From: an uncultured Opitutia bacterium | GTDB taxonomy: Bacteria; Verrucomicrobiota; Verrucomicrobiia; Opitutales; Coraliomargaritaceae | Reading direction: 5' to 3' | Length of the DNA stretch: 44,118 bases | Assembly (NCBI GenBank): GCA_913041275.1 | Contig: CAJWHF010000006.1 | Location: 1-44,118, forward strand | Shown: positions 1 through 44,118 of the stretch, piece after piece | How positions within the stretch are numbered: the first letter of the stretch is position 1 | How the letters are laid out: every line of letters starts with the position of its first letter | Position numbers and translations under genes: made by a program | The notes under the pieces: model-generated | What the model saw: the letters and a program-made list of their open reading frames with translations, nothing else | Told to the model about the DNA's origin: nothing | The model's database searches: none

Positions 1-990
1 GTACTCCCCAAAGTCAATTTCTAGAATTGGCGCATTAGATATAAATTGGCCAAACGCTAGATTCTTTGCAGCTACCCTAATGTAAGGCCAGTAACCGTCT
101 TTAAGTATATTTAGCTGTTTGGGATCGAACTCTACAAGTAAGTTATCGGTGATTAAGCCATAGCTAGGCACTTCGAGGTGCTTGGCATTAAGGCGTGCTG
201 TTTTAATTAGTGTAGGCTCTAGCCCGGTAAGCTCTAAACTTCCTAAGAGCTCTATATCTTTAGCAAATATTTCAGGGTGTCTAAGATCACGGCTGCTAAT
301 GTGTAGATCGATTTCTTTTTTCTCATGATTAATCGTCCTCGAACTAAAAGTAATAGTCGGCGATTCAAAGTAGTTAATCTGTTCTTTTTGTTGAATTATA
401 TTGGCTGCTTGGGTGTAGAATACCTTTAGCTTTTGACTGAGATCGTAGCTCTTGTCAGAGTCGATATGTGTTGGTGTTTCAAATGTTCCACGTAAGCGTA
501 TATCTTCGTGTAGTGCTACAAATTGGTTCATTTTTCCCACTACTTCGCCAAGTGAAATACGTAGGGTCATACGTTCTAATAGTGGTTTTTGGTATCCGTC
601 AGGGGAATAAACCGAAGGAATAAATACTGTGCCCTTGGAAATAAGCAGGTCTTTTACTTTAGGTTGCTCGGATAAATTAGGCCAGTCGAGACTGACCACT
701 ACTAAATCTGCAACAAGTAGCGATTGCTTAATATTAGCAGCTTTTACATCGACTCCCGTCAGGGCTAAATTGCCTCCTGGAAATAGCTTAAGCTCGTTAA
801 TTTTTAGAATTATTTCTGGTAGATACTCTCGTTTTATTACACGTTCAAACCACTCGGACGGTAGTGATAAGTATCCAAATACTATAAAGCACCCGCCGAT
901 GTATGCCTGTAGTACAAGGGACGTAAGTAAGGCTGTATTTAAGAAAAACTTCAGCAGATTTCCTAGCCTAAGTTTTTTGCAGTAAGCCAT
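1..990 (-). CDS. membrane-anchored protein of unknown family, possibly AsmA/TamB-like (3' end beyond window)
   Basis: An open frame of 330 codons runs from an ATG at 990 to the left edge with no stop, so the C-terminus is missing. The N-terminus is basic, then has one hydrophobic segment (about residues 10-35, including LNTALLTSLVLQAYIGGC). The rest is soluble and beta-rich, alternating hydrophobic and polar residues, with repeated phrases such as LELTGLEPTLIKTARL and NLALTGVDVKAANIK. A single N-terminal anchor followed by a long beta-rich periplasmic part is typical of AsmA/TamB-like lipid-transfer proteins, but I see no diagnostic motif, so that name is inference. It begins 20 bases after the DUF4340 gene on the same strand and is probably the last gene, or one of the last, of that operon. 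No good ribosome-binding site precedes the ATG. Confidence 0.6.
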   Translation of the reverse strand, partial: MAYCKKLRLGNLLKFFLNTALLTSLVLQAYIGGCFIVFGYLSLPSEWFERVIKREYLPEIILKINELKLFPGGNLALTGVDVKAANIKQSLLVADLVVVSLDWPNLSEQPKVKDLLISKGTVFIPSVYSPDGYQKPLLERMTLRISLGEVVGKMNQFVALHEDIRLRGTFETPTHIDSDKSYDLSQKLKVFYTQAANIIQQKEQINYFESPTITFSSRTINHEKKEIDLHISSRDLRHPEIFAKDIELLGSLELTGLEPTLIKTARLNAKHLEVPSYGLITDNLLVEFDPKQLNILKDGYWPYIRVAAKNLAFGQFISNAPILEIDFGEY

Positions 991-1010
991 GACTAGATTT
1001 TGAAGGATAC

Positions 1011-2969
1011 TTAGCCTACTGAATTAAGCCCAGGCTGTGGAATGTCTATGGGTTCGATATCTGATGGATTAGTTACAGGCTGATCTATTGCCTCTGGTGG
1101 TAGAGTCATGTCGTCTGTTATCTCATAAAGCGCATCGATGAGCGCTTGTGAGATTTCAAATACAACATCTTTCTCTTTTGATCCCCCTATTTGTCTAGTT
1201 CCTGATATACGCTTACTGAAAAAGTATTCGCGAGTTTCGGTGCGGTTGCTCTCACCCCCTGGTAGCTGGATTGTTGCGATAAGCTGGAAAGCCCACGGGT
1301 ATGCTTGATCCGTATCTTCGGAATAAATTCCGGTAAAAGAGTCTAGCAAATAATTATTTACTGTGAAGTTGACGGCAGAATTCAACACTTCAAGAATAGC
1401 GCTCGAGCGGTTAGATTCCTCCCCATTTAGGTATGTGATCCAGTCAATATTATCAGGCAATTGAAGATTAATTAGTCGTTGGTCATTGCTTAGATCAATC
1501 AATTCTATTGAGCTGACGAGTGCAGCTGCTGGTAATTTGTCTAGCGTACGATTACGATAGTGGTGAGCTTCGAGCGGTATCATGCTAAGTGTGAGTTGAC
1601 GTTCTACCTGATATATAAACTTAGCTTGATTCGTTTTCGCGTAGAGGGTTTCGTTGTCGCCTTCAGGATACGCTAGAGTGAGTGTGACGGGTTCTCCTTC
1701 AGCAAAACTCAAGCTCACAGTACGAATAGGTCGATTAAAGCCTAGGCTAACATCTTCAATTGGGGTAGGCGCATCTATTGCGAAGCTGCTTGCACGTAAG
1801 TTCGAAAGATCATTCAAGAGCAAATCCATGATGACTGGGTCTGCTCGGTACGGCCTAATTTCTTCATTATCCTTACTCTCTAAAACCTGCCAGTCTTCGT
1901 CGCTACTTTCTAGTTTCTGTAGGCGAATTTTCTGTCCGTTTTTCGAGATGTTGATAGCGGAGACTTTGCTGCTATCAAACTTCATAAAATCACGCTCACG
2001 TAGCTCTTTTTGTGCTTCTAGAAGGGCATTGAAAGGTTCTGCCATTACGGTGAAGATAGCGGGATTTTTCTCTAGTTTAGCAAAGTATTTAGGGCTGCCT
2101 TCGGCTTGCTCATCTAGGTTACCAATGATGAGAGTTTGGCGACGCCTGTTTCCATGTACAGTCACGCGCATGAGAGGAGTCTCTAGCCCTAGTAGGACTG
2201 GGTCTTCCGCATCTCCTTCTAAAAAACGTCCTACTTTAGCTGTAGTAAGAATATTTATGGTGTTATCTACCAGTGCGGGATCGGCCTTAGCAATTACAGG
2301 TGCTTCAAAGCTCCAATCACCATTATTGCGTGCAAGGCGTACTTTAAGTGAGCTACCATCTGCTGAGCTTTGGGAGCGAATTTGTAGTCCGAGCGCATCC
2401 ACCTCGAAGACAGGAATATTAAAGATTTCGCGAGCTCGCAGATCATTTAAGTCCATTATTAAGCCATCTATAACTTGACGGTTAACCACGAAGATCCTGC
2501 GCTCATTGGGACCTAGTAAGTAAACATTATTTCCTATTTCAGTTAAGGTGCCTACGCTCAGAGAAATACGTTCGTCTTTGTCGACGATGGTCAATTTTAG
2601 CAGGGGGTTCTCTAGTCCATAATCAGCGAGTGACTGTCCAGTATTCTCGATTTCATTGACGAGGAAGGAAGCCTCTTCTTCTAAAAACTGGAGTTGATTT
2701 AGAATACGATTGATTGCGAAATAGTTGGCAGACCACTTCATGGGCTCGATAAGTTGCCATGTGGATCCTTGGCGCTCGAGTACGCGGGGTAATTCTAGGC
2801 CGGATCCGTGGAGTTCAATGCGTTCGGCATCCATGAGCTCACTTCCGAATTGCATCGATAGAGTACTGCTTTCTGTTTTAATTTCCTTACCCTGATTATT
2901 TAGGTAAGCAATTAATCCAAAAGCTAATATATTAAGAGCAAGTAAGATTAGTGTGAATTTAAGGCGCAT
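1011..2969 (-). CDS. DUF4340 domain-containing protein of an ABC-2/Gld-type cluster
   Basis: A 652-residue protein with an N-terminal membrane anchor (RLKFTLILLALNILAFGLI) and a large extracytoplasmic region. The body contains repeated 'LGLETP/YGLENPLLKL' units with neighbouring beta strands, the pattern of DUF4340 repeats (for example near residues 115-130 and 265-275). DUF4340 proteins are commonly encoded directly after GldG-like proteins and an ABC-2 permease/ATPase pair, as here; their biochemical role is unknown. I chose the ATG at 2969 (MRLKFTL). The longer frame from 3008 would overlap the upstream gene's coding end and adds no conserved sequence. The chosen start lies 4 bases after the upstream stop, suggesting translational coupling. 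The C-terminus is proline-rich. Confidence 0.8.
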   Translation of the reverse strand: MRLKFTLILLALNILAFGLIAYLNNQGKEIKTESSTLSMQFGSELMDAERIELHGSGLELPRVLERQGSTWQLIEPMKWSANYFAINRILNQLQFLEEEASFLVNEIENTGQSLADYGLENPLLKLTIVDKDERISLSVGTLTEIGNNVYLLGPNERRIFVVNRQVIDGLIMDLNDLRAREIFNIPVFEVDALGLQIRSQSSADGSSLKVRLARNNGDWSFEAPVIAKADPALVDNTINILTTAKVGRFLEGDAEDPVLLGLETPLMRVTVHGNRRRQTLIIGNLDEQAEGSPKYFAKLEKNPAIFTVMAEPFNALLEAQKELRERDFMKFDSSKVSAINISKNGQKIRLQKLESSDEDWQVLESKDNEEIRPYRADPVIMDLLLNDLSNLRASSFAIDAPTPIEDVSLGFNRPIRTVSLSFAEGEPVTLTLAYPEGDNETLYAKTNQAKFIYQVERQLTLSMIPLEAHHYRNRTLDKLPAAALVSSIELIDLSNDQRLINLQLPDNIDWITYLNGEESNRSSAILEVLNSAVNFTVNNYLLDSFTGIYSEDTDQAYPWAFQLIATIQLPGGESNRTETREYFFSKRISGTRQIGGSKEKDVVFEISQALIDALYEITDDMTLPPEAIDQPVTNPSDIEPIDIPQPGLNSVG

Positions 2970-2973
2970 GTTA

Positions 2974-4455
2974 TTAACGGCGGCGTATGATATAGATAAA
3001 TAGGCCAATTAGCGCTGTAGCGCTCGGGATTAGTGCGTAGTAGTAAAGACTTCTATTTAGGTCGTGCTCGCTCATCACAATTTGGTAGCTTTGCAGTGGC
3101 CTTGTTGCTATATTGAGCATACTGTTTCGTGATAGTGCCCAGTTCAAGGAATTATAAAATATACTGCGGTTGCCAAATGCGCGTAGTCGATTGTTGGCAA
3201 TAAAATCTGAATTTCCAAACACGACAAATCTGCCCCCAGGGATAGTAATACCCAATTCCGTACCTGCACTTCGTGTCGAAACAGCCGCAATACTTATAGG
3301 GCCTTTTAAGTCGCGCCCCGTGTCGAATTTAGGTGGATCCTGTGTTCTATAGTCGCGTTCTGCCCAGCTTTGGTCGGAAGTGCCTATTATTTGATCTACT
3401 TTTAGCCGAGGATCACGTAGTGCGGCAGGATCTGTACGGACAGGACGAGGCTGTCCGAATAAGGATGTGATTTGATAATCGACAAGTAATTTAGTGATTG
3501 GATGCTCTGCAAAGCGGCGTATTATAAGATCTCCGCCTTGAGATCGGTAGTCGGGCCCATCGTCTTGGACCGCCATATCATCGACCAGTATACCCCAGTC
3601 GTACAAGAGGTCTTCCATGCCGTGACGGCGTCCAGGATCAATGAATACGACAATACGCCCGTTGCGCTCACTCATATAGCGCCGCAGCTTTTCTACTTCC
3701 TCGGGCAGAAGGCTAGCCTGTGGTGCTGGGATGACAATTAGGTCTGCATCCATTGGAACTCTGGCCTCAACAGATAAATCGAGCGTGGCTAGTGAATAGT
3801 TGCGCTCACGCAGGAAATTTTCCAGCTCAGAAAGGCCGCGCAAAGGATCTACATCGTCGAGCCTCATCTCTCCGTGACCGACGAGGAAGTAGACCTTATC
3901 AGTGCCCATTGAGGATACCTCGATAATTGCTGAAGTGATGGCTTTTTCACCACAAAATCCTGTGATCTTATTATCTTTAACCTCGTATAAATCTACTTGG
4001 CGTATTTCGCTCACGCGCTCGCCCATTGCCACAATAATTACGTTTTCTTGGTCGATATTATACTGGCTGGAGAGCTCCTCTGCTCGCTTTCTCTGCCTAT
4101 AAATATCTACATACTCAACGCGAATATAGGATTGGCCATCAATTGTGCCAGCTGCTAAAAATTCTCTAAAGAGCTTGCGCAGGTGTTGATGGATTTGCTG
4201 AGATTCAGGAACTTCTGGATTATCCGGAATAGTAACGATAATATCTACAACATCGCTTAATTCATGAATATATGCCTTAGACTCAGCCGCTAGCGTATAG
4301 GTGCCTGACTCGGTAAGATCGATTCTACTAAAATATTTAGCTGCAAGAAAGTTAAGTGCTAGTATAAGAATAATGCCAAATAGGATCTGCAGCAAGCGGT
4401 TTGCGATACCCAAACGCCTTATTAGCCTAAATTCGTTGAACCGGTTAATTTGCAT
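2974..4455 (-). CDS. GldG-like ABC transporter auxiliary protein
   Basis: A 493-residue protein with one N-terminal transmembrane segment (about residues 20-40, LLQILFGIILILALNFLAA) and one at the C-terminus (ALIPSATALIGLFIYIIRR). Between them is a periplasmic region beginning with the family-typical 'RIDLTESGTYTLAAESKAYI', followed by a GldG/IFT52-like fold (YFLVGHGEMRLDD, then DADLIVIPAPQ and GRIVVFIDPG). This architecture matches the GldG/ABC_transp_aux family. In Bacteroidetes GldG works with GldF and GldA in gliding and secretion; in other phyla the cluster is widespread and unexplained. Its start overlaps the upstream permease stop by one base (TAATG), showing tight coupling. No gliding genes (gldK-N, sprA) are visible here, so a motility role should not be assumed. 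Confidence 0.8.
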   Translation of the reverse strand: MQINRFNEFRLIRRLGIANRLLQILFGIILILALNFLAAKYFSRIDLTESGTYTLAAESKAYIHELSDVVDIIVTIPDNPEVPESQQIHQHLRKLFREFLAAGTIDGQSYIRVEYVDIYRQRKRAEELSSQYNIDQENVIIVAMGERVSEIRQVDLYEVKDNKITGFCGEKAITSAIIEVSSMGTDKVYFLVGHGEMRLDDVDPLRGLSELENFLRERNYSLATLDLSVEARVPMDADLIVIPAPQASLLPEEVEKLRRYMSERNGRIVVFIDPGRRHGMEDLLYDWGILVDDMAVQDDGPDYRSQGGDLIIRRFAEHPITKLLVDYQITSLFGQPRPVRTDPAALRDPRLKVDQIIGTSDQSWAERDYRTQDPPKFDTGRDLKGPISIAAVSTRSAGTELGITIPGGRFVVFGNSDFIANNRLRAFGNRSIFYNSLNWALSRNSMLNIATRPLQSYQIVMSEHDLNRSLYYYALIPSATALIGLFIYIIRRR

Positions 4456-5219
4456 TATGCCTTTGCTTCGTTGATAAGACTAGAGAGACCAAGCAAGAGG
4501 AGCCCAGTGCTGGAATAATAGAAGAATGGCCTAGTATCGATGATTCCTCTAGAAAAGTCATCTAGATGCTCAAAGATCTGCAGATAATTAACAGTAGCTA
4601 GCATTAATGATGAAAGACCACTGCCTGTATCCGCAATATTACTTATTTGTTGTCCACCAATAATGACTACAAAAAGTGTTGTAAAGCTGAGCATGCCGGC
4701 GACGACTTGACTGCGCGTTACGCTACTGGAGAAGATACCAATAGAAATGAAAAGAATACCACTTGTCGCTAGAAAAAGGAAACTACCCGCAAGCGGTGCA
4801 TACTCTAGAAGAGCCCCGCTTTCTGCAGCATGTGGGTATAGCTTTTGAGTAAGAAGCGGAAATCCGAGAGTCAGTATCCAAAGTAGCATATAAAAAACAT
4901 AAGCGCCTGAGAATTTACTTATTATGACCGCTACGAAAGAAGTCGGAGTTGTCATGAGTGTATCTAAGGTTCCGCTACTACGTTCTCCCGCTATACTACG
5001 CATAGTTAATAATGGGACGACAAATAAAACAGGGATCCAGAAGACACTGAAGAACTGAACGGTGGGTAGGGTCTCTGATGGGGTGTTTACCATGCCGCGA
5101 AGGATTGCCCAATAAATAAATCCCATTAGACTAAGAAAAAGTACCGCTGCTATGTAAGTAGAAGGACTGATTAAAAGCATGCGGAGCTCGTGTTTAAAAA
5201 GTGTAAAAAAGTGGCGCAT
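4455..5219 (-). CDS. ABC-2 type permease, GldF-like
   Basis: A 254-residue integral membrane protein with about six predicted helices. It opens with the family-typical cytoplasmic start HELRMLLISPSTYIAAVLFL. A long periplasmic loop follows, then the motif 'LTMRSIAGERSSGTLDTLMT' around residues 70-90, which is the conserved coupling region of ABC-2 permeases next to the ATPase (E-R-x-x-G-T-L-x-x-L). It would form the membrane channel with the ATPase encoded 25 bases upstream. Substrate unknown. One polypeptide carries six helices, so it probably works as a homodimer. Confidence 0.85.
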   Translation of the reverse strand: MRHFFTLFKHELRMLLISPSTYIAAVLFLSLMGFIYWAILRGMVNTPSETLPTVQFFSVFWIPVLFVVPLLTMRSIAGERSSGTLDTLMTTPTSFVAVIISKFSGAYVFYMLLWILTLGFPLLTQKLYPHAAESGALLEYAPLAGSFLFLATSGILFISIGIFSSSVTRSQVVAGMLSFTTLFVVIIGGQQISNIADTGSGLSSLMLATVNYLQIFEHLDDFSRGIIDTRPFFYYSSTGLLLLGLSSLINEAKA

Positions 5220-5244
5220 TGTATTTGGCTAAGGAAAGTAGGAT

Positions 5245-6255
5245 TTAGGCACTGATCTTAGGCTTGTTTTCGAGTGTTTCTTCCCATGAGCGTTTTGTGG
5301 CAGCAAGGAAGATTTCTTCGAGGGTTGGCTCAAGGGGAGCGAGGCTATGAAGAGTGAATGTATTATGACCACTCAGTACTTGAATTAGCCTAAGGCTTTG
5401 AGCGCCCCCTTTTTCTACCCGTAGAATAAGTTCTAATTTATCATTCGGCAGGCGAGCGCTTTCGAGGATCGCGGCGTCGAAACCACTCTTACTTAGGCAA
5501 GAGGACACGCTGGATAATGTACCTTCGATTATTAGGCTAAATCGATTTCCCGGCAGAAACTCTTCGCGAAGATCATGGCTTGAGCCAGCAGCAACAATGC
5601 GGCCGCGGTTGATGATAATCACGCGGTCGCATGATCGTTCTATCTCAGGGAGTATGTGACTTGATAGGATAACTGTGTGTTTACCTCGTAAATTATCGAT
5701 TAGTTTGCGAATTCCTTGAATCTGATGTGGATCAAGCCCGATTGTCGGTTCGTCCATAATAATGATCTCTGGATCACCTAAGAGGGCATCGGCGATACCA
5801 ACTCGTTGTCGAAAGCCTTTAGAAAGAGTGCCGATTATTTTGCGGCGGGCTGTACGAGCAAGGTCACATGTCTCCATCGCCTCCTGCACGCAGTCGTTTA
5901 GCTTACTTCTAGGAACTTCCTTAAGGCGGGCTCGAAAGCGTAGGTATTCGACAACTCGCATATCTACAGGAAGTGGGTTATTTTCCGGCATATAGCCGAC
6001 CTTTCGTTTTACTTCATGAGGATTTTGTGCTACACATATTCCTCCTACCCAAGCTGATCCTGATGTAGCTGACATAATCCCAGAAAGTATCCGCATGGTC
6101 GTGCTTTTACCAGCACCGTTAGGACCTAAAAAGCCTACTACCTCGCCAAATTTGACGGAGAAATTGACTTTATTTATAGCAGTCAGCGCACCGTATTGGC
6201 GAGTAAGGTCTTTGACGCATATGCTAGGTGAGGTTTCCTTTTTTTTTGAAGTCAT
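5245..6255 (-). CDS. ABC transporter ATP-binding protein, GldA-like
   Basis: A 336-residue ATPase of the ABC-2 exporter class, first gene of the cluster running to the left edge. Walker A is GPNGAGKST at residues 44-52, the signature is LSKGFRQ near 144-150, and Walker B is IIIMDEP at 164-170, followed by TIGLDPHQI and the H-loop in ILSSHILPEIE. The C-terminal 100 residues form the variable regulatory part common in GldA/CcmA-type exporters, ending with 'LEEIFLAAT'. It energises the GldF-like permease. A run of T/A bases gives KKK near the N-terminus. No clear ribosome-binding site. Promoter elements should lie in the divergent gap 6256-6491. Confidence 0.9.
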   Translation of the reverse strand: MTSKKKETSPSICVKDLTRQYGALTAINKVNFSVKFGEVVGFLGPNGAGKSTTMRILSGIMSATSGSAWVGGICVAQNPHEVKRKVGYMPENNPLPVDMRVVEYLRFRARLKEVPRSKLNDCVQEAMETCDLARTARRKIIGTLSKGFRQRVGIADALLGDPEIIIMDEPTIGLDPHQIQGIRKLIDNLRGKHTVILSSHILPEIERSCDRVIIINRGRIVAAGSSHDLREEFLPGNRFSLIIEGTLSSVSSCLSKSGFDAAILESARLPNDKLELILRVEKGGAQSLRLIQVLSGHNTFTLHSLAPLEPTLEEIFLAATKRSWEETLENKPKISA

Positions 6256-6362
6256 CGATCAGGGAAAGTAAGCGTAAGCGAAGTGCTACGGTGTGTGGAT
6301 ACATCTTCTCTTAATGAAATATAAGTTTTTAAGGACTAGGACATTTTTGAGATCACGGTGAA

Positions 6363-6391
6363 AGTTCATAAAGAATCTATATTTATGAACT
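6363..6391. repeat. perfect inverted repeat in a divergent intergenic region
   Basis: Two 10-base arms (AGTTCATAAA and TTTATGAACT) are perfectly complementary around a 9-base spacer. They lie between the divergently transcribed ABC ATPase and DUF2721 genes. No T-run follows on either strand, so it does not look like an intrinsic terminator; a protein-binding site or mRNA leader hairpin is possible. Just downstream (6401-6420) is an imperfect tandem repeat of a 10-mer (GCGGCATCAA / GCGACATCAA). Confidence 0.5.
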
Positions 6392-6465
6392 AGAAGACAA
6401 GCGGCATCAAGCGACATCAAGACCTAATTCTAGGAGTTCTAGTGTTGCGCAGCTATAGTTCGAAA

Positions 6466-6471
6466 TATAAT
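6466..6471 (+). promoter_or_regulatory. possible -10 element for the DUF2721 gene
   Basis: A consensus TATAAT lies 20 bases before the chosen ATG at 6492. The best -35 partner (TTGCGC at 6445-6450) is only 15 bases away, so the full promoter is uncertain. Confidence 0.3.
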
Positions 6472-6491
6472 CTTAAGTGATGGAGATTTCT

Positions 6492-6869
6492 ATGACGACC
6501 CCTGCAATACTTTTTCCCGCTGTTAGTTTGCTCATGCTAGCTTATACAAACCGCTTTCTAGCTATCTCTAGCATCACAAGATCGCTTCACAGTCGTTACA
6601 AATCAGAAGGCGGTGTAGCTGTTCGCAGGCAGATTGAAAACTTACGCTCTCGACTAAAGTTGATTCGAAGAATGCAGTCGTTTGGAATCTTGAGCCTTTT
6701 TGCCTGTATTTTGTCTGTGGTAGGCCTATTTTTGGGTCAGAGAGTGACGGGTGAATTCCTTTTTGGGCTCAGCCTTTTGCTTATGCTAGGATCACTGTTA
6801 TTTTGCCTTTTTGAAATCCAACTCTCTGGGCGTGCGTTAGAAATAGAGCTCGCGGATATGGAAGAATAA
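6492..6869 (+). CDS. DUF2721 family membrane protein
   Basis: A 125-residue small membrane protein. The N-terminus 'TTPAILFPAVSLLMLAYTNR' is the DUF2721 hallmark. A basic amphipathic stretch (RRQIENLRSRLKLIRRMQSF) and two hydrophobic helices follow (about residues 60-80 and 88-110), ending with the acidic LEIELADMEE. Function unknown in the family. I prefer the ATG at 6492, which has a GGAG ribosome-binding site at 6482-6485 with 6 bases of spacing; upstream GTG (6477) and ATG (6480) codons in the same frame would add four or five residues without support. It converges on the glutaredoxin gene and looks monocistronic. Confidence 0.85.
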   Translation: MTTPAILFPAVSLLMLAYTNRFLAISSITRSLHSRYKSEGGVAVRRQIENLRSRLKLIRRMQSFGILSLFACILSVVGLFLGQRVTGEFLFGLSLLLMLGSLLFCLFEIQLSGRALEIELADMEE

Positions 6870-6887
6870 TCTGCGTCTGGATCTGTT

Positions 6888-7223
6888 TTAAAAGAATCGG
6901 ACTGTTTTAGAACGCATCGCCTCGTGTTCTTCGTCGGTGCAAGGCGCGTTAGTAGGGACTTCTGTTTTTTCTGCGGTCGTTGTTACTAAACCGTTGCTAA
7001 GCATGTAATTCTCCACTTCTTCCCCACTTACATCTGCAAGCATAGAACCGTCTATCTCAACACAAGGTGACAGCGGTTGCCCTGATTTTTCTACCATTTC
7101 GGCGTATTGATCCGGATTATTTATAATATCTCGATCCTCGTAATTGAGGTCATACTTTTTCATTATTGCGCGAACTCCCATGCTCCAGCCGCAGGTAGGT
7201 TTTAGATATGCGATGATGTTCAT
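6888..7223 (-). CDS. glutaredoxin-like protein with a CGWS motif
   Basis: A 111-residue thioredoxin-fold protein. The first strand (NIIAYLKPTCGWS) leads to a Cys11-Gly-Trp-Ser14 active-site motif; residues 15-75 follow the glutaredoxin pattern, with a cis-Pro segment in 'PLSPCVEIDG' and a following acidic helix. CGWS has one active-site cysteine, as in monothiol glutaredoxins (CGFS), but the Phe is Trp. The last 35 residues are an extension beyond a normal glutaredoxin, ending NAPCTDEEHEAMRSKTVRFF, with an extra Cys. It starts 38 bases after the DUF5069-like gene on the same strand, so the two are probably cotranscribed. Either thiol-disulfide exchange or Fe-S transfer is possible. Confidence 0.75.
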   Translation of the reverse strand: MNIIAYLKPTCGWSMGVRAIMKKYDLNYEDRDIINNPDQYAEMVEKSGQPLSPCVEIDGSMLADVSGEEVENYMLSNGLVTTTAEKTEVPTNAPCTDEEHEAMRSKTVRFF

Positions 7224-7261
7224 AATGTAATATTAACTATTTCATTCTTATATCTTGTCAA

Positions 7262-7786
7262 CTATTGCGATTTTTGAGCGATGACCCAGTCTACCAACTT
7301 TGATTCATCCTTTTCGTATGCCCAGGCAACCCGGAGGAAATCTGCTGGGTGTATGTTGTACTCCTTAAAGAAGGATCGGTCGCCGCTGCAGCCATACATA
7401 GTCTCAGGGGGTAGCGCGCCGCGTAGTTTTGCCCAAGCTTTGTGCATAATACGTGGCAACCAGACGATTCCGTTGACTTTCGCGTCTTTTCCAGGAAGCG
7501 CGGCGCCATCGATTAATTTTGTGATCCTATTTCCTTCCTGCGCTAAAAATAGGTAGTCTTTTCGTGCCGAGCTTACTAATAAAAAAGTTTCAAAGTCTGG
7601 TTCTCCATAGGACACGTAGTCCTCCACATAGTCATACACATCCATTGTATTTAGCCCGATAGCGCCCAATTCTGCCAGCGTGGCTAGTGAGAAATAATTA
7701 TTAGGATCGCGATCGCCTGCTTCATATTTGGCAAGAGCTACCTCCCAAATCCTCTTAAGTTTCTTTTGGTAGTTAAAATTTTCCAC
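7262..7786 (-). CDS. DUF5069-like conserved protein
   Basis: A 174-residue soluble protein with no signal peptide or membrane segment. The C-terminal half carries 'LPRIMHKAWAKLRGALPP', then YGCSGDRSFFKE and IHPADFLRVAW, which resembles the DUF5069 pattern (LPR-x-DKAR..., YGC..D..F....G I....F). The N-terminal half is helical (KKLKRIWEVALAKYEAGD). Family function is unknown to me. It is upstream of the glutaredoxin gene, probably in one transcript, so a redox-related role is possible but speculative. It is divergent from the PHP phosphatase gene. Confidence 0.6.
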   Translation of the reverse strand: MENFNYQKKLKRIWEVALAKYEAGDRDPNNYFSLATLAELGAIGLNTMDVYDYVEDYVSYGEPDFETFLLVSSARKDYLFLAQEGNRITKLIDGAALPGKDAKVNGIVWLPRIMHKAWAKLRGALPPETMYGCSGDRSFFKEYNIHPADFLRVAWAYEKDESKLVDWVIAQKSQ

Positions 7787-7882
7787 ATGTACAACTTAAC
7801 ACAAACCCTGTAAAAAACAACTTTCTAAAGCCTCACTACTTTATAATTTAACGGAAACCATCTCTTTAATAAGCTTAAACTA

Positions 7883-8707
7883 ATGCGCATAGATTCACAC
7901 ATGCATACACCTTTATGCGGACACGCTGTAGGCGAGCCAATCGAATATGTTATGGCTGCCGCGGAGCAGGGCATCGACTTAATTACTATTACCTGTCACA
8001 TTCCAATGAGCTGGGAGGCTTTTGGGCAGGAGGGTATTCGTATGAAGCGGGATGAGTTGGAAAACTATATTGCGCTAGTGAGAGCTACTGCAATCAAGGC
8101 TAAGCCTCTTGGGGTGGAAGTATTATGCGGGATTGAAGCTGAGGTCTTCCCTGATCAGTCAGAGCTTGAATTAATGGATACAATTCTTTCCCAATATAAT
8201 TTCGACTTCGTCCTCGGCTCTCTTCATGCGCAGTGTTTGAGTTACTTGCAATGGTTCGAAAAGAACAATGTGGATGATGATGCAAAGCGCATAGAAAGTT
8301 ACTTTCGACATTTGAAGGATGGTGCCCAATCAGGTCGATACGATAGCATGTCGCATCCTGATGTAATTCGAACCTATGGGGTAGTCGAAAATTTTAATCC
8401 GAACGAACACGAGAGCGTAATCCGCGGTTTTCTACAAGCTGTAGTGGATGAGGATATGTGTATGGAGGTTAATACAAGTGGACTTACAAAAGGTGACTAT
8501 GAGGTGCACCCTGATCCCGTAATTCTAGACTGGGCAAATGAGATGGGGGTCAAGCTGACCATCGGCTCGGATGCACATAGTCCAGAATCTGTGGGTCAAT
8601 TTTTTGATGTTATACAGCCCATGCTCCGTAGTAAGGGCTTTATGGACCTTTATTATTTTCGCGGTCGCCAGCGCCATAAAATAGATATGCCAGATGGAAT
8701 TCATTAA
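7883..8707 (+). CDS. PHP-family phosphatase, histidinol-phosphatase (HisJ/HisK) type
   Basis: A 274-residue PHP-domain metalloenzyme. The N-terminal metal site is visible as [11 protein letters not shown] (His6, His8, His14), followed by GIEAEVFPD, the VLGSLHA motif, [10 protein letters not shown] and the C-terminal [11 protein letters not shown]; these are the conserved blocks of the PHP histidinol-phosphatase family (HisJ in Bacillus). It probably removes phosphate from histidinol phosphate, the penultimate step of histidine synthesis, but PHP enzymes vary in substrate and no other his genes are nearby. The ATG at 7883 immediately starts the first metal-binding strand, so the start is well supported. 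A TATAAT at 7842-7847 could serve as its -10. Confidence 0.8.
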
Positions 8708-8793
8708 TCATACTAGACCAATAAGCGCTTTGCCTTTTTCAAGCTTGAAAGCCAGCGTGTTGGCTTCACTTTCCTAACTTTTAAATTTTTATA

Positions 8794-11532
8794 ATGTCAG
8801 AGATCGCCAAAGCCTACGAACCGAAAGAAGTCGAACAAAATTGGTATGCCAAATGGCTCGAGGCTGGGTGCTTTAAGGGATCGGCAGATACCGAGCGTGA
8901 GCCCTACGCGATCATGATACCTCCGCCAAATGTTACTGGTATGCTACACATGGGGCACGTACTGGACAACACTATCCAAGATATTTTTGTTCGCCGTGCG
9001 CGGCTTGAAGGTAAGGCTGTTCTTTGGCAACCTGGTACCGATCACGCGGGGATTGCAACTCAGACTAAAGTCGAGAAGCAGCTCCGCGAAGCGACTGGAC
9101 AAAGTAAACACGACCTTGGGCGGGACGGCTTTTTGGAAAAAGTTTGGCAGTTCCGCGAGCAATCAGGGGGTGTTATCCTGAATCAACTTAAGAGACTCGG
9201 CGCGTCATGCGACTGGAGTCGTACTAGCTTCACGCTAGATACAGAGTATTCTGGGGCAGTACTCGAAGCATTCGTAAAATTCTACCAACGCGGCTATATT
9301 TACCGTGGTAAGCGCATGGTTAATTGGTGTCCCGATACCCATACCGCTCTTTCCGAGGAGGAGGTCAATATGAAGCCACAAAATGGCTTCCTCTATAAGA
9401 TGCGTTACGAGTTAGTAGAAGCATGTGGCGAGATCACTCACCTAGAAATTTCCACTACCCGTCCTGAAACCCTAATGGGTGATTCTGCGGTGGCGGTTCA
9501 TCCAGAAGACCAACGATATATGCATTTGATCGGTAAGAGCGTCAGACGACCTTTTCCCGAAGCTGAGATTCCTATAATTGGTGATACCTATGTGGATCGT
9601 GAATTTGGGACTGGTTGCCTGAAGGTTACACCTGCGCACGACAAGAATGACTTTGAAATTGGTCTGCGCCACAGATTAGAAATAATCGAAGTAATCGATT
9701 CTAAAGGTAAGCTTAACTCACTGGCTGGTGAGGAATTTGACGGGATGGACCGATTCAAGGCTCGTAAAGTAGCCGCTCAGAAGCTCGAGGATATGGGTCT
9801 ACTCATCGATCGCGAGCCCTACGAAAATACTGTAGGCTTTTCGGAGCGAGGTAATGTACCTATTGAACCGCGCCTTTCCGAGCAATGGTTCCTTAAATAC
9901 CCGAAAGTTGAAGAGGCTAAACGAGCGGTTGAGAACGGAACTATTAAGTTTCACCCGGACCGTTGGAAGAAAACTTACCTACATTGGTTAAATGGTATCC
10001 AAGATTGGTGCATTAGTCGCCAGCTTTGGTGGGGGCATCGTATTCCTGTATGGTACAAAAAAGGCATACAGCGCAGCCGTATCGATTTCAAAAATCCCGA
10101 GCACATTCACGTCTCCGTTGAAGGCCCCGCAGACTCAGAAAACTGGGAGCAAGAAGAAGATGTTCTTGATACTTGGGCATCCTCTTACCTATGGCCAATG
10201 GCAAATCTTGGTTGGCCCGAGCCTTCGCAAGCGCAGCAGAAAGAATTAGATTTTTGGTATCCGACCAGCACGCTGGTAACCGGTTTTGATATTATCTTTT
10301 TCTGGGTAGCCCGCATGATTATGGCAGGCCTTGAGCTCTATGGCGATGATACAAAGAATCTTTCCGACGAAGAAATTGCTAAGCGTATACCCTTCAAGAA
10401 TGTTTTTATTCACGGGCTAATTCGAGACGAGAAGGGGCGAAAAATGTCTAAGTCTTTAGGGAATTCGCCAGATCCGATCGACTTAATGGAGAAATACGGT
10501 GCAGACGGATTACGCTTTGGTATCTGTGACATCGCCCCTTCGGGTTCCGACATTCTTTTCAGTGAAGAGCGCATCCAAATTGGCCGCAACTTCTGTAATA
10601 AGCTTTGGAACGCTGCTCGTTTCCGCCAGATGTCAGGTCCTATGTTTGATAACTCAAGTTTTGAGGCTATCATCTGCCGGATTCATACGGATCTTTTCGA
10701 CGACTATGACCACTGGATTATCGGGCGTTTAGAAGAAGTCACTTCCGATCTTGAAAAATGCTTTAGGAACTTTGAGATCGCTCCTCTTACCCACACAATA
10801 TATGCTTTTTTCTGGGGTGACTTCTGTGACTGGTATGTGGAGGCATCAAAAGGTAAACTCAAGGGCGAGGAATGCCTACGGGATAATTGCCTAGCGATTC
10901 AAGACCTCGTGATTAGACAAGTCTTACAATTGTCCAATCCAATCATTCCTCACATAACAGAAGAGCTTTGGCATGGTCTCGGTTACGATGAAGTCATATC
11001 CTATATTCAGTTTACACCTATTATTCTAGCGAGGACCATCGAAGAGCGCGTTCCTGTCGATCCAGACGCTATTGAACGTGCCGCGCAGTTGCAGGAATTA
11101 ATTACTCAAGCTCGTTCACTAAAAGCACAATATAATCTAGCGAGTAAACGCGATGTTGCCATCTTCTATGCTTCTGAGAAGATAGCCGCGTCGGTAATCG
11201 AAGAAAATTCCAACCTCATTCGGACGCTCGTGGGTCTAGGCAGTCTAGACGCAGTGGGCAACCGATCCGTCGAAGGCTCACCAGCGGCTGTTACGCCGCT
11301 TGGTTCGATCTATTTAGATTTAAGTAAGAGCCTTGATATCGAGTCTGAGAAGGCTCGGCTGAGAAAGGAAATAGAAAAATTAAATAAGCTTGTTTCTACT
11401 GTTGAGGGTAAACTGAGAAATCCAAAATTTGTGCAGAGCGCTCCAGAAAAAGTAGTGGAAGGTGCTCGTAAGCAACTCTCTGAGACTACACAGAAGCGCG
11501 ATGAGACTCAGCGTATTTTTGAGGGCTTGTAA
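8794..11532 (+). CDS. valS: valyl-tRNA synthetase
   Basis: A 912-residue class I aminoacyl-tRNA synthetase that charges tRNA-Val. The HIGH motif is HMGH at residues 52-55 inside PPPNVTGMLHMGHVLDNT, and the KMSKS motif is at 550-554. Between them lies the CP1 editing domain, including TTRPETLMGDSAVAVHP and the GTGCLKVTPAHDKNDFE block, which removes mischarged threonine. The anticodon-binding domain (HWIIGRLEEV onwards) is followed by the C-terminal coiled coil typical of ValS (about 850-905, ARLRKEIEKLNKLVSTVEGK). The length is normal. It follows the PHP gene by 86 bases, with a small weak hairpin in between. Confidence 0.97.
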   Translation: MSEIAKAYEPKEVEQNWYAKWLEAGCFKGSADTEREPYAIMIPPPNVTGMLHMGHVLDNTIQDIFVRRARLEGKAVLWQPGTDHAGIATQTKVEKQLREATGQSKHDLGRDGFLEKVWQFREQSGGVILNQLKRLGASCDWSRTSFTLDTEYSGAVLEAFVKFYQRGYIYRGKRMVNWCPDTHTALSEEEVNMKPQNGFLYKMRYELVEACGEITHLEISTTRPETLMGDSAVAVHPEDQRYMHLIGKSVRRPFPEAEIPIIGDTYVDREFGTGCLKVTPAHDKNDFEIGLRHRLEIIEVIDSKGKLNSLAGEEFDGMDRFKARKVAAQKLEDMGLLIDREPYENTVGFSERGNVPIEPRLSEQWFLKYPKVEEAKRAVENGTIKFHPDRWKKTYLHWLNGIQDWCISRQLWWGHRIPVWYKKGIQRSRIDFKNPEHIHVSVEGPADSENWEQEEDVLDTWASSYLWPMANLGWPEPSQAQQKELDFWYPTSTLVTGFDIIFFWVARMIMAGLELYGDDTKNLSDEEIAKRIPFKNVFIHGLIRDEKGRKMSKSLGNSPDPIDLMEKYGADGLRFGICDIAPSGSDILFSEERIQIGRNFCNKLWNAARFRQMSGPMFDNSSFEAIICRIHTDLFDDYDHWIIGRLEEVTSDLEKCFRNFEIAPLTHTIYAFFWGDFCDWYVEASKGKLKGEECLRDNCLAIQDLVIRQVLQLSNPIIPHITEELWHGLGYDEVISYIQFTPIILARTIEERVPVDPDAIERAAQLQELITQARSLKAQYNLASKRDVAIFYASEKIAASVIEENSNLIRTLVGLGSLDAVGNRSVEGSPAAVTPLGSIYLDLSKSLDIESEKARLRKEIEKLNKLVSTVEGKLRNPKFVQSAPEKVVEGARKQLSETTQKRDETQRIFEGL

Positions 11533-11592
11533 AAAATAGCTCCTAGAGAAGGATCACATCGCGTGATTGACTGTATAACCTAAATTATACTT

Positions 11593-12483
11593 TTAATGCG
11601 GAATTGCATCGGACATGCTTGTAATAAAGAGCATAAGAAGACTGAAGGCATTAAATAGGGCGTGGAACCATATGGAGACTCTCAGATTGCCTGTTTTTTC
11701 GTAAATACGTGCGAGTAGAATTCCAACAAGTATGAGCGGTACGAATGAAAGCAAGTTAGCGTGCATGATCGAAAAGACACAGCCACTTATTATTTGTGCG
11801 GCCATCAGGGAGGTCTGGCTCTTAAGAAAACGGTAGATACAACCTCTAAATATGATTTCTTCAACTATTGGTGCCATTACAATTGCGAGGGCGACAAGTA
11901 ATAGCATAGCCACCGGGTGACCGCCAGCTTGCAAAAGGGAAACTAGCTCTTGTTGCTCTATCTCCTCAACCCAGCCTGCTGCTTGAAAGACACTGAGAAC
12001 ATTGGCCCATATAATTGAGGTAATCCAAATCAAGGGGAGAAACATTAAGAAAAGAGGTACGGCTTTGCGCAAAGCATTGCTATGCGTCAGATCGACTCCG
12101 TTTAGTCCGCTGGCGTAATGCCCCGGGTAGAATCGGCGGGCAGCGTAGAATACTGCTAGCATTGGTAGTTGAAGAAAGAGTACTGCGAAGATAGCAAGCG
12201 AGGGCGTGAGTGTTATTGGGTCACTTGATTCGGAAGGCGGTTGCAAAAATATGGATGAAGCAATGCTTTGTACTGCGAATACGGCGGTGACCACAGCGCA
12301 AATAAAAATACCGAAATTAACCCATCCTATATTCCATGCCGGTACGCAGTTTTCAGTCGTCATTTCTCGGACGATATTCTTCGGCCGTCGAATGTGCTGG
12401 ATCCATAGCACAAAACTGGCTACCAGAATACCAAAGAAAACTAGTGATGCTACAACAAGCGGCGGATCAATCGTAGGCTCCAT
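11593..12483 (-). CDS. CPBP-family intramembrane metalloprotease
   Basis: A 296-residue polytopic membrane protein of the CAAX-protease/bacteriocin-processing (CPBP, Abi) family. The conserved motifs are EEIIFRGCIYRFL (EExxxR), a His in 'FSIMHANLLSF', and the C-terminal H/N motif 'IWFHALFNAFS'. Eight or so hydrophobic segments are visible. Such proteins are intramembrane proteases with unknown bacterial substrates. The ATG at 12483 follows the pyrC stop by 9 bases (a TTG three bases earlier is less likely), so it is the third gene of the pyrB-pyrC operon, probably without functional connection. It converges with valS. Confidence 0.85.
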   Translation of the reverse strand: MEPTIDPPLVVASLVFFGILVASFVLWIQHIRRPKNIVREMTTENCVPAWNIGWVNFGIFICAVVTAVFAVQSIASSIFLQPPSESSDPITLTPSLAIFAVLFLQLPMLAVFYAARRFYPGHYASGLNGVDLTHSNALRKAVPLFLMFLPLIWITSIIWANVLSVFQAAGWVEEIEQQELVSLLQAGGHPVAMLLLVALAIVMAPIVEEIIFRGCIYRFLKSQTSLMAAQIISGCVFSIMHANLLSFVPLILVGILLARIYEKTGNLRVSIWFHALFNAFSLLMLFITSMSDAIPH

Positions 12484-12492
12484 CAAGCTAAT

Positions 12493-13785
12493 TTACGCGG
12501 TGATTGAAGTGCCGTCAAAAACCTGCTTTCCTCCTACGTAAGTACTTTTTAATGAACCTTTTAAAGTTTTTCCATGCCACGGGCAGTTCTGAGATTTACT
12601 GAAGAATTTAGTTGCATCGACAGTCCATTGCTGATCGGGATCAAACAGGCATATGTCGGCAGGTGCTCCTACACTCAAAGTACCAGCATCGAGCTTACAA
12701 AGATCAGCACCCTTGTGCGTCATCAAGCCGATCACTTTGCTTAAGCTTAGACCTCTATTGTGATAGAGGGTGGTCAAGCAGCTAGCTAGTGAATTTTCCA
12801 ATCCGATGATGCCGAAAGGTGCTGCATCAAACTCTTGATCCTTTTCGGTAGGAGAGTGGGGTGCGTGGTCAGTTGCTATACAACAAAGTGTTCCGTCGAT
12901 CAGTCCCTCAATGAGAGCTTCTCGATCCTCCTGCGTGCGCAGCGGAGGATTCATTTTGTAAACACTGTTGTAGTCGTAGATATCTGCGTCTATAAATTCA
13001 ATATGATGGGGACTGGCTTCTCCACTTACGGGTGCACCCCTGTCTAATGCGCGGCGAAGGATGTCCACCGACGTAGCCGAACTGACATGTTGCATGTGAA
13101 TGTGAGCGCCAGTTAATTCGGCTAGGATGACGTTGCGCGCTACTATTATGTCTTCAGCTGCTTTTGGCCAGCCACGTAGCCCTAGCCTGAGTGACCATTC
13201 CCCCTCATTCATTACAGCACCCTTTGTAAGACTTGCGTCTTGGCAGTGATCCATAATAGGCAGGTCAAACATTTTAGCGTACTCAACTGCTCGGCGCATC
13301 AGCTCGTTACTCTGTACACATTTACCGTCGTCGGTGACAGCGACAACACCTGCGCTCTTCAATTGCCCCGTCGGCGCAAGCTGCTCGCCATTCATACCAA
13401 GAGTCAAACAACCAGTTGGGTAGACGCGAATTACCGCCTCGCGCTCTACCTTATCCATGATGCGCTGAATTGTACCGGCGTTATCACATACTGGGGAGGT
13501 GTTGGGCATGCAGACAACCGAAGTGAAACCTCCCGCTGCAGCTGCTTGAGTACCGCTTCGAATATCTTCTTTGTGCGTTTGTCCAGGGTCGCGCAGGTGC
13601 ACATGTATGTCGACCAACCCAGGTGCTACAACTAAACCACTGGCATCGACAACCGTAGCATCGGATTTTTGTGATTCGCTCAAGCTGTCGACAATATTTC
13701 CATCGACTGCGTAAATATCTCCGGCTGCATCGCGTTGGTTTGCTGGGTCAATAACCCGGCCATTTTTTATCCAAAGTAGGTTCAT
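12493..13785 (-). CDS. pyrC: dihydroorotase
   Basis: A 430-residue amidohydrolase that interconverts N-carbamoyl-aspartate and dihydroorotate in pyrimidine synthesis. The metal motif DIHVHLRDPG spans residues 59-68 (His61, His63, substrate-binding Arg65). The later metal and catalytic blocks are present: VTDDGKCVQ, PIMDHCQD, HIHMQHVSSA, VSGEASPHH and CIATDHAPHS. This is a class I (PyrC/AllB-type) enzyme, which in many bacteria works beside or in complex with PyrB. It lies 18 bases after pyrB on the same strand, consistent with an operon. The sequence appears fully active. Confidence 0.95.
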   Translation of the reverse strand: MNLLWIKNGRVIDPANQRDAAGDIYAVDGNIVDSLSESQKSDATVVDASGLVVAPGLVDIHVHLRDPGQTHKEDIRSGTQAAAAGGFTSVVCMPNTSPVCDNAGTIQRIMDKVEREAVIRVYPTGCLTLGMNGEQLAPTGQLKSAGVVAVTDDGKCVQSNELMRRAVEYAKMFDLPIMDHCQDASLTKGAVMNEGEWSLRLGLRGWPKAAEDIIVARNVILAELTGAHIHMQHVSSATSVDILRRALDRGAPVSGEASPHHIEFIDADIYDYNSVYKMNPPLRTQEDREALIEGLIDGTLCCIATDHAPHSPTEKDQEFDAAPFGIIGLENSLASCLTTLYHNRGLSLSKVIGLMTHKGADLCKLDAGTLSVGAPADICLFDPDQQWTVDATKFFSKSQNCPWHGKTLKGSLKSTYVGGKQVFDGTSITA

Positions 13786-13803
13786 TTATTTAGAATTTGA
13801 AAT

Positions 13804-14763
13804 TCAGGTGGGCAATTGAATGGTCTCATTATTGTGCGCGCTAGAGCAGAGGTGTAGAATCGCCATACGGACCACGATTCCATTTGTTACTTGCTCAAGG
13901 ATCACTGAATGTTCTGAGTCGGCTAATTCTGAATCAATCTCTACGCCACGGTTGATTGGTCCTGGATGCATGATAATCGCTCCCGGCTTGAGCCATTTTG
14001 CTCGTGCTTTATTTAGGCCAAAAGAGCTGGTGTACTCGCCAATTGAGGGGAAATGGGTCGCGCTCTGTCGCTCGTGTTGGATTCGTAAGAGCATGACGGC
14101 ATCGGCTCCTTCCAGAGCATTCCTCAAGTCGTGACTTACCGTCACTCCCATGGCTTCAAAGGCCTTTGGTACTAAAGTACTGGGGCCGGCGATTGTGACT
14201 TGGGCCCCAAGTTTTTGTAAGCAAATAATATTTGAACGTGCCACGCGGCTAAAAAGAATATCGCCTAGAATGGTGACCTTCTTGCCTTCGAGTGTCCCAA
14301 ATTTCTCTAGAAGCGTGAAAGCATCTAACAGCGCCTGAGTAGGGTGAGCGTGAGAACCGTCGCCAGCATTAATCACAGGAATATTGACTGCTTTGCTAAG
14401 ATAGTTAGGTGCACCTGATGCGCAGTGACGCATGATAATAATATCTGCTTTTAGCGCCTCCATATTACGAGCTGTATCACGAAGGGTTTCTCCTTTACTA
14501 AGGCTGCTTGCATCACCGGTTACGGTGATCGTATCTGCGCTGAGGCGACTGGCTGCAACCTCAAAGGCGAGTCTAGTTCTTGTGCTCGGCTCAAGGAAAA
14601 GATTTACGATAGTTCTTCCCTTTAAATAGGGTAGTTTCTTGTTGTTTACTGCCATCGCTTTTTTAAATGCGGTGGCAGTGGTAAAAATCGTTTCAATTTC
14701 GGCGCGGGATAAAAACTCCACGTCGATCAAGTCTTTCCGGTTCCAGGCTAGGCTTTGGCTCAT
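13804..14763 (-). CDS. pyrB: aspartate carbamoyltransferase catalytic subunit
   Basis: A 319-residue transcarbamylase that joins carbamoyl phosphate and aspartate, the committed step of pyrimidine synthesis. The carbamoyl-phosphate loop is EPSTRTRLAFEVA, with STRTR at residues 60-64. Other conserved blocks are 'DASSLSKGETLRDT', HPTQALLDAF, the aspartate-binding MLLRIQHER, and HPGPINRGVEI near the C-terminus. No pyrI regulatory subunit is nearby, so it is probably of the unregulated PyrB-PyrC class. Pyrimidine-responsive control is not evident: I see no PyrR-type attenuator in the 69 bases before the ATG. Confidence 0.96.
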   Translation of the reverse strand: MSQSLAWNRKDLIDVEFLSRAEIETIFTTATAFKKAMAVNNKKLPYLKGRTIVNLFLEPSTRTRLAFEVAASRLSADTITVTGDASSLSKGETLRDTARNMEALKADIIIMRHCASGAPNYLSKAVNIPVINAGDGSHAHPTQALLDAFTLLEKFGTLEGKKVTILGDILFSRVARSNIICLQKLGAQVTIAGPSTLVPKAFEAMGVTVSHDLRNALEGADAVMLLRIQHERQSATHFPSIGEYTSSFGLNKARAKWLKPGAIIMHPGPINRGVEIDSELADSEHSVILEQVTNGIVVRMAILHLCSSAHNNETIQLPT

Positions 14764-14832
14764 ACTTTATAATTAGGCTCCGAAGATGATATATTACTCT
14801 CGATTCGTAAAAGAGCAATGAGAAATTTTGAT

Positions 14833-15558
14833 CTACGTAAGCCGAAGACCAATCTCTGAGTCAGCTAGAATATCGAAGGCCTTTTGGCTGTGATCAATGA
14901 GTTTACCAAGATTGCGAATTGTAAGGAGCTGAAATGTAATCTGTGACTCGTAGACCTCGATTAACAAATCTAGTTTTGGTAGCCTTAATTCAAATGAACC
15001 GCAATCTGGTCTGTAAGTTAGGGCATCGGATAATCCCTCAAGGTCTTCAATAGCATCAATTTTATCTTCGATCTGAATCGGATGAGCTAACTCTACTATT
15101 AACTGGTCACACTGGTGTGTGAAGCAGTCGTGAAAACGTTCGTCAGCTAATATACTATCTTTGTGTACAGCCGTAATTTCTGTGGACAGGGAATAATTCT
15201 TCACTTCGTCCGTACAGTGGTCGACTCGGATCTGAAGATTAAAGTCGGGAGTTTTAATGCATGCGCAACCATCCTCACAAGTGTATTCAAATTCTCTCCT
15301 TTTATATCCAAAAAGCCTACGAATATCCGCATATAAGCTATCAGCAGCCTTCTTTACGTCTAAATGCCCTGACTTACGGACAAAGTTTTGCGTAGCGTCG
15401 CTATGCAAATCTGGCACGTGATGGTGCTTCTGATACCCGCTTAGTTTGCGTATGCGGCCTAAAGTCGATCCAACGATACGACTTTGGTTTACTGGGGAAT
15501 GATCTTCTGTATAGTTGTCGATGAGGTTAAAGCTGTTGAATTGCTGTAATAAGTTCAA
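14833..15558 (-). CDS. hypothetical protein, Cys- and His-containing
   Basis: A 241-residue soluble protein that I do not recognise. It has no signal peptide or transmembrane segment. Near residues 90-110 it has a basic stretch (RRLFGYKRREFEYT), then a compact Cys cluster (CEDGCACIK), further cysteines in DHCTDEV, HDCFTHQCDQ and RPDCGSF, and a HHH run near residue 46. The cysteine spacing could bind a metal, but no known zinc-finger or Fe-S pattern is clear. The second half alternates strands and helices (FELRLPKLDLLIEVYESQIT). It sits upstream of pyrB with a 69-base gap and is divergent from rpmI. It may belong to a lineage-specific conserved family. Confidence 0.6.
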   Translation of the reverse strand: MNLLQQFNSFNLIDNYTEDHSPVNQSRIVGSTLGRIRKLSGYQKHHHVPDLHSDATQNFVRKSGHLDVKKAADSLYADIRRLFGYKRREFEYTCEDGCACIKTPDFNLQIRVDHCTDEVKNYSLSTEITAVHKDSILADERFHDCFTHQCDQLIVELAHPIQIEDKIDAIEDLEGLSDALTYRPDCGSFELRLPKLDLLIEVYESQITFQLLTIRNLGKLIDHSQKAFDILADSEIGLRLT

Positions 15559-15715
15559 CCTCGTATCATCGTTTTTACTATATGAAAGATCTTAAGAATC
15601 TAAGGATAGAGCTAAGTATTAGTATGTGAACCTAGATTCAATATAGAGATTTATCGCTTTTCCCCTTTACAAGCGTGGTGGAAAACTATGTCTTCCAAAA
15701 CTTTCCTCATTTCTC

Positions 15716-15907
15716 ATGCAGAAAACACGCAAATCCATCGCTAAACGCTTTAAGAAGACCGGAACAGGCAAGTTGCTTCGCCGCACGCCGGGTCACCGCC
15801 ATCTTCTGCGCAATAAAAGTGTCAAGCAACGTCGCCGTGCAGGTAGCAGTAAACTCGTCGCAGACGGGCAACGTGCTAATCTAATCCGTGGCTTGCCTTT
15901 CGCATAA
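15716..15907 (+). CDS. rpmI: 50S ribosomal protein L35
   Basis: A 63-residue, very basic protein of normal L35 length. The family core is seen as 'QKTRKSIAKRFKKTGTGK' followed by RRTPGHRHLLRNKS and QRRRAG. It is part of the large ribosomal subunit. The start at 15716 gives the standard N-terminus (MQKTRKS); an overlapping frame from 15675 is a shadow. It is paired with rplT as usual, but infC, the normal first gene of this operon, is absent: the upstream gene is divergent and unrelated. No convincing Shine-Dalgarno sequence precedes the ATG. Confidence 0.96.
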   Translation: MQKTRKSIAKRFKKTGTGKLLRRTPGHRHLLRNKSVKQRRRAGSSKLVADGQRANLIRGLPFA

Positions 15908-15960
15908 ATCGAATCGACTGACACACCTTATCTACAAAGTAGTTTAAACAACCACAACTC

Positions 15961-15999
15961 AGCTCACCGGGTAACATGAAAATGGGCGACCCGGCAGCT
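15961..15999 (+). promoter_or_regulatory. hairpin in the rpmI-rplT intergenic leader
   Basis: AGCT (15961-15964) and CCGGGT (15967-15972) can pair with ACCCGG (15989-15994) and AGCT (15996-15999), giving a GC-rich stem with small bulges around a 16-base loop. No T-run follows (the downstream bases are A-rich), so it is not a typical terminator. It lies just before rplT. L20 controls its own operon in several bacteria through mRNA structures, so translational control is a reasonable but untested idea. Confidence 0.4.
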
Positions 16000-16021
16000 A
16001 CTAAAAAAGAGAAACCTTAAC

Positions 16022-16381
16022 ATGCCTAGATCCACTAATGGTCCCGCGACGCTCGCTCGTCGCAAGAAAGTTCTGAAAAAAGCCAAGGGTTATTTCGGAA
16101 ATAAATCCCGCCTTTTTCGCTATGCGAAAGATGCTGTTGATCGCGCGGAAGTTTATGCTTATCGCGATCGTCGAAAAAAGAAATCTGAATTTCGTCAACT
16201 TTGGATCGTCCGTATTAACGCGATTTGCCGTAACAACGGAATAAATTATAGTCGTTTTATTCGTGGTATTAAAGCTGCAGGAATTGATATGGATCGAAAG
16301 CAGCTCTCAGAACTTGCTATCCATGACGAGGCCGCCTTTTTGCAATTGATCGAGAAAGCCAAAGAAAGCAACGCCACCTAG
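16022..16381 (+). CDS. rplT: 50S ribosomal protein L20
   Basis: A 119-residue basic protein of standard L20 length. The typical N-terminus 'PRSTNGPATLARRKKVLKKA' is followed by GYFGNKSRLFRYAKDAV, then DRRKKKSEFRQLWIVRIN and the SRFIRGIKAAGID core. L20 is an early assembly protein of the large ribosomal subunit and, in several bacteria, an autogenous repressor of its own operon. It is separated from rpmI by 114 bases that include a hairpin (15961-15999), and is followed by a strong intrinsic terminator. Confidence 0.97.
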   Translation: MPRSTNGPATLARRKKVLKKAKGYFGNKSRLFRYAKDAVDRAEVYAYRDRRKKKSEFRQLWIVRINAICRNNGINYSRFIRGIKAAGIDMDRKQLSELAIHDEAAFLQLIEKAKESNAT

Positions 16382-16402
16382 TTGGCGAAGTAATAAATTT
16401 TT

Positions 16403-16440
16403 AAAGGCCGGTACCCGATTAGGTATTGGCCTTTTGTTTT
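16403..16440 (+). terminator. intrinsic terminator after rplT
   Basis: A 13-base stem (AAAGGCCGGTACC at 16403-16415 pairing with GGTATTGGCCTTT at 16422-16434, with two G-T pairs) encloses a 6-base loop and is followed by TGTTTT. It lies 21 bases after the rplT stop and separates the ribosomal genes from the metal-uptake operon. Confidence 0.9.
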
Positions 16441-16529
16441 AGTATTTACTTGAAGTTCTCTCCGGTCGTAGCCGCAGTAATTAGAGCCTAAAAATCGTTC
16501 TATTCCTTTTCATCGCTGGGCCTACGTAC

Positions 16530-16558
16530 TTGACAGTCTATTACATACTTTGAATATT
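16530..16558 (+). promoter_or_regulatory. predicted promoter of the metal-uptake operon
   Basis: A consensus -35 (TTGACA, 16530-16535) is spaced 17 bases from AATATT (16553-16558), which matches the -10 consensus at four of six positions. Transcription would begin about seven bases later, close to the ATG at 16565, so the mRNA may be leaderless. The -10 lies inside the palindrome at 16542-16569, as expected for a repressor-controlled promoter. Confidence 0.55.
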
Positions 16559-16569
16559 CAAAGTATGTA
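16542..16569. promoter_or_regulatory. perfect 28-bp palindrome, probable operator of the metal-uptake operon
   Basis: The sequence from 16542 to 16569 is identical to its own reverse complement over all 28 bases; each half reads TACATACTTTGAAT. It covers the putative -10, the expected transcription start and the start codon of the substrate-binding lipoprotein. Perfect dyads in this position are usual for dimeric metal-dependent repressors (DtxR/MntR or Fur/Zur families). The sequence does not closely match the operator consensus sequences I know for those families. Confidence 0.75.
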
Positions 16570-17536
16570 CTTTTATAAGTCTTTTTTTAGTATTGTCTCT
16601 ATTTGTCTTACTGGACTTTTCGTTATTGGATGCTCTGAACAAGAGAATGATTCAGCAAATGTCTCCAGTAACCGATATCAAATAGTCTGTACGGTGGGTA
16701 TGATCACGGACATTGCGAAAAATGTAGCAGGAGAGTATGCACAGGTTGAGAGTGTGATTGGTGAGGGTGTAGATCCGCACGTCTACAAGCCGACGCGTGG
16801 AGATGTAGTTAGACTTACTCAGGCAGATGTCGTCTTTTATAATGGACTCTTACTAGAAGGTAAGATGACCGATATACTTGAGAGCGTCGCGACGAGTGGG
16901 AAGAAGGTTAAAGCAGTCACAGAGGCTATCTTGGAAGACACTGATTATCTTGTGGATAAGCCTGATGGTTCTGGGCGAACGGATCCTCATGTCTGGATGG
17001 ATGTTTCTGGTTGGCAGCGTGCGGTGTTAGTAGTATTAGCGACTTTGATTGATTTTGATCCAAGTAATGCAGAAATTTACAAATCCAATGCATCTGCTTA
17101 TATCGAGAAATTAAGCGCTCTCGATGGGTACGTTAAGGCCGCGATGTCTACCATACCTGAGTCGCAGCGGGTGCTTGTTACCGCTCATGATGCTTTCCAG
17201 TATATGGGCAAAGCTTACAGTATCGAGGTGAGGGGAGTCCAAGGGGTTAGCACGGAGTCGGAGTCAGGAGTGCACGACTTGGAGGAATTGGTCGATTTTA
17301 TTGTAGGTCGAAAAATTCCTGCCATATTTTTTGAGACCTCGGTAGCTGACAAAAATGTACGAGCTCTAGTTGAAGGTGCTCGTGCACGAGGCCATGATGT
17401 GCTTATAGGTGGGTCGCTTTATTCGGATGCAATGGGCCAACCTGGCAGCTACGAAGGTACTTATATTGGAATGATTGATCACAACGTTACGACTATTGTG
17501 AATGCTTTGGGCGGAGTCGCCGAGGGCTTTCGTTAG
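16565..17536 (+). CDS. metal ABC transporter substrate-binding lipoprotein (TroA/MntA/ZnuA type)
   Basis: A 323-residue cluster A-I binding protein that captures Mn, Zn or Fe outside the membrane and hands it to the permeases. From the ATG at 16565 there is a lipoprotein signal peptide with lipobox FVIGC (Cys23). The four metal ligands are readable: His72 in DPHVYKPTRGD, His142 in DPHVWMDVSGW, His208 in VTAHDAFQYMG and Asp288 in GSLYSDAMG. No His-rich loop typical of ZnuA is present, which favours Mn or Fe over Zn but does not prove it. An in-frame TTG at 16550 is a poorer start and would lengthen the signal peptide. First gene of a four-gene operon. Confidence 0.92.
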   Translation: MYFYKSFFSIVSICLTGLFVIGCSEQENDSANVSSNRYQIVCTVGMITDIAKNVAGEYAQVESVIGEGVDPHVYKPTRGDVVRLTQADVVFYNGLLLEGKMTDILESVATSGKKVKAVTEAILEDTDYLVDKPDGSGRTDPHVWMDVSGWQRAVLVVLATLIDFDPSNAEIYKSNASAYIEKLSALDGYVKAAMSTIPESQRVLVTAHDAFQYMGKAYSIEVRGVQGVSTESESGVHDLEELVDFIVGRKIPAIFFETSVADKNVRALVEGARARGHDVLIGGSLYSDAMGQPGSYEGTYIGMIDHNVTTIVNALGGVAEGFR

Positions 17537-17567
17537 GAAAGATTTTTTTGGTATCTTCTCCCTCGAA

Positions 17568-18374
17568 ATGAACACAAGGAATAAGGTTATTATAAAAGAA
17601 AAAGATTTGGAATTAGACCTATCACTCCAGCCGTTGACCATAAGGGACTTAACGGTATCCTACAACCGTAAACCAGTAATATGGGACATTGATCTGTCTA
17701 TACCTAAAGGGTATTTGGTCGGCATTGTCGGACCTAACGGTGCAGGAAAAAGCACATTGATTAAGGCCTGCTTAGATCTTGTTCCGAGGACATCGGGCGA
17801 GGTAATGATCTATGGAAAAACCTACCATAAAGAGCGCAGGCGTGTGGGATATGTACCGCAACGCGAGAGTGTAGACTGGGATTTTCCTGTCAGTGTACTC
17901 GATGTGGTAGCCATGGGAACTTACGGGCGACTCGGTTGGATGCGCCGCGTTAGTAAGCGTTCGAAGGCTCTATCAATGGAGGCGCTCGATCGAGTAGGTC
18001 TAGTCGATTATGCGAATCGCCAAATCAGTCAGCTTTCTGGTGGGCAACAGCAGCGCACCTTTCTAGCTCGTGCACTGGTACAGGATGCGGATATTTATTT
18101 CATGGACGAACCCTTTTCTTCTGTCGACGCTGCGACTGAGCGTGCCATCGTTCAGTTGCTTAAAGATCTAAAGAAACTTGGGAAGACAGTTATTGTGGTT
18201 CATCACGATCTATCTACGGTTTCTCAGTATTTTGATTGGACTGTCCTACTTAACATGCGTGTTGTGTCTGCTGGCCCCACAGAAGAAGTCTTTAATCAAG
18301 ATAACTTGCGACGAACTTATGGAGGTAAACTGACTCTCCTCACTCAAGCGGCTAATGAAATAGCCAGGAATTAA
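17568..18374 (+). CDS. metal ABC transporter ATP-binding protein (TroB/ZnuC type)
   Basis: A 268-residue ATPase that powers metal import. Walker A is GPNGAGKST, the signature is LSGGQQQRTFLARAL, Walker B is IYFMDEPFSSVD, and the H-loop is VVHHDLSTV. The family-typical Q-loop region VGYVPQRESVDWDFPVSV is also seen and is characteristic of the manganese/zinc/iron group. I chose the ATG at 17568 (MNTRNKV), 31 bases after the upstream stop; the longer frame overlaps the upstream gene and its extra residues are not conserved-looking. The permease gene follows after 13 bases. Confidence 0.93.
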   Translation: MNTRNKVIIKEKDLELDLSLQPLTIRDLTVSYNRKPVIWDIDLSIPKGYLVGIVGPNGAGKSTLIKACLDLVPRTSGEVMIYGKTYHKERRRVGYVPQRESVDWDFPVSVLDVVAMGTYGRLGWMRRVSKRSKALSMEALDRVGLVDYANRQISQLSGGQQQRTFLARALVQDADIYFMDEPFSSVDAATERAIVQLLKDLKKLGKTVIVVHHDLSTVSQYFDWTVLLNMRVVSAGPTEEVFNQDNLRRTYGGKLTLLTQAANEIARN

Positions 18375-18387
18375 TCAAGTAATCCAT

Positions 18388-19737
18388 ATGCCTGAACTCG
18401 CCGACATATGGAATGTATTATTTTTGCATGATTATAATACACGACTGGTTGTTCTCTCAACTATGCTCTTGGGTTGCGCCTGTGGTTTGATGGGTGGCTT
18501 TCTTCTTTTACGCAAACGTTCATTAATGGGCGACACGCTCTCACATGCTACCTTGCCGGGAGTGGCTTTAGCTTTTATGTTAGCCGTAGCGCTAGGAGGT
18601 GATGGTAAGTCACTACATTTTCTCCTTAGTGGGGCAGCGATTACTGGCTTACTTGGTTGTTGGGCAGTTCTTTTTATTCGTAATAACACGCGAATCAAAG
18701 ACGACGCAGCTATGGGAATCGTGCTCAGTGTATCTTTTGGCACAGGCGTAGCCTTACTTGGATTGATACAAAATATGCCCGAAGGCAGTTCAGCCGGCTT
18801 AGAATCATTCATTTATGGTAAGACAGCGTCGATGGTTCTGAGCGATTTTCGGATCCTCTTGTTAGTCACGCTCTGTGTGCTTGTCTGCACGCTTCTTTTA
18901 TTTAAAGAGTTCCGTCTACTTTGTTTTGACGAGGGTTTTGCTGGGGCGCTTGGGTGGCGAGTTAGATATCTTGATGTACTACTGCTTGCCCTTGTCACAG
19001 CTGTGACAGTTACTGGATTGCAAGCGGTTGGATTAATACTTATTATCTCATTTCTTATATCGCCCGCTGCTGCCGCGCGTTTTTGGACTAATCAACTCGA
19101 CCGACTGTTATTACTATCGGCTCTAATTGGTGGGGTCAGTGCTTGGCTGGGAGCTAGCCTAAGCGCATTCTTTCCGCGGCTTCCAGCGGGCGCGGTTATT
19201 GTACTAGTCGCGACGACTTTCTTTATCGTAAGTATGTTAGTTGGAAGTGAACGCGGTTTGTTGATTCGTCACCTCAGGTTGAAGCAGTTAAAGATTCGTA
19301 TGGGGCGACAGCATTTATTACGCGCACTTTACGAGATATTAGAAGGCATCCGCCCGGAGGGTGACTTTGTCCTGCGTGCCGTTCCTCTAATACAGATACG
19401 AGGGCGCCGTACGTGGACGGATTCCCATTTACGAGCCTATATTCGTCGTGCCTGTAAGGAGGGATTGATCGAGACACCCACTTTTGATGGGTCAATTCGG
19501 TTAACTAAAATTGGTTTAGAAGAAGCCGCCTTAATGACTAGAAATCACCGACTCTGGGAGCTTTACTTAATTGAATATGCAGATGTTGCGACTAGTCGTG
19601 TGGATCGTGATGCTGACAGAGTCGAACATGTACTCGGTGAAGAGATAGTAAAGAGCCTTGAGAGCAAACTGCAGACTTACCAGAGCGCTGGTAGCCTTGT
19701 TCCTAATAGCCCGCACCCGATTGTATTAGGTGATTGA
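18388..19737 (+). CDS. metal ABC transporter permease fused to a DtxR/MntR-like regulatory domain
   Basis: A 449-residue two-part protein. Residues 1-295 form an ABC-3 permease (TroC/MntB type) with about eight helices and the conserved RKRSLMGDTLSHATLPGVAL. Residues 304-449 resemble a DtxR-family regulator: a winged-helix region (310-380, including HLRAYIRRACKEGLI and SIRLTKIGLEEA), then the metal-binding and dimerisation domain. There the ligand pattern is His387, Glu391, Asp406, Asp410, Glu413 and His414 (HRLWELYL; DADRVEHVLGEEI), and a SPHP remnant of the DtxR 'SPxG.PIP' segment is at 441-444. The two acidic ligands near the start of MntR appear to be His and Arg here. The tail would be cytoplasmic and could gate transport or repress the operon in response to metal. 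Confidence 0.88.
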   Translation: MPELADIWNVLFLHDYNTRLVVLSTMLLGCACGLMGGFLLLRKRSLMGDTLSHATLPGVALAFMLAVALGGDGKSLHFLLSGAAITGLLGCWAVLFIRNNTRIKDDAAMGIVLSVSFGTGVALLGLIQNMPEGSSAGLESFIYGKTASMVLSDFRILLLVTLCVLVCTLLLFKEFRLLCFDEGFAGALGWRVRYLDVLLLALVTAVTVTGLQAVGLILIISFLISPAAAARFWTNQLDRLLLLSALIGGVSAWLGASLSAFFPRLPAGAVIVLVATTFFIVSMLVGSERGLLIRHLRLKQLKIRMGRQHLLRALYEILEGIRPEGDFVLRAVPLIQIRGRRTWTDSHLRAYIRRACKEGLIETPTFDGSIRLTKIGLEEAALMTRNHRLWELYLIEYADVATSRVDRDADRVEHVLGEEIVKSLESKLQTYQSAGSLVPNSPHPIVLGD

Positions 19738-19741
19738 TACT

Positions 19742-20656
19742 ATGAGCTGGTATACAATAGACACATGGATTGTGGTGATTGGGGCCTTGGCCGCAACATC
19801 CTGTGCTTTACTGGGGAACTTTCTGGTACTGCGCAAAATGAGCATGATGGGCGATGCGATTAGCCATGCCGTGCTGCCGGGGTTAGCTCTTGCTTTCTTA
19901 GTTACTAGTGCCCGTACCAGTTTAGCGATGTTCATCGGCGCGGCATTAGTCGGCGTAATTACAGCGGTTTTCACTCAGTGGATAAGCCGCTTCGGTAAGG
20001 TAGATGAGGGCGCATCGATGGGAATCGTATTTACATCGCTCTTTGCCATCGGACTATTATTGATCGTACAGGCTGCTGACCATGTCGACCTCGACCCTAG
20101 CTGTGTACTTTATGGAGCGATCGAGTTAACTCCTCTCGATGTGATTTGGCGGCCGACACTTTTCGGATTAGAGTTTCATGTGCCTAGAGCTGCCTTAGTG
20201 CTGGGTGCAATAGTTGTGCTTAATTTAGGCTTTTTGATATCGTTTTTTAAAGAGCTTCGGATCTCTTCTTTTGACCCTGAACTTGCTACGACTATGGGCA
20301 TTAATTCCAACTTGGTTCACTACTTATTGATGAGCCTAGTCGCGGTCACGACAGTCGCTGCCTTTGAGGCAGTTGGAAGTATTATTGTAATTGCGATGCT
20401 TATTGTGCCTCCTGCGACGGCACTCTTACTGACAGATCGCCTCTGGATTATGGTGGTGCTAAGCGTGGTTTTCGCCTGCGCCTCTGCGCTATTCGGCCAC
20501 ATCAGTGCATTGGTCGTACCTAGTTGGTTCGGCTTTGATGATACCTCAACTTCTGGTATGATGGCAGTAGTTTCTGGACTACTATTTGCCCTTATTATGT
20601 TTGTAGCGCCTCGCCATGGATTATTAAGCAAGTGGTTTTATAACAAGTTTTTATAA
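19742..20656 (+). CDS. metal ABC transporter permease (TroD type)
   Basis: A 304-residue ABC-3 family permease with about eight transmembrane helices and the family block RKMSMMGDAISHAVLPGLAL, then MGIVFTSLFAIGLLL and the C-terminal FEAVGSIIVIAMLIVPPATA. It should pair with the fused permease to make the heterodimeric channel. It carries no regulatory tail. I chose the ATG at 19742, which has an AGGTGA ribosome-binding site at 19728-19733; a GTG at 19730 would overlap the upstream gene. It ends the operon and converges on the SMP-30 gene with no evident terminator in the 20-base gap. Confidence 0.92.
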   Translation: MSWYTIDTWIVVIGALAATSCALLGNFLVLRKMSMMGDAISHAVLPGLALAFLVTSARTSLAMFIGAALVGVITAVFTQWISRFGKVDEGASMGIVFTSLFAIGLLLIVQAADHVDLDPSCVLYGAIELTPLDVIWRPTLFGLEFHVPRAALVLGAIVVLNLGFLISFFKELRISSFDPELATTMGINSNLVHYLLMSLVAVTTVAAFEAVGSIIVIAMLIVPPATALLLTDRLWIMVVLSVVFACASALFGHISALVVPSWFGFDDTSTSGMMAVVSGLLFALIMFVAPRHGLLSKWFYNKFL

Positions 20657-20676
20657 ATTATATTATCACTACTGAA

Positions 20677-21552
20677 TTAAGCGCAGTAAGTAGATGTTGG
20701 AAGACCTTTAACTCCTAGCCCGTCGATAACGAATACCTTTCCGGCGTCGGCTTCTACCAAATTAGGCTTAATGCCAGTGGTTACAAAGAGTCGATCCAGC
20801 TTATCCCCACCGAATGTACAGGACGTGGTCTCGATGCAGGGTAGGTCGATTCGTTGCAGTTCTTTATTCTCTAGCGGATCGAAACGCACTACGCAACCAC
20901 CGTGGCAGAAAGCAACCCAAAGCATTCCTTCAGAATCGATTGTCATGCCATCAGGTGAGCTTTCGTAACCATGCTTTTTAGTGTCGATGGCTAAGTGTGG
21001 ATTACAGATCTCTGCCTTGGTAATGTCATAGTCGTAGGAATATATGGCTAGCTTTGGAGTATCAATATGATACATAATTTTACTATCGGGGCTCCAGCAA
21101 AGACCATTGGAATTTGTTAGTTTGGATAGCTTAAGGTCACAGCTTCCATTCGTTTCTAAACAGTAGAGATTAGCCGTACCCTCCTCTTTGCTCATACTAA
21201 TTGTGCCTGCCCAGAAGCGTCCTGCTGGATCGCATTTCCCATCGTTAAAACGGTTTGTTTTCCGTAAATCAAACTCGGGATCCGCGAGCCTAGTCTTCTC
21301 TCTAGTTTCCAAGTTAAATCGAACGTATCCGCTAGAGCCAGCATAGATGACTTCGTTATCTCTGTGTGTGGGCGCAACGGTGCCTATTTGTTCGCCTACA
21401 TCCCATTGCTCTTCGATGCCACTATCTGGATCTATACGTATGAGTTTATGGCCTTTTATATCAACGTAGTATAGGCGTGATCCTGCCCATATTGGTCCTT
21501 CGCCCCATTCAGAAATATTACGACCTAAAGCTTTAATAGTAGGAGTGGGCAT
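20677..21552 (-). CDS. SMP-30/gluconolactonase family protein
   Basis: A 291-residue six-bladed beta-propeller hydrolase of the SMP-30/regucalcin/gluconolactonase family. The metal ligands are visible: Glu in 'EWGEGPIWAGSRLYYVD', Asn in TNSNGLCWSPDSK and Asp in SSPDGMTIDSEGMLWVA. The fingerprint RFNDGKCDPAGRFWAGT is also present. Such enzymes open sugar lactones (gluconolactone, arabinonolactone and others); the substrate cannot be read from sequence. No signal peptide, so it should be cytoplasmic. It sits alone between the metal operon and cysS. Confidence 0.88.
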   Translation of the reverse strand: MPTPTIKALGRNISEWGEGPIWAGSRLYYVDIKGHKLIRIDPDSGIEEQWDVGEQIGTVAPTHRDNEVIYAGSSGYVRFNLETREKTRLADPEFDLRKTNRFNDGKCDPAGRFWAGTISMSKEEGTANLYCLETNGSCDLKLSKLTNSNGLCWSPDSKIMYHIDTPKLAIYSYDYDITKAEICNPHLAIDTKKHGYESSPDGMTIDSEGMLWVAFCHGGCVVRFDPLENKELQRIDLPCIETTSCTFGGDKLDRLFVTTGIKPNLVEADAGKVFVIDGLGVKGLPTSTYCA

Positions 21553-21584
21553 AAATTTTTTGTTACTTTTATATAAGTCAGAGC

Positions 21585-23027
21585 TTACGATCTATACTCT
21601 AAATTAAACCCATCTTTCTCGTCATTTACTACCCATCCTTTTTCTATTAGTTCTTCACGAAGGGCGTCGGATTTATTGAAGTCCTTTGATTGTTTCGCCG
21701 CCCATCTAGCATTAGCTAAGGCGATGATATCGGCTGGGGCGTCTATTATTTTATCTTCGGTTTTGTAAAGCTCTAGCCCAAGTGCGTACAGAAGGCTACC
21801 AAAAGCTCGTAGCATGGAACGAGCACCTTCAGCGTCCAGTGAGGCTGCCGGGTTAGAGCCTATTACTCCAAATATGGCGCCAAGACTAGCGGCCGTATTA
21901 AGGTTCTGGCGCAGTGCATCCCAAGCCTTAGCTAGGAGACCAAAATCTTTGATTGTCTCTGCTGTGACGTAAGTCGCATTGAAGTCTTTGGATGCTTCAC
22001 CTGTTTTATCTAAGAGTGATTGAGCAAAACGTTCTAGCTTAGACAGTGCACTCTGCGAGGCATGAAGCCCATCGAATGTGAAATTAAGCTGTTGGCGATA
22101 GCTACTTGAAATTAGAGTATAGCGTATTGCCATCGGGCTAAATCCTTTAGCGCACAAGTCATCTAAGGTGTAAAGGTTTCCCAGACTCTTTGACATTTTC
22201 TCACCTTCGACCATGAGGTGGGCAGTGTGGAACCAGTGTTTACAAAATTCTTTTCCATGTGCGCATTCCGACTGCGCAATTTCATTTTCATGATGAGGAA
22301 AGCAGAGGTCTATGCCACCGCCGTGGAGGTCAATAGTTTCGCCGTCGAAGGAGCTGTGGACCATAGCGGAGCACTCTAAGTGCCAACCGGGCCGTCCTTC
22401 GCCCCATGGACTAGGCCAGTAATTATCCCCGTCTTCTGGTTTGCGAGATTTCCAGAGAGCGAAATCGGTCACCGATTCACGGTCATACTCATCCGCGTCG
22501 TTTACCTGCCCAGCAGAGTTGCTGGATTGAGTCTTAAGTTCGCGCTGATTGAGTCGGGAGAGGCGACCATAATCCTTGTAAGAACTAACACGAAAGTAGA
22601 CGGAACCGTCGTCTGTAGCATAGGCGTGTTTTTTCTCAATTAATTTTTCAACAAGGTTAATCATTTGAGGAATGTGTGCTACGGCACTTGGTTCGGCACT
22701 TGGCGCCAACATGTTGAGCGCGGCGCAGTCTGAGTGAAATTTCTCACTCCAGTAGGTAGTAAATTCGCTCAGGTTTTTACCCTCAGCCTGTGATTGAAAA
22801 ATCGTCTTATCATCAAGGTCGGTAATGTTCCGCACGTGCTGTACGCAGGTACCATCGACCTTCAAAACGCGGCAGAGAGTATCTTGTATCAAAAAAGTAC
22901 GAAAGTTGCCAATATGTGCAGGTCCATAGACTGTCGGCCCACAGCAATAAAAGCGCAGTTTATCTCCACTCCATGGAGAGAGTGTTTGCACAGAGCGGCT
23001 AAATGTATCGTAGAGTTCTACTGACAT
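21585..23027 (-). CDS. cysS: cysteinyl-tRNA synthetase
   Basis: A 480-residue class I synthetase that charges tRNA-Cys. The zinc-binding and HIGH regions are [18 protein letters not shown]; the KMSKS motif is [20 protein letters not shown] and WHLECSAM with the [20 protein letters not shown] block are characteristic. The C-terminal part ([19 protein letters not shown]) is the tRNA-binding helical region. I chose the ATG at 23027 ([10 protein letters not shown], the normal CysS N-terminus); a TTG four codons upstream is possible. It is divergent from hemB across about 160 bases. Confidence 0.96.
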
Positions 23028-23187
23028 ATTAGTAATCAAGGTCAGACTTGATAGTTACTGCAAGTAAACTCTCCCTAGCGCTTGGCAGTGTATTACTTTA
23101 TTCCATTCTTAGTAAGGCCTGTTTGTATGAATAAAGCGCAGCCTAATTTCAACTTCACATTCGCTCATTTCCTGTCTTTATACATTT

Positions 23188-24204
23188 ATGTCTGACATAT
23201 TTAAATTGGAACTCAACCGCCGCCCGAGACGCACGCGTAGGACAAGTTCTTTACGTGCTTTGGTTCGTGAGACGGAGATATCGCCTAGGCATTTGATTCA
23301 ACCACTCTTTGTTGTAGACGGTGAGTCTTCACCGGAAGCTATAGATTCGATGCCAGGAATTTTCCGCCTTTCTATCACAGACCTTATAAAAGAATGTCGT
23401 GAGTTGGTCGACTTAGGCATCTCGGCAGTAGCGCTCTTTCCTAAGATAGAGGATAATCTAAAATCTGATGATGCAAGGGAAGCACTAAAGCCCGACACCC
23501 TTGTATTGCGGGCAATTCGTGCGATTAAGACAGAGGTTCCAGAGATTTCAGTAGTTGCTGATTTAGCGCTCGATCCGTACACCCTGAATGGACATGACGG
23601 ACTCTGGGATTCTGGTGCACAGGATCTGGCTAATGACGCGACAGTTGAAGTGCTTACTGATATGGCAGTACTCGCCGCTGAAGCAGGCGTCGATCTAGTA
23701 GCTCCTTCCGATATGATGGATGGCCGCGTCGGTGCAATTCGTTCTGCGCTCGACGGAAATGGTTTTGAGCGGACCGCAATAATGGCCTACTCTGCGAAAT
23801 TTGCCTCTGCCTATTACGGACCCTTTCGAGACGCGGTGGGTAGTTCAGGAGCTGCGTGCACGCATGACTTAGACAAGCGGACATATCAATTGGACCCAGC
23901 TAACCGCCGCGAGGCTTTAATGGAAATCGCTCTAGATGAAGAAGAAGGCGCCGATATTTTAATGGTAAAACCAGCCGGCTCCTATCTCGACATCATCCGT
24001 GAAGTCAGAGAAGAGACGGAGCTACCTTTAGCAGCGTATCAGGTTTCGGGTGAATATGCTCAAATTCACGCCGCAGCGCAAAGGGGATGGCTGGATTTAG
24101 AACGTTGCCGAGACGAGTCACTTTTAGCCATTCGACGTGCGGGCGCCGATATAATACTGACCTATTTTGCTAAGGAATATGCGAAGGCCTATGCGAAGGT
24201 TTAG
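23188..24204 (+). CDS. hemB: porphobilinogen synthase (delta-aminolevulinate dehydratase)
   Basis: A 338-residue enzyme that condenses two 5-aminolevulinate molecules to porphobilinogen in haem synthesis. The Schiff-base lysines are in AYSAKFASAYYGPFR and ILMVKPAGSYLDI. The metal region at residues 125-138 reads DLALDPYTLNGHDG, with Asp where zinc-dependent enzymes have the three-cysteine motif, so this is the zinc-independent (Mg/K-using) class. The Arg/Pro-rich start RRPRRTRRTSSLRALVRET is normal for bacterial HemB. It converges on uvrC with 12 bases between stops. Confidence 0.96.
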   Translation: MSDIFKLELNRRPRRTRRTSSLRALVRETEISPRHLIQPLFVVDGESSPEAIDSMPGIFRLSITDLIKECRELVDLGISAVALFPKIEDNLKSDDAREALKPDTLVLRAIRAIKTEVPEISVVADLALDPYTLNGHDGLWDSGAQDLANDATVEVLTDMAVLAAEAGVDLVAPSDMMDGRVGAIRSALDGNGFERTAIMAYSAKFASAYYGPFRDAVGSSGAACTHDLDKRTYQLDPANRREALMEIALDEEEGADILMVKPAGSYLDIIREVREETELPLAAYQVSGEYAQIHAAAQRGWLDLERCRDESLLAIRRAGADIILTYFAKEYAKAYAKV

Positions 24205-24216
24205 GCGTGGATGCCT

Positions 24217-25683
24217 CTACTTTAAAAATGCTACTAAGCGCTCGGCCGTAAGTTTTCCAATACCATCTATTTGAGTGAGTTTTGTAATATTTGCTTTTTT
24301 TAGTTTCTCGATGGAGCCAAAATGTAGAAGCAGTTGTTGTTTTCTTTTCGTACCTAGACCCTTAAAATCGTCGAGAATCGATTCACGAAGGCGTTTACTA
24401 CGTAGTTCTGCGTTAAAGCTATTTGCGTATTGGTGGGCTTCGTCCCGGATATGTTGAAGTAGTCGAAGAGCGGGGTCGTGATGGGGTAGGTTGAGCGAAT
24501 CACGCCCGTCACTAAAGATTACAGTTTCATTTTTCTTGGCGAGGCCGATTATTTCGGGTGGCTCTAGATTCTGCCCAAGAAATGCCTTGAGTGCTGATGT
24601 GACTTGTCCTGCACCTCCATCAATTATAACTAGGTCTGGGAAGAGCTTATGTTCTTCAAAAAGTCGCCGGTAGCGACGTCCTACTACCTCTTCCATCGCC
24701 CTAAAATCATCGTTACCAATAAAGCTCTTAATTTTGAAGCGGCGATAGCTTTTGCGGTCGGGATGCCCGTCTTCAAAGGCAACCATTGAAGCGACGCAAA
24801 AACTACCTGAGATATGGGAGATATCGAAGCATTCCATTCGGCGGGGCTCTTGCGCTAATCCAAGTTTAACTTGGAGGCTCTTTACTACCTCTCTATGGTT
24901 GTAAGTACCTACCAAGTTACGCTCGAATTTCCGCGTTCGGCTGGCAGTACGCTCAAGAGCGTCGATTCGGTCTCGTAAGGTAGCTGCCTGCTCATAATTA
25001 CGGTTCTTAGCTGCCGTCTTCATATCAACTTTTAGTTCAGCTAGCCATTGAAGGGCTTTACCTTCGAGAAACTCGCAGGCTGCATCGAGTCGATCCTTGT
25101 ATTGCTCTGTAGTTAATTCGTTGGCCTGTCCGTAAATCTCGGCTCTTGCGTCATCATAGAGGCGCCAGCGTCCGTCTTCTAACTCTATCGGTGAAGCGTC
25201 GCTGAGTAGTATTCCGAAGCGGCGGCGTAGTTCTGATAGTGTCTTGCGTAAGTGTCCGGAGTGAGCAAAAGGGCCATAATAGCGTGAATTTCTATCCGTT
25301 CGATTGCGCGTCAGTCGAAAGCGCGGGAGTGCTTCTCTAGGGTTGACGCGTACTAGCAAAAAACGTTTGTCGTCGGTAAAGTCTGTGTTGTAACGCGGCT
25401 TATATTTCTTAATTAACTGCCCCTCCAATAGAAGTGCTTCCGCCTCAGATTTAACAATTATAATATCAAAGTCGTAGATCAAATCTAACATAGCTCGTAC
25501 CTTGGGCTGCGCTATTGCCATCTTGCGCGATGCTTGGAAATAGGTGCTAACTCGCTTTTTTAGATCCTTAGCTTTGCCTACGTAAATTGTCTGACCGAGA
25601 CGATCCTTCATTTGGTATACTCCAGGCTTGTGCGGCAGGCGGCGCACTTTTTCTTTCAGCTGTGGCTTCTCGTTTGGGGACAT
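24217..25683 (-). CDS. uvrC: UvrC-like excinuclease subunit lacking the Cys cluster
   Basis: A 488-residue nucleotide-excision-repair nuclease, about 110 residues shorter than Escherichia coli UvrC. The GIY-YIG domain is at residues 18-100 (GVYQMKDRLGQTIYVGKAK). A UvrB-binding UVR motif follows (KNRNYEQAATLRDRIDALE). The RNase H-like second nuclease domain has the acidic residues in ECFDISHISGS and LVIIDGGAGQV, and HQYANSFNAELRSKRL. The protein ends with two helix-hairpin-helix motifs (GLGTKRKQQLLLHF, IDGIGKLTAERL). The region after RYYGPFAHSG that normally holds four cysteines has none. It is divergent from cinA. Confidence 0.88.
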   Translation of the reverse strand: MSPNEKPQLKEKVRRLPHKPGVYQMKDRLGQTIYVGKAKDLKKRVSTYFQASRKMAIAQPKVRAMLDLIYDFDIIIVKSEAEALLLEGQLIKKYKPRYNTDFTDDKRFLLVRVNPREALPRFRLTRNRTDRNSRYYGPFAHSGHLRKTLSELRRRFGILLSDASPIELEDGRWRLYDDARAEIYGQANELTTEQYKDRLDAACEFLEGKALQWLAELKVDMKTAAKNRNYEQAATLRDRIDALERTASRTRKFERNLVGTYNHREVVKSLQVKLGLAQEPRRMECFDISHISGSFCVASMVAFEDGHPDRKSYRRFKIKSFIGNDDFRAMEEVVGRRYRRLFEEHKLFPDLVIIDGGAGQVTSALKAFLGQNLEPPEIIGLAKKNETVIFSDGRDSLNLPHHDPALRLLQHIRDEAHQYANSFNAELRSKRLRESILDDFKGLGTKRKQQLLLHFGSIEKLKKANITKLTQIDGIGKLTAERLVAFLK

Positions 25684-25745
25684 TGTTTGAAATAGCTATA
25701 GAGTTTGCACTTAGTATAAAGTTCTGTTTAATCCTGCCAACTATT

Positions 25746-27029
25746 ATGTCTAAAAATCCAATTGTCGAAGTAATCAACTTTGGAGACGAATTACTCGTCG
25801 GTATACGTGACAACTCCCACTTAACGTACTTAGGTGCCCAGTTATCTCGTTGCGGCCTTCCTATATTGCGTAGTCGAGTTATTACCGATTCGGCTAGCGA
25901 AATTCGAAAAGCGTTCCTAGATGCTTGGGAGCATTCAGATGTCGTCATCACAACCGGCGGATTGGGCCCGACTTCAGACGATATGACGCGCGAGAATGTT
26001 GCTGAAGCATTAGGGGCAACACTCGTATTTGAGCCTGAAATAGAAGCTTCTATTAAGGCACGTTTCGAGCTAATTGGACGTACCATGGCAGAACATCACC
26101 GTAAACAGTGTTACCGATTTGCAGATGGAGAAGTGCTCCATAACGAGCGCGGCACTGCTCCAGGAATGGCGTTTCAGCGTGATGGAAAGTTGCTCATCAT
26201 GTTGCCAGGGCCAAGTCATGAGCTTAAGCCAATGTTTGAAAAGCAGGTCATTCCATGGTTGAAATCACTTGGCATGCTTTGCAAGGAAGATGCCTATTTG
26301 CAAATACGAACTTGTGGCGCTGGCGAGTCTGCAGTCGAAGAAACAATGCAGCCTATTATTGAGGCTCATCCTAGCCTTAATCTGGCTTTTTGTGTGCACT
26401 ATGGGATCGTAGATATACGTTTAAGCTCGCGCGATAATTTACTTGGGATGGAGCAGATTGAGGCCATTGGACAGGAAGCACGGGAGTTATTGGGAGAGGA
26501 CTTTGTCTGCTTTGGGAGATGTTCCCTAGCCAAGGTCGTATTACATGAGCTTCGTGCCCTTGACCGCAGTCTGGCCATTGCCGAGTCCTGCACAGGCGGA
26601 TTACTCTGCGATTCGTTTACTAATTTAGCAGGTGCTTCTAAAGTGTTTGTCGGCGGAGTCGTCTGCTACTCAAATGATGTTAAAGTCTCTCAAGTTGGTG
26701 TACCTGAATCGATTCTCGAACAGCATGGAGCGGTCAGCCCTGAGTGTGCTATTGCTATGGCGTCTGGTATATCCGAGGGGCTATCATCTGACTATGGACT
26801 TAGTGTGACTGGTTTCGCAGGCCCTGATGGCGGCGATGAGAAAAACCCTGTTGGTACAATTCACCTAGGTTATCACTCGCCAGTTGGTGTGTGGTGTAAG
26901 AGCGTACGCTACACAGGTGGCCGACTAGATGTTAAAGCTCGCGCTGTTCATGCAGCGCTCGATTGGATGCGGCGTAAACTGCGTGAGAACAAAGTTGAAG
27001 AATTCCTTAGTTGTGGGGAGCGCGATTAG
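25746..27029 (+). CDS. cinA: CinA-like protein (competence/damage-inducible, nicotinamide-nucleotide amidase)
   Basis: A 427-residue two-domain protein. The N-terminal MoCF-like domain includes EVINFGDELLVGIRDNS and TTGGLGPTSDDMTREN, and its usual function is ADP-ribose pyrophosphatase-like. The C-terminal CinA domain (about residues 270-415) contains AESCTGGLLCDSFTN, a GGVVCYSNDVK block and TGFAGPDGG, typical of the NMN deamidase PncC. I chose the ATG at 25746 (MSKNPIVEVINFG); a longer frame from 25587 runs antisense through the uvrC start and has no family similarity. The gap to uvrC is only 62 bases and must hold both promoters. Confidence 0.92.
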   Translation: MSKNPIVEVINFGDELLVGIRDNSHLTYLGAQLSRCGLPILRSRVITDSASEIRKAFLDAWEHSDVVITTGGLGPTSDDMTRENVAEALGATLVFEPEIEASIKARFELIGRTMAEHHRKQCYRFADGEVLHNERGTAPGMAFQRDGKLLIMLPGPSHELKPMFEKQVIPWLKSLGMLCKEDAYLQIRTCGAGESAVEETMQPIIEAHPSLNLAFCVHYGIVDIRLSSRDNLLGMEQIEAIGQEARELLGEDFVCFGRCSLAKVVLHELRALDRSLAIAESCTGGLLCDSFTNLAGASKVFVGGVVCYSNDVKVSQVGVPESILEQHGAVSPECAIAMASGISEGLSSDYGLSVTGFAGPDGGDEKNPVGTIHLGYHSPVGVWCKSVRYTGGRLDVKARAVHAALDWMRRKLRENKVEEFLSCGERD

Positions 27030-27101
27030 TAAACGGGTACTAAAAGCCGTTAAGCTTACGCCTTGCCCCGAAAGGAATAGCTTTAGAGACTAAGAAATTA
27101 T

Positions 27102-28199
27102 ATGTCAGCCAAGCCTTTTACATTTATTTGCGGAGACGACGACTACCTAGTCTCAGAGAAGGGTAAAGCTTGGTTCGCCGAACATACGGAAAAGCTCAGC
27201 GACGAGCTTTCTAAAGAGGTATTAGACGCACGCGCGGGTAACGTCTCCGAGGTCGATGATACGATCAACCGATTCTCTAGCGCCGTGCAGACACTCTCAC
27301 TTTTTGGAGAGTCCAAGGTAGTTTGGCTAAAAGATGTTAATTTTTTAGCAGACAGTCCAACTGGTCGGGCGCAGGGCACTCTTGAATTACTCGATAATCT
27401 TAAGTCAGTACTCGAAGGCTTAGATGCCAATTCAGTCAGCGTACTTATAACTGCGCAGCCGGTTGATAAGCGCCGAAGTTTTTTTAAATGGTGTCAAAAG
27501 ACGGCTGATTTTACCGCATTAACTGGAGGTAAAGATGTGGCTGAAACGTGCACAACTTTGATTAAGGAAGTTTGCGACAACGCGGGAGTGAGTATGACAC
27601 GCGATGCGGCCGAGTTGTTAATAGGTAAAGTTAACTGCAACACACGCTTAATCGTAGAGGAGACACGCAAATTAGTTACCTTCGCTGGTGAAGGTAGTGA
27701 GCCGATAAATGATCGCTTAGTGGCAGACCTCGTCCCGAATTTTGGTGATACTGATTTTTTTGAAGCTGCGGATGCTTTTTACTCTCTCAAACTAGGGTGG
27801 ACACTGGAAGCCCTGCGCCGGCACTTTTTCACTAACAGTGAGTCGCGCCCTCTATTGGCTAGTTTACAGTCTAGAAACCGACTTTTGATTCAACTACGGG
27901 TGCTCTTGGATGCGAGAGCGATCCGATTAAACGCCCGGGGTATTTCAAAGAGTGACCTGGAGGCTGCTGCGCGGATCTATGGTCACCATTTCGGTGATAG
28001 CAGCGAAAAGAGTAATCTAAATGTTTTTACCCAAAATGCTTGGTATTTAGGACGATTGGCCGAAACAGCATCCAGGCTTCCGCTGAAAAAGTTAGTCGAC
28101 TTTCAATTGGCTTTTTCGGAGGCGTTCGAGTCCATTATCGAACGTCCTAATGAGCAGGAGGAAGTATGTCGAGAGCTAGCTGTACGATGCCTAAGCTAG
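27102..28199 (+). CDS. holA: DNA polymerase III subunit delta
   Basis: A 365-residue clamp-loader subunit that opens the beta clamp. The N-terminal fold carries FTFICGDDDYLVSEKGKAWF and the strand-helix pattern SLFGESKVVWLKDVNFL, followed by VSVLITAQPVDKRRSFFKWC. The central Rossmann-like AAA+ lid and C-terminal helical domain (ALRRHFFTNSESRPLLASLQ, LIQLRVLLDARA) match the HolA family. The sequence is divergent, as usual for HolA, so the name rests on overall layout rather than catalytic motifs. It follows cinA by 72 bases and converges on leuA. Confidence 0.8.
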   Translation: MSAKPFTFICGDDDYLVSEKGKAWFAEHTEKLSDELSKEVLDARAGNVSEVDDTINRFSSAVQTLSLFGESKVVWLKDVNFLADSPTGRAQGTLELLDNLKSVLEGLDANSVSVLITAQPVDKRRSFFKWCQKTADFTALTGGKDVAETCTTLIKEVCDNAGVSMTRDAAELLIGKVNCNTRLIVEETRKLVTFAGEGSEPINDRLVADLVPNFGDTDFFEAADAFYSLKLGWTLEALRRHFFTNSESRPLLASLQSRNRLLIQLRVLLDARAIRLNARGISKSDLEAAARIYGHHFGDSSEKSNLNVFTQNAWYLGRLAETASRLPLKKLVDFQLAFSEAFESIIERPNEQEEVCRELAVRCLS

Positions 28200-28216
28200 C
28201 AGGTAGTTGAGTCAAA

Positions 28217-28242
28217 TACACTCTGCTTTTGATCCGAGTGTA
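28217..28242. terminator. possible bidirectional terminator between holA and leuA
   Basis: TACACTC (28217-28223) and GAGTGTA (28236-28242) are perfectly complementary around a 12-base loop in the 51-base gap between two convergent genes. The loop is long and no clean T-run follows, so terminator function is uncertain. Confidence 0.35.
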
Positions 28243-28250
28243 ATTCCTAT

Positions 28251-29927
28251 CTACTTTAGTTGCGATCTGTTGAATGCACTGATAAGCGCATGCAAGCCAG
28301 CTAGTTCAATGTTGGGATTGATGCCACATCCAAAAAATGAGGTGCCGTTATCGTGCTGGATCTGAATATAGGCTGCTGCTTTTGTTTTAGAGCCGGCACC
28401 AATGGAATGCTGGCGATAATCGATTAATTGAAAGTTTTTCCATCCCTCCAAATGAAGTGCATCAACAAAAGCACTGATTGGACCGTTACCCTTTCCAGCG
28501 ATTACCATATTCTCGCCGGATAAGCAGATCTCGGCTTCAAGCTTTATGTCGGCAGATCCTGCAGAATCCTCCCGCTTAATCGAGATTAGCTCCAATGGGC
28601 TATTTAAATTAACATATTCTCGGGTGTAGATAGCATAAACCTCCTTGGGAGGTAGTTCACGGCTGCCGTGATCAGCAACCGCATTGATAACAAGTCCCAC
28701 ATCTGGATGCATTGCCTTCGGTAAATCTAGACCAAACTCTCGTTCCAATAAATAAGCTACGCCACCTTTGCCACTCTGACTGTTGATTCGGATGATGGCT
28801 TCGTAGTCACGCCCGATGTCTTCGGGATCGATCGCGAGATAAGGTACTTCCCAGCGCACATCCGTACTTTTTTCTTTAACTCGCAGATCCATTCCCTTTT
28901 TGATCGCATCTTGATGCGATCCAGAAAACGCGGTGAAGACCAAATCACCTGCGTAGGGATGGCGTTCGTGTATATTCATGCGCGTAACTCGCTCGTATAC
29001 CGAGCGGATCTGTTCCAAGTGACTGAAGTCTAGGCCGGTATCAACACCTTGAGTGTAAAGGTTCAAGGCAACTGTCACGATATCTACGTTACCTGTGCGT
29101 TCTCCGTTACCGAAGAGAGTGCCTTCGACTCGATCAGCGCCCGCGAGCAGTCCGAGTTCTGTCGCGGCTACACCAGTGCCGCGATCGTTGTGGGTATGTA
29201 GGCTGATATAAGCCTTATTTCGGTCCTTTAAATGACGACAAAACCATTCAATCTGGTCGGCATATAAATTTGGCGTAGCTACTTCAACTGTAGCGGGTAG
29301 ATTCAGAATGATCCTACGCGCTTCGCTCGGCCCCCACTCAGACATCACTGCCTCACATACCTCCAAGGCGTAATCAACCTCAGTATCCGAAAAACTCTCC
29401 GGCGAATATTCAAAACGCACATCTGTGTCTGGTATTGTAGAGAGTAGGCTCTTCACTAAACCTGTACCTTCGACCGCGATCTGTTTAATTTCTTCTTTGG
29501 TCTTGTTGAAGGTCACCCGGCGTTGGACTGGAGAAGTTGAGTTATATAGATGTACAATTGCCTTCGAAACACCCTCCAAACTTTCAAATGTACGTCGTAT
29601 CAAGTGTTCACGAGCTTGGACTAGAACTTGTACTGTAACATCTTCTGGAATACGACTTTCCTCCACTAAACGACGTATGAATTGAAATTCTGTATCGCTA
29701 GCCGAAGGAAACCCGACCTCAATTTCTTTAAAACCTATACCAACAAGAAGTTCAAACATATCGAGCTTTTCGTCCACGTCCATTGGTATGGATAGTGCTT
29801 GATTGCCATCTCGAAGATCCACACTTGTCCAAATAGGGGCGCGAGTCATCGTCCGGCCCGGCCATTGGCGGTCTGGAAGATCAATCTGATCAAAAGGGGT
29901 GTATTTAGTAATTTTGCCAGTTTGCAT
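28251..29927 (-). CDS. leuA: 2-isopropylmalate synthase, long (LeuA2) type
   Basis: A 558-residue enzyme that condenses 2-oxoisovalerate and acetyl-CoA in the first step of leucine synthesis. The TIM-barrel part has SVDLRDGNQALSIPM, the metal motif HTHNDRGTGVAATELGLLAG and VEGTLFGNGERTGNVD; the C-terminal 140 residues form the leucine-binding regulatory domain (SPLELISIKRE onwards). Length and the N-terminal extension fit the LeuA2 class seen in actinobacteria and fungi rather than E. coli LeuA. The ATG at 29927 has a GAAGG ribosome-binding site 5 bases upstream; a GTG at 29933 is an alternative. No leuB, C or D nearby, and no leader peptide seen in the 64-base gap. Confidence 0.94.
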   Translation of the reverse strand: MQTGKITKYTPFDQIDLPDRQWPGRTMTRAPIWTSVDLRDGNQALSIPMDVDEKLDMFELLVGIGFKEIEVGFPSASDTEFQFIRRLVEESRIPEDVTVQVLVQAREHLIRRTFESLEGVSKAIVHLYNSTSPVQRRVTFNKTKEEIKQIAVEGTGLVKSLLSTIPDTDVRFEYSPESFSDTEVDYALEVCEAVMSEWGPSEARRIILNLPATVEVATPNLYADQIEWFCRHLKDRNKAYISLHTHNDRGTGVAATELGLLAGADRVEGTLFGNGERTGNVDIVTVALNLYTQGVDTGLDFSHLEQIRSVYERVTRMNIHERHPYAGDLVFTAFSGSHQDAIKKGMDLRVKEKSTDVRWEVPYLAIDPEDIGRDYEAIIRINSQSGKGGVAYLLEREFGLDLPKAMHPDVGLVINAVADHGSRELPPKEVYAIYTREYVNLNSPLELISIKREDSAGSADIKLEAEICLSGENMVIAGKGNGPISAFVDALHLEGWKNFQLIDYRQHSIGAGSKTKAAAYIQIQHDNGTSFFGCGINPNIELAGLHALISAFNRSQLK

Positions 29928-29991
29928 AGGCACCTTCTCTATAATGACTTGAGTCTTGTTTGTCTAGGTAATAAGCTTCAATTATAATTCA

Positions 29992-30558
29992 ATGAAAGAT
30001 AAAGCAACCATTCTTAAAGGCCGAACTATACTTCTGGGGGTGACCGGCTCGATCGCCGCCTATAAGGCGGCAGATATTATCAGCCGTCTGACCGAGTTGG
30101 GGGCGGATGTGTTTCCTATTATGACAGCTGGGGCTTGTAATTTCGTGCAGCCGCTTACTTTACAGACACTTTCTCGTAATCCTGTATATTCAGACCTTTG
30201 GAAGGAGGGTGAGGCTTGGCAACCTGGGCATATTGATCTAGCTGATCGAGCAGACCTGCTTCTGGTCGCTCCAGCGACCGCGCATTGTATCGCTCAGTTT
30301 GCTCACGGTTTCGCTCCAGACTTGCTCGCATCGATTCATCTTGCTACTCCAGCTCCCGTTATGATTGCCCCCGCCATGAATGGTAAGATGCTTAAGCATC
30401 CTGCTACTGAAGCGAATATGAAAACTTTAATTGAGCGTGGCTGCTATTTTATTGAGCCGGATACGGGTACACTCGCCTGCGGCTATGATGGGCCGGGAAA
30501 ACTAGCAACTGTGGAAACTATTGTTAGTTCTGTGGAAGATTTTTTTAAGACAGAATAG
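29992..30558 (+). CDS. stand-alone phosphopantothenoylcysteine decarboxylase-like flavoprotein (CoaC type)
   Basis: A 188-residue homo-oligomeric flavin-containing Cys decarboxylase. The N-terminal 'GRTILLGVTGSIAAYKAADI' is the FMN-binding start. A catalytic-His region in PGHIDLADRADLLLVAPATA, the substrate motif APAMNGKM and the active-site Cys in TLACGYDGPGK follow. These features match the CoaC half of CoaBC (coenzyme A synthesis). The usual C-terminal CoaB (ligase) half is absent, since the protein stops after about 188 residues and the next gene runs the other way. CoaB must lie elsewhere. A TATAAT-like AT-rich palindrome lies right before the ATG. Confidence 0.85.
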   Translation: MKDKATILKGRTILLGVTGSIAAYKAADIISRLTELGADVFPIMTAGACNFVQPLTLQTLSRNPVYSDLWKEGEAWQPGHIDLADRADLLLVAPATAHCIAQFAHGFAPDLLASIHLATPAPVMIAPAMNGKMLKHPATEANMKTLIERGCYFIEPDTGTLACGYDGPGKLATVETIVSSVEDFFKTE

Positions 30559-30571
30559 ACTCCAGTACGCT

Positions 30572-31111
30572 TTAGATTAATCCCAGTACCATTTTACCCT
30601 CTTCGGTAATCATATCTTGGTTCCAAGGTGGGTCCCATACGATGTTGACCTCCGCCTCATTCACTCCAGGCACCCGTTCTAGCTGTCCTTGAGCATCCTC
30701 TGCGATAGCTGGCCCCATTCCACAACCAGGGGCAGTCAGGGTCATGTCCATATTAATCTTGTAGCCCTCATCGCCACTTTTGCTAGATTCTAGGGAATAA
30801 ACTAGTCCGAGGTCTACAATGTTTACTGGAATCTCAGGGTCAAAAACTTTTCTTAGTGCTTCCCAAAGCGCGTCTTGCTCAGGCGGACCTTCGTGACTGT
30901 GCTTCTCAGGAGTAGTTTCAGTTACCTCTTCGCCCAAGCTATCTGCATCACTACCTTTAATGCGAAACATTCCATTGTGTGTCATCACAGTAAAGTTTCC
31001 GCCGAGGCGATGAGTGATAGTAACAGTTTCGCCTTCAGGTAAACTCATGGGAGTTCCCTGAGGAATGAGGGTGGCTTCGACTTCGCGAGTAAGGGTTCGG
31101 GTATCGTCCAT
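30572..31111 (-). CDS. sufT: SufT-like metal-sulfur cluster assembly factor
   Basis: A 179-residue protein with a C-terminal MIP18/DUF59 domain (about residues 80-175). Conserved blocks are [38 protein letters not shown] (conserved Cys) and [14 protein letters not shown]. The N-terminal 60 residues ([30 protein letters not shown]) match the SufT-type extension. SufT helps maturation of Fe-S proteins in bacteria. It is the last gene of the fur-sufCBD operon, 35 bases after sufD. Length is normal for SufT. Confidence 0.88.
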
Positions 31112-31146
31112 ATTAATTATTTTTCTAAATGGTAGAGAGGGCAGTG

Positions 31147-32448
31147 CTAAGATAGCTTTGCATCGAATTTATGGTGAATTAGCTTACGCACGTTTTCGGC
31201 TAATTCTTCGTTATCTATCAGGTCAATAATTTCCTCGAAGAAGCCGAAAACCATAAGTTGCATGGCAACTCTGCGGGAAATACCACGCTGCATTATATAA
31301 AAGAGCTCTTCTTCGTCCACGTTACCAGTAGTAGCACCGTGGGAGCATCGCACGTCATTAGCTAGAATTTCCAAGCCAGGTAGGGCGTTGGCTTCAGCTC
31401 TAGGGTCGAGTAGTAAATTACGGTTGGTTTGATAGGCATCGGTTTGTTGGGCACCCTCTGCTACTTTAATTAAGCCAGAGAAAATACTACGGCTTTTATC
31501 CAGCAGTGCATTTTTATAAAGTAGATCTGATACTGCATTGTTTGCATTATGCGTTTGAAAGGTGCGCTGGTCAAATTCTTGGTTTTTTTCGGCAACTGTA
31601 AGGGAATACATTTTTACATCCGCACCCGCACCTTCAATCCGAGTTTGACTCTCGAAGCGGGCGCGATTGGCCCCAATATTAACCGCGATATTTTTTACCT
31701 GCGCATCGCGTTCGGCTACTGTTGTATCGAGTTGGAAAGATACGGTCTCTTGATTCCAATTCTGTACGATTTTACGAAAGACTTTAGCGCCTGGACCAGC
31801 GTGGATATTAGATGCGGAGATATTGAGTGCTTCATTACTTACATTTTCGGAGAAAAATAGATCCACAACTGATACCTTAGCGTTGTCTTCAGCGATGATT
31901 AAGGTGTGGGGAAAGACCGCTACGCACTCGCCACTAGTCCAGTAATAGTTGACGATTGGATCGATGACTTCGACTCCTTTAGGCACATAAATAACGGAGC
32001 CAGCTTTGACACTGGCTGCATGTAGCCCGAAGAACTTTTGAGATCCGAGTTCGGTTGATTCTTGGAGGAAGTATTTCTCCATTAAATCAGAATGCTGTGT
32101 TATGGCTTCTAGGATTGGCAGGAAGATCACACCCTGTTGCGCAAGTTTAGTACCTACACCCTCAAAAATGGACGTAGCATCATCGACAAACACACTGCGC
32201 CCAGCGCGCTGCGATATTAGATTGGAGCGCTCATTGAGTAGATCAAATCTGCTTGTATCTGCTTCCTCTAATTGATTGTAACCGTCGGTGCGCATTTTCC
32301 CGACTCTGGAGAAACGCCAGTTTTCATCGCGAACCGTAGGCGTAGCCAATTTTTCGAATTGTTCTAGTCCTTTGCTACGCCTCTCAATGAGCCAGTTAGG
32401 ATCATTTTTGGTTAGGAGATTACTTGGTGTTTCCAAAGTGCTGTTCAT
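31147..32448 (-). CDS. sufD: Fe-S cluster assembly scaffold protein SufD
   Basis: A 433-residue member of the SufB/SufD family, partner of SufB in the SufBCD scaffold that builds [Fe-S] clusters. The long beta-helix core ([39 protein letters not shown]) is followed by the conserved C-terminal segment [20 protein letters not shown] and [18 protein letters not shown], including the His of the RCSHGAT motif. The helical N-terminus starts with a SufD-like [12 protein letters not shown] block. It follows sufB by 61 bases. It is shorter and more divergent than SufB, as expected of SufD. Confidence 0.93.
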
Positions 32449-32509
32449 GCTATTTAAGTCTTATTTAGTATAGGATTATCTACGTTATCCTTTATGGGCT
32501 AGCTAGTGG

Positions 32510-33928
32510 TTAACCTACTGAACCTTCCATTTCCATATCGATAAGGCGCTTGAGTTCAACGGAGTACTCCATGGGAAAAGCTTTCATTAGCTCATTAACA
32601 AACCCATTTACTGCTAAGCTCATCGCTTCGCCTTGGGAGAGTCCACGCTGCATCATATAAAAGATTTGTTCGGCACTCACTTTAGAGACACTAGCCTCGT
32701 GTTGTACTGTATTATTCTGTCCACGGGTGGTGATGGCGGGGTAGGTGTCTGTGCGACTGTTAGTGTTAATTAACAGCGCGTCGCACTCTGTGTTATTCTT
32801 GCAGTTTTTAAGATGCTTTGGCATATGTACCTGCCCGCGATAGGTAGAACGCCCTTCGCCTATAGATATTGACTTGGAAATAATGTTGCTCGTCGTATTG
32901 TCAGCGAGATGCATCATTTTTGCGCCGGTGTCTTGGTGTTGACCGTCGTTAGCTAGAGCGATAGAGAGTACTTCACCGCGCGCACCTTGGCCTTTTAGTA
33001 CAACGCCGGGATATTTCATGGTAAGGCGAGAACCTATATTGCAGTCAATCCACTTTACCTCGGCCCCTTCGTCAGCCATGCCGCGCTTAGTGACGAGGTT
33101 GAAGACGTTAGAAGACCAATTTTGCACGGTAATGTATTGAATCTTGGCATTTTTTAGTGCTACTAATTCTACCACAGCGCTGTGCAAAGTGGCAGTCTCA
33201 AACTTTGGCGCAGTGCAACCTTCCATATAGGTGATTTCAGAGCCTTCGTCTGCTATAATAAGGGTACGCTCAAACTGGCCGAAGTTCTCTGCATTTATTC
33301 GGAAGTAGGCCTGCAGCGGCTGCTTCAGCTTCACGCCCTTGGGTACATATATAAAACTGCCACCCGAGAATGTAGCACTATTTAGCGCAGAGAATTTGTT
33401 GTCTGATGTGGGGATAACTTTCCCGAAGTAGGGTCGAAAAATTTCAGGATATTTAGCTAGGCCTTCACTCGAGCCGACAAAGATTACCCCCTCTTTTTCT
33501 AGGTCATCTTTCATCCTAGAATAGGAGGCCTCTGAATCGAACTGAGCTTCTACACCAGCCAGGAACTTGCGCTCTTGCTCAGGGATGCCAAGTCGCTCGA
33601 ATGTTTCTTTAACGTCATCTGGCACATCATCCCACGAGCGGGCGGGCACTTGACCTTTAGAGAGGTAATAGCGTATTTCGTCGAAGTGTATATTCTCTAG
33701 ATCTTCGTCTGCCCAATTAGTGGGCATCGCCTTTTTCTTGAAGATCTCAAGCGCTTTTAGGCGAAAATCACGCACCCAATCGTCGTCATCTTTGACGTCG
33801 CTTATATATTTAATCGTTTCTTCTGTCAGACCGATACCGGCATCAAACTGGTAATCTTCAGGGTAACTAAAATTACCCTTCTCGGTGTCGACTCTGATAG
33901 CTTCGTCTTGTAAGTTTGAATTACTCAT
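32510..33928 (-). CDS. sufB: Fe-S cluster assembly scaffold protein SufB
   Basis: A 472-residue core scaffold of the Suf system. Typical blocks are EYQFDAGI-like '[18 protein letters not shown]', the [20 protein letters not shown] beta-helix start, [36 protein letters not shown], and the Cys-containing [11 protein letters not shown] needed for cluster assembly. The C-terminus [20 protein letters not shown] is characteristic. SufB receives sulfur from the desulfurase and holds the nascent cluster with SufC and SufD. It lies 38 bases after sufC. Sequence is complete and well conserved. Confidence 0.96.
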
Positions 33929-33966
33929 AATTTTAGGTTTTCATTCTTTATCATCCTATAGAGACG

Positions 33967-34737
33967 TTATGCACCTACGATTGCATCGGTGAACTCTTCT
34001 TTCACCCAGTCGTAGCCTTTGACTTCTAATTCCTTGGCCAGGTCTTTGTCACCACTGTGAACGATACGACCATCATACATGACGTGTACTACATCTGGTA
34101 CAATGTAGTCGAGTAGTCGCTGATAGTGGGTGATAACAAGGAAGGCACGCGCCTGGTTACGCATCAGGTTAACACCGTCTGCAACGACTCGTAGTGCATC
34201 GATATCCAGTCCTGAGTCAGTCTCATCCATCACGCAATATTTCGGATCTAGCATCGACATCTGTAGGACTTCGCAGCGTTTCTTCTCACCACCAGAAAAA
34301 CCTTCGTTTAGCGAGCGAGCCGTAAAGCTGCGATCGATTTTAAGCGCATCCATCTTAGCATACAGGTCTTTATAGTATTCGACCGCTTTAATTTGCTCTC
34401 CTTCTGGTAAACGCGATTGGCGCGCAGCACGAATAAAGTTGGCGATACTCACACCAGGAATCTCCATCGGATATTGAAAAGCAAGAAATAGCCCTGCGTG
34501 AGAGATTACGTCTGGCTCTTGGCCCAGTATACTATCTCCGTCTAGAAGAATATCTCCGCTTTCTACTGTGTAATCCTCGTGGCCGGCCATCACTTTAGCT
34601 AATGTGCTCTTGCCTGTTCCGTTGGGTCCCATCAAAGCGTGAACTTCTCCTTTCGGGATCGAAAGACTGAAGTCTTTAAGAATGGCTTGGCCATCGATAG
34701 AGACATTAAGATTTTTAATTTCTAGTGTATTATTCAT
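33967..34737 (-). CDS. sufC: Fe-S cluster assembly ATPase SufC
   Basis: A 256-residue ABC-type ATPase of the SufBCD complex. Walker A is GPNGTGKST at residues 37-45, the signature is [14 protein letters not shown], and Walker B/D-loop is [15 protein letters not shown], the SufC-specific form. Other SufC marks are [15 protein letters not shown] and [15 protein letters not shown]. It is cytoplasmic and drives conformational change in SufB-SufD rather than transport. It follows the Fur-family gene by 34 bases. Confidence 0.96.
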
Positions 34738-34771
34738 TATCGGATTCTAAGAAAATAGTCGATTGCTTCCT

Positions 34772-35212
34772 TTAATTAACAGCATCATGGCAGTCGTTGC
34801 ACTTGCCGTCGTACGCGATTTCAATGTGTTGCGCCGAAAAGCCTTTCGGTAAAACCTGCATTAGCTCACTTAGCACTTTCTCGGGCAGTTCAATATCTAC
34901 TATGTCTCCGCTTTCGCGGCAGTAAAAGTGGGCGTGTTGTGTTAGGTTAGGGCAGTAGCGGGTAGGCTCTCGCTCGAAGTTGACTTGCCGAATTAGCTTG
35001 GTCTCGACTAAAGTTTCTAGGCAATTGTAGACAGTAGCTAACGAAATAGTTGACATCCCTGAGCGGGCACGCGCGAAGATTTCGTCTGCTGTTGGGTGAT
35101 CACGCTTTTCTAGTAGAAGCGCAAAAATGTGTTCTCGCTGCTTGGTAGAGCGTTGACCACCAGCCTCTAAAGCGTTGTTTAACAGTTTCTTATATTTTGA
35201 TTTGAGGTGCAT
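34772..35212 (-). CDS. Fur-family transcriptional regulator with an incomplete Cys motif
   Basis: A 146-residue metal-dependent repressor, first gene of the suf operon. The winged-helix DNA-binding domain contains [26 protein letters not shown] and [15 protein letters not shown]. The dimerisation domain has His93 and His95 in QHAHFYC, then Cys98-Arg-Glu-Ser101-Gly where the family normally has CxxCG, and the C-terminal CNDC (Cys138, Cys141). Thus one of the four structural zinc cysteines is replaced by serine. Position suggests control of Fe-S assembly in response to iron or peroxide, an analogue of SufR/IscR. Fur, PerR and other subtypes cannot be told apart here. Confidence 0.9.
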
Positions 35213-35240
35213 GATATTAGATTATTAAGTAGTAGGATAC

Positions 35241-35246
35241 ATTATA
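35241..35246 (-). promoter_or_regulatory. predicted -10 of the fur-suf operon
   Basis: A consensus TATAAT on the minus strand lies about 29 bases before the Fur-family ATG. The -35 partner is weak (around 35264-35269). One Fur-type box (35252-35266) sits directly next to it, as expected of a repressed promoter. Confidence 0.4.
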
Positions 35247-35251
35247 TATAA

Positions 35252-35266
35252 TGAGAATAATTCTAA
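35252..35266. promoter_or_regulatory. Fur/PerR-type 7-1-7 box, proximal copy
   Basis: TGAGAATAATTCTAA is a 7-1-7 inverted repeat with one mismatch between arms. It resembles the PerR box (TTATAATnATTATAA) and the Fur box core. It lies between the putative -35 and -10 regions of the fur-suf promoter and shares the 13-base core GAATAATTCTAAA with the distal copy. Confidence 0.6.
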
Positions 35267-35300
35267 ATAAGCAGATATTTGAGAGTATCTCAAGTATTAA

Positions 35301-35315
35301 TTAGAATAATTCTAA
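35301..35315. promoter_or_regulatory. Fur/PerR-type 7-1-7 box, distal copy
   Basis: TTAGAATAATTCTAA is a perfect 7-1-7 inverted repeat, 49 bases centre to centre from the proximal copy and upstream of the Fur-family gene. Two copies of the same box before a Fur-family gene strongly suggest autoregulation of the whole suf operon. Confidence 0.65.
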
Positions 35316-35388
35316 ATATTTCGATAAACCGCTTACCCACACGGTAGACCTCAATACGGTCCGCTAATTGCCAATAACATCTGATGCT

Positions 35389-37089
35389 CTAGTGCGATTC
35401 GAGACGGTTGCGATTTTTGCTGATGTCCTGAATCATTTCGTGAAGTATTTGTCGATGCCTAGTAGCTACTTTTGATTGGCTTGTCGCTAGGTTCTCCCAC
35501 TCATGAGGGTCTGTACGATGATCATAAAGTTCTTCTTTGCCGTTATTATAGCGAATATAACGATAATTTTTACTACGTATTGAGTAGTGATGTGCCCCTT
35601 GCTTATTCGAAGCTTTTGGATCATGTATGAGTGTCAGAGCTGCATTTGGCCCTTCCCAGACTCTGGATTCTGGATTTTCAAGCAGGGTTCGCAGGCTATA
35701 ACCGTCGAGAAATGCACCCTTTGAATCCATTCGGTTATCTGTTGGTAGACCACAAAGATCAACAAGTGTGGGATATAAGTCTATAAGTGACACTGGTATA
35801 TTGGAAACCTTAGAGCCGGGAACAGATAAGGATGGAGCGCGAATAAGTAGAGGAACACGGCAGGATTCTTCCCAGGGTGATGCCTTGAAGAGCCATTCTT
35901 TTTCGCCGACATTAAAGCCATGATCGCTAGTGATGATAACAATAGTATTTTCGGCCAGGGTACTATTTTCTAGCGCATCAATAACAGTGCCAATGGAATC
36001 ATCAACAGCTGCAACACAGGCTAGGTAGGCTTGTGTATAGACACGCAAAGCATGCAACTTATCTTGGTCGTAAGACTCTAAGAGTGTCTGGTAGTAGCGT
36101 GGTCCTTTGTTACGGTCTTTATTTCTCGCAGGAACCAAGTCATGCATGTGGGTATCAGTTATATCATTTTCTACTAATTGCGTAATTAAGACTTGATCAA
36201 TGATACCGCCTTTTTCGAGAGGAAATAAATCAAAGTACTTTTGTGGGGCGTGCAGCGGAGTATGTGGCCGCACAAAACCTACAGCTAAGAAAAATGGTTC
36301 TTCTGAGATTTCGAGTTCTTTGATTTGATTGACAGTCCAAGAGGCATTACGCTCATCGGGCGTAGGATCCCGGTCATCCTTGCTCACGTAGCGGAAGGGA
36401 GCGCCCCAATAGGGAATACCTCCGCAGAAGAACCGCTCGCCATTTTTTCGCTTGGGGGAATTCCATGCGCTTTCTAAAGAGCCGTAGGAACCATCTATAT
36501 TTCCAATTTCCCTAAAAGGGTATGGCACGTCCGGAAGGGCACCGAGAGTTTTGCCTGATGTTCCCCAGTAGGGTCCGTAATCGGTCAAGTGTTCGTAGTG
36601 CGACCACTCACGAGCGCGGTTTTCCGCAGATTTTGGGCTATTATTATTTCGGTAGCCAGCCCACATGTGATGGCTTACTTTTCCACTACCGATTGTTTTA
36701 TAGCCGTTTTCTTTGAAGAAACGATTGAGAGTGAAGCTCTTTTTAGCCACTTCACTACGCTCGTACCATTCTTCCCAAAAGTAACACTCGCTGGTTTGAT
36801 GGTACAGACCATACATCATGCTTGAGCGCGAGGGAGCGCAGACGGGATTGTTGCTATACGCTAGAGGAAAGGTCGTGGCCGACTTTGCAAAACGGGCGAT
36901 ATTAGGTGTCACCGTTTGCGGATGCCCCTCTTGTCCTCCTATGTCACAGACCCAGTCATTTAAATCGTCACATATGATAAGCAGTACATTCGGTCTTTCC
37001 GCTGCGGTTGAAAAGCTACCTAGCAGGCAAATAGAACAAAAAATGTAAGCATAAACGGGAAGTCGGGATATTCGTAAGACACTAAACAT
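35389..37089 (-). CDS. secreted sulfatase, iduronate-2-sulfatase-like
   Basis: A 566-residue type I sulfatase. A signal peptide is present (hydrophobic residues 12-28, cleavage near SFSTAA). The N-terminal metal-binding Asp pair is at residues 41-42 (LLIICDDLND), and the formylglycine motif CAPSR begins at Cys84, inside VCAPSRSSMMYGLYHQTS. The second metal site is ITSDHGFNVGEKEWLFK. These blocks match iduronate-2-sulfatase/choline-sulfatase-like families. It removes sulfate esters, probably from algal or animal polysaccharides, outside the cytoplasm; the exact substrate is unknown. It lies downstream of the GH2 and symporter genes in the same orientation and upstream of the fur-suf promoter, so it is likely part of the glycan locus. 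Confidence 0.9.
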   Translation of the reverse strand: MFSVLRISRLPVYAYIFCSICLLGSFSTAAERPNVLLIICDDLNDWVCDIGGQEGHPQTVTPNIARFAKSATTFPLAYSNNPVCAPSRSSMMYGLYHQTSECYFWEEWYERSEVAKKSFTLNRFFKENGYKTIGSGKVSHHMWAGYRNNNSPKSAENRAREWSHYEHLTDYGPYWGTSGKTLGALPDVPYPFREIGNIDGSYGSLESAWNSPKRKNGERFFCGGIPYWGAPFRYVSKDDRDPTPDERNASWTVNQIKELEISEEPFFLAVGFVRPHTPLHAPQKYFDLFPLEKGGIIDQVLITQLVENDITDTHMHDLVPARNKDRNKGPRYYQTLLESYDQDKLHALRVYTQAYLACVAAVDDSIGTVIDALENSTLAENTIVIITSDHGFNVGEKEWLFKASPWEESCRVPLLIRAPSLSVPGSKVSNIPVSLIDLYPTLVDLCGLPTDNRMDSKGAFLDGYSLRTLLENPESRVWEGPNAALTLIHDPKASNKQGAHHYSIRSKNYRYIRYNNGKEELYDHRTDPHEWENLATSQSKVATRHRQILHEMIQDISKNRNRLESH

Positions 37090-37165
37090 ATATACTCTAA
37101 GTCGTGTAGGATTAATAATAAATAATTAACTGGGACTTTGGTGTTACTTAAATCTATTTTATTAT

Positions 37166-38626
37166 CTAAACTCTGCCGCGTCTAGATTCGAGTTCTTCAC
37201 GAATGCTTTGCATACGCTCTTTGCTTAGTGGGTAGGTAGTGCTTAATAAGAGTGCAAACCCTAGGCAGGTTACCGGGAGAAAAACAAGTGCGAGGCGCAT
37301 ATTAGTAAGTGTTGCCTGTGTCTGGGCGCCCTCTAACTCGGCATTAAAGCCTGTCTTCTGAAGAACTACACCAGCCACGATAAGGGCAACTGATGCACCT
37401 GCTTTCATCATCCATCCACTGATCGCGCTGAAGACGCCTTCGCGCCGTTTTCCATTTTTATATTCATCGTAATCACAGTAATCAGAGAGCATCGACAAAA
37501 AGATCGCCCAAAATGTTGTATAGGCAGGAGCGAAGAAAAATGGATCGAGGAAAACAAGTTGCGGGATTTCTTGGCTGTAAGTGAACCAACGCGCTATCGA
37601 TCCTATCATAGCGAAGCCTAGTGCCATTGAAAGCAGAACCTTTTTTTCCATCTTAGCTAGGAACGTCGAGATCACAAAAAGCATTAGGTAGCCCAAAATT
37701 TGAAGAATATTTTGAACGAAGGCTTGGTAAGTGGAGCCAGTAGCAGTGTCTCCCTGCCATATGTAATACATGTTCACATAAAGGCCTAGAGCACCTACGA
37801 GTAGAATACTAGAAAGTAGGCCGATACCTATTCCGTGAAGCATGAGAAAAGGCTTATCGGTAATCAGGGAAAGGAAACTCGGGAGGAAGGGGACTCTTTC
37901 TTGCTTTGCCGCAATTTTATTATACCTCTCTTTAGGGAATATCGAACAGACGATACCCGCGAGTAAAATAGTGGCGCTCGCAATACCCATCAAAAAGCGG
38001 ATTCCACTTACAGGATCCGCCCAAGGTAATTCAAAATTAACTAAATTTCCGATCTGGATACGTTCCATTTGCGTGAGTGGGAAAATCCACGGAATAAAGA
38101 GGAGGGTAGTTTGGCTGAAAAATGCAGAATAAACCCTTATGGTAGTTCGCTCGCTGTAGTCGGGGGTCATTTCTGTAGCAAGAGCCCGAAAAGGAACTGA
38201 GTAGATCGTGTAGGTCGTAAAGAAGATAATCGCGAAGCAAAAGAGGTAGATTGTTTTGGCGTTCGCCGTCCAGTCAGGAGAAGCAAACCAAATTAGTGGG
38301 TAAGTTATCGCCATTAGGATGGCTCCGAGTAATATAAAGGGTTTCCTGCGACCAAATTTACCTTTCCAGTTATCGGATATATATCCCATGACTGGGTCCG
38401 TTATGGCGTCCCATAGGCGCATTAGTCCGAGTACCCAACCAATAGTGTCTGGGGGAAGCTTTAGGATTGTATTATAAATTGGGGTGGCTAGGTCGTTAAT
38501 GCCATTTTCACCGTAACGATTGGCAACTTCACCGGCACCGAAGGCTAATTTTTCCCCAAATTTTAGACTCTTATCTTCCGCTGTAGACTCGCCTTCGCTA
38601 GGTGAATTTTTTTCTGAATTATTCAT
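37166..38626 (-). CDS. GPH-family sugar:cation symporter (MFS)
   Basis: A 486-residue transporter with about 12 helices, of the glycoside-pentoside-hexuronide:cation symporter family. The start KLAFGAGEVANRYGENGIND is followed by family blocks: LMRLWDAITDPVMGYISDNW, GRRKPFILLGAILMAITYP, and MTPDYSERTTIRVYSAFFSQ. The C-terminal half contains LSMLSDYCDYDEYKNGKRRE, also typical. Such proteins take up sugars or uronates with Na+ or H+. It starts 5 bases after the GH2 stop and is therefore cotranscribed with it, so it probably imports a product of that glycosidase. Confidence 0.9.
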   Translation of the reverse strand: MNNSEKNSPSEGESTAEDKSLKFGEKLAFGAGEVANRYGENGINDLATPIYNTILKLPPDTIGWVLGLMRLWDAITDPVMGYISDNWKGKFGRRKPFILLGAILMAITYPLIWFASPDWTANAKTIYLFCFAIIFFTTYTIYSVPFRALATEMTPDYSERTTIRVYSAFFSQTTLLFIPWIFPLTQMERIQIGNLVNFELPWADPVSGIRFLMGIASATILLAGIVCSIFPKERYNKIAAKQERVPFLPSFLSLITDKPFLMLHGIGIGLLSSILLVGALGLYVNMYYIWQGDTATGSTYQAFVQNILQILGYLMLFVISTFLAKMEKKVLLSMALGFAMIGSIARWFTYSQEIPQLVFLDPFFFAPAYTTFWAIFLSMLSDYCDYDEYKNGKRREGVFSAISGWMMKAGASVALIVAGVVLQKTGFNAELEGAQTQATLTNMRLALVFLPVTCLGFALLLSTTYPLSKERMQSIREELESRRGRV

Positions 38627-38631
38627 TACTG

Positions 38632-41556
38632 CTATATTTTCTCTAAAGCGTTGGTTTTTGCAACTGCGCTGTCAGCGGAGTTCGCATTCGTTTGGACTGT
38701 GTTTACCTCGAAACCATAGTGAACCATGTTAGATAGGATACGAGATGCAACAGGGTCACTTGATACTTTGCTGCGAAGAATTAGGGTACTTAGTATAATC
38801 CTGCCTTGCCCATGCACTTTGACGGCAAGATTTGTGCCATGCCATAGTTCTTCACCTCCTAGATAAGTGCGCTTTTTTAGCTTCGTAGCAATCACTTCAG
38901 GTCTATACCATGTTATCGAATGGGATAGAGCCTCGGACGCTTCTAATTCGTAGAGGCTTTCCACAGGGGCAACTTCTTGGTAAGGTTCATCCATGAGGCA
39001 ATCACTTGGTAAACCATCGAAAATTGGATGTGATTTAGCAATATGAGCGGTGCCTTCCCAAAAAGAGAAAGACGGACGCGCCGTTAATTTAAAGGGGAAG
39101 ATACCCGATTGTAAGAGTAGGTTCTCCGATGCTTCGGCAACGGGGCAGGCGTCATACTCTCGGATCATGAAAGCGGCCTCGTGTGTCGAAGGTGGTTCGA
39201 GAAAAATAGCATTCGCAGTTCCATTGTGCACTTCCTTGAGTGCACAATCAATTAGAGGGATGTCTTCGGCTCGTGAAACATCTTCACCAGAGAAAACATA
39301 AAGACAATTTTGGCTTTTGAATGCCCAATCCTTTAGATCTACAGTTTCACATTTTTGTTCTTTTCTCCAAGATACAAGGTCGCCCGCAGGATCATAAATT
39401 ACCACCGGATAGGGAGCTCGTTTATTGTTAGGATTGACCACAAAGAGCTCAACATTAGTCGAACGAATCAAGGTATTATCTAAGGCGTAAGCATCTACTA
39501 TAATTTCGTTAGCACCAGGGCGTAATAGATCAGATGGGATCATTGAGTAGCACTCTGATAGGCCCCTGTCGTGAGTCCAATTTAGTGAAGTATCACTATG
39601 CGATTTTTCCGTGCTACTTAATTCAATGCGCGCAGGTATTGCACCAGAGGAGTCACGAAATACTATGCGCATAGTTACATTATCTAGGATGCTTAAATTT
39701 CGCTTATTTACGAAGCAAAGAAGGCGTGGATTTTTGTTGGCCTCTGCAATGGCATGGTAGGCGGCTTTCGGTCGTTGCCAGTTATCAATTAGTCCCGCCC
39801 CAAGAATCCAATCACCATCTGTGAAGGCGTGGATGCAATAGCCCGAAACGACTGGATTTGCTAAGAGTGCTTCTAATTGACGTTTATTTCCGCGAGCTTG
39901 GACTTCTTGTGTAGCGCGGCAGATCGAGTCTACATCTGCAAAGACGGAACTCAATTCACACTCTAGGAGTGCCTTATCGATGGCTTTAGTTAATTGAGCA
40001 TGGTGCCGGTAGGCGGGCAGAAGCGGATTACCCTCCTTCTGAAATTTTTCGTAATTCGTTTCGATTTCTGGCCAACCACCAAAACCGAACTCAGACATAA
40101 AAAGAGGGCTTCCAGCTTTAATATTAGAGTTTCCTTCAATGGTGTCTTCCTTACCAATGTTTTGATAAAGCTCCCAATGTTTCTGGTCTACTGGCGCGCG
40201 AACATAGCTATGTAGTTCGGATAGTTTCTGGCGTTCCTGCGTATGGGGTAGATAAAAATGTGCGCCATCTGCCCAACCTCCAGACTCGTCGAGTATGAGG
40301 CGGGTAGGATCTAGCGATCGGGCCAAAAGTGACATTTTAGGAATAAGCTCTGCTATCTCCTCTCGAGTAACTTCATTAAACATTTCCCACCAAATAATAC
40401 TCGCATGATTGCGATCTCGTAAGACCAGCTCCCTTATTTCGTTTTGTATGCGTTTGGGCGTTTCAGCAGTCAGGGCAGGCCAGCAGCTCATACATTCTAC
40501 TGCGGGCGAGGCTATAATTAAAATGCCAGCCGCATCAGCTTCCTCTAAAATAATCGGAGGGACAGGACGTCGCCAAGGTCGTAATAGATTCAAACCTGCA
40601 GCTTTTGCCAGTGCGATTTCTTTGCGAACAACCTCACGGTCTTCAGGATAAGATTGGTGTTTCGCGTAAACGCCTTCCCAGAATCCTCCCTGAAGAAATA
40701 CGGGCAAATCATTTAAGTAGAAGCGTCCCTCTTTAAGTGTAAATTCTTTAAGACCTACAGAGTCTGATTGGAAAGCTATCGTTTGGCCATTTACAATTAA
40801 ACTTAATTGAGCTGTATAAAGATGTGGATTTTCGCAGTCCCAAAGCTTAGGTTCACAAAGTCGAACTATTGTATGCACAGAGTTAGTCCCCGGTCGAAGA
40901 TGAATCTGCTCAGTACTTTCAAAGCTTTTTTTAGCTGCAGCGTCGGTAAGAGAGATTTTAAGCTTAGCATCTAGTTCTTGTGTAGCCTTCGACAGAATGT
41001 TAGCCTGTAATCGAAAGCCGGAGTCTGTGATAGAGCTTTGATAGAAGACTTGCTCGAACCAATAATCTTGATGGAATTCGAGTCTAACGGACTGCCAAAT
41101 TCCAGCGGTTAAACCACCACGCCAATGGGGCATTTGATTAGGTCCTAGGCCATTTACAGTTATGTCTTTAGTGACGATCGGACCTACAACACGAACCACT
41201 ATTAAATTACGAGCACCAAAGGTGAGGAAGTCTTGAACCTGGAAGAAAAAAGGAGTGTATCCACCTTCATGTGAATCAACTTCTTTTCCATTTACCCAAA
41301 CAGTAGTGCAGTAATTAGATGCTTCAAATATAAGTCGACATACCTGCCCCTGGTTGGAAGCCTCAATCTCTACCTCTTTGGCGTACCAAGCGACGCCCTC
41401 GTAATCCTGTTCAAATTCTTCCCAACATGAAGGCACAGGAATTGATTTTTCTGACTCGATAAGTCGGTAGGCGGGAACAAACCAACCCTCGCTAGATCCT
41501 TGGTTATCGGGGTCTAGCCTAAAGCTCCATTCGCCATCTAAATTTATTTTTTGCAC
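38632..41556 (-). CDS. glycoside hydrolase family 2 enzyme
   Basis: A 974-residue exo-glycosidase with no signal peptide, so probably cytoplasmic. The sugar-binding domain contains LDGEWSFRLDP and VNGKEVDSHEGGYTPF. The TIM barrel has the acid/base Glu395 in WWEMFNEVT and the nucleophile Glu489 in PLFMSEFGFGG. This clearly is GH2, which includes beta-galactosidase, beta-glucuronidase and beta-mannosidase; the HEGGYTPF loop leans to the first two, but I cannot decide. The last 300 residues are beta-rich extra domains. The start is GTG at 41556; an in-frame stop lies two codons upstream, so no earlier start exists. First gene of the GH2-symporter operon. Confidence 0.9.
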   Translation of the reverse strand: MQKINLDGEWSFRLDPDNQGSSEGWFVPAYRLIESEKSIPVPSCWEEFEQDYEGVAWYAKEVEIEASNQGQVCRLIFEASNYCTTVWVNGKEVDSHEGGYTPFFFQVQDFLTFGARNLIVVRVVGPIVTKDITVNGLGPNQMPHWRGGLTAGIWQSVRLEFHQDYWFEQVFYQSSITDSGFRLQANILSKATQELDAKLKISLTDAAAKKSFESTEQIHLRPGTNSVHTIVRLCEPKLWDCENPHLYTAQLSLIVNGQTIAFQSDSVGLKEFTLKEGRFYLNDLPVFLQGGFWEGVYAKHQSYPEDREVVRKEIALAKAAGLNLLRPWRRPVPPIILEEADAAGILIIASPAVECMSCWPALTAETPKRIQNEIRELVLRDRNHASIIWWEMFNEVTREEIAELIPKMSLLARSLDPTRLILDESGGWADGAHFYLPHTQERQKLSELHSYVRAPVDQKHWELYQNIGKEDTIEGNSNIKAGSPLFMSEFGFGGWPEIETNYEKFQKEGNPLLPAYRHHAQLTKAIDKALLECELSSVFADVDSICRATQEVQARGNKRQLEALLANPVVSGYCIHAFTDGDWILGAGLIDNWQRPKAAYHAIAEANKNPRLLCFVNKRNLSILDNVTMRIVFRDSSGAIPARIELSSTEKSHSDTSLNWTHDRGLSECYSMIPSDLLRPGANEIIVDAYALDNTLIRSTNVELFVVNPNNKRAPYPVVIYDPAGDLVSWRKEQKCETVDLKDWAFKSQNCLYVFSGEDVSRAEDIPLIDCALKEVHNGTANAIFLEPPSTHEAAFMIREYDACPVAEASENLLLQSGIFPFKLTARPSFSFWEGTAHIAKSHPIFDGLPSDCLMDEPYQEVAPVESLYELEASEALSHSITWYRPEVIATKLKKRTYLGGEELWHGTNLAVKVHGQGRIILSTLILRSKVSSDPVASRILSNMVHYGFEVNTVQTNANSADSAVAKTNALEKI

Positions 41557-41707
41557 GGATTATATAATAATTAAATATTGGTTTTCCGATGCATTGAAGC
41601 GTGTAAATATGTTTTTCAATCCGTCATATATTTATCTTTTACCCATGAATGGAGGGATTCATAAGCGCGACTTTTGAGCGAAGATAGAAAGTAAAAATTA
41701 CTGCGAA

Positions 41708-43162
41708 TTAACTTCTTTTTATTAAATCTAAGAGGGCTTCTAGGCTCGCTACTCGCTCGGGTTCTTTTTCTGCCAGGTTTTCTCTCTGGCCGATATCGGC
41801 ATCGAGATCGTAAAGCTGAGGCTCAGGGCTACAGCCAGTTTCGATATCTTTTCCTGCAAATAGTGCGGGACCCTCAGTTGGAGGCAGGTAAACCCAGTTA
41901 TTTTGGCGCATAACAGTTTTGGCGCCTATGCCTTCGGTCACGAGATTTTCGCGCCCTACGTTATCTTTACCAAAAAGTACCTCACTCATATCTAGACTAT
42001 CTGCTCGTTCACTAGTAGGTATATTTACACCAGCAATTTGAGCAAAGCTTGTTAGGAAATCGGCGTGGCTAAAAAGAGCGGGACTCTCACCGGGTTTGAT
42101 ACGCCCTGGAGCCCAAGCTATCATCGGCACGCGAGAGCCTCCATCGAACATACTGTATTTGCCACCGCGAAGTGGACCTGCTGGCTTGTGCGCACCGCAG
42201 CGACTATTAGATACATCCTCATATCCATCATCTAGGACGGGGCCGTTATCACTGGAAAAAATGACGATGGTATTGTCATCAATTCCCTGCGCCTTGAGGT
42301 GGTCCAAAATCTCACCAACGCACCAGTCTAGTTCCGCGATTACATCACCTCTAGGTCCTTTTTCGGTTGATCCGGCAAAGCGTGGACTGGGCACACGCGG
42401 CACATGTGGCTGGTGGAGAGAATAATAGAGAAAGAAGGGCTGATCAACCTTGTCGGTGATAAAGTCTTTAGCTTTATTCAGAAAAACTTCAGTCATTGTT
42501 TCGTCATCCCAGGTGGCAGTCTTCCCACCTTTAGAAAACCCGATACGACCGATGCCATTGACGATTGTATCGTGGTGCTGCTGGTCGCTGTGTTTCATTG
42601 TAAGTAGCGCAGGATTAGCTTTACCAGTTGGTACTTCAGGGAATGGATTGTCTTCTGCATAAACTACTTGCAGTGGATCTTTAGGGTCTAAGTTATCTAC
42701 CTTACAGCCATCTAAATAAACGCAGGGCACACGATCGTTCGTCGCTGCCATGACATAGCTCTGATCGAAGCCTGCATCAAGTGGGCAAGGCTGGATAGAG
42801 CTATTCCAGTCGAGTTTCCCGTTACCAATCCCTAAGTGCCATTTCCCAATTACCGCAGTGACATATCCAGCTTTACCTAATGTTCTAGGAAGTGTCCGCT
42901 GCTCCTTACTGATTAACGCTGGGTCATCTGCTTGAAGTATCTTAGCAGCAGGGTTTCGCCATGGGTAAGACCCAGTCAGCAGGCTATAGCGTGAAGGCGT
43001 GCAGGTTGCTGCGGTTGCGTAGCTCTGAGTAAAACGTAAGCCATCCGCCGCCATACGGTCTAAGCGAGGGGTGGGGATGCCTTTAGCACCGTAACAAGCG
43101 ATATCCCCAAATCCGAGATCGTCCGCATAAATAATAATAAAGTTAGTTTTTTTTATGGGTAT
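41708..43162 (-). CDS. sulfatase without a recognisable start codon (possible pseudogene or unusual start)
   Basis: The frame is open for 484 codons from the stop upstream at 43163-43165. It reads as a complete sulfatase core: NFIIIYADDLGFGD with the metal-binding Asp pair at residues 14-15, the formylglycine motif CTPSR beginning at Cys54, GKWHLGIGNGK, and the second metal site FSSDNGPVLDD. No ATG, GTG or TTG exists before the Met at 43054, which is residue 37 and would remove the Asp pair. The frame begins ATA-CCC-ATA-AAA, so an ATG lost to ATA, or an AUA/AUU start, fits. There is no signal peptide in any upstream frame. If translated it acts on an aryl- or glycan-sulfate; it lies 151 bases upstream of the GH2 gene. 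Confidence 0.75.
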   Translation of the reverse strand: MPIKKTNFIIIYADDLGFGDIACYGAKGIPTPRLDRMAADGLRFTQSYATAATCTPSRYSLLTGSYPWRNPAAKILQADDPALISKEQRTLPRTLGKAGYVTAVIGKWHLGIGNGKLDWNSSIQPCPLDAGFDQSYVMAATNDRVPCVYLDGCKVDNLDPKDPLQVVYAEDNPFPEVPTGKANPALLTMKHSDQQHHDTIVNGIGRIGFSKGGKTATWDDETMTEVFLNKAKDFITDKVDQPFFLYYSLHQPHVPRVPSPRFAGSTEKGPRGDVIAELDWCVGEILDHLKAQGIDDNTIVIFSSDNGPVLDDGYEDVSNSRCGAHKPAGPLRGGKYSMFDGGSRVPMIAWAPGRIKPGESPALFSHADFLTSFAQIAGVNIPTSERADSLDMSEVLFGKDNVGRENLVTEGIGAKTVMRQNNWVYLPPTEGPALFAGKDIETGCSPEPQLYDLDADIGQRENLAEKEPERVASLEALLDLIKRS

Positions 43163-43258
43163 TTAGCGTTGAGGATAAATCTTGGTGGATGGAATAAAAA
43201 GATACTCGGTAGTTTATTAAAAAACGAATTATTTTGAATCACTATAATAGGCAATGTC

Positions 43259-44118
43259 TTACTGGCTACTAAGAGATAGGCTTCGCTTATTTATTTTCGA
43301 AGGGTATTGGACTCTAAAAAAACGTTGTACGCTAGTGGAATCGTAGTCTTCCGTGCGGGTGCTTCCTGCTTCGATTTCAAAGTCTGATAGGGCATTCCAG
43401 GAACTACCTAGGTTATCGCTAGTTTCTGTGGCGTAGTTGAGACCCATTTCTAGATTGCTGTATTCTAATTTTGACAAAGAGCTATTGACCTCGAGAACAG
43501 CATCGCGAGTGGGTACAGAGAGCATAGTTTTATAGTTATTGGTAATTACAGTATCTTGTCCAAGTCCATATATCTGAATACCGCCAATGGCTACTGAACC
43601 CCCACTAATTTTTGTGAGTATCAGACTGATACTATCAGTCGTCAGTAAATTGCTAATATCGCCAAATACAGCAAATTGCGCTTCGGGTGTTGGGTCACTT
43701 GAAATAGTATCTGTGGTTTGCTGTAGATCTATTGGCGCGGCTGGGTTGGCCATTGTTTGAAAATAATATGTATTACTCCCGTCAGATATAGATGCCTTTG
43801 AATTACCTAAATAACCAGTAAGATAAACAACAACGATATAGCCACTAGGAAAGGTCGTATTTAAATTGCTGAGCGTAATTGTAGCCGTATTAGCCGGATT
43901 AGTGACTAGGCCATGCCGCAGAGGCGTATCAGTATAAGCTATATTAAAATATTCAAAGTCTCCAGATAAAGAAAGATCCACGGTAGTGACCGTCCCAGAA
44001 TTAGAAGTAAGATTATCCTTACTCATCGAGAGGTTCTCCCAGTTGCCGGTTAACGTTCCTAAGGTTGTGATGCCGTAGCTCTCGTCATTATTAATTTGTG
44101 TGTCGTCATATGGTAAGC
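43259..44118 (-). CDS. beta-rich exported or surface protein, N-terminus beyond window
   Basis: An open frame of 286 codons from the right edge to a stop at 43259; Met codons inside it (for example at 44026) need not be the start, since the frame continues to the edge without a stop. The sequence is rich in Ser, Thr, Asn and Gly, with alternating strands (TATITLSNLNTTFPSG, SGGSVAIGGIQIYGLG), typical of secreted beta-sandwich or passenger domains. The C-terminus has a 'ETSDNLGSSWNALSDFEI...RFFRVQYP' unit that resembles the discoidin-like or cell-wall C-terminal units common in verrucomicrobial exported proteins, though I cannot name the family. No PEP-CTERM anchor is visible. Function unknown; it lies upstream of the glycan locus on the same strand. 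Confidence 0.55.
   Translation of the reverse strand, partial: LPYDDTQINNDESYGITTLGTLTGNWENLSMSKDNLTSNSGTVTTVDLSLSGDFEYFNIAYTDTPLRHGLVTNPANTATITLSNLNTTFPSGYIVVVYLTGYLGNSKASISDGSNTYYFQTMANPAAPIDLQQTTDTISSDPTPEAQFAVFGDISNLLTTDSISLILTKISGGSVAIGGIQIYGLGQDTVITNNYKTMLSVPTRDAVLEVNSSLSKLEYSNLEMGLNYATETSDNLGSSWNALSDFEIEAGSTRTEDYDSTSVQRFFRVQYPSKINKRSLSLSSQ

What the first reader, a model, noticed from the sequence alone, without database searches (positions are those of the whole stretch)
18388..19737. Metal-uptake permease fused to a DtxR/MntR-like metal sensor
One 449-residue frame contains an ABC-3 permease (1-295) and a DtxR-type regulator (304-449). Most DtxR metal-site positions are retained or replaced by Asp (His387, Glu391, Asp406, Asp410, Glu413, His414), but the N-terminal acidic ligands of MntR seem absent. 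A membrane-tethered sensor could gate the channel or repress its own operon at the membrane. Such fusions exist in some databases' annotations as far as I recall; their function is, to my knowledge, not settled.
Basis: partly seen in the sequence, partly recalled or inferred. Interest (0 to 1): 0.65.

Follow-up and report, generated by a model that had tools for sequence, protein, structure and literature searches.

The report
Metal importer with built-in metal sensor
In a marine verrucomicrobium, the membrane part of a manganese/iron-type importer carries a metal-sensing repressor domain at its end, the same design as YtgCR of Chlamydia; but the DNA switch of the importer genes follows a separate repressor, so here the fused domain more likely senses metal for the importer itself than switches genes.

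Summary
The 449-aa frame is an ABC-3 permease (residues 1-~290) fused to a DtxR-fold tail (~302-441). Profile and fold searches confirm the tail; its metal ligands are nearly invariant in 56 relatives, and the 'missing' N-terminal ligand position holds a conserved His309. The architecture is known: Chlamydia YtgCR, whose tail is released as an iron-dependent repressor; fusions were reported earlier in 11 phyla. What is new concerns function. The 28-bp palindrome over the operon's -10 region and start codon (core ACTTTGA-N4-TCAAAGT) tracks a full-length stand-alone MntR, not the tail: 55 of 64 operons in genomes with that MntR, 2 of 28 without. It persists where the tail was lost (L083) and beside an operon without tails (L282). 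Where a short MntR replaces it, several fusion operons carry another operator. Within the tail the DNA-reading helix drifts (40% mean identity) while the metal half is conserved like the permease (68%, 66%); in stand-alone MntRs of the same genomes both are conserved (69%, 72%). Best reading: MntR controls transcription; the tail is a metal sensor acting in cis on the importer. The in-cis step is inferred; a YtgR-like role at other DNA is not excluded.

The parts
16530..16535 (+). -35 hexamer TTGACA of the operon promoter; a 17-bp spacer leads to AATATT (16553-16558) inside the palindrome
   Evidence: sequence; a TTGACN hexamer lies at nearly the same distance before the operator in all 23 other Opitutales loci printed
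16542..16569 (.). 28-bp palindrome, operator A (core ACTTTGA-N4-TCAAAGT 16547-16564), covering the -10 region and the start codon of the first gene; most likely read by the stand-alone MntR
16565..17536 (+). TroA/ZnuA-type metal-binding lipoprotein, first gene (ATG lies inside the operator)
   Evidence: Pfam ZnuA E 1.7e-77; nearest solved relative Treponema TroA, E 7e-74
17568..18374 (+). ABC ATPase of the importer (frame opens at 17502; start at 17568 inferred)
   Evidence: Pfam ABC_tran; closest NCBIfam models are Mn/Fe and Mn ABC ATPases
18388..19257 (+). permease part of the fusion, residues 1-290 (ABC-3)
   Evidence: nearest solved relative the Mn ABC permease 7kyp, E 3e-37
19291..19734 (+). 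DtxR-fold tail, residues 302-449: helix 1 runs on from the last membrane helix (291-321), HTH 334-357, wing 361-372, metal/dimer domain 373-433
19381..19503 (+). DNA-reading half of the tail (helices 2-3 and wing, residues 332-372), the fast-drifting part; R341 and W343 nevertheless invariant or nearly so
19504..19677 (+). metal-binding/dimerisation domain, residues 373-430, with H387, E391, D406, D410, E413, H414
   Evidence: PF02742 match; conservation
19730..20656 (+). second permease, no tail here (in 20 relatives this subunit also carries a DtxR tail)

Best explanation
The gene is the C-type permease of a TroABCD/YtgABCD-like importer for manganese, iron or a similar divalent metal. Its cytoplasmic end is a DtxR-derived domain that binds the imported metal. 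Shown by sequence and comparison: the domain, its metal site, its wide conservation, and that the operon's palindromic operator goes with a separate stand-alone MntR. Inferred: when cytoplasmic metal is high, metal fills the tail; the change is passed through the helix that continues from the last membrane helix (residues 291-321) and lowers transport, a feedback (trans-inhibition) in cis. MntR meanwhile shuts the promoter by covering the -10 region and start codon. In lineages where both permease subunits carry tails, the two could pair as DtxR domains do.
For: Tail has DtxR fold and near-invariant ligands. Operator A present in 55 of 64 operons in genomes with full-length MntR and in 2 of 28 without (both borderline 12/16; chance rate 2.6%); Fisher p 3.5e-13, not corrected for ancestry. 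Double dissociation: L083 (G019) lost the tail but keeps operator A and full MntR; G206 (L282) has unfused permeases, one PF02742 protein (MntR) and an A site of 14/16 at the head of the gene row. Fusion operons with short MntR lack A and several have operator B instead, even inside the window's family (L068 = G014). MntR helix PGTxTxM is conserved across operator-A lineages. In 32 same-genome pairs the tail's recognition-helix/metal-domain identity ratio is 0.58 (0.51-0.66) against 0.97 (0.92-1.02) in MntR. Fused tails form one side of a supported branch (99/92) against stand-alones and share Trp390. In 20 loci both permeases carry tails with conserved metal-site residues.
Against: No transport, metal or DNA assay. 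The one studied relative, YtgR, is cleaved and represses transcription (PMC7755916, PMC6504234). The tail keeps a winged helix with basic residues and invariant R341; faster drift does not prove that it binds no DNA. The window's importer has one tail, so an in-transporter dimer is not possible there unless two fusion subunits pair. G019 lives without the tail. Nine operons counted with full MntR lack a recognisable operator A in the searched stretch.
Confidence: 0.45

Rival explanations
1. YtgR-like repressor: the tail is cut off (or acts while tethered) and represses transcription, at the same operon beside MntR or at other promoters.
For: Same architecture and gene order as Chlamydia ytgABCD, where the tail is released and represses in an iron-dependent way. 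Winged helix intact in the model, basic recognition helix, R341/W343 conserved.
Against: Operator A follows MntR and not the tail; no second palindrome other than terminator-like hairpins recurs within about 200 bp before the first gene; recognition helix drifts while the metal half does not; no flexible linker in the model, one helix 291-321 joins membrane and tail.
Confidence: 0.3
2. The tail itself reads the 16542-16569 palindrome; stand-alone MntR acts elsewhere.
For: The palindrome sits at the head of the fusion operon and is usually the only copy in the genome.
Against: L083 lost the tail and keeps the palindrome; G206 has it without any tail; fusion operons without full MntR lack it.
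Confidence: 0.08
3. Metal acceptor or buffer: the tail takes the metal from the pore and hands it on or stores it, without gating.
For: Conserved ligands plus an extra conserved His443 near the end.
Against: Full DtxR winged-helix and dimer domain is kept, more than a buffer needs.
Confidence: 0.1
4. Relic of an old fusion without present function.
For: Tail lost in one genus of the family (L083).
Against: Ligand residues nearly invariant over wide divergence; metal half as conserved as the permease.
Confidence: 0.05

Closest known systems
YtgCR (CT069) of Chlamydia trachomatis, ytgABCD operon
   Same: Metal ABC permease with a C-terminal DtxR-like domain, third gene after binding protein and ATPase, second permease behind; permease-repressor fusions already reported in 11 phyla (PMC5599777)
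   Different: YtgR is cleaved and represses ytg and trpBA; reviews stress the lack of other iron regulators in Chlamydia, whereas here a stand-alone MntR exists and the operator follows it. Not aligned here: no Chlamydia sequence could be fetched
DtxR/MntR/IdeR/ScaR/SloR/TroR regulators
   Same: Fold and metal-site positions (H79, E83, H98, C102, E105, H106 of DtxR correspond to H387, E391, D406, D410, E413, H414)
   Different: Fused to a permease, no SH3/FeoA-like third domain, His at the Met10/Asp8 position, invariant Trp390, poorly conserved recognition helix
Trans-inhibited ABC importers MetNI and ModABC
   Same: Proposed principle: substrate-sensing cytoplasmic domain lowers uptake (reviewed in PMC10710835)
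   Different: There the sensor domain is on the ATPase (own knowledge); here it would be a DtxR domain on the permease; inhibition not shown
TroABCD / PsaBCA importers
   Same: Binding protein closest to TroA, permease closest to the solved Mn ABC permease
   Different: Those regulators are separate proteins; no fused tail

Membership tests
DtxR/MntR domain family | Profile match to the metal-binding and dimerisation domain | tested here: met
   PF02742 45.5 bits, cut-off 27
DtxR/MntR domain family | Winged-helix plus dimerisation fold | tested here: met
   Z 10.4 to DtxR over 119 residues; model pLDDT 72.9
DtxR/MntR domain family | Metal ligands at DtxR 79, 83, 98, 102, 105, 106 | tested here: met
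   H387, E391, D406, D410, E413, H414, each in 52-56 of 56
DtxR/MntR domain family | N-terminal ligand (DtxR Met10, MntR Asp8) | tested here: inconclusive
   His309 at that position in 50 of 56, from the offset of the fold alignment
DtxR/MntR domain family | Metal-dependent DNA binding | not testable with these tools
   needs gel shift or footprint
YtgCR-type permease-repressor fusions | ABC-3 permease and DtxR tail in one frame within a metal ABC operon | tested here: met
YtgCR-type permease-repressor fusions | Tail represses its own operon through the upstream operator | tested here: inconclusive
YtgCR-type permease-repressor fusions | Proteolytic release of the tail | not testable with these tools
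   needs immunoblot
YtgCR-type permease-repressor fusions | Sequence relationship to Chlamydia YtgCR itself | not tested
Cluster A-I Mn/Fe/Zn ABC importers (TroABCD type) | TroA/PsaA-type binding protein, ATPase and ABC-3 permeases together | tested here: met

The most novel reading that the evidence does not exclude
DtxR-type metal sensors recruited as in-cis feedback (trans-inhibition) domains on the permease subunits of Mn/Fe importers across PVC bacteria, in some lineages on both subunits, independent of transcriptional control by MntR; Chlamydia YtgR would then be a special case that became a repressor.
Probability: 0.4. Interest if true: 0.72.

Novelty: new variant of a known kind. Interest (0 to 1): 0.52.

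Why it matters
Permease-DtxR fusions have been read through YtgR as transcription factors. Here the operon's operator tracks a separate MntR, with independent natural cases where tail and operator come apart. That turns the open question of what the tail does into a testable one and offers culturable hosts not known as pathogens (Coraliomargarita, Cerasicoccus, Rhodopirellula relatives). If in-cis feedback holds, it adds a new way to limit toxic metal uptake. The two operators and two MntR types also help annotate Mn/Fe regulons across Verrucomicrobiota and Planctomycetota.

Tried and rejected
1) Tail as reader of the palindrome: rejected as the main reading. 2) Assembly or frameshift artefact: rejected, same frame in most relatives. 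3) Binding protein ligand set: I first expected H/H/E/D from memory; the TroA alignment shows His in the 'TAHDAF' stretch, so H/H/H/D as in TroA, which leaves Mn, Zn or Fe open. 4) Internal start for a separate tail: M305 is Met in only 6 of 56. 7) Literature for a published gating role of DtxR tails: nothing found in three searches; only open-licence papers were searched. 8) A first conservation run used fewer genomes because minus-strand loci were missed; repeated with 32 pairs, same result. 9) In one search the A site of L282 was missed by the search window because an extra gene precedes the binding protein; it counts there as negative.

Full report
WHAT IS THERE. The frame 18388-19737 encodes 449 residues. 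Pfam finds an ABC-3 permease (19-285, E 3.4e-63) and Fe_dep_repr_C (373-430, E 7.6e-12). The N-terminal HTH profile of DtxR is not hit, but the tail alone matches DtxR, IdeR, ScaR and SloR, and AlphaFold gives the whole winged helix plus dimerisation domain: in the full-length model a helix 291-321 runs from the membrane into the tail, followed by helices 334-340 and 345-357, a wing, and helices 374-397 and 412-433 (mean pLDDT 83.7). The tail-only model (pLDDT 72.9) aligns best with DtxR (Z 10.4, 119 residues), although Foldseek E-values are modest (best 3.7e-3).

METAL SITE. In 56 fusions the positions equivalent to DtxR H79, E83, H98, C102, E105 and H106 are H387 (56), E391 (56), D406 (52), D410 (54), E413 (56), H414 (55). 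The Met10/Asp8 position is His309 in 50 of 56. Trp390 within HRLWE is invariant in fused tails; the stand-alone MntRs compared have Ile, Leu or Val there.

SURROUNDINGS. The operon is a TroA-type lipoprotein (16565-17536), an ATPase, the fusion and a second permease without tail. The window lies in a 65% complete, 1.16-Mb draft genome near Coraliomargarita/Puniceicoccaceae. The same genome also holds a stand-alone, three-domain MntR at C2:6512-6712, 114 bits against PF02742 (L001).

DISTRIBUTION. Forty of 383 sampled genomes of the phylum have a fusion at 43% identity or more over both parts, others at 31-39%; relatives occur in Kiritimatiellota and Planctomycetota. In 20 loci, mostly Planctomycetota, the second permease also has a DtxR tail with conserved metal-site residues. 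All fused tails lie on one side of a supported branch (99/92) against stand-alone MntRs.

THE PALINDROME. TACATACTTTGAATATTCAAAGTATGTA (16542-16569) sits between TTGACA (16530) and the first gene, whose ATG (16565) is inside it; the -10 candidate AATATT is its centre, which suggests a leaderless or nearly leaderless message (inference). The TTGACN hexamer recurs in all 23 other Opitutales loci printed and the ATG at the operator's end in 20 of them. The core occurs in 25 of 56 related genomes, usually once and at this place, with no match to the reversed control pattern. In the phylum sample 19 of 383 genomes have it, 12 of them within 2.3 kb before a fusion; the control pattern occurs in 5 genomes.

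WHO READS IT. I compared operons by the stand-alone MntR in their genome. With a full-length MntR, 55 of 64 operons have operator A (12 of 16 positions or better); without, 2 of 28, both borderline and poorly palindromic (expected by chance 2.6% per stretch; Fisher p 3.5e-13, ignoring shared ancestry). Tail presence does not predict the operator, since nearly all operons in both groups have a tail. Two natural cases separate the two: L083 (G019) lost the tail cleanly, has one PF02742 protein, the MntR, and keeps a 16/16 operator; G206 has unfused permeases, one PF02742 protein, a divergent MntR, and an A-type site between that MntR and the gene row. In lineages whose stand-alone regulator is a short MntR (Cerasicoccus, several Planctomycetota, and G014 inside the window's own family), operator A is absent and in many loci a different palindrome, ATGTAGC-N4-GCTACAT, stands before the operon or the short mntR gene. 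From memory this resembles the E. coli MntR box. Full-length MntR is often encoded divergently beside the operon, and its recognition helix (PGTxTxM) is conserved in the operator-A lineages examined.

DRIFT OF THE DNA-READING HALF. In 32 genomes with both proteins, mean pairwise identity in the fusion is 0.66 (permease), 0.68 (metal/dimer part), 0.40 (recognition helix) and 0.36 (wing); in stand-alone MntR it is 0.72, 0.69 and 0.72 for metal part, recognition helix and wing. The tail is kept for metal, much less for a DNA sequence.

INTERPRETATION. Shown: fusion, fold, metal site, distribution, operator-MntR association. Inferred: MntR is the operon repressor; the tail senses metal for the importer. 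In-cis feedback has precedent in principle in MetNI and ModABC (PMC10710835), not with DtxR domains on a permease. The contrary precedent is YtgCR, whose tail is released and represses (PMC7755916, PMC6504234, PMC5599777); I could not fetch its sequence for comparison. Hence only 0.45 for the in-cis reading and 0.3 for a YtgR-like role at other DNA.

LIMITS. Associations across genomes share ancestry; MntR absence was judged by PF02742 in partly incomplete genomes; classification of operons into groups was made by hand; nine operons counted with full MntR lack operator A in the searched stretch (one of them, L282, has it further upstream); metal identity (Mn, Fe or Zn) is open.

Noticed in passing
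window 16530-16569: Conserved leaderless-looking promoter: TTGACN -35, operator in place of the spacer end and -10, ATG starting at the last base of the 20-bp operator in 20 of 23 Opitutales relatives as well as the window.
   Followed up: partly
L142 (G011:C4:130412) and L282:1742: Genes for outer-membrane-like proteins sharing the stretch TDRPDATES are preceded by operator A, once far from the operon and once at its head; possibly an outer-membrane metal channel in the MntR regulon.
   Followed up: partly
L068 (G014): Inside the window's family one genus has no full-length MntR, a short DtxR-type protein instead, and operator B at the start of the binding-protein gene: a regulator and operator swap with the fusion kept.
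   Followed up: partly
L071-L096 (20 loci): Both permease subunits carry DtxR-type tails.
   Followed up: partly
L059, L060, L061, L093: PVC-like fusion operons in draft genomes named Chitinivibrionales, Thiohalocapsa, Chromatiaceae and Spirochaetaceae: gene transfer or mis-binned contigs.
   Followed up: no
G044:C113:24 and G044:C142:33908 (L147, L284): Two operator-A sites in a 95% complete genome in which no PF02742 protein was found; reader unknown.
   Followed up: no
L287 (G369:C82) and L127 (G024): Operator A at the start of a 372-aa DtxR-domain ORF next to a FeoB-like GTPase frame (L287), and between the binding-protein gene and a FeoB-like gene (L127): iron may belong to the same regulon.
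   Followed up: no
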